Part shown: in pieces, positions 1 through 51,464 of the stretch
How the letters are laid out: each line of letters opens with the position of its first letter
How positions within the stretch are numbered: the stretch's first letter is position 1
Source: Actinomycetes bacterium
Lineage (GTDB): Bacteria; Actinomycetota; Actinomycetes; Streptosporangiales; Streptosporangiaceae
Length of the DNA: 51,464 nt
Direction: 5' to 3'
NCBI GenBank assembly: GCA_021793235.1
Contig: JAJYTD010000030.1
Coordinates: forward strand, 1 to 51,464
Translations under genes and position numbers: made by a program
Notes under the pieces: generated by a model
Told to the model about the DNA's origin: nothing
What the model saw: the letters and a program-made list of their open reading frames with translations, nothing else
Databases searched by the model: none

Positions 1-38
1 CTGAGGACATGGCGAAGGGCGCCAAGATCGATGTGTGA
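1..38 (+). CDS. 3' fragment of an unidentified upstream ORF (partial)
   Basis: One frame is open from the window edge to a TGA at 36-38 and encodes the tail EDMAKGAKIDV. Its stop overlaps the GTG start of the transposase (GTGA). It may be the last codons of a real upstream gene, a gene cut by the insertion sequence and stopping inside it, or chance. Too little sequence is present to assign a function. Confidence 0.25.
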   Translation, partial: EDMAKGAKIDV

Positions 39-960
39 CAAACAACCTGGACGCCCTTCTGACTGCACTCTATGTCCATCTGGACGATCACGTCCTGCCC
101 TCGGCCCCACAGCGCCGGAAACCGGGACGGCCGCGTCTGCTCACCGATGCCGAACTGGTCTGTGTGGCCGTGGCCCAGGTGCTGCTGCGCTGCGACGACG
201 AGCGCCGGTGGCTGCGTGTGGCACCGGGCCGGATCGGCCACCTCTTCCCCCGTCTGCCGTGCCAGTCCCAGTACAACCGGCACCTGCGCTCCTTGGCGCA
301 TGTGATGCTGCCGGTCGCGGTGTGGCTGGCCCGGGCCACCCCCACCTGGTGGGAACGGCTGCGGCTGATGGACGGCACCCCGGTGCGCTGCGGTGCCTCC
401 CGGGTGACGGTGAACCGCTCGGGCCTGGGCGAGATGGCCGGCTACGGGCGCGATGCCTCCCACCACTGCTTCTACTGGGGCGTCAAGCTCATGCTCATCA
501 CCACCGCCGACGGCGCCGTGGCGGCGTTCAGCCTGGCCAACCCCAAGGAGCTGGACGAACGCAAGCAGGCTCTGCACCTGGCCCACACCCGGCAGATCGC
601 CCCGGGACCGGTGCCGCTGGTGTGCGACAAGGGCTTTGCCGGGGCCGGGATCCAGGCCGCGATGGCCGCGGCCGGGCACACGATCGTGCGCCCGGCCCTG
701 CGCAGCGAGCCCGAGGACCCGACCTTCCCGGGGTGGCTGCGCCAACGCATCGAGGCCGTCATCTGGACTTTGAAGAACCAGCTCGGCCTGGAGCGCCACA
801 ACGCCCGCACCACCGAAGGCCTCTGGGCGCGCACCTGCCAGCGCATCCTCGCCCTCAACGCCGCGATCTGGCACAACTGGCTCATCGACGCACCCGTCAA
901 GCGATCGTTGACCGCCTACGACCATTGACCAACCCACAATTCCCCATCAACGATCTAGGC
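21..960 (+). mobile_element. Probable IS982-family insertion sequence (borders uncertain)
   Basis: The element is inferred from the transposase and from a short imperfect inverted repeat. The left side (about 21-35) reads GCCAAGATCGATGTG. The reverse complement of the right side (about 945-960) reads GCCTAGATCGTTGATG, so AGATCG is shared in the same position. The total of about 0.94 kb is close to the usual IS982 length of roughly 1 kb. I see no convincing target duplication, so the exact ends are not established. Confidence 0.4.
35..928 (+). CDS. IS982-family DDE transposase
   Basis: This 297-aa protein has the features of actinobacterial IS982 transposases. The N-terminus resembles the familiar NLDALLTALYV opening, and the C-terminus ends in RSLTAYDH. 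The DDE catalytic triad is readable: Asp113 in LMDGTPV, Asp198 in CDKGFAG and Glu240 in IEAVIWTLK. The gene looks full length, without frameshift or internal stop, so the element could still be active. The GTG start at 35 is chosen because the family N-terminus begins there. It is followed at once by the kinase gene on the same strand, so transcription from the IS could read into the kinase. Confidence 0.9.
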   Translation: MTNNLDALLTALYVHLDDHVLPSAPQRRKPGRPRLLTDAELVCVAVAQVLLRCDDERRWLRVAPGRIGHLFPRLPCQSQYNRHLRSLAHVMLPVAVWLARATPTWWERLRLMDGTPVRCGASRVTVNRSGLGEMAGYGRDASHHCFYWGVKLMLITTADGAVAAFSLANPKELDERKQALHLAHTRQIAPGPVPLVCDKGFAGAGIQAAMAAAGHTIVRPALRSEPEDPTFPGWLRQRIEAVIWTLKNQLGLERHNARTTEGLWARTCQRILALNAAIWHNWLIDAPVKRSLTAYDH

Positions 961-1011
961 TGAAAGCGACCGCAGGAATCCGACCGAGCAGCCGAAGGAC
1001 ACCGCCCGCCG

Positions 1012-3633
1012 ATGGCCACACCCGAGCCAACCGATCCCGCGTCCCCCACGCGCAGGATCGAGCCGGCCGCGCCGACGGACCGGCTCGACCCGGGCCACGC
1101 GCGTACCCGGTGGGTGACCCGTATCCTGCGCCCGGGCGCCGGGGCCGCGCGCCCTGACCCCTCAGCCGCCTCCGGTGACACGCGCCGGATGACCGGGCCG
1201 GCGGCGCGGCCCGCAGCCTATGGCCCCTCTCCCGCGAGCGGCGCGCCCACGGACACGCGGCAGCGCACCGGGGCGCGCGCGGTCCCGGCCTGGTTCGGCC
1301 GCCTGGTCTCTCGCGTCGTGGTCGGCCCCGCCGGAGAACTGGACTACGCCATCCCCGCTGAGCTGCGCCGCGCCTACAACGTGCTCGGCCATATCGGCTC
1401 CGGCGGCGAGGCCGTCGTCTACCTGGCCGAGCCGGAGAGCGCATCGCGCACGGACTCCGCCTCGTCCGCCCCCGGGCAGCGACTCGCGCTCAAGGTCTAC
1501 CGACCGGGGCACGACATCAATCGGGATCTCCTGGACCGGTTGCGCGCCCGCGGCGAGGTCGCCCCCTACACTCCCGCCATCCACGGTTACGGCTACGCGC
1601 GCAGCTCCTGGGGCGAGGAGGTGGCCTGGGAGGCACAGGAGTACTTCGCCGAAGGCTCTTTGCGTTCCCTGATGGACCAGGCTCCTGTGGACGACGCCCG
1701 CGCACGCGACATCGTCGCCGCCATCGGTGCGTGCCTGCACCACTGGCAGGACTCCCTCCAGCACAACCACACCGACGTCAAACCCGAGAACCTGCTGATC
1801 CGCCGCCTGGATCCGCCGGTCTTCGCCCTCACCGACTTCGGCGGGGCGGTCCGGGCCACGATGAGCCGCGTCTACGGCGGGCTGGCCATCACCGAGGACT
1901 ACGCCGCGCCCGAGGTCGTCGAAGGCCGGCGGGAGGCGCCGGCCGCCTGGTGGTCCCTGGGCATCATGGTGCACGAACTGGTGACGGGACGCCGCCCCGA
2001 ACGCGGCGAGAACTGGCTGGCCGCCCGCAGCACCGAAATCGACGTCTCCGCCATTGCCGACGAGGACTGGCGGCTGCTGGCGCGCGGCCTGCTCAATCCC
2101 ATGCCGTCGGCGCGCTGGGGCTACTCCGAAGTGCGGCAGTGGCTCGCCGGTGAGCGGCCGCAGCTGGTGCGGCCTCGTTCACACGCCCCCATCACCTTCG
2201 CCGACGTCTCCCACGAGGACCCGCCGAGCCTCGCCTTCGATCTGCTGGACCGGTCGGACAAGGGAGAGGTGTGGCTGCGCGCCCACTGGCCCGCGGTGCG
2301 GACATGGCTGGACCGGGAGGTCAACGACTACACCTTCGACCGGGCCTACCTCACCGACCTCCACGAGCATCCCGAGCGCGTCCACCTGGCGATCAGCGCT
2401 CTGGCCGCCCACTACGTCCCGGGCATGCCGCCGCGTTACCGGGGCCACGAAGTCAGCGCCGAAGGCGTGCTGGCCCTGGCCGCGGGTGAGCGCAGTCGGC
2501 ACGCGGTACTGCGTGAGGCCATCGAACTGGAGGCGCTGGACCTGGCCGCGCGGCACTGGTGCGAGCACTCCTCCTGCCGGGCCGAGGCGGCCAAGCGTTG
2601 CGCGCTGCTGGAGCGTGTGCAGCACGAGGTCCCGCTCATCATGCAGCAGGTGCAGGCGACGGCAGAGCGCCTCGCGCGCACCCGCGCACCCGAGGCCGCC
2701 GAGATCGCACCGCACGAATGGGACACCGCCTGGGCACAGGCGGTCGAACTGGTCCTGGACCCGGATGCGCCAGCGCAGTACCGGCGGCGGCTGCGGGCAC
2801 GTCCCTGGCAACCGGGCCGGAACGGCGCCGCACGGCACGCGGACTGGTGGCGGGAGCAGCGCAGTGCGGGCCTTCGGCGCCGCGGTGACCCCGCTACGAA
2901 CGCGGCACTGATCACCGCGGTGCTGCTGCTTCCCACCGCCACCCGCATCGGCGCCGCCCAGCGCGAGCGGAACCGCGCGGACAACCGTGCTCGGCGGCAC
3001 AGCCGCTGGGCCGCGTTGGCCAGCGCGGCCAACGAGCGGTGGAGCCGTACCAGGGAAAGGCTCGCGGCCGCGCCTACCCGGCCGCGCAGTGCCCCGCCCA
3101 CGCTCCCCCTATCCGGCGATACCGAGCGGCAACGCCTCACGCGGCAGCGGGAGGAAGAGCAAAGACGCGTGGATAAGGGCATGCGCCAGATCCAGCGCGC
3201 CATGGGCTCTGGGCGGTGCCGCCGCTTCGCCTACCCGGCCGCCCTGTTCGGCATGATCGACAGTATCGGCCGACTGCTGCGGGCCGACGGGTTCTACCCG
3301 GAGACCATCAGCCCGTTCGCGGCCGCCTACGAGGCGGTGCTCTCCTTCAGCCAAAGCACCGCCGTCTCGGCGGTGTCCACTGCGGCCGGCGCCGTAGCCG
3401 GCCTGCTCCCCGGTGACATGGAGCTGCGGTGGTGGCTGCCCGCACTGCTCGGGCTGGCGCTGTTCTTCCTGGGCCGCACCGCCGCCAACCGCCGGCGCAA
3501 GGCCCGGACGCAGATCATCGCCTACCGCATGGCCGTCTTCACCACCGTGCTGACCGTTCTCGTTCTGCTGGCCAACGGCCTGCTCACAGTCGGAGCAGGG
3601 GTACTGATCCCGCTCCACGCCCTCTTCGGCTGA
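1012..3633 (+). CDS. Large Ser/Thr protein kinase with C-terminal membrane segments
   Basis: The 873-aa protein has a Pro/Ala-rich N-terminus (1-120) and a kinase domain from about 122. Visible motifs are the Gly-rich loop GSGGEAVVY near 129-137, Lys161 in ALKVY, HTDVKPEN at 253-260 (Thr replaces the Arg of HRD), DFG at 275-277 and APE at 299-301. A long charged region of no recognised family follows (about 350-770). The last 90 residues hold two or three hydrophobic segments around a basic loop, so the kinase is probably membrane-anchored at its C-terminus, the reverse of the PASTA kinases. ATG 1012 has only a weak, distant GAAGGA. The frame is open back to a TGA at 961-963 at the IS edge, so the true N-terminus may have been lost or altered. 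The substrate is unknown. Confidence 0.8.
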   Translation: MATPEPTDPASPTRRIEPAAPTDRLDPGHARTRWVTRILRPGAGAARPDPSAASGDTRRMTGPAARPAAYGPSPASGAPTDTRQRTGARAVPAWFGRLVSRVVVGPAGELDYAIPAELRRAYNVLGHIGSGGEAVVYLAEPESASRTDSASSAPGQRLALKVYRPGHDINRDLLDRLRARGEVAPYTPAIHGYGYARSSWGEEVAWEAQEYFAEGSLRSLMDQAPVDDARARDIVAAIGACLHHWQDSLQHNHTDVKPENLLIRRLDPPVFALTDFGGAVRATMSRVYGGLAITEDYAAPEVVEGRREAPAAWWSLGIMVHELVTGRRPERGENWLAARSTEIDVSAIADEDWRLLARGLLNPMPSARWGYSEVRQWLAGERPQLVRPRSHAPITFADVSHEDPPSLAFDLLDRSDKGEVWLRAHWPAVRTWLDREVNDYTFDRAYLTDLHEHPERVHLAISALAAHYVPGMPPRYRGHEVSAEGVLALAAGERSRHAVLREAIELEALDLAARHWCEHSSCRAEAAKRCALLERVQHEVPLIMQQVQATAERLARTRAPEAAEIAPHEWDTAWAQAVELVLDPDAPAQYRRRLRARPWQPGRNGAARHADWWREQRSAGLRRRGDPATNAALITAVLLLPTATRIGAAQRERNRADNRARRHSRWAALASAANERWSRTRERLAAAPTRPRSAPPTLPLSGDTERQRLTRQREEEQRRVDKGMRQIQRAMGSGRCRRFAYPAALFGMIDSIGRLLRADGFYPETISPFAAAYEAVLSFSQSTAVSAVSTAAGAVAGLLPGDMELRWWLPALLGLALFFLGRTAANRRRKARTQIIAYRMAVFTTVLTVLVLLANGLLTVGAGVLIPLHALFG

Positions 3634-3770
3634 GAAGCGTCGGCATCCCTCTTTCCGTTCTTTCCGCTCTCCCCGCGATTCGCAAATGGGGGCGAATCCG
3701 GGCAGAGAATTCCGTAGCAAGCCCGCTATGATCGCCCAGGATCAACGGCGAGTGTGGGAGACGGTATCCG

Positions 3771-4676
3771 GTGGGCAATGCGATCGAGCTGGCGGCGGGA
3801 GACTACCGGGCGGTCATCGACCGCCGAGGCGCGGCGCTGCGCCGTCTGACCTGGCAGGGACAGGACCTGGTGTGGGGTTATGGCAGCGATGCCGAGCCGG
3901 TCGCCTACCAGGGGCAGTTACTCGCTCCGTGGCCCAACCGCATCGCGGACGGCCGTTACGTCTTCGCGGGCGCCGAGCACCGGCTGGAGATCACCGAACC
4001 CGAGCGGACCACCGCCCTTCACGGCCTCGTACACTCCGAGCCGTGGCTGCCACAGACGGTCGCACCCTCGGTGACCAGGCTCGGTTACACGCTCGACGGG
4101 GCGCCCGGCTACCCGTTCCGCCTGGAGCTCACGGCCGCCTACGAACTGGATCCCGTATCGGGACTGACCGTCACCATAAGCGCACACAACACCGGCGGCT
4201 CTCCCGCCCCCTACGGCACAGGAATGCATCCCTACCTGCGGGTTTCAGCGCCGCTGGATGAAGCGACGCTGCGGTTGCCCGCTAGGCTCCGGCTCCCGGT
4301 CGACGGGCGGCTGCTGCCGTCCGGCGCCCCGGAGCCGGTCGCGGGCACCGAGCATGATTTCCGCTCCCCGCGCCGCATCGGGGGAACCGTGCTCGATACG
4401 GCGTTCACCGGCCTCGATCGCGACGAGGAAGGGCTGGCATGGACGGTGCTGTCGGGTGGCGGCACCGCGGTCGGGCTGTGGGCCGACCGTTCCTACTCCT
4501 GGCTGCAGGTGTTCAGTGCGGACGGGTTGCCCGAAGCAGCGCACCGTGTCGGTCTCGCGGTGGAGCCCATGACCTGCCCGCCGAACGCCTTCGCCAGCGG
4601 CGACGACCTTGACGTGCTGTCGCCGGAGCAGACCCTTGGTTCTCGCTTCGGCATACGGCGGCTGGCGCAGAGCTGA
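3771..4676 (+). CDS. Aldose 1-epimerase (mutarotase) family protein
   Basis: The 301-aa protein belongs to the galactose mutarotase family, which interconverts alpha and beta anomers of aldoses. Supporting motifs are APWPNRI near the sugar pocket, the HGLVH histidine, the second histidine in GMHPYL and the likely catalytic Glu in VEPMTCPPNAF near the C-terminus. The length is normal. The GTG start at 3771 is preceded by GGGAG about 10 bases upstream. There is no sugar operon beside it. The gene converges with the MocA-like gene with only 19 bases between their stops. The substrate cannot be told from sequence. Confidence 0.85.
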   Translation: MGNAIELAAGDYRAVIDRRGAALRRLTWQGQDLVWGYGSDAEPVAYQGQLLAPWPNRIADGRYVFAGAEHRLEITEPERTTALHGLVHSEPWLPQTVAPSVTRLGYTLDGAPGYPFRLELTAAYELDPVSGLTVTISAHNTGGSPAPYGTGMHPYLRVSAPLDEATLRLPARLRLPVDGRLLPSGAPEPVAGTEHDFRSPRRIGGTVLDTAFTGLDRDEEGLAWTVLSGGGTAVGLWADRSYSWLQVFSADGLPEAAHRVGLAVEPMTCPPNAFASGDDLDVLSPEQTLGSRFGIRRLAQS

Positions 4677-4695
4677 TCCGCGCCTACTCCCATCA

Positions 4696-5310
4696 TCAGA
4701 CCGATTCCTGACCGACCAGTGTGCGCAGGCGCTCCAGGTCCTCGGGGGTGTCGATGTCGTCGGGGCTGGCGATGTCGTCACAGGAAACCGTGGTCACCAG
4801 GTGGGAGTAGGCACGCAGGAACGGACGTGCGCCGACATCCCCCTCGGCGAGGGCGTGCACGCTGGGCCAGTGCTCGCGTCCCAGCAGCACAGGGTTGCGC
4901 AGATTCCCGGAGTAGGTCGCGACCGCGGCCCGGGCCCCATCGCGGTAAGCCTCCAGCAGCCGCTCCACCGCAGCCGATGTCACCAGGGGCTGGTCGGCCA
5001 GCGCCACGACCACCGCGTCGGTGTCCTCCGGCAGGGCGGCGAGCCCAGCACGCAGGGAGGACCCCATCCCCGTGCGCCATTCCGGGTTGTGCACCCCGTC
5101 TGCCCCTTCAACCACGACCTCCGCGGCTCCAGTCACGACATAGACCGGCACGCACCCTCCCTCGCGCAGAATCCGCGCGCCCCGATCAACGAGCCGCTCC
5201 CCCGCCAGCTCCACCAGGGCCTTGGGACGGCCGAGCCGACTCCCCTGCCCTGCGGCCAGCAAGAGACCGGCGATCGGCACACCGTCATCGCCTTGCTTGC
5301 GTGTCGTCAT
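4696..5310 (-). CDS. MocA/MobA-like nucleotidyltransferase
   Basis: The 204-aa GT-A-fold nucleotidyltransferase opens with LLLAAGQGSRLGRPKAL, the nucleotide-binding signature of the MobA/MocA group. MALADQP-type metal binding is seen as VALADQPLV near the middle. Relatives add CMP to the molybdenum pterin to make molybdopterin cytosine dinucleotide, the cofactor form used by CO dehydrogenase and xanthine dehydrogenase-type enzymes. Its place downstream of coxD-, coxE- and xdhC-like genes on the same strand fits that role. The frame is open further upstream, but ATG 5310 places the start just before the Rossmann-like motif. A CATTAT box six bases before it suggests a leaderless or internal promoter. 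Confidence 0.8.
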   Translation of the reverse strand: MTTRKQGDDGVPIAGLLLAAGQGSRLGRPKALVELAGERLVDRGARILREGGCVPVYVVTGAAEVVVEGADGVHNPEWRTGMGSSLRAGLAALPEDTDAVVVALADQPLVTSAAVERLLEAYRDGARAAVATYSGNLRNPVLLGREHWPSVHALAEGDVGARPFLRAYSHLVTTVSCDDIASPDDIDTPEDLERLRTLVGQESV

Positions 5311-5517
5311 GACGCGATAATGCCACGCCTGGCCGCGCCCGCGGCTCGATCCGGGGTTCCGGTTTTGCAATCACGCCGCCGAGATCCCCTGCTGCTACGG
5401 CGATTCAGGCGCGCCGACCGCATGGTTCACCTGGTTTTCTGGCCGCTTCCGGCCGAATAGCAGCCACGGCTCCCTGCGCTTCCGCACACCAGCGGCCACG
5501 CGTGAGCACCGCGGCCC

Positions 5518-6654
5518 TCATGCCGGAACATGAGGCCGGATGCGTGCCATCGGTTCGGTGTGGATGCGTCCGCTTGTGGCATGCAGCGGGCGGCCGCTCC
5601 CGCCCCACCGTGTCTGGATGAGTTCGGCGGCGATCGAGACGGCCGTCTCTTCCGGGGTACGCGCCCCCAGATCCAGACCGATCGGCGAGCGCAGCCGCGC
5701 CAACCGCGCCTCGTCCACCCCGGCTTCCCTCAACCGGCCCAGCCGGTCCTCGTGGGTGCGGCGGCTGCCCATCGCACCGATATAGCCGGCCGGAGTGCGC
5801 AGCGCGACCTCCAGCACGGGAACATCGAACTTGGGGTCGTGGGTGAGCACGCAGATGGCGGTCCGCTCATCGATCTGGCCCTCGATCTCGCTGAGGAACA
5901 CGTGCGGCCACTTCACCACCACCTCGTCGGCTTTCGGGAACCGCTTGGCCGTGGCGAAGACCGGACGCGCATCGCACACAGTCACCCGGTAGCCGAGGTA
6001 GGCGCCGATGTCGGCGACCGCGGCGGCGAAATCGATGGCGCCGAAGACCAGCATCCGCGGTGCCGGGGCGAAGGACTGCACGAACACCTCCAGCTCGTCA
6101 CCGCGCCGCTGGCCGTCGGCGCCGTAGCGCAGGATTCCGGTGCTTCCCTGGGCGAGCATGCCGCGGGCGTCATCGTCGACGGCCGCGTCCAGCCGGTCGC
6201 TCCCCAGGCCGCCCTCGGCCCGGTCCGGCCGGATGACGCGGCGTGCGCCCAGCAGTCCCGGGCCGGCGACGACGGTGGCCACCGCAACAGGCCGGTGCGC
6301 GCCGATCGCGCCGATGACCTCGCCGAGTTGGGGATAGAGCTCCCGGCTCACCGGCTCCACCAGCACATGAAGGGTTCCGCCGCAGGTGAGGCCGACGGAA
6401 AACGCGTCGTCGTCACTGACCCCGTAGCGTTCGCGCACCGGCTCACCGCTCGCGATGACCTGCTGGGCCAGTTCATAGACCGCGCCTTCGACACAGCCCC
6501 CGGACACGCTGCCGATCACCTCTCCCGAAGCGCTGACGGCCATCGCCGCCCCCGCTTCCCGAGGAGCGCTGTGGTAGGTGTCGATGACCGTGGCGAGCGC
6601 GAACACCTCGCCGGACGTGTACAGGTCCGCGACGGCCGCCCGGATGTCACGCAC
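5518..6654 (-). CDS. XdhC/CoxI family molybdenum hydroxylase maturation protein
   Basis: The 378-aa protein has the N-terminal XdhC/CoxI domain (GSVSGGCVEGA and GLTCGG, in the first 110 residues) and a C-terminal Rossmann domain (LVFGAIDFAAAV, then THDPKFD and GAMGSRRTHEDR). Family members bind molybdenum cofactor and help to sulfurate and insert it into xanthine dehydrogenase- or CO dehydrogenase-type enzymes. The GTG start at 6654 is chosen because AAGGAGGA lies just upstream. That start overlaps the end of the VWA gene by 8 bases, so the two are probably translationally coupled. It sits third in a four-gene minus-strand run. Confidence 0.88.
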   Translation of the reverse strand: MRDIRAAVADLYTSGEVFALATVIDTYHSAPREAGAAMAVSASGEVIGSVSGGCVEGAVYELAQQVIASGEPVRERYGVSDDDAFSVGLTCGGTLHVLVEPVSRELYPQLGEVIGAIGAHRPVAVATVVAGPGLLGARRVIRPDRAEGGLGSDRLDAAVDDDARGMLAQGSTGILRYGADGQRRGDELEVFVQSFAPAPRMLVFGAIDFAAAVADIGAYLGYRVTVCDARPVFATAKRFPKADEVVVKWPHVFLSEIEGQIDERTAICVLTHDPKFDVPVLEVALRTPAGYIGAMGSRRTHEDRLGRLREAGVDEARLARLRSPIGLDLGARTPEETAVSIAAELIQTRWGGSGRPLHATSGRIHTEPMARIRPHVPA

Positions 6655-7786
6655 GTGGTCCTCCTTTTTCGGCCCTGCCGCCGATGACGGCGGTGGCCAG
6701 TTGTGCCAAGGCGTCCAGGCTGTGCCCGGACACGAAGTCGTCGATGTGCGGCAGGGCCGCCCGCATCCCCGCCGTGAGCGGTTCGTAGCCCGGTTGGGCC
6801 TTGTGCGGGTTGACCCAGACGATGCGGTGGGCAAGCCGTGCCATCCGCGCCATCTGCTCTGCGAGCAGCGACGCGTCCCCCCTCTCCCAACCGTCGGAGG
6901 CGACGATCACCAGCGCACCGCGCGCCATTCCCCTCTGCCCGTGCAGATCGAGGAACTCCTTCAGTTCGGCGCCCAGCCGGGTGCCGCCGTTCCAGTCGGG
7001 GATCGCGGCACCGACGGACGCGAGCGCGGCCGCGGGGTCGCGGACCCGCATTTCGCGGGTGAGCCGGGTGAGCCGGGTGCCCACACTGAACACCTCGGTG
7101 TGCCCCGGGTGCCCGCGAGCGACCACGTGGGCCAGGCGGAGCAGCGCGTCGGCGTAGGGCGACATCGATCCGCTGATGTCGACCAGCAGCACCACACGCC
7201 GCGGTTTGACGGTGCGGTCGCGGCGCAGCAACCGCAGCGGTTCTCCGCCCGTGCGCAGGCTCGCCCGCAGTGTCCTGCGGTGATCGAGGCGTCCGCGAAC
7301 GGCCGGCGCCCTACGCCGAGTGGTCCGATGCGGGCGGTGTGCGCTCAACAGGGATATCAGCCGTGCGACCTCCGCGCGTTCCTCTTGGGTGAGCGTGGCG
7401 ATATCCGCGCCGCGCAGTACTTCGGTATCGGCTGCCGCGGCGAGCGCGTCCGGGGCGTCGCTGCTGTGGCCCTGCTCCTCCGTGGTGTTCCACATGGCGG
7501 ACCGGGCGACCGTCACCGGGTGGGGACGGGCGCCGGTGGGAACGGACTGAGCCGAGAAGTAGTGCGCGAAGCAGGCGTCGTAGAGGTCGAGCTCGGTGGC
7601 CGACGAGCAGAGCGTGAGCCGACCCGCCCAGTAGACGTCTTCGGCGGATGCGATATCGAGGGCGTCCACCGCACGCAGGAACGCCTCCGCCCGGCCCGTG
7701 TCCGCGTTCACCCCCGCCGCACGCAGCACCCGCACGAATCCGAGCATGGTCTCGGTGATACCGCGTGTCCGGGTGGTCGTCGTCAC
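6647..7786 (-). CDS. CoxE-like von Willebrand factor A domain protein
   Basis: The 379-aa protein has an N-terminal helical region and a C-terminal VWA domain. The metal-ion-dependent adhesion site is visible as DISGSMSPYA, and a later GTRL element and an ASDGWERGD stretch follow. CoxE-type VWA proteins work with a CoxD-type AAA+ partner to assemble the Mo-Cu site of CO dehydrogenase (family knowledge from the cox system). Here the coxD-like gene ends 2 bases before the start and the XdhC gene overlaps the end by 8 bases, so this is a tight operon. The start is GTG or ATG-like at 7786, with no better alternative. Without catalytic subunits nearby the substrate enzyme is uncertain. Confidence 0.85.
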   Translation of the reverse strand: MTTTTRTRGITETMLGFVRVLRAAGVNADTGRAEAFLRAVDALDIASAEDVYWAGRLTLCSSATELDLYDACFAHYFSAQSVPTGARPHPVTVARSAMWNTTEEQGHSSDAPDALAAAADTEVLRGADIATLTQEERAEVARLISLLSAHRPHRTTRRRAPAVRGRLDHRRTLRASLRTGGEPLRLLRRDRTVKPRRVVLLVDISGSMSPYADALLRLAHVVARGHPGHTEVFSVGTRLTRLTREMRVRDPAAALASVGAAIPDWNGGTRLGAELKEFLDLHGQRGMARGALVIVASDGWERGDASLLAEQMARMARLAHRIVWVNPHKAQPGYEPLTAGMRAALPHIDDFVSGHSLDALAQLATAVIGGRAEKGGPRA

Positions 7787-7788
7787 GG

Positions 7789-8727
7789 CTACTCCGGTGC
7801 GTCCGGGCCGCGCCCGTTGAGCAGGGCGGACAGTCGGCGGTGCACGTTCTCGCGGTCCTCTTGGTGCTTGACGAGGGCGCCCAGGCTGCGTGCCGCGACG
7901 TCGGGATCGAGTGCACGGGCGCCCAACGCCACGAGCGCGGTCGTCCAGTCGATGCTTTCGGCGACACCGGGCGGTTTGAGCAGGTCGATACCTGAGGGTC
8001 CGGGGTCGCGCAGCCGCTGAACGGCGGTGGCGACATCACGCACCAGACGCTCGGTCGCCTCGGGCAGCCGCCGCCGGATGATCGCGACTTCGCGCTCGAA
8101 GCCCGGGTGCGGCATCCAGTGGTAGAGGCAGCGGCGCTTGAGGGCGTCGTGCACCTCCCGCGTGCGATTGGAGGTGAGGACGACCACGGGCGGTGTTGCG
8201 GCGCGAACGGTGCCGAGCTCGGGAATGGAGATGGTGAAATCGGAGAGGAACTCCAGCAGGAAGGCCTCGAACTCGTCGTCGGCGCGGTCGATCTCGTCGA
8301 CGAGGAGCACGCTCGGTGTGTCGGTACTGGTCTCCAGGGCGCGCAGCAGCGGGCGGGCGAGCAGGTACCGGCGGTCGTAAAGGCCGGACTCCAGTTCGGC
8401 AACGCCATCGGTGCCGACCGCCTGTGCCGCGCGCAGGTGCAGCAACTGGCGCGGGTAGTCCCAGTCGTAGAGCGCCTGGGCGGCGTCGATGCCTTCGTAG
8501 CACTGCAGTCGGATCAAAGGGCCGCCGATAACAGCGGCCATGGCCTTGGCCAGCTCGGTTTTGCCGACCCCGGCGTCGCCTTCGAGGAAAAGAGGGCGCC
8601 CCATCCGCATGGCGAGAAAGCACGCGGTGGCCGCACCGTCGTCGGCGAGGTAGTCCTGCGCGTCCAGCAGCTTCGCCAGCTCGGCCGGGTCGGCAACCTC
8701 CCATGTTCGTGTCCGCACGCCGCTCAT
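7789..8727 (-). CDS. CoxD/MoxR-like AAA+ ATPase
   Basis: The 312-aa MoxR-family AAA+ protein has Walker A GDAGVGKTE, Walker B LLVDEIDRADDE and a sensor-1 element VLTSNRTRE. MoxR/CoxD ATPases remodel client metalloenzymes together with a VWA partner, which is encoded immediately downstream. The frame runs further upstream to 8853, but ATG 8727 is preceded by GGAAAGGG and gives the normal N-terminus. It is the first gene of the four-gene maturation run. Upstream lies the terminator of the riboflavin transcript, so the run must have its own promoter between about 8728 and 8850. Confidence 0.88.
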   Translation of the reverse strand: MSGVRTRTWEVADPAELAKLLDAQDYLADDGAATACFLAMRMGRPLFLEGDAGVGKTELAKAMAAVIGGPLIRLQCYEGIDAAQALYDWDYPRQLLHLRAAQAVGTDGVAELESGLYDRRYLLARPLLRALETSTDTPSVLLVDEIDRADDEFEAFLLEFLSDFTISIPELGTVRAATPPVVVLTSNRTREVHDALKRRCLYHWMPHPGFEREVAIIRRRLPEATERLVRDVATAVQRLRDPGPSGIDLLKPPGVAESIDWTTALVALGARALDPDVAARSLGALVKHQEDRENVHRRLSALLNGRGPDAPE

Positions 8728-8853
8728 GCACGCCCTTTCCGTCTCTTTCCCCGACAGGCTATGCCGTGGGAGCCGCGCCCGGAAGGGGCCATGATCAACC
8801 CGAGACCTCGCGGTCGCTACGGGGGTTAGCGGCGGGCGTAGGCGCGCACGCAT

Positions 8854-8872
8854 CCGGTTCCCTCGGAACCGG
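8854..8872 (-). terminator. Hairpin terminator of the riboflavin transcript
   Basis: A perfect 8-bp stem (CCGGTTCC with GGAACCGG) closes a 3-base loop. It lies 5 bases past the stop of the 41-aa membrane protein and before the coxD-like gene, so it separates the two transcripts. There is no T tract, as is common in high-GC actinobacteria. Confidence 0.6.
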
Positions 8873-8877
8873 GCGAA

Positions 8878-9003
8878 TCACCCCGCGTACAGCGAGACCA
8901 GCGCCAGGATCGCCACAACGGCCCAGAACACGACGGCGACCCGGCTGAGGCGGGCACGGCCTTTGGGCCGGGTCCGTCCGCGGGTCCGCGTGTCGGCGTC
9001 CAT
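8878..9003 (-). CDS. Small single-span membrane protein (41 aa)
   Basis: The short frame encodes a basic N-terminus (MDADTRTRGRTRPKGRARLS) followed by one strongly hydrophobic span (VAVVFWAVVAILALVSLY) and a stop. The positive-inside pattern predicts an N-in, C-out topology. It follows the PH-domain gene by 67 bases on the same strand and ends just before a terminator hairpin, so it is probably the last gene of the riboflavin transcript. The ribosome binding site is weak (CAAAGTGG). No family is recognised. The organised topology and position argue that it is real, but it could be missed by automated annotation. Confidence 0.55.
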   Translation of the reverse strand: MDADTRTRGRTRPKGRARLSRVAVVFWAVVAILALVSLYAG

Positions 9004-9070
9004 ACCACTTTGACGCCGCACAGCCGCACGGAGTTCCCATCGGTTTGCCGACGGGCGGGCCCGGGCCGTC

Positions 9071-9568
9071 TCAGACGCTGGGTTCCTCGGCCTCGCCCCG
9101 GGCGCGCAGCAGCTCCTGGAACTCGGCGAGGGCCGCCCGGGCGAACGCGCCGTCGTTGCTCTGGATGCCCAGGACCGCGAGTGTGGTGCCGTCGGCCAGA
9201 TCGATCGTGGGCCATGGTTCACCGACCGGCATGTTGATGTCGATGATCTCCGCCCATTCCAATACGTGGGTGCGGATACTGTTGACCACGGTGACCCGGT
9301 CCTGTGCCGCAGCCAGGCACGGGCGGGCCAGCAGGTGCAGCACACCGACACCGACCAGGCCCAGCAGGACCAGGCTCACGCGGTCTCCCAGCCCCCACTC
9401 CGGCGGCAGTATCCACGCCAGGACCACCATCGTGGCCAGGACCAGTACGGCCAGCCCGTAGGCGACGACGCGTATGTTGCGCGGCCGCCAGGTCACCGGC
9501 AACGCCGGGGACTTTTTCCCACCCGCTTCGTCCACGGCGCTCTCATCTCCCGCGTCTTGTGGCCGCAC
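9071..9568 (-). CDS. Membrane protein with bacterial PH domain
   Basis: The 165-aa protein has a soluble N-terminus, two membrane spans (about residues 34-52 and 63-81) and a C-terminal region of about 75 residues (VTVVNSIRTHVLEW...WPTIDLADGTTLAVLG) of the type annotated as a bacterial PH domain. These proteins follow ribH in many actinobacteria, but their role is unknown. The GTG start at 9568 is preceded by GGAAAGGAC. The gene begins 15 bases after ribH, so it is almost certainly co-transcribed with the riboflavin genes. Confidence 0.75.
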   Translation of the reverse strand: MRPQDAGDESAVDEAGGKKSPALPVTWRPRNIRVVAYGLAVLVLATMVVLAWILPPEWGLGDRVSLVLLGLVGVGVLHLLARPCLAAAQDRVTVVNSIRTHVLEWAEIIDINMPVGEPWPTIDLADGTTLAVLGIQSNDGAFARAALAEFQELLRARGEAEEPSV

Positions 9569-9583
9569 CCTGCCGTCCTTTCC

Positions 9584-11444
<1,861 letters not shown>

Positions 11445-11494
11445 GCCTGCCGCTCCTTGGCCTGTGGTACTGACGGAAAGCTCTTCGGGGCCGG

Positions 11495-11704
11495 TCATGC
11501 GCTGACCTTCGCGCCCGTTTCCGGGGCGGTGCCCGGTGCCCGGCTCGTGTGGCGGCGGCGCATCCGGCCGCGGATGCCCGGAACCGCGGGGGCGGAGAAG
11601 AGGCCGGAGACGGTGCCGGTGGGGTCGGCCCATCGGATGTATCTACTGAAAAGGGCGGGCTCGGCGTGGGTCCGCTCCAGCCGCCAGGTTCCTTTGCTGC
11701 CCAT
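11495..11704 (-). CDS. Unrecognised 69-aa ORF coupled between ribE and ribBA
   Basis: The frame starts at an ATG that overlaps the ribE stop (TGATG) and ends at a TGA that overlaps a possible ribBA start (ATGA). It is thus placed exactly as a translationally coupled operon gene. The product is basic and aromatic at first ([21 protein letters not shown]), with a Pro/Gly-rich middle and an Arg-rich [11 protein letters not shown] stretch. There is no membrane span or signal peptide. I recognise no family. It may be a true small protein, a degenerate remnant, or a translated linker that carries ribosomes from ribE to ribBA. Confidence 0.5.
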
Positions 11705-12318
11705 CAGGCACGCTCCCCGGTGGCGGCCATCAGGCGTTCGACGTACTTGGCGATGACGTCCACTTCGAGGTTCACAGGGGCGCCGGCGTCCTTGCGGCCC
11801 AGTGTGGTGAGGTCGCACGTGGTGGGGATCAGGCTGATGGTGAATGATCCCGCATCGACGGCCGCGACGGTGAGGCTGACGCCGTCGACGGTGATGGAGC
11901 CCTTCTCCACGACGTAGCGGGCCAGACCGTCCGGGAGCGAGATGCGGACGGTCTCCCAGTGGGAGCCGCGGACGCGTTCCAAGACCTCGCCGGTGCCGTC
12001 GACATGGCCCTGGACGATGTGGCCGCCGAGCCGGTCGGAGACCTTGGCCGCGCGTTCCAGGTTGACCGGGGACCCGGTTCTCAGGGCGCTGAGGCTGGAG
12101 CGGTCCAGTGTCTCCTTCATCACGTCGGCGGTGAAGCGGCCGTCCGCGACCTCCACGACGGTGAGGCAGACGCCGTTGACCGCGATGGAGTCGCCGTGCT
12201 GGGCGTCCGCGGTCACGGTCGGGCCGTGCAGTATGATCCTGGCGGCGTCGCCCTGGGCCGCGCCGAGGTGCGTGATCGCGACGACCTCGCCGAGCTCTTC
12301 CACGATTCCGGTGAACAC
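11704..12318 (-). CDS. ribE: Riboflavin synthase alpha chain
   Basis: The 204-aa enzyme dismutates two lumazine molecules to riboflavin. It opens with the diagnostic MFTGIVEELG and contains the duplicated lumazine-binding domain: the first copy has GDSIAVNGVCLTVV and the second GSITVDGVSLTV. Length and the internal repeat are normal. The GTG start at 12318 is preceded by a G-rich ribosome binding site (GGGGGGATGG) that can pair with an upstream CCATCCCC, so translation is likely controlled by the FMN riboswitch upstream. No ribD gene is present in this cluster. Confidence 0.96.
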   Translation of the reverse strand: MFTGIVEELGEVVAITHLGAAQGDAARIILHGPTVTADAQHGDSIAVNGVCLTVVEVADGRFTADVMKETLDRSSLSALRTGSPVNLERAAKVSDRLGGHIVQGHVDGTGEVLERVRGSHWETVRISLPDGLARYVVEKGSITVDGVSLTVAAVDAGSFTISLIPTTCDLTTLGRKDAGAPVNLEVDVIAKYVERLMAATGERA

Positions 12319-12322
12319 CGGG

Positions 12323-12357
12323 CCATCCCCCCTACCTTGCTCAGGCTCCGGGGATGG
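12323..12357 (-). promoter_or_regulatory. Ribosome-binding-site sequestering hairpin of the FMN riboswitch
   Basis: CCATCCCC (12350-12357 read on the minus strand) pairs perfectly with GGGGATGG (12323-12330), which is the ribE Shine-Dalgarno region ending 4 bases before the start. It is the likely OFF-state hairpin of the riboswitch, and it implies translational control. Confidence 0.6.
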
Positions 12358-12427
12358 ATTTCAGGCGGCCGACGACCACCCTGGGGACCGGACCGGTGCC
12401 GTCGGTATGACGCACGTCTCGGCCGAT

Positions 12428-12556
12428 CCCACGCGTACTGCCTCCCATCCGGACTTTCACCGTCGGTACCGGAATTCCACCGGTTCAACCAGCCGATGGC
12501 TTCGGCCGGGTCGCGGACTTTGACCGCCGGTTCGGATTTTCACCGACCCCGGAGCA
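12428..12556 (-). ncRNA. FMN riboswitch (RFN element)
   Basis: Read on the minus strand, the block has the conserved RFN segments in order: GGGGTCGGTGAAAATCCGAA, ACCGGCGGTCAAAGTCCGCG, a variable arm, GAACCGGTGGAATTCCGGT, ACCGACGGTGAAAGTCCGGA and TGGGAGGCAGTACGC. These match the six-stem FMN aptamer closely. It lies about 110 bases before the ribE start and reads towards it. FMN binding is expected to lower ribE-ribBA-ribH expression; the downstream hairpin at 12323-12357 points to translational control rather than termination. Confidence 0.96.
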
Positions 12557-12678
12557 CGCGTTCGACAACGTCTTGGGGAACAGTGTGCCATGCGGGTCCA
12601 TTCCCCGGGTAGGGCAGGTCCCCTGATCAGCGCGCCGGGCAGAGGACAACGGTGGAAGCGCCCCGCGGGTGCGCGGGC

Positions 12679-13680
12679 TCAGCCGCCGACCGGGGAATCG
12701 GACTCTTCGGCTCTGGGGCGTTCGGCCAGGCCCATCCTGAGGAAGAGTTCGGGCGCGCCGAGTGCGGCCCACAGGGCCAAGAGCAGGTAGCCCCCGGATT
12801 CGACGGCTGTGTCCGCGGCGCCGTCGACAACGCGGAAGGCGGCCTCCAGCAGAACGGAGATCAGCACGAGGCCGATGATGCCGATCCCGCACCGCGCCAC
12901 GCGGGACAGCAGTGGACCGGCGGCGCTGTACCAGCCGCGCGCTGCGAGCACGGAGGCGCCGGCGATGATGCCGAAGAGTCCGCAGCCCATCCCCAGCATC
13001 TGCGCCAGGGAGTTGTACACCGGATCCGGCGGGACAGAGCCGGTCCACCCTTCGGGTGCGGTCCAGTCGCCGCGGACCAGCCGCATCCCTGCGGCGACCG
13101 CCGCCGGCAGGAGGGAGATCCCCAGTGCCGCCCCGATCTGGGTCGCGACGCTGAAGCTCTGCCACCACCGCAGCACGGCGGCCTCGTAGCGCAGCATCAG
13201 CCAGAGCAGCACGGCACCGACCGCCAGCCCGGCCAGCACGTCGCTGAGGAAGTGCACGCCCAGGACCATACGGGAGAAGGCGATGAGGGTGATGAGCGTG
13301 CCCGCCGCAGGCCAGGCCCACCGGCGCGTGGATCGCGCCGCCAGGTAGCCCCATACGACGAGGCTGTTCTGGGCGTGTGCGGACGGCAGCCCGAAAGTGC
13401 TCGCCCCGGTGAGCTGTGCGACGGCGCCGCTGTACCAGTAGGGGCGGGCACCGTGGAAGGCGAGCTTGACTACCCCGTTGAGGGATGCCGAGCCCATCAG
13501 CAGCAGGGCGAGCCGTGCTCCCAGGGCCGTGTCGACGGCCCAGAACAGCAATGGGATGAGTACCAGGAATACCCGTTGCGACCCCAGGTCTGTGACCACG
13601 TCCATGGGCGGCTCCAGCAGGCCCCGCCAGCTCTGGATCCACAGGATGACGTCGATCTCAGCATCCCGTATCGCTTCCAT
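12679..13680 (-). CDS. PAP2-family membrane phosphatase
   Basis: The 333-aa protein has at least six hydrophobic spans and the three phosphatase motifs of the PAP2 superfamily: KLAFHGARPYW (KX6RP), LPSAHAQNS (PSGH with Ala for Gly) and SRMVLGVHFLSDV (SRX5HX3D). Such enzymes dephosphorylate lipid phosphates or prenyl pyrophosphates at the membrane. A long second hydrophobic region (about 170-310) extends the usual fold. ATG 13680 follows CGAGGGG. It takes the place between rpe and ribE where many actinobacteria carry ribD. The PSAH change is a common tolerated variant, so activity is plausible, but the substrate is unknown. Confidence 0.82.
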   Translation of the reverse strand: MEAIRDAEIDVILWIQSWRGLLEPPMDVVTDLGSQRVFLVLIPLLFWAVDTALGARLALLLMGSASLNGVVKLAFHGARPYWYSGAVAQLTGASTFGLPSAHAQNSLVVWGYLAARSTRRWAWPAAGTLITLIAFSRMVLGVHFLSDVLAGLAVGAVLLWLMLRYEAAVLRWWQSFSVATQIGAALGISLLPAAVAAGMRLVRGDWTAPEGWTGSVPPDPVYNSLAQMLGMGCGLFGIIAGASVLAARGWYSAAGPLLSRVARCGIGIIGLVLISVLLEAAFRVVDGAADTAVESGGYLLLALWAALGAPELFLRMGLAERPRAEESDSPVGG

Positions 13681-13994
13681 GCACCCCTCGCGTAAAGCCT
13701 GGAGCGCTCCTTGGCGATGCGTGGTATCGGACCGCGAAGCGCCCGGGATTCCCTGTCTTCGCACACGGCGCATCCGGGGCGGTTGACGCTTCTCGGCCCA
13801 CCCGGCAGCGAGGGCTCCACATCCCGGCACGGATATGCCCACCCGCGCACCGTGCCCGCTTGCCCATCGCACGCGGTACTGACATTACCACGCACAGCAA
13901 TCGATGCGCCCCGCCCTGAAGGGCGGAGCGCTCCTCATTGACTAAAACGGTCGGTGGACGCGATGGCCCTGCTTCCGCACAGCGGCCGGCGGCG
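13681..13994. other. Intergenic region between rpe and the PAP2 gene
   Basis: No convincing gene is seen in these 314 bases. They must hold the promoter of the PAP2 gene and the end of the rpe transcript. The only clear structure is the GC-rich hairpin at 13906-13931, listed separately. Confidence 0.6.
13906..13931 (-). repeat. Strong GC hairpin, rpe terminator or IS200/IS605-like end remnant
   Basis: The sequence forms a stem of about 12 bp (GCGC, one G-T wobble, then CCGCCCT with AGGGCGG) around a TC loop, without a T tract. It lies 64 bases past the rpe stop. The CCGCCCTTCAGGGCGG core resembles hairpins I recall at the ends of actinobacterial IS200/IS605 (TnpB) elements, but no transposase is present. 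Confidence 0.4.
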
Positions 13995-14663
13995 TCAGGA
14001 CGCGGCGGCCTTCTGCGCCTGGGCGCGCAGGGCGTCGACCGCGGCCGACGGGTCCTGGGCGCCGTAGACGGCCGAGCCGGCGACGAACACGTCCGCACCG
14101 GCTTCGGCGGCACGTTCGATCGTCTCGCTGCTGACGCCTCCGTCGATCTGCAGCCACACCGTTCCGCCGGCGGCGTCGATCAGCTCACGCACACGGCGGA
14201 TCTTCGGCAGGACGAGGTCGATGAACTTCTGCCCCCCGAAGCCCGGCTCGACCGTCATCAGCAGTACCATGTCCAGCTCTGGGAGGAGGTCGGCGTAGGC
14301 CTGGACGGGGGTCGCCGGGTTCAGTGCCAGCCCGGCCCGCGCGCCCTGATTGCGGATCTCGCGCAGGGTGCGCACAGGCGCGCTCGCCGCCTCGGCGTGG
14401 ATGGTGACGCTTCCGGCCCCGGCCTCGGCGTAGGCCGGGGCCCAGCGGTCAGGGTCCTCGATCATCAAGTGACAGTCCAGCGGCAGGGACGCCGCTTTGC
14501 GCAGCGACTCCACGACCGGCAAGCCCAAGGTGAGGTTGGGCACGAAATGGTTGTCCATGACGTCGACATGCAGCCAGTCGGCGGAGTCGGCGACCGCCGC
14601 CGCCTCATCTGCGAGGTGGGCGAAATCGGCGGAGAGGATGCTGGGTGAGATCTGGATTGCCAC
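13995..14663 (-). CDS. rpe: Ribulose-phosphate 3-epimerase
   Basis: The 222-aa TIM-barrel enzyme interconverts ribulose 5-phosphate and xylulose 5-phosphate in the pentose phosphate pathway. Motifs are [10 protein letters not shown] at the N-terminus, [18 protein letters not shown] with metal-binding His and Asp, [21 protein letters not shown] and QIDGGVS near the C-terminus. The GTG start at 14663 has CGGAG 4 bases upstream; the further upstream frame has no similarity. Its product ribulose 5-phosphate is also the substrate of the RibB half of ribBA, encoded 2.5 kb downstream. Confidence 0.96.
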
Positions 14664-14730
14664 GTCTCCGAAGTCTAGCCACGTCCGGCCTCCGCCCTGT
14701 TCAACGGGGGACCGCAGCGCCCCGTAACCG

Positions 14731-16176
14731 CTATTTCTTGCGCAGCAGCGCGAGGAACATCGCGTCGGTACCGTGGCGGTGCGGCCAGAACTGGGCGTAG
14801 TCGCCTGCGGCGACACCGGGCACCTCGTCGAGGTAGTCGGGTGCGCGCAGCACGGTCGCGTCGGAGCGGCCGGCCAGGACGGCCTCGACGATGCCGCGCG
14901 TCTCGGGCAGGTGCGGCGAGCAGGTCACGTAGCCGACGACCCCGCCCGGGCGGGTCGCATCGAGCGCGCGTTCCAGCAGGGCCCGCTGAAGGGGGGCCAG
15001 TCCGTCGGCGGTCTCGGGAGTGCGCCGCCAGCGGGCCTCCGGGCGCCGCCGCAGCGCACCGAGCCCGGTGCACGGCGCGTCGACGAGTACGCGGTCGAAC
15101 ACGCCGTCGCGCCAGGCAGGGCGGGTCGAGTCGGCTACGGCGGCCCGGCCGGCGTCGCGGAGCGACCGCTCGACGGCTCCGGCGACCAACCGGGCGCGGG
15201 TCGGCTGCACGTCGGCCGCGAGCAGCCGGGCATCGCGCCGGCCCGCGAGTCCGGCGAGGAGTCCCGCCTTGCCTCCGGGGCCGGCGCACGCGTCCAACCA
15301 GCGGGCGTCGGTGCCGTCGACAGAGACCCGGGTCAGCGCGAGGGCCACCATCTGGCTGGCTTCGTCTTGGACGGCGGCGCGCCGCTGCCGGACCTCATGC
15401 AGCGCGGCGGGGTCTCCTTCGGTCAGATAGGCGGCGTAGGGCGAGTAGCGCGCCTCGGTGGCGCCGCCCCGCACCAGGTCGGCCGGGGAGGCCCGGCCGG
15501 GTTTGGCGACCAGGGTCACCTGCGGACGATCGTTGTGGGCGGCCAGCAGCTGTTCGGTCTCGGCCAGGCCGCCGCCGGGGTCCTCGCCAAGGGCGGTCGC
15601 AAGCGCGTGGACGATCCAGCGCGGGTGGCTGTGCACGACGGAGAGGTGCCCTACGGGATCGGACCGCCGATCCGGGGCGACGACCGCCAGCCACTCCGCC
15701 AGGTTCCGGGCGCTGACCTTGCGCAGGACGGCGTTGGCGAACCTGGATCTGTGGTGCCCGATGACCTTGCGCGCGATGTCCACGGTCGCGCTCACCGCCG
15801 CGTGCGGTGGGATCTTCGTGGCCAGGAGCTGGTGCGCCCCCAGGCGCAGAATCGGCAGCACTTCGGCGTCCACCGATGCCAGCGAGCGGTCGACGCAGGC
15901 GTCCAGGACCGCGTCGTAGGTGCCCTGGCGGCGCAGGGCGCCATAGGTGAGCTCGGTGGCCAGCGCGGCATCACGGCCGGTGACGCCGCGCTCCCGGAGT
16001 ACCGCGGGGAGCAGAAGGTTGGCGTAGGCGTCGCGTTCGGCCACGGCCCGCAGTACCTCGTAGGCGACCCTGCGGGCCGGGTCCTTCAGGGGAGCCGGTG
16101 CCGCCGGATGCTTCGTGCCGCGTTTGCCCTTCCCGCGGCGCGGGGGGCGGTCGGGAGAACGAGAAGGTTCGGTCAC
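14731..16176 (-). CDS. rsmB: 16S rRNA (cytosine967-C5)-methyltransferase
   Basis: The 481-aa protein has a basic N-terminal tail, an NusB-like RNA-binding domain (about 30-165; [25 protein letters not shown]) and a C-terminal SAM methyltransferase domain. The SAM loop is [11 protein letters not shown], the nucleophile-region cysteine is in [13 protein letters not shown] and a second cysteine is in [12 protein letters not shown], as in RsmB/Sun proteins. It is 67 bases upstream of rpe and downstream of fmt on the same strand, matching the usual actinobacterial priA-fmt-rsmB-rpe order. Confidence 0.93.
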
Positions 16177-16271
16177 GGTGAAAATCGCCTCACGCCAGAA
16201 GAAACCCGGATGCCCGCGTCTTTGCGCCCGGAAACGGTGCCGCGCGGGCCACCCGTCGAGGATACGGCAGC

Positions 16272-17201
16272 TCAGGTGCCGAGGCCGTCGTCATCGCCGG
16301 GCCGCACCCCGCGGGCCCAGTCCAGAGCCGCCATCCGGCGTTTGCCCTGGGGCTGCACCTCGCCCAGTTCCACGGGGTGGGTCGCGGTGCCCACGAGCAC
16401 GTTCTTCTTGCGCACCGACAGCCGCCCCGGAGGCAGCGCCGCGGCTTGGGGCACGGGAACGACCGGTCCGAGCTTGATCCGGGTGCCGCGGAATGTCGAC
16501 CATGCCCCGGGAGCCGGGGTGCAGGCGCGGACGAGGCGGTCCACCCGCATCGCGGGCGCGGTGAAGTCGACTTCGGCGTCGGCGGGGGTGAGCTTGGGTG
16601 CGAAGGAGACGCCGTCGGTGTTCTGCGGGCGGGCTGCCAGCTCACCGGATTCGATCCCGTCCAGTGTGCGCAGCAGCAGCCCGGCGCCGGAGCGCGCGAG
16701 CCGCTCCAAGAGGTCGCCGCTGGTGTCGCGCGGACCGATGGGCTCGGTGAGCATGCCGTACACGGGTCCGGAGTCGAGGGCGGGTTCGATCTTGAAGGTG
16801 GACGCTCCGGTGACGTCGTCGCCGTGCAGCACCGCGTGCTGGACGGGTGCCGCCCCGCGCCAGGCCGGCAGCAGCGAGAAGTGCAGGTTCACCCAGCCGT
16901 GCGGGGGGATGTCCAGGGCCTCTTGGCGCAGCAGCGCCCCGTAGGCCACCACGGGGCAGCAGTCCGGTGCGATGGTGCGCAGCCGGTCCAGGAACTGCGG
17001 GTCGCTCGCCTTCCGCGGTTTGAGGACCTCCACGCCCGCCTCGGCCGCGACCTGCGCGACCGGGCTCACCGACACTTTGCGCCCCCGTCCGGAAGCGGCG
17101 TCGGGCCGGGTGATGACGGCCGCGACCTCATGTGCGGAACCCAGCAGCGCCTTCAGCGACGGCACCGCCGCCTCAGGTGTTCCAGCAAAGACCAGCTTCA
17201 T
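16272..17201 (-). CDS. fmt: Methionyl-tRNA formyltransferase
   Basis: The 309-aa enzyme formylates initiator Met-tRNA using 10-formyl-THF. The N-terminal Rossmann domain opens with [16 protein letters not shown]. The catalytic signature is [17 protein letters not shown] near residues 108-124, and the loop [11 protein letters not shown] follows. The C-terminal tRNA-binding domain begins around 205. Length is standard. ATG 17201 is preceded by AGGA. The gene is divergent from priA with 89 bases between the starts, so both promoters overlap in that gap. Confidence 0.95.
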
Positions 17202-17290
17202 GGCGACCGTTCCTAACTCACCGTGGTGTACGGGGTCTTGTCTACCAGCAGTCCACGGGCTGTCGGCCGCCTCTGGTAAACCTGATCACG

Positions 17291-19336
17291 ATGACTCCGC
17301 AGGCCGATCCCGACGAAGGGGTCCTCTTCGACGTGCCCCGCACCAAAGCGGTGGCCGCGAAGTCGACTCCGAAGAAGCGGCGACCCGCCGAGGAGCTGCC
17401 CATCGCCCGGGTCGTGGTCGACACCCCGCTCCCCCACCTCGACCGGCTCTTCGACTACCAGGTCCCGCAGGACATGGACGCCGCCGCCGTGCCGGGCTGC
17501 CGGGTGCGAGTGCGGTTCAACGGGCAGCTGCTCAGCGGTTTCCTGCTGGAGCGGGTCGCAGAGTCGGACTTCGGGGGTCAGCTCGCCTACCTCCACCAGG
17601 TCGTCTCCGCCGAGCCGGTCCTCACCTCCGAGATCAGCCGGCTCGCCCGGGCCGTGGCCGACCGCTATGCCGGGACGCTCAGTGATGTGCTCCGGCTGGC
17701 CGTTCCGCCTCGGCATGCACGTGTGGAGAAGGAGGACATCGCCCCGGCCGAGGATGGCGGCGCAGAAGTCCGGTGCCCGGGCCCCGGCCCGTGGGAGGAC
17801 TACCCGGCCGGCCCGTCCTTTCTGGAGGCGCTGCGCGCCGGGCACGCCCCCCGTGCGGTGTGGAGTGCGCTGCCCGGCCCTGACTGGGCCGACGCGATCG
17901 CCGTAGCCGTGGCGACCGTCCTGTCCGCAGGCCGCGGTGCGGTGGTCGTGGTTCCCGACGGCCGCGACGTCGACGCCGTCGACACCGCGCTGGGCGCACG
18001 GCTGGGGCCGGACCGGCATGTGGCGCTCACAGCGGAGTTGGGCCCGGCCGAACGGTACCGCCGATGGCTGTCGGTGCTGCGCGGCCGCGCGCGTGCCGTG
18101 GTCGGCACGCGCGCCGCCATGTTCGCACCGGTGGCCGACCTCGGCCTGGTGGTGCTCTGGGACGACGGTGACGACGTGCACGCCGACCCGCACGCTCCCT
18201 ACCCGCACGCCAGGACGGTGCTGTCGATGCGGGCGCACCGTGTCGGCGCCGCCGCTCTCATCGGGGGGTTCACCCGCACCGCCGAGGCCGCCCGGCTGGT
18301 GGCGTCCGGGTGGGCGCATCCGCTGGCCGCCGACCGGGCGGCTGTCAGGTCGCGCGCCCCGGTGGTGCGGCCCGCCGGCGGCGACAGCGAACTCGCCCGC
18401 GACGAGGCGGCCCGTTCGGCCCGCCTGCCCAGTCTGGCGCTGCGTGTCGCCCGCGAGGGGGCGCGTAGCGGGCCGGTACTGGTCCAAGTCCCCCGACGCG
18501 GCTATTTCGCCTCACTGGCCTGCGCGGGCTGCCGCGCCTCGGCCCGCTGCGGATCCTGCCGCGGACCGCTGGCGATACGCGGTGCCCACGCGATGCCGTA
18601 CTGCCGGTGGTGCGGGCGCATCGCCGGCGAGTGGCGCTGCGGCACGTGCGGACACGCCCGCATGCGCGCGGGTGTGGTGGGTGCGCGCAGGACCGCCGAG
18701 GAACTGGGCCGGGCGTTTCCCGCACTGGCCGTGCGCACGTCCGGCAGGGACGGGATGCTCACCAAGGTCGGCGACCGGCCGGCGCTGATCGTCGCGACAC
18801 CAGGCGCGGAGCCGGTCGCCGAAGGCGGTTACGCTGCGGCGCTGCTGCTGGACGGGTGGGCGCTGGTGGGCCGCGCGGACCTGCGGGCGAGTGAGGAGGC
18901 GTTGCGCCGCTGGTGCAACGCAGCCGCGCTGGTGCGCCCCGCTTCCGACGGAGGCCAGGTGGTGGTACTCGCAGAGGCGGCGTTGCCGGTCGTTCAGGCG
19001 CTGGTCCGCTGGGATCCCGCCGGCTTCGCAGAACGCGAGCTGGCAGAACGCCGAGAACTCGGTTTTCCGCCCGCGGTCACGATGGCATCGGTGACGGGCG
19101 CACCGGCACACGTACGCGAACTCCTGGACGGGATCGAGCTGCCGGAAAGCGCCGAACTCCTCGGCCCGGTCGGCACCGGCGACGATGCGGAACAGGAGGA
19201 GCGCGCTCTGGTCCGCGTTCCGCACACGGCCACCTTCGCCCTGACCGGAGCCCTCAAGGCTGCGGTTGCGGCCCGCAGCGCCCGCAAAGGCGACCGCTTC
19301 GCCCAGGTCCGGGTGGACCCGCTGCACGTGGTCTGA
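17291..19336 (+). CDS. priA: Actinobacterial PriA-like primosomal protein, helicase motifs lost
   Basis: The 681-aa protein aligns by landmarks with PriA: the N-terminal DNA-binding domain (ARVVVDTPLPHLDRLFDYQVP, GCRVRVRFNGQLLSGF) and the central zinc-binding cysteines in CAGCRASARCGSC and CRWCGRIAGEWRCGTCGHA. In place of the Walker A loop GxTGSGKTE there is AVAVATVLSAGRGAVVVV, and the DEEH box is replaced by DDGDD. It therefore probably cannot hydrolyse ATP as a helicase, as is described for actinobacterial PriA. It likely acts as a replication-restart loading scaffold. ATG 17291 is chosen because similarity begins soon after; the upstream open frame is antisense to fmt. Confidence 0.85.
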   Translation: MTPQADPDEGVLFDVPRTKAVAAKSTPKKRRPAEELPIARVVVDTPLPHLDRLFDYQVPQDMDAAAVPGCRVRVRFNGQLLSGFLLERVAESDFGGQLAYLHQVVSAEPVLTSEISRLARAVADRYAGTLSDVLRLAVPPRHARVEKEDIAPAEDGGAEVRCPGPGPWEDYPAGPSFLEALRAGHAPRAVWSALPGPDWADAIAVAVATVLSAGRGAVVVVPDGRDVDAVDTALGARLGPDRHVALTAELGPAERYRRWLSVLRGRARAVVGTRAAMFAPVADLGLVVLWDDGDDVHADPHAPYPHARTVLSMRAHRVGAAALIGGFTRTAEAARLVASGWAHPLAADRAAVRSRAPVVRPAGGDSELARDEAARSARLPSLALRVAREGARSGPVLVQVPRRGYFASLACAGCRASARCGSCRGPLAIRGAHAMPYCRWCGRIAGEWRCGTCGHARMRAGVVGARRTAEELGRAFPALAVRTSGRDGMLTKVGDRPALIVATPGAEPVAEGGYAAALLLDGWALVGRADLRASEEALRRWCNAAALVRPASDGGQVVVLAEAALPVVQALVRWDPAGFAERELAERRELGFPPAVTMASVTGAPAHVRELLDGIELPESAELLGPVGTGDDAEQEERALVRVPHTATFALTGALKAAVAARSARKGDRFAQVRVDPLHVV

Positions 19337-19520
19337 CACGGCCGAGCGCGTCGGGCACCTGTGCGCAGGCACCCGGTACGGGTCGCGGAGCAGGGGGGCG
19401 TCCCGGTAGAACTTTGACCGGGCGAGGAGCCGCGCCGACCGGTTCAGCGCCATGCGGCCCGACACTTCCATGTCAAGCGGCGAGGGGTGGAGGCTGCGGC
19501 GGCAGGGCCGAGTCGAGGGA

Positions 19521-20261
19521 TCAGCCCTTGTAGCCGACACCTGCGAGGATCCCGGTACCCTGCGCGGCGACCTCGTCATCGGGGTAGGGCCACCATGCCA
19601 GGTCGGCCAGCCCCGGGGAGAGCATCGTGAACGGGGCGAACAGTGCGGCGGCGAGTTCCCGGAAGTACGGGTCGGGGGCGCTGGGCGGGGTCTGGGCTAT
19701 GGCGATGTGGCTTCCGGCGCACATAGCGGTGTACAGCGCGCGCACGAGATCGTGCACCAGGACGCCCTCGCGCCGCAGAGGGGAGATGTCGGTGAGGAGC
19801 ACCGCGACCGGCCGGTCGAAGTCGACGAGCTCGCCAAGCCTCAGCCGGTCGATCAGTGCGGTCGGGTCCAGTCTGTCAGCGGTCACCACGGGCACGGCCT
19901 CTCCGTCGAAGGACGTGTGGCTGCGCAGCGGCACCGCGGAACCGGCCCTGTCGGTGTCGACATAGACGACCCGCGCGTCCGGGGCGTGGGCACGGGCGGT
20001 GTGCCGGATTCCCGCGCCGGCGGGAAGCCGTGACCACAAGTCCACGAACTGACGGATTCCGGCATCGGCGGCGAGGTAGGCGGCCACCCGCCGCAGGAAG
20101 CCGCTTCTGGCCTGCACGGCACGGGGAGACGGTGGCGGCGGGGGCGGCGGCACGACCCGGGAGCGGGCGAGATGCTCGCTGATGTGGACGACACGCGGCA
20201 CGGGGATGTCGGTGAACGGGTGCTCATCGCCGATGCGCAGTGCCCGCCACTCGTCCGTCAC
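19521..20261 (-). CDS. Divergent DUF574-like SAM-dependent methyltransferase
   Basis: The 246-aa protein resembles the actinobacterial S-adenosyl methyltransferase family DUF574 in its second half: ARVVYVDTDRAGSAVPLRS (the usual VVYVDNDPVV strand), a LDPTALIDRLRL helix, PVAVLLTDISPL and the SHIAIAQT segment. The first half is unusual. The SAM-loop position that normally reads DIGTGLPT is LWSRLPAGAG, and the helix before it contains a run of seven prolines. SAM binding may be weakened or lost. The GTG start at 20261 has GGGGAG 7 bases upstream. It is divergent from the acyl-CoA dehydrogenase gene. No pathway context is visible. Confidence 0.6.
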   Translation of the reverse strand: MTDEWRALRIGDEHPFTDIPVPRVVHISEHLARSRVVPPPPPPPSPRAVQARSGFLRRVAAYLAADAGIRQFVDLWSRLPAGAGIRHTARAHAPDARVVYVDTDRAGSAVPLRSHTSFDGEAVPVVTADRLDPTALIDRLRLGELVDFDRPVAVLLTDISPLRREGVLVHDLVRALYTAMCAGSHIAIAQTPPSAPDPYFRELAAALFAPFTMLSPGLADLAWWPYPDDEVAAQGTGILAGVGYKG

Positions 20262-20639
20262 GATCGCGCTCCCCGAGCCGTTGGCCGGCGGCGGGCCGGG
20301 AGGACGCCGTGTCCCGTGCCTCCACCCGCCACCCCTACATCTGTGACCGATGTTACCGCTTGCCAGTTCCTCGGTCCTGAAGGGTCCGAGATCCCCGGCT
20401 GGTGCTCGTTGCGCAAATGCCGCCTCCTGCACGGGCAAGGCGATGGGAAGAACCAACGGCACTGTTCGTCGGCGCCCCCGCGCACGGCGGGCCCGGGGTG
20501 ATTGACAGGGCGGCTGAGCCATCGGCCATACTCGCGGTAACTGCCCTCCCGCTGAGGACCCCGCACCGACCGGCCGTCCTGCCAGGCGCGAGACTCCAGT
20601 ACACCCGAGTTCTCGCATGCTCAGCAGAAAGGACGTTCA
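20262..20639. other. Divergent intergenic region before the acyl-CoA dehydrogenase
   Basis: No gene is supported in these 378 bases. The region carries the ribosome binding site of the DUF574-like gene on the minus strand, the candidate plus-strand promoter at 20502-20532 and the GAAAGGA ribosome binding site of the dehydrogenase. Confidence 0.6.
20502..20532 (+). promoter_or_regulatory. Candidate sigma-70-type promoter of the acyl-CoA dehydrogenase
   Basis: A perfect TTGACA (20502-20507) is followed after 19 bases by CATACT (20527-20532). The spacing is slightly long. Transcription would start near 20539, leaving a leader of about 100 bases before ATG 20640. Confidence 0.5.
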
Positions 20640-21827
20640 ATGAGCGAGCGGCGCATCACCCCACCCGACCCGCACGATTTCCTGGCCGTCGATTCCGCGC
20701 TGCCCGCGGAGGAGCGCGCCATCCGCGACACCGTCCGCGACTTCGCGGAACGGGAGCTGCTGCCCAACGTGGCCGACTGGTTCGAGGCCGGCACCATCCC
20801 CGACCCGCGCGGGCTCGCCAAGGCCTTCGGCGACCTCGGAGTGTTCGGCATGCACGTGGCGGGCTACGGATGCGCCGGCGCAAGCGCCGTCGCCTACGGC
20901 CTGGCCTGCCGGGAACTGGAAGCCGTCGACTCCGGGCTGCGCAGCTTCGTGTCGGTGCAGGGGTCGCTGGCCATGACCGCGATCCACAAGTTCGGTTCCG
21001 AAGACCAGAAGCAGAAGTGGCTGCCGCGCATGGCCGCGGGCGAGGCGATCGGCTGCTTCGGCCTGACCGAACCCGACTCCGGTAGCGATCCGGGGGCGAT
21101 GCGCACGCGCGCCCGCCGCGACGGCTCCGACTGGGTACTGGACGGCACCAAGATGTGGATCACCAACGGGTCCGTGGCCGACGTCGCCGTGGTGTGGGCG
21201 GCCACCGACGACGGCATCCGCGGGTTCCTCGTGCCCGCCGGCACGCCCGGATTCACCGCCAACGTCATCCACAAGAAGCTGTCACTGCGCGCGTCGGTCA
21301 CCGCGGAACTGGTGTTCGACGGTGTGCGGCTTCCGGCCGACGCGCTGCTGCCCGGATCGAAAGGCCTGGGCTCCCCGCTGTCCTGCCTCAACGAGGCGCG
21401 ATACGGCATCGTGTGGGGAGCCGTGGGGGCCGCCCGCGCGTGCTACGAGGCCGCACTGGAGTACGCGGGAACGCGCGAACAGTTCGGCGGCCCCATTGCC
21501 GGGTTCCAGCTCACCCAGCGCAAACTGGCCGACATGGTCGTCGACGTCAACCAGGCCGGGCTCACCGCCCTGCAGATCGGGCGGCTCAAGGACGCGGGAG
21601 CCTGCCACCACAACCACGTGAGCTTCGGCAAGTTCGCCAATGTCGCCGCCGCCCAGCGGGTGGCCCGTACGGCACGGTCCGTGCACGGCGCCAACGGCAT
21701 CACGCTGGAGTACCCGGTGCTGCGCCACATGGTGAACCTGGAGACGGTCGCCACCTACGAGGGCACCGAGGAGATCCATGCCCTCAGCATCGGCCAGTCG
21801 GTGACCGGCATCTCGGCATTCCGCTAG
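20640..21827 (+). CDS. Acyl-CoA dehydrogenase, glutaryl-CoA dehydrogenase type
   Basis: The 395-aa flavoenzyme has the acyl-CoA dehydrogenase domains in order, with FGLTEPDSGSDPG and KMWITNGSVAD in the middle domain and the catalytic base Glu374 in TYEGTEEIHALSIGQ. Features typical of glutaryl-CoA dehydrogenase are ELEAVDSGLRSFVSVQ, which keeps the Arg and Ser that bind the distal carboxylate in the human enzyme, and SLRASVTAEL. It would oxidise and decarboxylate glutaryl-CoA to crotonyl-CoA in lysine/tryptophan breakdown. No other genes of that pathway are next to it. ATG 20640 follows GAAAGGA. Confidence 0.82.
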   Translation: MSERRITPPDPHDFLAVDSALPAEERAIRDTVRDFAERELLPNVADWFEAGTIPDPRGLAKAFGDLGVFGMHVAGYGCAGASAVAYGLACRELEAVDSGLRSFVSVQGSLAMTAIHKFGSEDQKQKWLPRMAAGEAIGCFGLTEPDSGSDPGAMRTRARRDGSDWVLDGTKMWITNGSVADVAVVWAATDDGIRGFLVPAGTPGFTANVIHKKLSLRASVTAELVFDGVRLPADALLPGSKGLGSPLSCLNEARYGIVWGAVGAARACYEAALEYAGTREQFGGPIAGFQLTQRKLADMVVDVNQAGLTALQIGRLKDAGACHHNHVSFGKFANVAAAQRVARTARSVHGANGITLEYPVLRHMVNLETVATYEGTEEIHALSIGQSVTGISAFR

Positions 21828-21947
21828 CGGGCGGGAAGGCCTGTCGGCCCTGGGTATGCTCCGCGCTGGAAACGCCGGGCGGTCCTGTTGCGTCGCCCGC
21901 CCGGCACACCCCGCACAATGGTGGGGAGCCGAACTAGGGAGAGGTCG

Positions 21948-22412
21948 ATGGGCAACGACACGAATCGCTTCCGTATGACGAAGCTGCGGCGCACCGCCAA
22001 TGCCGTCATCGGGGGGCTCACCAAGTACGGGATCGGCCCGTCCAAGACACGGTTGCTCACCACGCGCGGCCGCAAGTCGGGGTTCCTGCGCACGATACCG
22101 GTGAACCTGGTGGAGAACGAACAGGGCCGGTTCCTCGTCTCCCCCTACGGCGAGGTGGGCTGGGTGCGCAATATCCGGGAAGACGGTTTCGCGACCCTGC
22201 GCCGCGGCGGCTGGATCGAGCTGATCAGTGTCGTGGAGGTGACCGCGGAGCGGGCCGCCCCCGTACTCAAGGCCTACCTCGACGCTCCGCACGCCGTCAT
22301 CGTCGGCTCTTCCTTCGCGGCGAAACCCGACTCCCCGATCGAGGCGTTCATCGATGAGGCGGCGGCGCACCCGGTCTTTGAGATCGTGCGCAGCGCGACC
22401 ATCCGGCTCTGA
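21948..22412 (+). CDS. Deazaflavin (F420)-dependent nitroreductase family protein
   Basis: The 154-aa protein has the core of the Ddn/FGD2-type family: LLTTRGRKSGFLRTIPVNLV, which contacts the F420 tail phosphate, and FLVSPYGEVGWVRNIRE. These split-barrel proteins reduce various substrates with reduced F420 in actinobacteria. ATG 21948 is chosen because GGGAGAGG precedes it; the frame extends upstream without similarity. It is followed by a strong intrinsic terminator. The physiological substrate is unknown. Confidence 0.85.
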   Translation: MGNDTNRFRMTKLRRTANAVIGGLTKYGIGPSKTRLLTTRGRKSGFLRTIPVNLVENEQGRFLVSPYGEVGWVRNIREDGFATLRRGGWIELISVVEVTAERAAPVLKAYLDAPHAVIVGSSFAAKPDSPIEAFIDEAAAHPVFEIVRSATIRL

Positions 22413-22437
22413 CTTTTCTGCCCGATCGCGCTGTGGC

Positions 22438-22469
22438 CGGGCACCCCCTGATCAGGGGGTGCCCGTTTT
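22438..22469 (+). terminator. Intrinsic terminator after the deazaflavin-dependent oxidoreductase
   Basis: A 28-bp perfect palindrome (22438-22465, centre TGATCA, arms CGGGCACCCCC) is followed by TTTT. This is the only hairpin in the window with a clear T tract. It isolates the upstream gene from the VapBC pair. Confidence 0.85.
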
Positions 22470-22545
22470 CGTCCGGCATTTCGGCTGGACGCTTTGTCCC
22501 CCGGCCGGAAAAATGACCAGCGAGAACAGGAAGGAGGTGAATAGC

Positions 22546-22833
22546 GTGGACGACATGTCAACCATCCAGGCGCTGGGCCTCTCCCCCGAGGCCGCCGAGG
22601 CCGTACAGCGCAAAGCCCAGGCGGCCCAGATGACCCTGTCGGAATACATCCGCCACCTCGTCGAGACCGATATCGGTGAAGAAGCCGAATCCGGCTCCGC
22701 CATGAGTGACGCGGAGATCATCGCGCATAACAATGCCGTACTCGACGGCATCGCGCAGAACCGGGACCGTATGACAAGCAGCATCGGCACAGACGGCATC
22801 CTGGCCGCCCTTCGGGAAGGACGAGGCGAATGA
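22546..22833 (+). CDS. vapB: VapB/FitA-like ribbon-helix-helix antitoxin
   Basis: The 95-aa protein begins with a short ribbon-helix-helix segment (STIQALGLSPEAAEAVQRKAQ then MTLSEYIRHLVE, the second helix) and has a negatively charged tail that would wrap the toxin. The GTG start at 22546 is favoured by a perfect AAGGAGG 8 bases before it; ATG 22555 is an alternative. It overlaps the toxin gene by 4 bases (ATGA), the usual arrangement. It probably represses its own promoter as a complex with the toxin. Confidence 0.75.
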   Translation: MDDMSTIQALGLSPEAAEAVQRKAQAAQMTLSEYIRHLVETDIGEEAESGSAMSDAEIIAHNNAVLDGIAQNRDRMTSSIGTDGILAALREGRGE

Positions 22834-23219
22834 CCGTCGTCGATGCCTCCGCGATCATGGAGCTGCTTGTGGACCGCGGAAAGGGGAAAGCCGTCGAATC
22901 GCGGATACGCGGCCACCGGATCTACGCTCCGCACCTACTCAACATCGAGGTGTTGAGCGTGCTGCGGGGACTCCTGCAGAAGAAAGAGATCACTTTGGCC
23001 GAAGCCGAGACCGCACGCAACGACTTCTCCTCGCTGCTCATCGAGCTCCGTGCCCACACTCCGCTACTGAAACGAACGTGGGAGCTCCGGCACAACTACT
23101 CCGCTTATGATGCCGCCTACATCGCCACCGCGGAAGTCCTGGAAACGCGGGTTCTGACCACCGACGCCCGGATGTCGCGTGGTACCGGAGCGCGCTGCCC
23201 GATCGAACTCGTGAGCTGA
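22830..23219 (+). CDS. vapC: VapC-family PIN-domain ribonuclease toxin
   Basis: The 129-aa protein is a standard-length PIN domain. The four acidic active-site residues are present: Asp5 in VVDASAIMELL, Glu40 in LLNIEVLSVLRG, Asp94 in YSAYDAAYIATAE and Asp112 in LTTDARM. VapC toxins cut specific tRNA or rRNA sites when not bound by VapB. The pair lies between a metabolic gene and metK, bounded on both sides by strong hairpins, as expected for a mobile cassette in a core region. Both genes look intact. Confidence 0.88.
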   Translation: MTVVDASAIMELLVDRGKGKAVESRIRGHRIYAPHLLNIEVLSVLRGLLQKKEITLAEAETARNDFSSLLIELRAHTPLLKRTWELRHNYSAYDAAYIATAEVLETRVLTTDARMSRGTGARCPIELVS

Positions 23220-23288
23220 GCCGCGCCGCTGCGCAGGCGGAGTAGGCCGCGAAGCACCCGCTCGATGGGTCCGGCCGCGGACAGCCGC

Positions 23289-23321
23289 GCGGCCCCGCGC
23301 CCTTTCGGACGGCGGGGCCGC
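23289..23321. terminator. Hairpin between convergent vapC and metK
   Basis: A perfect 10-bp stem (GCGGCCCCGC with GCGGGGCCGC) closes a 13-base loop. It lies 69 bases past the vapC stop and 17 bases past the metK stop, so it can serve both convergent transcripts. Confidence 0.6.
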
Positions 23322-23338
23322 ATGCGGTATCAGGCCTC

Positions 23339-24532
23339 TCAGGCGCCCACGGCCGACTTCAGCGCCTCGGCGCGGTCGGTCTGCTCCCAGGTGAACTCCG
23401 CGTTCTGGCGGCCGAAGTGGCCGTAGGCGGCGGTTCCCGAGTAGATGGGACGCAGCAGGTCGAGGTCGCGGACGATCGCGGCGGGGCGGAGGTCGAAGAC
23501 CTCCAGGACCGCCTTCTCGATGACGTCCGGGGCGACCTGCTCGGTGCCGAAGGTCTCGATGAAGACGCCCACCGGGTGGGCCTTGCCGATCGCGTAGGCC
23601 ACCTGCACCTCGGCGCGGTCGGCGAGGCCGGCGGCGACGATGTTCTTGGCGACCCAGCGGGTGGCGTAGGCGGCGGAGCGGTCGACCTTGGACGGGTCCT
23701 TGCCGGAGAAGGCGCCACCGCCGTGGCGGGCGTAGCCGCCGTAGGTGTCGACGATGATCTTGCGGCCGGTCAGCCCGGCGTCGCCCATGGGGCCGCCGAT
23801 CTCAAAGCGGCCGGTGGGGTTGACCAGCAGCCGGTAGGCGTCGGCCTCAAGCCCGTAGTCGGCCACGATCGGAGCGATGACGTGCTCCTTGATGTCGGGC
23901 GTCAGCAGCTCATCCATGTCGATGTCGGGGGCGTGCTGGCTGGAGACGACCACGGTGTCCAGTCGGACGGGGTTCTGGCCGTCGTACTCCACGGTGACCT
24001 GGGTCTTGCCGTCGGGGCGCAGGTAGGGGACGGTCCCGTCGTGCCGCACCTGGGACAGGCGCTGGGAGAGGGCGTGTGCCAGCTTGATCGGCAGCGGCAT
24101 CAATTCGGGGGTCTCGCGGTTGGCGTAGCCGAACATGAGGCCCTGGTCGCCGGCACCCTGCCGGTCGAGCGTGTCGTCCTCGTTCTCCACGCGAGCCTCG
24201 TAGGCGGTGTCGACGCCCTGGGCGATGTCGGGGGACTGGGCGTCGATGGAGACGGAAACCCCACAGGACTGACCGTCGAAGCCCTTCGCAGAGGAGTCGT
24301 AACCGATTTCCAGGATCTTCTGCCGAACAATGGCGGGGATGTCGACGTAGGTCTTGGTGGTGACCTCTCCGGCCACGTGTACCTGTCCGGTGGTGATCAG
24401 GGTCTCGACGGCGACCCGACTGGACGGGTCGTCCTTGAGCATCGCGTCGAGGACCGCGTCACTGATCTGGTCGGCCATCTTGTCGGGGTGACCTTCGGTG
24501 ACCGACTCGGAAGTGAAAAGGCGACGGGACAC
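23339..24532 (-). CDS. metK: S-adenosylmethionine synthetase
   Basis: The 397-aa enzyme makes SAM from methionine and ATP. Signatures are [16 protein letters not shown] near the N-terminus, [12 protein letters not shown] in the middle and [19 protein letters not shown] (P-loop-like). The GTG start at 24532 is chosen because AAGGAG lies 9-10 bases upstream and the product begins SRRLFTSES as in the family; the frame is open 96 codons further without similarity. It is downstream of coaBC on the same strand but separated by 346 bases with its own leader hairpin. SAM made here feeds RsmB and the methyltransferase-like protein in this window. Confidence 0.97.
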
Positions 24533-24878
24533 GTTGAGTGACTCCTTGCAGCGGCTGCTGGCTGACAGTTGTCGGCTCGGTCCGGTGTTCACCGGGGGAA
24601 GGGGTCCACCGGTGAATACCGACCGATGTGGTTGGTTGCTTAGTCCACTGTAGTGGGACGCTGTTCGCCGCGCCGGGGGGTGGGGGGTGGAAGCGGCCCC
24701 GTTGGGACCCTTCCCCCGATGGGCGCACACCGCCGAACGGCCATGGAACACCACATCAGGCGGCCCATGACGGCAATGTGACACATGGCACACCAAAAAT
24801 TTGGCGAGCCGGATGATCATGGCTCTGTACTGGGATTTTCGTAGCGTAGAGCGAAACGGAGTCGCTGTTCACGCAACA
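24533..24878 (-). other. metK leader and coaBC-metK intergenic region
   Basis: These 346 bases hold no supported gene. The ribosome binding site and leader of metK occupy the part near 24533-24640, with a strong hairpin at 24584-24620. A TACAGT box (minus strand, about 24646-24651) could be the -10 element. A run of pyrimidine-rich sequence (about 24680-24720) lies further upstream. I could not fit a known SAM riboswitch class. Confidence 0.5.
24584..24620 (-). promoter_or_regulatory. Hairpin in the metK leader
   Basis: CCGGTGAATACC and GGTGTTCACCGG face each other and pair over 12 positions with one G-T wobble or mismatch, around a 13-base loop. The structure ends about 50 bases before the metK start and has no T tract. 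It may be a regulatory or stabilising 5' UTR structure. Confidence 0.45.
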
Positions 24879-26105
24879 CTATCGCCCGGTGTCAGGGCGC
24901 GTCAGACGGGCCGCGACAAGATCCCAGACACGATCGGCGAGTTCTTCCTTGGGGCCGTTGGGGATGTCGGTGGCCGAGCCGTCGGCGCCGAGGACCACCG
25001 CCTGGTTGTCCTCGGTGCCGAACGCCCGGCCTTCGCCGACCTGGTTGACCACAAGCAGGTCGCATCCTTTGCGGGCGAGTTTGGCCCGACCGTGCTCCAG
25101 CACGTGGTCGGTCTCGGCCGCGAAGCCGACGATGACCTGATCACCGCGCGGACGCCGCCGCGTGAGTTCCAGAAGAATATCGGGGTTCTCGACCAGTTCG
25201 ATCGGGCTGGGCCCCTCACCGGTCTTCTTGATCTTGCCCGGTGCGCTCTCCGCCGGCCGGAAATCGGCGACCGCCGCGGCCATCACGACGATGTCGGCCG
25301 TAGCGTGCTCGGCCAGCACCGCTTCACGCAGTTCCACCGCGGACCCCACCCGGCGCACATCAGCACCCGCCGGATCGGGCAGCGCCACGTTGGCGGAGAC
25401 GAGCCTGACCTCGGCTCCGCGGGTGAGAGCGGTCGCCGCCAGTGCGTACCCCTGTCGTCCAGAAGAGCGGTTGCCGATGAACCGCACGGGGTCGATGGGT
25501 TCGCGGGTACCGCCCGCGGAGATCAGCACCCGGCGTCCCGCAAGGTCGGCCGGGAGGCCGCCGCGTGCCAGGACCAGCCGTCCCGCATCGAAGAGCGCCG
25601 CAGGGTCGGGGAGCCGCCCGCGGCCGGTGTCGGTACCGGTCAGCCGGCCGATGTCGGGGTCCAGGACGATCGCGCCGCGAGCACGCAGCGTAGCGACGTT
25701 GGCCTGGGTCGCCGGATGCTCCCACATCTCGGTGTGCATCGCAGGGGCGAACACGACCGGGCATCGTGCGGTCAGCAGCGTGTTGGTGAGCAGGTCGTCG
25801 GCGATCCCGTGGGCGGCTTTGGCCATGAGGTCGGCGGTCGCCGGTGCGACGAACACCAGGTCGGCGCGCTGCCCGATACGGACGTGCGGAACTTCGTGTA
25901 CGGCGTCCCATACACCGGCGGCCACGGGGCGACCGGAGAGCGCCGCCCACGTGGGCTCCCCGACGAAGCGGAGTGCCTCGGCGGTCGGTACGACCTGGAC
26001 ACGATGCCCGGACTCGGTGAAGCGGCGGAGCAGTTCGCAGACCTTGTAGGCCGCTATGCCCGCACCTACTCCCAGAACGACCTCGGGTGGGTTCTCAGTG
26101 TTCAC
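24879..26105 (-). CDS. coaBC: Phosphopantothenoylcysteine decarboxylase / phosphopantothenate-cysteine ligase
   Basis: The 408-aa bifunctional enzyme carries out the second and third steps of coenzyme A synthesis. The N-terminal CoaC flavoprotein (about 1-180) has VGAGIAAYKVCELLRR, the PATADLMAK segment and PAMHTEMWEHPAT. The C-terminal CoaB ligase (about 185-400) has ISAGGTREPIDPVRFIGN followed by RSSGRQG, and AAVADFRP. The GTG start at 26105 has no Shine-Dalgarno sequence, but TAAAGT lies exactly 6 bases upstream, so the transcript is probably leaderless even though rpoZ ends only 43 bases before it. Confidence 0.95.
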   Translation of the reverse strand: MNTENPPEVVLGVGAGIAAYKVCELLRRFTESGHRVQVVPTAEALRFVGEPTWAALSGRPVAAGVWDAVHEVPHVRIGQRADLVFVAPATADLMAKAAHGIADDLLTNTLLTARCPVVFAPAMHTEMWEHPATQANVATLRARGAIVLDPDIGRLTGTDTGRGRLPDPAALFDAGRLVLARGGLPADLAGRRVLISAGGTREPIDPVRFIGNRSSGRQGYALAATALTRGAEVRLVSANVALPDPAGADVRRVGSAVELREAVLAEHATADIVVMAAAVADFRPAESAPGKIKKTGEGPSPIELVENPDILLELTRRRPRGDQVIVGFAAETDHVLEHGRAKLARKGCDLLVVNQVGEGRAFGTEDNQAVVLGADGSATDIPNGPKEELADRVWDLVAARLTRPDTGR

Positions 26106-26111
26106 AGCAGG

Positions 26112-26117
26112 ACTTTA
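26112..26117 (-). promoter_or_regulatory. Extended -10-like box for leaderless coaBC
   Basis: TAAAGT is followed by six bases and the GTG start of coaBC, with no ribosome binding site. This spacing puts the transcription start at the start codon. Confidence 0.5.
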
Positions 26118-26148
26118 GCCAGCGGCGGAGCGGCCCGGCGGGCGCCCC

Positions 26149-26415
26149 TCAGGAGCCCTCGTAGGGCTCCGCGGTGAGCAGTCCGCCCTTGACCTCGCGC
26201 AGGGCGATGGACAGCGCCTTCTCCTGGACCTGGGTCTCGACGAGCGGACCCACGTACTCCAGCAGGCCCTCGCCCAACTGGGCGTAGTAGGCGTTGATCT
26301 GCCGGGCACGCTTGGAAGCCATGGTGACCAGGCTGTACTTGCTGTCGACGCACTCAAGGAGTTCGTCGATGGGCGGATTGGTGATGCCTTCGGCGACGGG
26401 CTCGGTGCCTGCCAC
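26149..26415 (-). CDS. rpoZ: RNA polymerase omega subunit
   Basis: The 88-aa protein has the omega signature [34 protein letters not shown], split here as family landmarks around DSKYSLV and KRARQIN. It promotes assembly and stability of the beta-prime subunit. The GTG start at 26415 has AGGGGG 6-9 bases upstream and gives the usual actinobacterial length; ATG 26469 would add 18 residues of unrelated sequence. It lies 84 bases after gmk in the conserved gmk-rpoZ-coaBC order. Confidence 0.93.
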
Positions 26416-26499
26416 GTGCGTCCCCCTGGACGGTCGACGGCCCCCGTACGGGAGCGCGGAACGGTTCATTTGACGGTACCCGACCGGACAGGCCGGATA

Positions 26500-27096
26500 T
26501 CACACCTGCGGTGCCAGAATCAACGCTAGCAGCTCATTGCAGACCTCACGCACGGACGTGTTGACGAGCGTGGCGTCGAACTCCTTTTCGGCGGCGAGCT
26601 CCACGCGGGCGGCCTCCAGCCGCTGCTGGACCACCTCGGGAGCCTCGGTGCCGCGCCCGGCCAGCCGCCGTACCAGTTCGTCCCACGAGGGCGGGGCCAG
26701 GAACACGTGGAGCGCGCCGGGCATGTTCTGCCGCACTTGCCGCGCCCCTTGCAGATCGATCTCCAAGAGTACGGGATCCCCCGCGCGTAGACGCTCCTCG
26801 ACCGGCCCGCGGGGCGTTCCGTAGCGGTTGCCGGCGAACTCCGCCCACTCCAGCAGTTCGCCGGCCGCGATCATCCGGTCGAAACCGGCGTCGTCGGTGA
26901 AGTAGTACTCCACACCGTCCGTTTCACCGGGGCGGGGAGCCCGTGTCGTCACCGAGACCGACAGCCACACTTCGGGGTGGCGCGCCCGGAGCTCTTTGAC
27001 GACCGTGCTCTTGCCCACCCCGGAGGGGCCGGACAACACGGTGAGCCGCTTGGCCGGGCCGAGCTGATCGACTCCGGTCCCGGGGTTCTCAGACAC
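26500..27096 (-). CDS. gmk: Guanylate kinase
   Basis: The 198-aa enzyme phosphorylates GMP to GDP. Walker A is [10 protein letters not shown] near residues 22-31. The GMP-binding region has [11 protein letters not shown] and the Tyr-containing EYYF, followed by [15 protein letters not shown] and the lid [11 protein letters not shown]. The GTG start at 27096 is chosen from the family length; its ribosome binding site is weak, and the frame stays open to 27171. A promoter-like TATAAA with a palindrome sits about 185 bases upstream. Confidence 0.95.
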
Positions 27097-27509
27097 GCAA
27101 GACCAAACTCTCGACGGGGCCCGCACAGGAGGGCCGATGGGACGGCCCGGCGCCCGCGGCCGACCGCACACGGCGTGCCTTCGGGCGAAACTCGGGCTCC
27201 TCGCGCTGATCCGGCCGACACGGGCGCGCCGAAGCCGTCGGCGGCCACGCTTGCCCGGCCGCTTGTGCGAGGTGTGTCTTTTATACCACTGCGCCGCGGC
27301 GCAGCAGGTGAGTCACCCTGATCGGGTTCCTCTCCGGCCGCACCGCGGCACGTTCACATCCGTCGCGGGCGGTCGGCCGCTGGTCGGCGGCCGACCGGGG
27401 TCGTGTCGGCTTCCGTGCTCAAGATCGCGGTCCGCTGTATCAGCGGCTCCGCTCACGCGGTCGCCTCGCCCGCTTTCCCGATGCGAGAAAGGACACAGGC
27501 CGAATTCGG
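27097..27509 (-). other. mihF-gmk intergenic region
   Basis: No coding sequence is supported in these 413 bases; the frames crossing it have no family likeness. The notable feature is a 16-bp palindrome next to a TATAAA box (27280-27304), which suggests a separate promoter for gmk with a leader of about 175 bases. Confidence 0.5.
27280..27304 (-). promoter_or_regulatory. Candidate gmk promoter with palindromic operator
   Basis: On the minus strand a perfect 16-bp palindrome, CTGCGCCGCGGCGCAG (27289-27304), lies 3 bases upstream of a TATAAA -10-like box (27280-27285). No good -35 element is seen, so an activator or repressor site in the spacer is plausible. Confidence 0.4.
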
Positions 27510-27830
27510 CTACTCGCCGCCTCCGAATTCGCGCTCAAGGGCCGCACGCTGGTTGGCGCCCAGGCCGCGAACGCGCCGGGACTCCGCGATGTTCAGTCGC
27601 TCCATGATCTGCTTGGCGCGGACTTTGCCGACACCGGGAAGCGATTCGAGGAGAGCAGAGACCTTCATCTTGCCGATGACGTCATCGGTCTGTCCGTCGG
27701 TGAGAACCTCGGACAGGGAGATACCACCGTGCTTCAGCCTGTTCTTGACCTCCGCGCGCTCTTTTCTGGCCTTTGCGGCTTTTTCCAAAGCCGCAGCGCG
27801 TTGCTCGGGTGTGAGGGGAGGAAGGGCCAC
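27510..27830 (-). CDS. mihF: Actinobacterial integration host factor
   Basis: The 106-aa basic protein matches the actinobacterial IHF/mIHF family, which is unrelated to the proteobacterial heterodimer. It opens with a long charged helix (LTPEQRAAALEKAAKARKER), then the conserved KNRLKHG turn and a helix-two-turn-helix with LLESLPGVGKVRAKQIMERL, ending in RVRGLGANQRAALEREF. It binds and bends DNA as a nucleoid protein. It lies between pyrF and gmk as in most actinobacteria. Confidence 0.95.
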   Translation of the reverse strand: MALPPLTPEQRAAALEKAAKARKERAEVKNRLKHGGISLSEVLTDGQTDDVIGKMKVSALLESLPGVGKVRAKQIMERLNIAESRRVRGLGANQRAALEREFGGGE

Positions 27831-28136
27831 GCCGGGTCACCTCGGTTTTCTCTCGTTTCTAGAGGGCGGACGCCTGCGCAAGTTAGTAGGTTCCGCCCTG
27901 TTCGGCAACGCAAAGTGGCCCTTCAAGCGCTATTTCATCCAACTAAACACGTAGAGCAATCGAATGATTACCCAGTGGGAGTAAATTCGGGACTTTTGGC
28001 CCGGTTGACCATCTCTCGGATCGGCACCTCCACCTGCCCCCGCGCGGGCGACGCAAGTCCTGGCTCCGACGCCTTTCCGGGTTTAGGACTACCATTATCG
28101 GAACCCACTTTCTGACCGGAAGTGGTGAGCAGGAGG
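27831..28136 (-). other. pyrF-mihF intergenic region with AT-rich segment
   Basis: There is no supported gene in these 306 bases. Next to the pyrF stop a short hairpin (CCACTT with AAGTGG, 28102-28123) may end the pyr transcript. The part from about 27930 to 27990 is clearly AT-richer than its surroundings and probably carries the mihF promoter, which would allow mihF to be expressed independently of the pyr genes. No unambiguous -35/-10 pair can be chosen by eye. Confidence 0.45.
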
Positions 28137-28838
28137 TCAGGCGGAAGCAGCCTCTGCTCTTCGCAGCGCGGCCCCGATCGACGCCGCCGCGGCCCCCGGA
28201 TCGGCGGCCCGGGTGATCGGGCGTCCGATGACGAGCAGGTCCGCCCCTGAGGTGTACGCCTCCTCCGGTGTCGCCACCCGGGCCTGGTCCCCCTTGTCCG
28301 AGCCGGCCGGCCGCACTCCAGGAGTGATCAGGGTGACATCGGGGCCGACCTCGGAACGCAGCGAGGGGACCTCGTGCGGGGAGCAGACGAGCGCCCGCGC
28401 CCCGGACTCCACCGCGAGAACGGCCAAGCGCCTGGCCGCATCGGCGGCCGGTCCGCGCAGCCCGACCTCCTCAAGCGCCTCCTCCCTGAGCGACGTCAGC
28501 ACCGTGACCGCCGCGATCTGGGTGTTGGGAGCCGACTCGACCGCGGCCGCGATCATGTCCCGGCCCCCCGCGGCGTGCACGGTCAGGATCGCCGGCTTCA
28601 AACGGGCGATGTTGCGCACCGCCCCGGCCACCGTGGCCGGGATGTCGTGCAGTTTCAGATCGAGGAAGACCGAGACCTTGTTCCCACCGCGCAGCGTGGT
28701 GATCACCTCGGGACCGTAGCGCAGGTAGAGCTCCAGTCCCACTTTCACTGTGCTCACATGGGGGGCGACCGCGGACGCCCAGCGGGCGGCGATCTCGATC
28801 TCGGGTGCGTCGATGGCGACAGCGATGGGCGCGACCAC
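28137..28838 (-). CDS. pyrF: Orotidine 5'-phosphate decarboxylase
   Basis: The 233-aa TIM-barrel enzyme makes UMP from OMP. The catalytic Lys-Asp network is in FLDLKLHDIPATV, and the phosphate-binding motifs TPGVRPAGSDKGDQ and VIGRPITRA are present. It belongs to the short, Bacillus-like type. The GTG start at 28838 is preceded by AAGGAG with 7-base spacing. It is the last pyr gene of the minus-strand series; 247 bases separate it from pyrD, so an internal promoter is possible. Confidence 0.95.
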   Translation of the reverse strand: MVAPIAVAIDAPEIEIAARWASAVAPHVSTVKVGLELYLRYGPEVITTLRGGNKVSVFLDLKLHDIPATVAGAVRNIARLKPAILTVHAAGGRDMIAAAVESAPNTQIAAVTVLTSLREEALEEVGLRGPAADAARRLAVLAVESGARALVCSPHEVPSLRSEVGPDVTLITPGVRPAGSDKGDQARVATPEEAYTSGADLLVIGRPITRAADPGAAAASIGAALRRAEAASA

Positions 28839-29085
28839 GGGCGTTCTCCTTCGTATCACTGGGATGAGCAAGACAATGCGGCCTTCGCCGGAGGCGACGG
28901 TTCGCCGGTGATCAGCATGGGCACTGCCACGTGCGGTTCCCCGGTTGAGCCGGTTCATGCATGCAGCGGACAGGACATGCCTCTACGGCGCTCAGACGGC
29001 CTTAGCCGGTCAATCTCGAATCGCGGCTCTCCCCCCGTCTCCACGGATCAGAACGGCAGCACAAGCCGCCTGAGCGCGTCGACCG

Positions 29086-30033
29086 CTATCGGTTCGGCGC
29101 AGCTCCCCCATTCCGGTGAGCGGCACCGACGACCTCGGCGACCCGGGATACCCCGCGCTCCGCCAAAGCCTCCTCCAACTCGCGCAGGATGCGCACGCAA
29201 GCGGAGGGATCGGAGAAGTTCACTGATCCCACGGCTACGGCCGAGGCGCCGGCCGCGAGGAACTCAAGGGCATCGGCCCCGGTTCTCACCCCGCCCATAC
29301 CGATGATAGGGACATCCGGAAAAGCGGTATGCACTTCGTAGACACAGCCCACCGCGATAGGGCGGATCGCGGGTCCGGACACCCCGCCCATACCGCCGGC
29401 CACGGCAGGCCGCAGCGTTCGGGGATCGATCGCCATGCCCCGGACGCTGTTGATCATCGATAGGCCGTCAGCGTGCGCCTCGACACACGCCCCGGCGAGC
29501 GCGGTCAGGTCCGGGACGTCCGGGGCGAGCTTGGCGAAGACGGGAATGTCGGAACGGGTATTGGAACGCACCGCGTGCACGATCCGCGCCGCCTCAGCGG
29601 CGTCGTCGGCGAAGTGCCGCCCCTGCGCGGCCGGGTTCGGACACGAGAGATTGATCTCGACCATCTCCACGCCCTCGGCTCCGGAGATCCGCCGCGCAAG
29701 CTCCTGGTACTCCGCGACACCACTGCCCGCCACCGAGACCACGGCGCGCCCGCCTCGAGACATCAGCCACGGCAGGTCGCGTTGGAGGAACACCTCCACT
29801 CCGGGGCCCTGCAGCCCGATGGCGCTGACCATTCCGCTGGGTGTCTCGGCCATGCGGGGAGCGGGCCGACCCGCGTGCGGCTCCAGCATCACCGACTTCG
29901 TCACCACCGCACCAATCCGGGCGATATCGAAGAACTGCGCCAGTTCGCGACCGCTGCCCGCACAGCCGGACGCCGCCAGTACCGGGTTGTCCAACTCCAC
30001 GCGCCCCAGCCGAGTCCGCATATCGGGACTCAT
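29086..30033 (-). CDS. pyrD: Dihydroorotate dehydrogenase, class 1B catalytic subunit
   Basis: The 315-aa flavoprotein oxidises dihydroorotate to orotate. It has LDNPVLAASGCAGSG at the N-terminus, EINLSCPNPAAQG with the catalytic Cys of class 1 enzymes, FAKLAPDVPD, INSVRGMAIDP and the FMN phosphate loop GMGGVRTGADALEF. Class 1B is assigned because pyrK, the electron-transfer partner, is adjacent (28 bases upstream). It would pass electrons to NAD. ATG 30033 has GGAAGG upstream; the longer open frame is not supported. Confidence 0.95.
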   Translation of the reverse strand: MSPDMRTRLGRVELDNPVLAASGCAGSGRELAQFFDIARIGAVVTKSVMLEPHAGRPAPRMAETPSGMVSAIGLQGPGVEVFLQRDLPWLMSRGGRAVVSVAGSGVAEYQELARRISGAEGVEMVEINLSCPNPAAQGRHFADDAAEAARIVHAVRSNTRSDIPVFAKLAPDVPDLTALAGACVEAHADGLSMINSVRGMAIDPRTLRPAVAGGMGGVSGPAIRPIAVGCVYEVHTAFPDVPIIGMGGVRTGADALEFLAAGASAVAVGSVNFSDPSACVRILRELEEALAERGVSRVAEVVGAAHRNGGAAPNR

Positions 30034-30061
30034 CGCGCCTTCCGTCCTGCCACGGCCATGC

Positions 30062-30958
30062 TCAGCCTGCCTCCCGGTCCGCCACACCGCCTTCGCCGCT
30101 TTGCGCCTTCCACCCCGGCGCACCAAGGGCGTCGAACGGGATCGTGCCGATATCGTCGAAACGGACGCGCTCCCCGCGAAACACCGGCCCATCGACACAC
30201 GAACGCGCCATGCGGGTGATGCCGTCCTCCCCCACCACCGGGATCACACAACTCATGCAGATACCGGTGCCGCAGGCCATCGCCTCCTCCACCGACACCT
30301 GCACCGGAATGCCGTAGACACCCGCGATCGCTGTGACCTCCCGCAGCATCGGCATCGGGCCGCACGCATAGACCACGTCGGAACGGGCGTCCTCGATGAC
30401 CTGTCCGAGCGCGTCGGTGAGCCGTCCGCGCAAGCCGAAGGAACCGTCATCAGTGGTGAATGTCGCGGTCGCGGCGGCACGCCGCGCGGTGATCGCGCTG
30501 AAGACGCGGTCGGCGGAGGCGGCGCCGATCACGAAGTCCACCCGGCACCCCCTGCGACGCAGCGACTGCGCCAGTGGGAACAGCACCGCGCTTCCCGAAC
30601 CACCGCCGGCCAGGACGCAGTTCACCGGGTCCCGCGGCAGCGGGAAGGGGCGGCCGAGCGGCCCCACCACGTCGAGCAGATCGCGTGAACGGCGTTCGGC
30701 CAGCCACGCGGTCCCCTGTCCCCGCACCGAGAACAGGAACTCCACCGTGCCCCCGTAGTCGGGTTTGACGTCGTGGATCGCGAACGGTCGGCGCAGCAGC
30801 ATGCTCGACTGGTCTCCGCCGACCGCCACCGAGATGAACTGCCCTGAGCGGAACCGCTCCGCGACCTGGGGCGCCACGATCGTGATGGCGTAGTAGGCGT
30901 CCACCCGACGCACGGTGAGCACCGGGCTGCGCGTCTGCACCGGCCCGAAGTCACTCAC
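30062..30958 (-). CDS. pyrK: Dihydroorotate dehydrogenase electron-transfer subunit
   Basis: The 298-aa protein has a ferredoxin-reductase-like fold: an FAD-binding region (LLRRPFAIHDV), an NAD-binding domain (LAGGGSGSAVLFPLAQ, YACGPMPMLREV) and a C-terminal [2Fe-2S] motif with cysteines in CGTGICMSC and ARSCVDGP. It shuttles electrons from PyrD FMN to NAD. Two GTG starts are close: 30958 with GGGAGG (chosen) and 30970 with GGAGGA, and both spacings are short. It lies between carB and pyrD. Confidence 0.94.
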   Translation of the reverse strand: MSDFGPVQTRSPVLTVRRVDAYYAITIVAPQVAERFRSGQFISVAVGGDQSSMLLRRPFAIHDVKPDYGGTVEFLFSVRGQGTAWLAERRSRDLLDVVGPLGRPFPLPRDPVNCVLAGGGSGSAVLFPLAQSLRRRGCRVDFVIGAASADRVFSAITARRAAATATFTTDDGSFGLRGRLTDALGQVIEDARSDVVYACGPMPMLREVTAIAGVYGIPVQVSVEEAMACGTGICMSCVIPVVGEDGITRMARSCVDGPVFRGERVRFDDIGTIPFDALGAPGWKAQSGEGGVADREAG

Positions 30959-31162
30959 CGTGCCTCCCACGCTCCTCCGGCTTCTCCTGCGGTAGGAGCG
31001 CCGATCCCGGCGCCGGCAGGCCCGGCTTCGCAGCCGAGCCCCCGCCAGGGCCGGCGGTGGTGCGGCCGGACCGGCCCCAGCACTCCCACGGCACCGAAAC
31101 TCTCCCCGCCTCCCCAGACATCGGAACCACTCGCCTAGCCTCGCCCTCCTCCGCGGGTGTTC

Positions 31163-34465
<3,303 letters not shown>

Positions 34466-34474
34466 GGTGGTCCT

Positions 34475-35629
34475 CTACGGCTCGACCGGCTGTGCGGTGT
34501 GGGCGGACATCAGGTCACAGAACGCGTCGAAGAGCCCAGCGGCGTCGTGCGGGCCGGCTGCGGCCTCGGGGTGGTACTGGACGCTGAACGCGGGCCTGTC
34601 CAGCAACCGCAGCCCCTCCACCACGTTGTCGTTGAGGCCGATGTGGCTGACCTCGGCGCGCCCGTAAGGCGTGTCGAAGGGGGCGCCGGTGGGCGCGTCG
34701 ACGGCGAAACCGTGGTTGTGGCTGGTGATGTGCACCCGCCCGGTGTGCACGTCGCGTACCGGCTGGTTGACGCCGCGGTGGCCGAACCGCAGCTTGTAGG
34801 TGTCCAGTCCGAGCGCGCGGCCGAGGATCTGGTTGCCGAAGCAGATGCCGAGCAGCGGCCGCCCCGCCTCCAGTACGCCGCGCATCGCGGCTACGGGCGC
34901 GTCGGCCGTCGCCGGATCGCCGGGGCCGTTGCTGAAGAACACGCCGTCGGGTTCCAGAGCGAGGATGTCCTCTGTGGTGCTGTCGGCCGGCAGGATGGTG
35001 ACCTCGCAGCCGCGCTCGGCAAGGCGCTGCGGGGTCATCGCCTTGATACCGAGGTCTACGGCGGCGACGCGGAACCGGGTCGGTACCCCTTGGGGCGGGC
35101 GGAGAGTGTAGGGCTCGGCCGTTGTGACCTCTCCGATGAGATCGGCGCCGACCATGTGCGGGGTGGCCATGACGCGCTCACGCAGCGCCTCGGGGTCGGT
35201 CTCCACCGTACTGATGGCCGCGCGCATGGCGCCGCGGTCGCGCAGGTGGCGGGTGAGGGCGCGGGTGCCGGGCATCGCGATACCGACGACGCCCTGGCGG
35301 CGGAGTTCCGCGTCGAGAGTGCCCTTGGCCTGCCAGTTGGAAGGGAAGCGGGCGGGTTCGCGTACGACGTATCCGGCGACCCAGATCCGTCCGGACTCAG
35401 GGTCGTCGTCGTTGACTCCGGTGTTGCCGATGTGCGGGGCGGTCATCGCCACGATCTGGCGGTGATAGGACGGGTCGGTGAGGGTCTCCTGGTAGCCGGT
35501 CATGCCGGTGTTGAACACGATCTCGCCGAACGTCTCCCCCTGCGCGCCGAAGGACCGCCCGCGGAACACGCGGCCATCTTCGAGCACCAGCATCGCGGGC
35601 ACGGCAGGGCTTGCTTGTGGTGAATTCAC
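34475..35629 (-). CDS. carA: Carbamoyl-phosphate synthase small subunit
   Basis: The 384-aa protein has the N-terminal CarA domain ([26 protein letters not shown]) and a C-terminal class I glutamine amidotransferase with the nucleophile in [15 protein letters not shown] and the catalytic His-Glu in [10 protein letters not shown]. It supplies ammonia to CarB. The GTG start at 35629 overlaps the pyrC stop (GTGA), so the two are coupled. A very long open frame through pyrC on the same strand is a GC-bias artefact and does not move the start. Confidence 0.97.
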
Positions 35630-36933
35630 TGGATCTTTCCCTTGAGAACCGTCGGGGCGCCGCGCAGGAAAGTGGCGACCACCCGACCGGGCACACGCAT
35701 CCCCTGATACGGGGTGTTCCGACTCTTGGAGGCCATCGCCGCCGGGTCGATGTCGCGCTTCGCGCCCGCGTCGTACAGCGTAACGTTCGCGGGCTCGCCC
35801 ACGGCGATCGGACGACCGTGTCCGGTGAGGCGGCCGATGCGGGCGGGCGCGATCGACATGCGATCGGCGACCCCCGCCCAGTCGAGCATGCCGGTGTCGA
35901 CCATGGTGTGCTGGACGACCGACAGGGCGGTCTCCAGGCCCACCATCCCCATCGCGGCGTTGGCCCACTCGGCCTCCTTGGCCTCGATCGGGTGCGGAGC
36001 GTGGTCGGTGGCCACGCAGTCGATCGTGCCGTCGGCGAGTCCTTCGCGCAGCGCGTGGACATCCTCGGCGGTGCGCAACGGCGGGTTGACCTTGTATATG
36101 GGGTCGTAGGTTTCGGCGAGCTCGTCGGTGAGCAGCAGGTGGTGCGGGGTGACCTCGGCGGTCACATCGCAACCGCGGCCCTTGGCCCAACGGAGGATCT
36201 GAACTGAGCCCTTGGTGGAGACGTGGCAGACGTGCAGGCGCGACCCCACATGCTCGGTGAGCAGGCAGTCGCGTGCGATGATGGCTTCTTCGGCGACGGC
36301 CGGCCAGCCGGTCAGGCCGAGCCGGTCGGAGACGACGCCTTCGTTCATCTGGGCGCCCTCGGTGAGCCGCGGCTCCTGGGCATGCTGGGCCACGACTCCG
36401 TCGAACGCCTTGACGTACTCCAGGGCGCGGCGCATCAGCAGCGCATCGGAGACGCACATGCCGTCGTCGGAGAAGACCCGCACGCGGGCGACCGAGTCGG
36501 CCATCGCACCCAGCTCGGCCAGGTGCCGCCCGTCGAGGCCGCGGGTGACGGCCCCCACCGGCTGCACGTCGCAGTGCCCGGATTCGCGGCCGAGCCGCCA
36601 GACTTGTTCGACGACACCGGCCGTGTCGGCGACAGGGTCGGTGTTGGCCATGGCGTGCACGGCGGTGTAGCCGCCCATCGCGGCGGCTCGGGCGCCGCTG
36701 GCCACGGTCTCGGCGTCTTCGCGGCCGGGTTCGCGCAGGTGGGTGTGGAGGTCGACCAGGCCGGGCAGGGCGATGAGCCCTTCGGCGTCGACGGGCTCTG
36801 CGTCGTCGGCGGTCAGCCCGGTACCGATGTCCGCGATGACCCCATCGCGGATCAGGATGTCGCCCGGGTCGCCTCCGGCGATGCGCGCACCGCGGATCAG
36901 GTAGGCCGATTCGGCCTCGAGCGTCTTGTGCAT
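35626..36933 (-). CDS. pyrC: Dihydroorotase
   Basis: The 435-aa amidohydrolase cyclises carbamoyl aspartate to dihydroorotate. It has the metal site [18 protein letters not shown], the active-site ANTDPVADT, conserved histidines in [10 protein letters not shown] and the catalytic Asp in [10 protein letters not shown]. It is the type I, PyrB-associated form. ATG 36933 starts 5 bases after the pyrB stop, and its own stop overlaps the carA start by 4 bases, so the translation of pyrB, pyrC and carA is tightly linked. Confidence 0.97.
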
Positions 36934-36938
36934 TCCCC

Positions 36939-37874
36939 TCAGTCCCCCTGATTCCCGATCGCGGACCCGGAGCCGCCCAGCAGCAGGTACAGCACGGCCA
37001 TCCGCACACTGACCCCGTTGGTCACCTGTTCGTTGACGGTCGACCGCGCGGAGTCGGCGACTTCCGCGGAGATCTCCATGCCCCGGACCATCGGTCCCGG
37101 GTGCATCACGATGGCACCGTCTTGCAGCCGCGCGAAGCGGTCCCGGTCGAGCCCGTAGCGGCGGCTGTACTCGCGGGCGGTCGGGAAGAAGGCGTCCTTC
37201 ATGCGTTCGGCCTGCACGCGCAGCATCATCACGACGTCGCTCTTGGGCAGCACCTCGTCAAGGTCGTAGGAGACGGCGCAGGGCCAGGTGGGCACCGACA
37301 CCGGCATCAGGGTCGGCGGGGCGACCAGGGTGACCTCGGCGCCAAGGGTGTGCAGGAGCAGCACGTTGGAGCGCGCGACCCTGCTGTGCAGGATGTCGCC
37401 GACGATGGCCACGCGCAGCCCGTCCACCCGCCCCATGCGTTCGCGCATGGTGTACACGTCCAGGAGCGCCTGGGTGGGGTGTTCGTGCGTGCCGTCGCCG
37501 GCGTTGAGTACGGCGCCGTCGACCCAGCCGGCGAGCCGGTGGGCGGAACCGGCCGAGCCGTGCCGGATGACGACGCCATCGGCCCCCATGGCCTGCAGGG
37601 TGAGTGCTGTGTCCTTGAGGCTTTCGCCCTTGGAGACGCTGGACCCCTTGGCGGAGAAGTTGATGACGTCGGCCGACATCCGCTTGGCCGCGAGTTCGAA
37701 GGAGGTGCGGGTACGCGTGGAGTCCTCGTAGAAGAGGTTGACCACGGTGCGTCCGCGCAGCGTGGGGAACTTCTTCACGGAGCGCCCGCTGATCCGGGCG
37801 AGCTCCGCGGCGGTGTCGAGTACCAGGACGGCCTCATCACGCGTGAGGTCTCCTGCGGAGAGCAGGTGCCGCAT
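36939..37874 (-). CDS. pyrB: Aspartate carbamoyltransferase catalytic subunit
   Basis: The 311-aa enzyme joins carbamoyl phosphate and aspartate, the committed step of pyrimidine synthesis. The carbamoyl phosphate motif [18 protein letters not shown], the SSVSKGES loop, [10 protein letters not shown] and the aspartate-binding [10 protein letters not shown] and MHPGPMVRG are present. No pyrI regulatory subunit gene is nearby. ATG 37874 overlaps the pyrR stop by one base (TGATG), so PyrR synthesis and PyrB translation are coupled. Confidence 0.97.
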
Positions 37875-38503
37875 CAGCGGTGGTCCTCCTCACCGGGGCG
37901 GGGCCGGGCCGGGCCGATCAGCACGGCGTCCCGGCCGTCGAGCTCGTCGAGCAGGACAGCGACGTTCTCGCGGAGCGAGGTCGGCAGGTTCTTGCCGACG
38001 TAGTCGGCGCGGATGGGCAACCTGCGGTGGCCGCGGTCGACGAGGATGGCGAGCTGGACCGCGCGCGGGCGGCCGAGGTCGTTGAGGGCGTCGAGCGCGG
38101 CACGCACGCTGCGGCCGGAGAAGAGGACGTCGTCGACGAGGATCACGACACGGCCGTCGATGCCCTCGGCGGGGATCTCGGTGCGGCCGAGGGCGCGCGC
38201 CGGGGCCATACGGAGGTCGTCGCGGTACATGGTGATGTCGAGCGAGCCCCAGGGGATGTGCCGGTCCTCTACGCGTTCGATGCGCTCCGCCAGCCTGCGC
38301 GCGAGGGGAACGCCGCGGGTGGGGATGCCCAGCAGCGTGACGTCTTCGCCGCCTTTGGTGCGCTCCAGCACCTCATGGGCGATCCGGGTGAGCGCCCGGT
38401 CGATTTCGGAGCCTTCGAGTACGGCTCGTGTCGGTCGGAGGTCTCCGCGTCCGGGCGGAGCACCGACCCCCTCATCACTGTCCGATACTTTTTTTGCACA
38501 CAA
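37874..38503 (-). CDS. pyrR: PyrR bifunctional regulator / uracil phosphoribosyltransferase
   Basis: The 209-aa protein has the PRPP motif [22 protein letters not shown] and the PyrR-type DITMYRDDL and [17 protein letters not shown] segments. PyrR binds pyr mRNA when UMP is high and can salvage uracil. The start is TTG at 38503: no ATG or GTG lies before the conserved [12 protein letters not shown], and GGGGGAA precedes TTG at about 7 bases. A run of seven A follows in codons 3-5. A PyrR-binding-loop-like hairpin abuts the ribosome binding site, so translational autoregulation is likely. Confidence 0.93.
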
Positions 38504-38518
38504 AGTAATTCCCCCTTC

Positions 38519-38536
38519 CCTGCCTCACTGGACAGG
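38519..38536 (-). promoter_or_regulatory. PyrR-binding-loop-like hairpin at the pyrR ribosome binding site
   Basis: On the minus strand CCTG and CAGG close a loop reading TCCAGTGAGG, close to the known PyrR recognition loop (CCAGAGAGG type). GAAGG and the GGGGG ribosome binding site follow at once, 3 bases from the stem. PyrR bound here would block ribosome access, as described for mycobacterial pyrR leaders. Confidence 0.65.
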
Positions 38537-38778
38537 CGTTAAAGGATGTCGGACATGTTCACGCTATCAGCGCCACCCTTCCGGGTGATCAGACAGAGGC
38601 GCCAAACACGGGGAGAATATGACATTAGTCACGCTAATTCCCATTGAGCCTGATTCCACCGCCGCGGCGGCCAACCCGGGCGGCGGCGCCCTGACACCCG
38701 CGGAAGGCCCGGAAAAGCTTGCGTCATCGGGCTTGTAGGCTGCGGGCGCACCACGAATCGCCCGCATCGCTCCCGGAA

Positions 38779-38792
38779 TGAGAGGCCTCTCA
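38779..38792. promoter_or_regulatory. 14-bp palindrome upstream of bldD
   Basis: TGAGAGGCCTCTCA is a perfect palindrome that touches the first BldD-box-like site. It is a candidate operator; no regulator can be named. Confidence 0.35.
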
Positions 38793-38807
38793 CTTACGCA
38801 CAGTTTG
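38793..38807. promoter_or_regulatory. BldD-box-like site 1
   Basis: CTTACGCACAGTTTG fits the published BldD consensus NTNACNCWGNGTNAN at 7 of its 9 specified positions by eye. It is the same 11-base core (TTACGCACAGT) as site 2, in the opposite orientation, about 215 bases before bldD. Confidence 0.5.
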
Positions 38808-38866
38808 GCCACTGATTAGTCGCGTTTCCGCCCAACGGCTTGACCTGGAAACCGAACAGCCTTACC

Positions 38867-38881
38867 GTCACTGTGCGTAAT
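38867..38881. promoter_or_regulatory. BldD-box-like site 2
   Basis: Read on the minus strand, ATTACGCACAGTGAC fits the BldD consensus at all specified positions but one. It lies about 140 bases before the bldD start and forms a perfect 11-bp inverted repeat with site 1. Confidence 0.55.
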
Positions 38882-39021
38882 CAATCTGGGCGGAGCTGCT
38901 CCGGACACTTCTCGCGGAACGTCACACGGCCCGCTTAACGGGAAGGCTCGGTCGCAACCGGGCGAATTCGGAGCACACCACCCGCACCAGCCACCGCCAC
39001 GGCCGGGGAGCGACGAAGAAG

Positions 39022-39516
39022 ATGCCATCCGAATACGCGAAGTCCCTCGGCGCGCGCCTGCGTGCCATCCGCACCCAGCAGGGACTCTCCCTGCACGGGG
39101 TAGAGGAGAAGTCCCACGGCCGCTGGAAGGCCGTCGTGGTCGGCTCCTACGAGCGCGGTGACCGCGCGGTCACCGTACAGAAGCTCGCCGAGCTCGCCGA
39201 CTTCTACGGTGTTCCGATGTCGGAACTGCTGCCGGGAGGTGCGGCGCCGACCCCGCTGGGCCCCACGCCCAAGCTCGTCATCGACCTGGAGCGTATGCAG
39301 CAGCTTCCGCAGGAGAAGGCGGGGCCGCTCGCCCGCTACATCGCCACCATCCAGAGTCAGCGCGGCGACTACAACGGCCGCGTGCTGTCCATCCGCCAGG
39401 AGGACCTGCGCTCGCTCGCGGTCATCTACGACCGCTCCCCCGGCGACCTGACCGAGGAGCTCATCAGTTGGGGGGTCCTGGACCCCGAGGCGCGACGGGC
39501 GGTGGACGCCTTCTAG
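39022..39516 (+). CDS. bldD: Developmental regulator BldD
   Basis: The 164-aa protein is a BldD orthologue. The N-terminal helix-turn-helix (about 5-70; LGARLRAIRTQQGLS, SYERGDRAVTVQKLAELADFY) binds DNA, and the C-terminal domain binds tetrameric c-di-GMP. The c-di-GMP motif is present as Arg114-Gly-Asp116 and RQED at 125-128 (RQDD in Streptomyces, so one Asp-to-Glu change). BldD represses sporulation genes during vegetative growth and usually its own gene, which fits the two box-like sites upstream. It is divergent from the pyr operon and is followed by a 48-bp palindrome. Confidence 0.96.
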   Translation: MPSEYAKSLGARLRAIRTQQGLSLHGVEEKSHGRWKAVVVGSYERGDRAVTVQKLAELADFYGVPMSELLPGGAAPTPLGPTPKLVIDLERMQQLPQEKAGPLARYIATIQSQRGDYNGRVLSIRQEDLRSLAVIYDRSPGDLTEELISWGVLDPEARRAVDAF

Positions 39517-39568
39517 GCTGACCTGGATCTCTTCGTCCATGCCCCCTTGCCCCAGGGGCACGTACCGC

Positions 39569-39616
39569 GACGTCGAAGGCCGCGTACCCGGGCCCGGGTA
39601 CGCGGCCTTCGACGTC
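39569..39616. terminator. 48-bp perfect palindrome, probable bldD terminator
   Basis: Two 24-base arms (39569-39592 and 39593-39616), beginning GACGTCGAAGG and meeting at CCCGGGCCCGGG, are exact reverse complements with no loop. The RNA would form a stem of about 22 bp 52 bases after the bldD stop. No T tract follows, so termination is plausible but unproven. Confidence 0.6.
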
Positions 39617-39875
39617 TGCACCAGACGGACACCCGTCCGGCAAGGAACGAACGCGGCCGGGCAAGGGGCTTCCCCTCCCCCTGCCCGACCGCTCTGCGCA
39701 TCCGCACACTGGGGGCGGATGCGCGCCTGCGGGACTCCGCAAGCTCAATCGAACATGCGTTCGAGCAATGTCAGTTAACCGCATTCGACCCGCGTTCGTC
39801 AAGAACGGCCGACCGCCAAAACACCGTCCGCGATACCGCGGAAAGGCTCCGGACCAGTGCGGGGCGATAGCCCCA

Positions 39876-39881
39876 TAGAGT
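39876..39881 (+). promoter_or_regulatory. -10-like box of leaderless acetyltransferase gene
   Basis: TAGAGT is followed by six bases and the GTG start, with no ribosome binding site. Confidence 0.5.
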
Positions 39882-39887
39882 GGCCCT

Positions 39888-40538
39888 GTGCACACCGAGA
39901 TCGAGCTGTGGGAGCCGGCCGCCCCCGTCTTCGTCCACGCGCTTCCCGCGCTCCTGGAGATCTACGCCGCGGCCATGGACCCGCCCTCCGAACAGCTCCC
40001 CGGGCGCCGGGCCATCATGGAGCACCACGCCGGCAACCTCGGATTCCGCTCCGTCATGGCCATCGCTCCGGCGTCCGAGGACCCCGTACCCGCAGACCAT
40101 GGTGACGCCACCGGCACCACCGCCGTGGGATTCGCCTACGGCTTCCATGGCCACAGCGGACAGTGGTGGCACGACATCGTCACCGGTGAGCTCCACACCC
40201 GCGACCCCGCCGCCGAGCGGCGCTGGTTCGCCGACTCCTTCGAGATCGCCGAGGTCCACGTGCGCCCGGGGCACCAGGGGCGCGGCATCGGCCGCCGCCT
40301 CCTGGAAAGGCTGACGGCGGCGCGCGGGGAGCGCACCGCCGTCCTGTCGACCCACACCGGCCCCACTGTCGCACGCGGTCTCTACCGCTCGTGCGGATTC
40401 ACCGATGTGCTGCCGGAGTTCTACTTCCCCGGAAACCCCGGCCGGCCCTTCGCGATCATGGCCGCGCCGCTGCCATTGCGGGCACGCGATCGGCGGCGAT
40501 CTGCTGGTATATCTCGCGTGTGGCCGTGGACTGGTTGA
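39888..40538 (+). CDS. GNAT-family N-acetyltransferase
   Basis: The 216-aa protein has the acetyl-CoA-binding motif VRPGHQGRGIGRRLLERL near residues 125-142 and the following strand and helix TAVLSTHTGPTVARGLYRSCGF. The substrate is unknown. It has no Shine-Dalgarno sequence, and its GTG start is 6 bases after TAGAGT, so the transcript is probably leaderless. The last 28 codons overlap the 3' end of metF on the other strand by 83 bases. The family fold seems complete before that overlap, so the tail (ARDRRRSAGISRVWPWTG) may be a read-on extension. Confidence 0.85.
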   Translation: MHTEIELWEPAAPVFVHALPALLEIYAAAMDPPSEQLPGRRAIMEHHAGNLGFRSVMAIAPASEDPVPADHGDATGTTAVGFAYGFHGHSGQWWHDIVTGELHTRDPAAERRWFADSFEIAEVHVRPGHQGRGIGRRLLERLTAARGERTAVLSTHTGPTVARGLYRSCGFTDVLPEFYFPGNPGRPFAIMAAPLPLRARDRRRSAGISRVWPWTG

Positions 40539-41409
40539 ACGTGATGAAGTGGATGCCGGGGGCACCCTCGTCCAGCAGCCGCTCGCACATCCGCTGGGCC
40601 TGTTCGATGCCCAACTGCCGCACGGCCTTGGGATCGTCGGCCACCTTCTCGAACTCCGCCGCGAGATGGCGGGGGAAGGGCGCGCCCGACAACTGCTCGG
40701 ACATCGCGATCGTGGAGTACTTCACGACCGGCATGATCTCGGGGATGATCGGAACATCGCACCCCTTGGCCGCCACCCTGTCACGCAGCCTGAGGTAGTC
40801 GTCGGCGTCGAAGAACATCTGGGTGATCGCGTAGTCGGCGCCCGCGCGGCACTTGCGAACGAAGTACTCGGTGTCGGATTCGATGTCGGGGGAGCGGGGG
40901 TGCTTGTAGGGGAACGCGGCGACGCCGACGGAGAAGTCGCCGCTCTCCTTGATCAGTCGGACGAGTTCTTCGGCGTACTCCACGCCTTCGGGGTGCTTGA
41001 CCCACTCCCCCATCGGGTCCCCGGGCGGGTCTCCGCGTACTGCGAGGATGTCGCCCACGCCGACCCCGGCGAATCTACCGATGAGATGGCGCAGCTCTCG
41101 TATGGAGTGGTTCACAGCGGTCATGTGCGCGACCGGCAGCAGCGTGGTATCGGTCGCGATCCGTTCGGTGATCTCGACGGTGCGGTCCCGCGTGCCGCCT
41201 CCGGCTCCGTAGGTCACGGAGACGAACGAAGGCTGCAACGCCTCGATCTCGCGGATGACCCGCCAGAGTTTGCGCTGTCCCTCCTCGGTTTTCGGGGGAA
41301 AGAACTCGAAAGAGAATGTCGGTTCGCCGGCGGTGAGCAGATCGTGGATTCGGCGCGGCCGCGCAGCGGCACTACGCCCTTTCCCGGTGCATGTCGGTGA
41401 CCCAAGCAT
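40456..41409 (-). CDS. metF: 5,10-methylenetetrahydrofolate reductase
   Basis: The 317-aa flavoenzyme makes 5-methyl-THF for methionine synthesis. Landmarks are FSFEFFPPKTEEGQ with the catalytic Glu, SVTYGAGGGTRDRT, VAHMTAVNHS, LAVRGDPPGDP and ITQMFFDADDYL. ATG 41409 is chosen because similarity begins soon after it; the open frame continues to 41622 without support. TAGGGT lies 7 bases upstream and no ribosome binding site is seen, suggesting a leaderless transcript. It is divergent from the prenyl synthase gene and overlaps the acetyltransferase tail-to-tail. Confidence 0.94.
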   Translation of the reverse strand: MLGSPTCTGKGRSAAARPRRIHDLLTAGEPTFSFEFFPPKTEEGQRKLWRVIREIEALQPSFVSVTYGAGGGTRDRTVEITERIATDTTLLPVAHMTAVNHSIRELRHLIGRFAGVGVGDILAVRGDPPGDPMGEWVKHPEGVEYAEELVRLIKESGDFSVGVAAFPYKHPRSPDIESDTEYFVRKCRAGADYAITQMFFDADDYLRLRDRVAAKGCDVPIIPEIMPVVKYSTIAMSEQLSGAPFPRHLAAEFEKVADDPKAVRQLGIEQAQRMCERLLDEGAPGIHFITFNQSTATREIYQQIAADRVPAMAAARP

Positions 41410-41416
41410 GAGCACT

Positions 41417-41422
41417 ACCCTA
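41417..41422 (-). promoter_or_regulatory. -10-like box of leaderless metF
   Basis: TAGGGT on the minus strand stands 7 bases before the metF ATG, with no ribosome binding site between. Confidence 0.4.
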
Positions 41423-41524
41423 GGCGACTCCCTTCCGAAGCGGCATAGGTGCCCCTCACCGCCTTTGCTCAGGCGGATACGTCGCCGCACCCCGCTTCGC
41501 GGCGTTCGCCCGGCACACAGCGGA

Positions 41525-41530
41525 TAACCT
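41525..41530 (+). promoter_or_regulatory. -10-like box of leaderless prenyl synthase gene
   Basis: TAACCT is followed by six bases and ATG 41537, with no ribosome binding site. Confidence 0.5.
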
Positions 41531-41536
41531 GCCCGC

Positions 41537-42607
41537 ATGACATCCTCGCTTCCCTCTCCCGTGTCTTTCGTACGCCCGGCCGTGGACACCGCGCTCGCGG
41601 ATTTCATCGGACGGCGCCGCACTCAGCTCCTGGAGATCGGACCGGAGCTGGCACCGGTGACGGACGCGCTGGAAGCCATGCTCGCGGGAGGCAAGCGGCT
41701 GCGCCCGGCCTTCTGCTACTGGGGATGGCGCGGAGCCGGTGGTGCCGACTCCCCGGAAATCCACGCGGCCGCCGCGTCTTTGGAGTTCCTCCAGGCCTGC
41801 GCCCTCATCCACGACGACGTCATCGACAACAGCGACACCCGCCGCGGCCTGCCGGCCACGCACAAGCGCCTCGCGCTCCTGCACGAGCACTCGGGCTGGA
41901 GCGGGGCCGCGGAGGAGTTCGGGCAGGGGGCCGCGATCCTGATCGGCGACCTCTGCCTGGCGTGGAACGACGCGATGTACCACGCGAGCGGGCTGCCATT
42001 GGAGGCGCTGCAGGCCGGGCGCCGCCCCCTCGATACGATGCGCACCGAGGTGATGGCCGGACAGTACCTCGACACGCTGGAGCAGGTGCGCGGCACGGAA
42101 AGCGCGGAAGCGGCGCTGCGCGTCATGCGCTACAAATCCGCCAAGTACACCATCGAGCGCCCTTTGCACTTGGGTGCGGCGCTGGCGGGCCGCTACACCG
42201 AACTCGCGCCTGTCTACAGCGCCTACGGCCTGCCGCTGGGCATCGCATTCCAGTTGCGCGACGACGTGCTCGGCGTGTTCGGGGATCCAGAGCAGACCGG
42301 CAAACCCGCGGGTGACGACCTGCGGGAGGGCAAGCGCACACTGATCGTCGCCGAGACGCTGCAGCGCGCCTCGGCTGCCGACGCCGCACAGTTCCGCCGT
42401 CTTCTGGGAGACCCCGAGCTCACCCGGGACGCGGTGGAGTGGATGCGCGGACTGGCTACCGAATGCGGCGCGCTGAAGGCGTGTGAGTACCGCATCGACG
42501 ACTATGTCGAACAGGCGACGGCAGCGCTCGAAAACGATGCGATCGCCGATGACGCCCGTTCGTCCCTGGCCGACCTGATCGCAGCCGCCACCTCCCGCAA
42601 GCACTGA
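41537..42607 (+). CDS. Polyprenyl (geranylgeranyl-type) diphosphate synthase
   Basis: The 356-aa trans-prenyltransferase has GGKRLRPAFCYWG, the first aspartate-rich motif LIHDDVIDNSDTRRG (DDXXD near residues 94-98) and a second motif QLRDDVLGVFGD (DDXXG variant). It extends allylic diphosphates with isopentenyl diphosphate; the residues before the first motif, which set chain length, do not let me fix the product. It corresponds to the idsA-type gene that neighbours metF in mycobacteria and streptomycetes. Transcription is probably leaderless. Confidence 0.9.
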   Translation: MTSSLPSPVSFVRPAVDTALADFIGRRRTQLLEIGPELAPVTDALEAMLAGGKRLRPAFCYWGWRGAGGADSPEIHAAAASLEFLQACALIHDDVIDNSDTRRGLPATHKRLALLHEHSGWSGAAEEFGQGAAILIGDLCLAWNDAMYHASGLPLEALQAGRRPLDTMRTEVMAGQYLDTLEQVRGTESAEAALRVMRYKSAKYTIERPLHLGAALAGRYTELAPVYSAYGLPLGIAFQLRDDVLGVFGDPEQTGKPAGDDLREGKRTLIVAETLQRASAADAAQFRRLLGDPELTRDAVEWMRGLATECGALKACEYRIDDYVEQATAALENDAIADDARSSLADLIAAATSRKH

Positions 42608-42785
42608 CGCGCGGGGCAGCACTTTCGCGACCGGGCCCTGTCGACACGGTGGCCCACCGCACGGACAGTGCCGTACCACCCGCCAGAAGGACGTGGGGTC
42701 CTCCCTACGGCGGATAACGAGAGTGTCCGTTATGCGGAACCCTGTAGGAAAGGTCCCAACCCGGCGTCTCTCCAGGAGCCACCCC

Positions 42786-44051
42786 GTGAACACCGGCTTT
42801 TCCCCCCTCCGCGGCCCGGTACGGCCCGCGGAGCGGGCCCTCGCCCCCGACCTCGCCCGGGGCTTCATGCTGCTGCTCATCGCCTTGGCGAACACACCGT
42901 GGTACCTGTGGGCGGCGCAGCAGAGTCCCTATAGTGCCCATCCCATCGACGGGTCGGCACCGGACCGAGTCGTGCAGTTCGCGATGGTCCTGGCCGTGGA
43001 CGGGCGCATCTTCCCGATGTTCGCGTTTCTCTTCGGGTACGGCATGATGCGCACCTTCGACCGGCAGCGGGAGGCCGGCACCTCCGAGCGCGGCGCCGCC
43101 GCGCTGCTGCGCCGCCGCAACGTATGGCTTCTGGTGTTCGGGTTCGCGCATGCCGCGCTGCTGTTCATGGGCGACATCCTGGGCGCCTACGGGGTCGCCG
43201 GGCTGCTGTTGGGGTGGCTGTTCCTGCGCCGCGCCGAACGCACCTTGTGGATCTGGGTGGGGGTCACCAGCATCCTGGTGGCCGCGAGTGCACTGCTCAG
43301 CATCATGGGGGCCGTTTTCGCGTCCTCGACCGATACAGGGGCGGCGGACACGGCCGGGCTCTCCGATCTCTTCGGCGCCTCCTTCGGCATGGAGGACCCC
43401 TTCGGGGCGATGCTCAACCGCATCATGGTGTGGACCCTCATGCTGCCGCTTCAAGTACTCGCGGTGGTCATCCCGGCGGCGATCCTGCTGGGCATGGCCG
43501 CGGGTCGGCGCCGGATCCTGGAGCGGCCGCAGCACCACCTGCGGCTGCTGGCCTGGACGGCCGTCGGCGGCATCGGGGCCGCCTGGGCCACCGGGCTGCC
43601 CGAGGCCATGGCGCACGTCGGACTGCTGGAGATGACCGCGGCCGCCGAGGGGGCGATGAGCGGTGCCCGCCAATTCGTCGGGCTGTTCGGCGGCGCGGGG
43701 TACGTCGCCCTGTTCGGTCTGATCGGCCACTGGCTGAGCGGCCGGGAACGGCAGGGGGTCGCCACGACCGCTGTCGTCGCCGTGGGCAAGCGGTCGCTCT
43801 CGTGCTACCTCGCCCAGTCGGTGATCTGCGCACCGGTGCTGGCCGCCTGGGGACTGGGACTGGGCGGTGCCTTCGGCAGCGCCCAGATGGCCGCCTTCGC
43901 CGCCGCCGTGTGGCTGGTGACGGTCGGCGGAGCCTATGCGCTGGAGCGCGCCGACCGCCGCGGCCCGGCCGAGGTGCTGCTGCGCAGGCTCAGTTACCGG
44001 CACCGGAGTCCGGCCAAGGAGAGCAGTCCGGCCCAGGGGACGGCACGCTGA
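42786..44051 (+). CDS. DUF418 multi-span membrane protein
   Basis: The 421-aa protein has about nine or ten hydrophobic spans and the DUF418 landmarks: the N-terminal RALAPDLARGFMLLLIALANTP, FPMFAFLFGYGMM and the C-terminal segment GKRSLSCYLAQSVICAPV. Family members are membrane proteins of unknown role, sometimes tied to acyl transfer or transport. The GTG start at 42786 has AGGAG 8 bases upstream; ATG 42732 and 42693 lack a site. There is no clear functional partner, as the neighbours are a prenyl synthase and an NmrA-like protein. Confidence 0.8.
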   Translation: MNTGFSPLRGPVRPAERALAPDLARGFMLLLIALANTPWYLWAAQQSPYSAHPIDGSAPDRVVQFAMVLAVDGRIFPMFAFLFGYGMMRTFDRQREAGTSERGAAALLRRRNVWLLVFGFAHAALLFMGDILGAYGVAGLLLGWLFLRRAERTLWIWVGVTSILVAASALLSIMGAVFASSTDTGAADTAGLSDLFGASFGMEDPFGAMLNRIMVWTLMLPLQVLAVVIPAAILLGMAAGRRRILERPQHHLRLLAWTAVGGIGAAWATGLPEAMAHVGLLEMTAAAEGAMSGARQFVGLFGGAGYVALFGLIGHWLSGRERQGVATTAVVAVGKRSLSCYLAQSVICAPVLAAWGLGLGGAFGSAQMAAFAAAVWLVTVGGAYALERADRRGPAEVLLRRLSYRHRSPAKESSPAQGTAR

Positions 44052-44134
44052 CGCCGGCACCGTCTCCGGAACCCTGGGCCGCGTCGCGCGCCGGTGAGTG
44101 CGTCGGGCTGCCCGTTCCCCGAAAATAAGGCCCC

Positions 44135-45019
44135 ATGGGTGACGATCAGGGACCAACACACACCATCGGGATCACCGGCGCAACCGGTGAGATCGGGGGC
44201 CGGGTAGCCGCCCGGCTGGCCCGGCGCAAAGTAGCGCAGCGGCTCATCGTCCGAGACATCAACCGCGCGCCCGAGCTGCCGGGGGCCAGCGCGGCGATGG
44301 CGGCATACGAGGAGACCGCCGCCTTCGAGCGTGCGGCCAAGGGAGTCGACACGCTGTTCCTCGTCTCCGCCACGGAGGCCGCCGACCGCGTCGACCAGCA
44401 CATCAGCGCCGTGGACGCGGCCCTGGCCGCGGGTGTGACGCGGATCGTCTACCTGTCATTCCTCTCGGCGGGGCCGGCGGCGGTGTTCACCTTCGCCCGT
44501 GACCACTTCTTCACCGAAGCCCATATCCGCTCCACCGGCGTGTCGTTCACCTTCCTACGCCCGAGCCTCTACCTGGACCTGGTGCCGAGCTGGATCGACG
44601 ACCAGAGGGTGATCCGCGGCCCGGCCGGGCAGGGGCGGGTCGCCTGGGTGGCGCGCGACGACGTCGCCGACGCGGCGGCGGCCGTACTTGCTGAAGGCGC
44701 CGCTCACGACGGCCGCACCTACGATCTCACCGGCCCGGAGGCGGTGACGCTCGGCCAGACCGTCGAGCGACTGTCCGCGCTGGTCGGCACGGCCATCTAC
44801 TATGTCCCCGAAACCTGGGAGGAGGCTCTGGCCTCGCGGCGCCCTTCGGGCGCGCCGGAGTGGATGATCGAGGGGTGGGCCAGCTCGTACGCGGCGATCG
44901 CGGCGGGAGAGCTGGACGTCGTCTCCACGGCGGTGCCCGACCTCACGGGCCGCCCCGCCCGGTCCATTGAGGGGTTCCTGCGCAAGCATCCCAGCGCGCT
45001 GGCCCACGTGCGCGGCTGA
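44135..45019 (+). CDS. NmrA-like atypical short-chain dehydrogenase/reductase
   Basis: The 294-aa Rossmann-fold protein starts with the nucleotide motif GITGATGEIGGRVA and has VSATEAADRVDQH, VYLSFLSAGP and FLRPSLYLDL, as in NAD(P)H-binding NmrA/azoreductase-type proteins. The catalytic Tyr-X3-Lys of classical SDRs is not seen at the usual place, so it may be a redox sensor or quinone/azo reductase. It ends 95 bases before the convergent thiE, with a hairpin between. Its function is not deducible from context. Confidence 0.8.
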   Translation: MGDDQGPTHTIGITGATGEIGGRVAARLARRKVAQRLIVRDINRAPELPGASAAMAAYEETAAFERAAKGVDTLFLVSATEAADRVDQHISAVDAALAAGVTRIVYLSFLSAGPAAVFTFARDHFFTEAHIRSTGVSFTFLRPSLYLDLVPSWIDDQRVIRGPAGQGRVAWVARDDVADAAAAVLAEGAAHDGRTYDLTGPEAVTLGQTVERLSALVGTAIYYVPETWEEALASRRPSGAPEWMIEGWASSYAAIAAGELDVVSTAVPDLTGRPARSIEGFLRKHPSALAHVRG

Positions 45020-45054
45020 GGGGCCGCGCACGCACCTCCGATACGGGGACGCCT

Positions 45055-45071
45055 GCGGCGCTGAGCGCCGC
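45055..45071. terminator. Hairpin between convergent NmrA-like gene and thiE
   Basis: GCGGCGC and GCGCCGC pair around a short TGA loop. A second small inverted repeat, CCTAAC-ATC-GTTAGG, lies just beyond at about 45091-45105. Either can serve as a shared terminator; there is no T tract. Confidence 0.45.
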
Positions 45072-45113
45072 GCCTGACCGGAAATCGTTACCTAACATCG
45101 TTAGGAACCGTGT

Positions 45114-45761
45114 TCATGCCGCGGCAAGCCGCCGCCGGAACTCCGCGGCCGCCGCCTGCGGGTCCCGCGCCTCGGTGATCGCGCGCACAACGACCACCCT
45201 GCGCGCACCGGCGTCCAGCACGTCGCCGAGATTGCCGAGATCGATCCCGCCGATGGCGAACCAGGGACGCGGTGTCTGTAGCGCGGCCGCTCGCTCGACA
45301 AGGGTCAACCCCGCCGCCGGGCGTCCCGGCTTGGTCGGGGTCGCCCAGGTCGGGCCGACGCAGAAGTAGTCGACCCCCTCCTCCACCGCCGAGGCCACCG
45401 CCATCTCCGCGCTGTTGTTGGAGCGGCCGATCAGCGGCCCATCGCCGATGATGTCGCGGGCATGGGGCACCGGCAGGTCGTTCTGGCCCAAGTGCAGCAC
45501 GTCGGCGCGGACGGCACGCGCGATGTCGGCGCGGTCGTTGACGGCCAGCAGCGCGCCGTGGCGTTCGCACGCCTCGCGCACGGTCTCCAGGGCCGCCAAC
45601 TCCTGGCGCGCCTCCAGGGTTCTGTCGCGCAACTGGACGATGTCGACGCCGCCGGACAGCGCCGCGTCGAGGAAATCAGCCAGATCGCCCTGCTTCCGGC
45701 GGGCGTCGGTGCACAGGTACAGACGGGCACTCGTCAGACGTTCTCGCAGGTTCGCATCCAC
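45114..45761 (-). CDS. thiE: Thiamine-phosphate synthase
   Basis: The 215-aa TIM-barrel enzyme joins HMP-PP and thiazole phosphate. Motifs are [48 protein letters not shown] and AIGGIDLGN, all typical. It is on the opposite strand from thiO-thiS-thiG and has no TPP riboswitch; instead TACCCT lies exactly 6 bases before its GTG start, so it is likely leaderless and controlled separately. Confidence 0.95.
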
Positions 45762-45767
45762 GCCGAC

Positions 45768-45773
45768 AGGGTA
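45768..45773 (-). promoter_or_regulatory. -10-like box of leaderless thiE
   Basis: TACCCT on the minus strand is followed by six bases and the GTG start of thiE. Confidence 0.5.
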
Positions 45774-45856
45774 GTGCGCGCAGGACCGCGGTGCCGGATC
45801 AGGGCACCGGAACAGCGCAGAGCGTTGACGCCCTGTTTTCCGCCCTGCGCCGGGTG

Positions 45857-46219
45857 TTAAATCGCCATCGCCTGTGCGCGGCGGCGCACCTCGGTGCCAC
45901 GGTTGGCGGCGAGCGCCTCGATGGGAGCCCCGGGAAGCGTGTCATCAGGGGTGAACATCCAGTGCAACGCCTCGTCGGTGCTGAAGCCGCAGTCAGCGAG
46001 GAGGGTGAGCGTTCCGGGCAGGCCCTTGACGACGTCGCCGTTCGCGATGAACGCGGACGGGATCGCCAGTTCCCCGCTCCGCTTGACGCCCAGCAGCCGG
46101 TGGTCCCGGATGAACTGCTTGACGCGGTTCGGACTGACGCTGAGCGCTTTCGCGGCGTCCCGCAAGGTCAGCCATTCACCGACGAGAGCATCGATGTCGT
46201 AGCCGTTGGAGTTGGTCAC
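45857..46219 (-). CDS. Rv2175c-like DNA-binding protein
   Basis: The 120-aa protein has an N-terminal winged helix-turn-helix ([22 protein letters not shown]) and a C-terminal domain with [24 protein letters not shown], as in mycobacterial Rv2175c. That protein binds DNA and is phosphorylated by the kinase PknL encoded next to it (family knowledge). Here a PASTA kinase lies 2.5 kb away, across the thiamine genes, so the pair is conserved at a distance. The GTG start at 46219 gives the expected N-terminus. The Thr residues needed for phosphorylation cannot be confirmed here. Confidence 0.82.
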
Positions 46220-46375
46220 GAAATCAATTTCCCACAGAACAGCCGCTCGCAAACAGACCGCCGGGCGCTCATCGCCCAGGGCGCAAACCGAGGCGACGCC
46301 CGGTTCCCGCCGGGATCGGCAGGCGGTGCGGCCCCTGTCCGCCGAAGGTCCTAAGATTGGCGGAGAATACGTGCA

Positions 46376-46471
46376 GGATCCCCGCGGGAGCCGGGCGGTA
46401 CCCGGCTGAGAGGGAGGCTGAAAGCCTCCGACCGCACGAACCTGATCCGGGTCATACCGGCGAAGGGAGCG
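46376..46471 (+). ncRNA. TPP riboswitch (THI element)
   Basis: The block has CCGCGGGAGCC, CCCGGCTGAGAGGG, a variable GGAGGCTGAAAGCCTCC hairpin, CGAACCTGATCCGGGTCATA and CCGGCGAAGGGAG, the ordered segments of the TPP aptamer. Its last stem strand runs into the ribosome binding site (GGAGG at 46470-46475), 7 bases before thiO, so ligand binding would directly hide that site and block translation. Confidence 0.95.
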
Positions 46472-46482
46472 GAGGTGCGACC

Positions 46483-47639
46483 ATGCGCACTGGTGGCTTT
46501 ACCGACGTCCTCGTCATCGGAGCCGGCCTGATCGGCCTGGTCACCGCCTGGCGTGCGGCCCAACGCGGGCTGCGGGTGACCATCGTGGCAGCAGAGACCG
46601 CCGGCGCGGCCTCCGGCGTCGCCGCGGGCATGCTCACCCCCGCTACCGAGGCCGTGTTCGGTGAGGAGCCGCTGATGCGGTTCGGTGCCCTGTCCCGCGA
46701 CCGGTATCCGGACTTCATCACCGAACTGGAGGACGAGAGCGGCGAACCGGCCGGCTACCGGGCCGAGGGCACCCTGCAGATCGCGTTCGACACCGACGAC
46801 CTCGCCCGGCTGACCGAGCTCGGTGAGCTGCAGACCCGCCTGGGCGTGCGGGCCGAGCGGCTGACCAGCCGCGAGTGCCGCAAACTGGAGCCGATGCTCG
46901 CTCCGTCGGTGCGGGGCGGCATCCTCGCCCCCGACGACCGGTCGGTGGACCCGCGGATGCTCATGCGCGCCCTGTGGGCCGCCGCCGACTACCGCGGCGT
47001 GGTCGGCGTCCGCGACCGGGTGAGCGGCCTGCGCGTCTTTGCGGGACGGGTCCGCGGCGCACGCCTGGAATCCGGCGGTGAACTGACCGCCGACCAGGTG
47101 GTACTGGCCGCTGGCGCCTGGAGCTCCCGGATCGGCGGACTCCCCGCGGGCGTGGTGCCCCCGCTGCGGCCGGTCAAGGGCCAGTTGCTGCGGCTGCGCA
47201 CCCCCCGGGGAGAGCGGCCGATCGTGTTCCGCACGGTCCGCGGACTCGTCAAGGGCACCCCCGTCTACCTCGTACCGCGCGCCGATGGCGAGATCGTCCT
47301 CGGCGCCACGCAGGAGGAGATGGGCCACGACACCCGGTTGACCGCTGGCGGTATGTGGGAGGTCCTGCGCGACGCGCACGCACTCGTCCCCGGCGTCAGT
47401 GAACTGGAGATCGCCGAAACCTGCGTCGGGTTGCGGCCCGGTTCCCCGGACAACGAGCCCCTGCTCGGCCCGACTACTCTGCCCGGCCTGCACCTGGCCA
47501 CCGGGCACTTCCGGCACGGCGTGCTCTTCACCCCTGCCACGGGCGATGCCATGGCCCAGGCGCTGGCGGGCGAGGGCCTGCCGGACTACGCGCGCCGATT
47601 CGCCGCCACCCGCCGCTTCGAGGGAAACGAGGGAGACCA

Positions 47640-47643
<4 letters not shown>
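46483..47643 (+). CDS. thiO: Glycine oxidase for thiazole synthesis
   Basis: The 386-aa FAD enzyme oxidises glycine to the imine needed for thiamine thiazole formation. The dinucleotide motif VIGAGLIGLVTAWRAA is at 11-26, followed by GVAAGMLTPATEA; later landmarks are PVKGQLLRLR, LVPRADGEIVLGATQEE and the C-terminal GHFRHGVLFTPATG. ATG 46483 follows the TPP riboswitch and GGAGG. Its stop overlaps the thiS start (GTGA). Confidence 0.94.
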
Positions 47644-48636
<993 letters not shown>

Positions 48637-48658
48637 CGCCATCCGCCCGGAACCCCCC

Positions 48659-48664
48659 TAAACT
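48659..48664 (+). promoter_or_regulatory. -10-like box of leaderless PASTA kinase gene
   Basis: TAAACT is followed by six bases and GTG 48671, with no ribosome binding site. Confidence 0.5.
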
Positions 48665-48670
48665 CGCCCT

Positions 48671-50674
48671 GTGGATATGACGACTGCGGATCCGCTTGTC
48701 GGCGCGACACTCGACCGCCGGTACTTCGTCGAGTCGCGTATCGCCAGCGGCGGTATGGCGACCGTCTACGTCGCGCACGACCTGCGGCTGGACCGGCGCT
48801 TGGCGTTGAAGGCCATGCATCCTTCCCTGGCTCAGGACCCCACGTTCGTACGCCGCTTCATCAACGAAGCGCACTCGGTCGCCAAACTCTCGCACCCCAA
48901 TGTCGTTCAGGTCTTCGACCAAGGAACCGACCAGGGATATGTGTACCTGGCCATGGAGTACGTCCCCGGCCGTACACTGCGCGACCTGCTGAACGACTGC
49001 GGTCGACTGCTCCCGCGCGATGCCCTGGAGATCATGTCCCCGGTACTGGCCGCGCTCGCAGCCGCGCACCAGGCCGGACTGGTGCACCGCGATGTCAAGC
49101 CGGAGAATGTCCTGATCACCGAGAACGGCCAGGTGAAGGTCGCCGACTTCGGGCTGGCCCGGGCCGTGGAGTCGTCCCAGCAGGCGATGACCAAGACCGG
49201 AACGCTCATGGGCACCGCCGCCTACCTCGCACCCGAGCAGATCGAGCAGGGCACCTCCGATGCCCGCACCGATGTGTACGCGGCCGGCATCATGCTCTAC
49301 GAACTGCTCACCGGCGCCCAACCGCACACCGGTGAGAATCCGATCGCCATCGCCTACCAGCATGTCAATGAGGACGTCCCGCGGCCGTCCAGAGTCCTGC
49401 CCACAATCCCGAGTTCGGTCGACGTGCTGGTCACCAAGGCGACAGAGCGCGATCCGCAATACCGTCCGGGCGACGCCGGGCGCTACCTGGCGTCCGTCCT
49501 GGACGTCATGGACTCCCTGCCCGCGACCGGTTCCGCGCCGCTGCCCGCGACCGGAACCGTCGCCGCTGCCCCGCTGCCCGCAGACAGCGGCAGCGGAAAC
49601 GACAACGACAACGACACTCTCGTAGTCGATCTGGACGGCCCGGAAGACGCCGAGGAGAGACGCCCCGACGGCCGCCCGCCCTGGTATCGGAATTACCCGC
49701 TGGTACTCGTCGCCGGGGTGCTCGCGGTCGCACTGCTGGGCTTTGGCTGGTGGATGCTGCTCGGGCGCTACGAGACCGTTCCCGACCTGGTCGGGATGGA
49801 CCAGGACACGGCCGGGCAGGTGCTGCGGGATTCCGGGCTGAAGATGGCGGTCTCCGAGGTCGAGGTCTACAGCGACGAAGCCGAGGAGGGCCAGGTCGCC
49901 GAGACCTCGCCGACCATCGACGAACGCATCCTGCCAGACGAGACCGTCACGGTGTCGCTGTCCAAGGGTCCGCGGACCACCGACATGCCCGAAGTCGTCG
50001 GAGAGCCCGTGGAGAACGCACGCAAGGCCTTGGCAGATGCCGGCTTCAGCAACATCGAGGAGGAGGAGGGCTCTTCCTCCGAGGAGCCCATCGGCACCGT
50101 GCTCTCCAGCGACCCTGAACCGGGGGATTCCGCTGATCGCGAGGGGACCGTGACCCTGACCGTCAACTCCGGGTTCTCGGTACCCGACGTCGTGGGCAAG
50201 GACCAGGAGGCCGCCCGCTCCGAATTGGAGGGGAAGGGGCTTCAGGTCGACGTCACCGAGAAGCCGAGCGACGATGTCGACAAGGGCACGGTGATGGAGC
50301 AGAGCCCAGCGGCTGGGGAGAACGTCGGCACGGGCGATTCGGTCGCCCTCACCGTCTCGTCAGGCCCGGAGGAGATCGAGATTCCCGACGTCACCGGCTG
50401 GAAAGTCAAGGACGCCGAGAAGGAGCTCAAGGAGCTCGGCTTCAAGGTGAAGGTGACCGAGGTATTCGGCGGCGACCGGGTCACGAGCTACAGTCCTCAG
50501 GGCAAGGCGGAGAAGGGCGATGAGGTCGAGCTGTTCGTCAGCCCGTTTGCGCCGGGCGACCGCGGGAACGACCGTGGAAACGGCCGCGGGAACGACCGTG
50601 GGGACGACCGTGGAAACGGCCGCGGGAACGACCGTGGAAACGGCCGCGGGAACGACCGTGGGGACGACGACTGA
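48671..50674 (+). CDS. PASTA-domain Ser/Thr protein kinase (PknL/PknB type)
   Basis: The 667-aa membrane kinase has a cytoplasmic kinase domain (about 20-280): Gly-loop IASGGMATVY, Lys47, HRD at 139-141 and DFG at 159-161. Thr174, Thr176 and Thr178 sit in the activation loop, and APE is at 187-189. A linker rich in Pro, Ala and Asp follows, then one membrane span (about 343-364). Four extracellular PASTA repeats (about 368-628) begin at VPDLVG, MPEVVG, VPDVVG and IPDVTG and bind peptidoglycan or lipid II in relatives. A 38-residue tail of DRGN-like repeats ends the protein, which is unusual. Location near an Rv2175c-like gene, idsA and metF matches mycobacterial pknL. ATG 48677 is an alternative start. 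Confidence 0.93.
   Translation: MDMTTADPLVGATLDRRYFVESRIASGGMATVYVAHDLRLDRRLALKAMHPSLAQDPTFVRRFINEAHSVAKLSHPNVVQVFDQGTDQGYVYLAMEYVPGRTLRDLLNDCGRLLPRDALEIMSPVLAALAAAHQAGLVHRDVKPENVLITENGQVKVADFGLARAVESSQQAMTKTGTLMGTAAYLAPEQIEQGTSDARTDVYAAGIMLYELLTGAQPHTGENPIAIAYQHVNEDVPRPSRVLPTIPSSVDVLVTKATERDPQYRPGDAGRYLASVLDVMDSLPATGSAPLPATGTVAAAPLPADSGSGNDNDNDTLVVDLDGPEDAEERRPDGRPPWYRNYPLVLVAGVLAVALLGFGWWMLLGRYETVPDLVGMDQDTAGQVLRDSGLKMAVSEVEVYSDEAEEGQVAETSPTIDERILPDETVTVSLSKGPRTTDMPEVVGEPVENARKALADAGFSNIEEEEGSSSEEPIGTVLSSDPEPGDSADREGTVTLTVNSGFSVPDVVGKDQEAARSELEGKGLQVDVTEKPSDDVDKGTVMEQSPAAGENVGTGDSVALTVSSGPEEIEIPDVTGWKVKDAEKELKELGFKVKVTEVFGGDRVTSYSPQGKAEKGDEVELFVSPFAPGDRGNDRGNGRGNDRGDDRGNGRGNDRGNGRGNDRGDDD
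50558..50665 (+). repeat. Tandem 12-bp repeat encoding D/G-R-G-N/D
   Basis: Nine 12-bp units encode DRGN, GRGN or DRGD in a row at the very end of the PASTA kinase. The units differ mainly in the first and last codon (GAC or GGC; AAC or GAC). The copy number is likely to vary between strains. Confidence 0.85.
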
Positions 50675-50723
50675 CGGGTCTACCGCGGCCGGCCGCGCCT
50701 CACCCGGCCCGCCCCGTTGTCGC

Positions 50724-50729
50724 TAGAGT
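50724..50729 (+). promoter_or_regulatory. -10-like box of leaderless response regulator gene
   Basis: TAGAGT is followed by six bases and ATG 50736, with no ribosome binding site. Confidence 0.5.
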
Positions 50730-50735
50730 CCTCCT

Positions 50736-51395
50736 ATGGACAGCGAGCCGATCCGGGTCATGGTGGTCGACGACCACCCCATGTGGCGGGACGCGGTCGC
50801 CCGTGACCTCGCCGAAGCCGGGCTGGCGGTCGTGGCCACGGCTGGGGACGGCCGCAAAGCCGTGGGCGTGGCTCCGGCCGTCCGGCCCACCGTGGCAGTC
50901 GTCGACCTGCAGCTCCCCGACATGTCGGGCGTCGAGGTGACGCGGAAGCTGCTGCGTTCGGCCAAGCCGCCGCGGGTCCTCGTCCTCTCGGCCAGTGGCG
51001 AGCACCAGGACGTGCTGGAGGCGGTCAAAGCGGGCGCCACCGGCTACCTGGTGAAGTCGGCGAGCCGGGAGGAACTCCTCGACGCGGTGCGCCGCGTCCA
51101 CGCGGGCGACGCCGTGTTCACCCCCGGGCTGGCCGGGCTGGTGCTCGGGGAGTATCGCCGCCTCGCGGCCGCCCCGCAGCCGGAGCAGGCGGCAGCCACC
51201 CCGTCCCTGACCCCCCGGGAGACCGAAGTGCTCCGCCTGGTGGCCAAGGGGCTGGGCTATAAGCAGATCGCCGCCCGGCTCACGGTGTCCCACCGCACGG
51301 TACAGAACCACGTGCAGAACACGCTGAACAAGCTGCATCTGCACAACCGCGCCCAACTGGTGCGCTACGCCATCGACCAGGGGCTGGACGAGTAG
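50736..51395 (+). CDS. LuxR/NarL-family two-component response regulator
   Basis: The 219-aa protein has an N-terminal receiver domain (acidic Asp12-Asp13, phospho-acceptor Asp57 in VVDLQLPDMSG, Ser85 and Lys107) and a C-terminal LuxR-type helix-turn-helix (LTPRETEVLRLVAKGLGYKQIAARLTVSHRTVQNHVQNTLNKL). It should bind DNA as a phosphorylated dimer. A sensor kinase is expected nearby; the partial ORF starting at 51452 is the only candidate seen, and it cannot be identified. It is probably leaderless. Confidence 0.94.
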   Translation: MDSEPIRVMVVDDHPMWRDAVARDLAEAGLAVVATAGDGRKAVGVAPAVRPTVAVVDLQLPDMSGVEVTRKLLRSAKPPRVLVLSASGEHQDVLEAVKAGATGYLVKSASREELLDAVRRVHAGDAVFTPGLAGLVLGEYRRLAAAPQPEQAAATPSLTPRETEVLRLVAKGLGYKQIAARLTVSHRTVQNHVQNTLNKLHLHNRAQLVRYAIDQGLDE

Positions 51396-51451
51396 GCTGA
51401 AAAGCATGCGGGATCGGTAGGCGATTCGGAAGAATCGAGGGGACGGTACCC

Positions 51452-51464
51452 ATGTCACGGAGGC
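51452..51464 (+). CDS. Start of an unidentified gene cut by the window edge (partial)
   Basis: ATG 51452 follows GAGGGGA at about 9 bases and opens as MSRR before the window ends. It is probably the next gene on the strand; co-transcription with the response regulator would suggest a sensor partner, but this is inference only. Confidence 0.4.

Follow-up and report, generated by a model that had tools for sequence, protein, structure and literature searches.

Downstream of bldD, the window (the whole stretch of DNA analysed here, 51,464 nt) carries a perfect palindrome that appears best read as a U-less (“I-shaped”) terminator or 3′-end hairpin, and that probably separates bldD from a predicted convergent, LexA-boxed RNA, apparently the orphan leader of a HEPN_SAV_6107 gene. 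The palindrome itself is the extreme of a known kind, and it is the convergent gene-less leader that merits experimental work.

The palindrome occupies positions 39569–39616 and has no strand of its own: its 48 bp consist of two 24-bp arms, GACGTCGAAGGCCGCGTACCCGGG and CCCGGGTACGCGGCCTTCGACGTC, with zero loop and zero mismatches, as the sequence-only reading had described and as direct reading of the sequence and a repeat search both bear out. Its placement downstream of bldD was equally correct, since it starts 52 nt past the stop (39516) of a plus-strand ORF at 39022–39516 (164 aa, BldD-like_C plus HTH), whose identity as bldD is upheld by Pfam (BldD-like_C, E 9e-38). The next gene in the plus direction is a GNAT acetyltransferase ORF at 39888–40538 (ORF and domain search), and by domain the five neighbouring ORFs tested are BldD, GNAT, MTHFR, a phosphoribosyltransferase (pyrR) and a polyprenyl synthetase. 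The reported absence of a T tract also held: the flanking 8 nt contain one T on the plus side (TGCACCAG) and one on the minus side, and a canonical Rho-independent terminator is ruled out by the lack of a U tract after the stem. The RNA fold of 39517–39700 is far stabler than that of shuffled sequences (z-score -7.6). When the sampled intergenic DNA was shuffled 20 times with its dinucleotides preserved, the longest arms arising by chance were 10–13 bp, so that a chance origin of 24-bp arms is excluded, and among the 2.1 Mb sampled, coding DNA included, this is the longest loopless perfect palindrome, the runner-up having 21 bp per arm. The genome search for other copies that had been proposed was run and returned one copy only in the entire 4.8 Mb (the second match being its own reverse strand), which rules out a dispersed palindromic (REP-like) repeat or other repeat element; a viral origin was set aside, with zero exact matches to one arm in IMG/VR.

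Three other features were observed around bldD. Just 3′ of the gene, at 39542–39559 on the plus strand, lies CCCCCTTGCCCCAGGGGC, a possible 3′ UTR element that is similar in part of the Nocardiopsaceae loci. A sub-threshold minus-strand match to the PyrR binding site falls at the start of pyrR (38500–38549). Ahead of bldD, at 38868–38880 and 38794–38806, there are imperfect matches by eye to the BldD box consensus, which may reflect autoregulation.

Hairpins of this class favour gene 3′ ends, mostly without U tracts. The survey covered 2,098,156 of the 4,817,083 genome bases, with 1,807 genes called by a simple hexamer model, and counted perfect arms of at least 12 bp with loops of at most 8 nt in gaps sorted as tandem, convergent or divergent. 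In these 2.1 of 4.8 Mb, such intergenic hairpins numbered 114, where shuffles gave about 0.6. The 828 tandem gaps held 64 of them (0.35 expected from shuffles), the 257 convergent gaps 40 (0.2 expected) and the 294 divergent gaps 10 (none expected); the caller marked 83% of bases as coding, some gaps are misclassified, and the gap of the palindrome is counted among the convergent ones because the GNAT ORF was overlooked. The share of gaps with a hairpin differed between convergent and tandem (p 3.5e-4) and between convergent and divergent gaps (p 8e-7), and no difference in arm length was seen between convergent and tandem gaps (p 0.11). In tandem gaps of at least 150 nt, 49 of 64 hairpins with arms of at least 10 bp lie closer to the upstream stop, at a median of 33 nt past it. 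Read in the sense direction, the 8 nt after the 64 tandem hairpins (arms of at least 12 bp) hold at most two T in 42 cases and at least four in 13. Arms of at least 24 bp occur in six of 151 hairpins with arms of at least 10 bp, the palindrome included. The asymmetry between G.U and A.C pairs was not significant in this class (tandem 14:7, p 0.19; convergent 7:12; divergent 2:2), and RNA-level selection on gene-end hairpins is thus unsupported. Hairpins of this sort stand after many unrelated genes of the genome, which places the palindrome at the far end of an ordinary class and makes it no new kind of site. The sequence-only reading had proposed that many such palindromes, with 3′ ends mapped at them, would reduce it to an ordinary terminator, and the first half of that proposition applies here. 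Three similar long hairpins with arms of 26–28 bp and CCGATCTCGGGAGGA-like sequence were also observed in this genome (L169:107-170, L164:4458-4516 and about G000:C34 79795-79858); they form a repeated element, perhaps mobile, with one copy near a contig end.

Structured 3′ ends of this kind have been reported from Streptomyces. Of 535 highly structured Streptomyces 3′ ends identified by Term-seq, 353 were reported as U-lacking (PMC8269248), and most S. avermitilis ends were described as GC-rich stems without a poly-U tail, for which Rho or processing has been suggested (PMC8780764). I-shaped terminators have been reported in mycobacteria (PMC12288462), and a title in the reference list of the same paper speaks of a U-tract required by the mycobacterial polymerase; self-sufficient termination by U-less hairpins in actinobacteria is disputed. 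Streptomyces terminator hairpins have been described as the longest and stablest of the species analysed, with few U (PMC12207403; see also PMC8269248), and the earlier statement that the palindrome goes far beyond what a terminator needs fails for such GC-rich actinobacteria. Like the I-shaped or HS-U-lack ends of Streptomyces, the palindrome is a stable, long GC-rich stem near the stop, with a short loop and no U tract, but its role as a transcript end is predicted and, with 24 bp and a loop of zero, it is extreme in the sampled part of the genome. It also resembles the Bi-TEPs of S. clavuligerus, ends shared by opposed transcripts that were reported to have longer stems and shorter loops than other ends (PMC8269248), whereas the opposed transcript would here be a predicted, non-coding one. 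Of the options first offered for the palindrome, a very stable bidirectional terminator appears the best supported. It shows how far U-less terminator hairpins may extend in a GC-rich actinobacterium and represents a clean single-copy test site for two-way termination.

To the right of the palindrome, a promoter-like motif, a LexA box and a conserved hairpin, which the sequence-only reading had not noticed, make the junction convergent with bldD. The putative leftward promoter, TTGACG-N18-TTAACT, was located by motif alignment at 39773–39802 on the minus strand; TTGAC is present in 25 of 25 aligned rows and the exact TTAACT in 17 of 25 (by reading), and a sigma-70 scan of 38500–40600 found no promoter. 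A motif search identified a perfect LexA (SOS) box, TCGAAC-N4-GTTCGA, at 39749–39764 (minus strand), which fits the motif tCGAAC-N4-GNNCGa reported for Streptomyces LexA (PMC9380542). This perfect box at a putative promoter occurs in a genome whose presumed lexA (TAGAACTGACGTTCGA, TCGAACGTTTGTTTGA) and recA (TCGAACAGAAGTTCGG) have one-mismatch boxes 230–360 nt upstream of the domain match, as would suit a target of LexA repression. Of the bldD loci that carry the structured element described below within 450 nt, 25 of 25 have a box with at most one mismatch within 600 nt, as does one of 80 others, some of which have an element farther off; the box of L127 and L130 is placed between the two promoter motifs and not after the −10 motif. 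The SOS RNA that would result runs leftward through 39766–39569, a length of some 200 nt if the palindrome is its end, and would contain in its 5′ part a 10-bp hairpin found by hairpin search at 39696–39724 (minus strand). The locus differs from the LexA/SOS regulon of Streptomyces in that its target is an apparent leader RNA without a gene, and the main text of PMC9380542 mentions neither HEPN nor leader nor noncoding.

The conserved structured element itself was delimited by alignment and covariance model at 39643–39703 on the minus strand (model R2, E 3.7e-9). RNAalifold gives an outer stem of 11 pairs (39692–39683 with 39662–39653 in the window), an inner stem of five pairs and an 8-nt loop, AGGGGAAG, at 39676–39669; this pairing superseded a first inner-stem pairing (model R1). 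The loop is identical in 25 of 25 aligned rows, which were chosen by a loop plus inner-stem pattern with at most two mismatches, a choice that favours an invariant loop; it was also seen by eye in each of the 20 regions that the model found in other genera. The stems pair in 96.0% of cells compared to 88.3% in shuffles, 27 cells are compensatory (changed on both sides) compared to 6.1, neither value being reached in any of 500 shuffles, and seven pairs show change on both sides compared to 4.0, as matched by four of 500 shuffles. When the structure was slid along the alignment, the best version had nine both-sides-changed cells, a comparison biased towards a structure that was derived from the alignment itself, just as relatedness alone can exceed shuffles. 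The outermost pair fails in eight of 25 rows and contributes one A.C cell. On the minus strand the 250 cells of the ten core outer pairs comprise 227 Watson-Crick, 15 G.U, no A.C and eight other combinations; as the 15 G.U would be A.C on the plus strand, these pairs indicate that the RNA is the minus strand, and the element is, on this evidence, an RNA transcribed leftward.

Of the 341 genomes from the window's family, 230 contain the element at E ≤0.001, in a model whose E-values are rough and whose filters were stricter, once per genome among the matches listed except for two in G044; weak matches outside the family (7 of 24 matching genomes, E 5e-5 to 4e-4) may be chance. No Rfam family reached the gathering cut-off in the region of the window or in ten relatives, where only sub-threshold microRNA and PyrR matches were obtained, the microRNA-type ones being dismissed as the typical yield of long hairpins. 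The 6C RNA is a structured RNA of actinobacteria. Ms1 and other 6S-like RNAs share with the element that they are structured actinobacterial RNAs, but in most species Ms1 is reported to be tied to a HAD hydrolase gene (PMC9130861), and no HAD hydrolase is found among the five neighbouring ORFs tested.

The likely origin of the element is indicated by other genera, in which it lies 156–347 nt upstream of a HEPN_SAV_6107 (PF18726) match on the same strand (38 of 38 genomes among the matches listed in both searches) and is preceded within 260 nt by a LexA-like box that has one mismatch at most (20 of 20 regions). By eye, a similar ORF stands between element and bldD in 15 of 16 regions read, and the three of these ORFs that were tested are HEPN_SAV_6107 (E 2.5e-31 or better); in the remaining region, L282, no ORF passed the filter, and its genome (G099) has a HEPN match. 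The loci combining HEPN ORF, leader and LexA-like box are L276-L281, L283, L285-L288, L290, L292, L294 and L295, in all of which the HEPN ORF lies between bldD and the GNAT/metF genes where these were found. In PMC3710099, SAV_6107 is tabulated as an actinobacterial family of HEPN-M type that lacks the conserved motif. A domain search found HEPN_SAV_6107 in 262 of 338 genomes and not in that of the window, so that the leader of the other genera is matched here by an element whose gene is missing. Strong element matches (E ≤1e-6) occur in 61 genomes, seven with HEPN and 54 outside the HEPN matches, absence being judged against 261 of the 262 matching genomes and a few of the 341 genomes perhaps lying outside the 338 searched. 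Among the alignment loci, 13 of the 17 with genome-level data are listed as having no HEPN match, the other absences following from the comparison with those 261 genomes, and in the remaining eight loci the absence was read from the locus only. The structured element thus seems to be the retained leader of a lost HEPN_SAV_6107 gene. In a pyrR plus bldD DNA tree of 43 rows (two of them, L111 and L120, without a label), the gene-less state needs seven changes, five to seven in bootstraps, of which at least two are forced by well-supported branches; the changes were read as losses and not gains because the outgroup rows all have HEPN. Among the literature matches listed, no title or abstract opening describes this RNA or a LexA-controlled SAV_6107 gene.

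Relatives retain, as far as their sequences indicate, the type of structure after bldD and not its sequence. From two sets of bldD loci (80 and 30, the window's own included), 105 of 110 were distinct, and these were searched for perfect hairpins with arms of at least 12 bp and loops of at most 10 nt within 200 nt of the gene. Hairpins follow bldD in 38 of 104 loci (one locus being too short downstream) and precede it in none of 105; 66 of 104 have none after bldD by this test. Arms reach 27 bp in L130, 26 bp in L108 and L013, and 21 bp without a loop in L036. When arms were compared in relatives for compensatory change, as had been suggested, the congeneric loci L108 and L109 gave a divided result: where one arm has changed from T to C, the opposite arm shows the corresponding A-to-G change, but the two loci have different outer stems, which are not conserved as such. 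Between bldD and the orphan leader, a hairpin of at least 12 pairs occurs, by the search used, in only 10 of 25 loci and is consequently not a fixed part of the unit; L014 has 15 nt between bldD and leader and no hairpin, and L008, L010, L124 and L125 have long imperfect hairpins there.

In the proposed explanation, which we hold to be more likely than not, the ancestral state would have had HEPN_SAV_6107 between leader and bldD, as in other genera, and after loss of the gene a single symmetric hairpin would part the rightward bldD mRNA from the leftward, LexA-boxed SOS RNA. RNA copied from either strand of the palindrome would form an identical stem of 22 bp, closed by a loop of the four central bases, and since a perfect palindrome folds alike in both transcripts, one site can end both. 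The hairpin would stall or release RNA polymerase, or mark and protect the 3′ end, and would keep SOS transcripts from extending antisense across bldD in the direction of pyrR.

It is also conceivable, if doubtful, that the palindrome is a one-way U-less terminator for bldD only and that the SOS RNA has its end at another place, for example at a hairpin of its own or through Rho. Such hairpins are common after tandem genes, and two relatives that keep the HEPN gene also have long hairpins after bldD (L106, 20 bp; L115, 17 bp), but the arms would form perfect pairs in either transcript, and the leftward unit is aimed at the palindrome, with the conserved element ending 26 nt away. Somewhat less doubtful, and still tentative, is the view that the site is no terminator, an mRNA terminated by Rho or processed being trimmed back to the hairpin that protects its 3′ end. 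This is admitted for U-poor structured Streptomyces 3′ ends (PMC8269248, PMC12207403), yet it overlaps with the preferred explanation, which names both mechanisms, and the sequence cannot separate it from true termination. A site acting at the DNA level (cruciform, protein operator or recombination site) is very improbable: perfect loopless symmetry would suit it, but the palindrome is a single copy, no conserved sequence was seen in relatives, and gene ends carry numerous unrelated palindromes and hairpins of this type.

As for the leader RNA, a decaying, functionless relic of the HEPN leader would agree with the loss of the gene and with G087 (L120), in which no element was found and which is not among the HEPN matches. 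This is unlikely, given that 25 gene-less loci keep the promoter-like motif, box and stem, show compensatory changes and all share one and the same 8-nt loop. A leader without its gene, with a structure apparently kept by compensatory change, is a candidate stand-alone SOS RNA. The further proposition, that the LexA-controlled leader outlived its gene in several Nocardiopsaceae lineages and is kept by compensatory evolution as a functional SOS-induced small RNA convergent with bldD, with the palindrome between them here, seems to us evenly balanced. If confirmed, it would give this group an SOS small RNA and provide a case of a 5′ leader more durable than its gene, and the recurrent gene-less state makes the function of the leader alone directly testable. 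Elsewhere in this genome, five further perfect LexA boxes were observed (G000:C20:7884, C45:170660, C46:149272, C93:7392 and C95:40985), none of them on the contigs that carry the presumed lexA (C52) or recA (C47).
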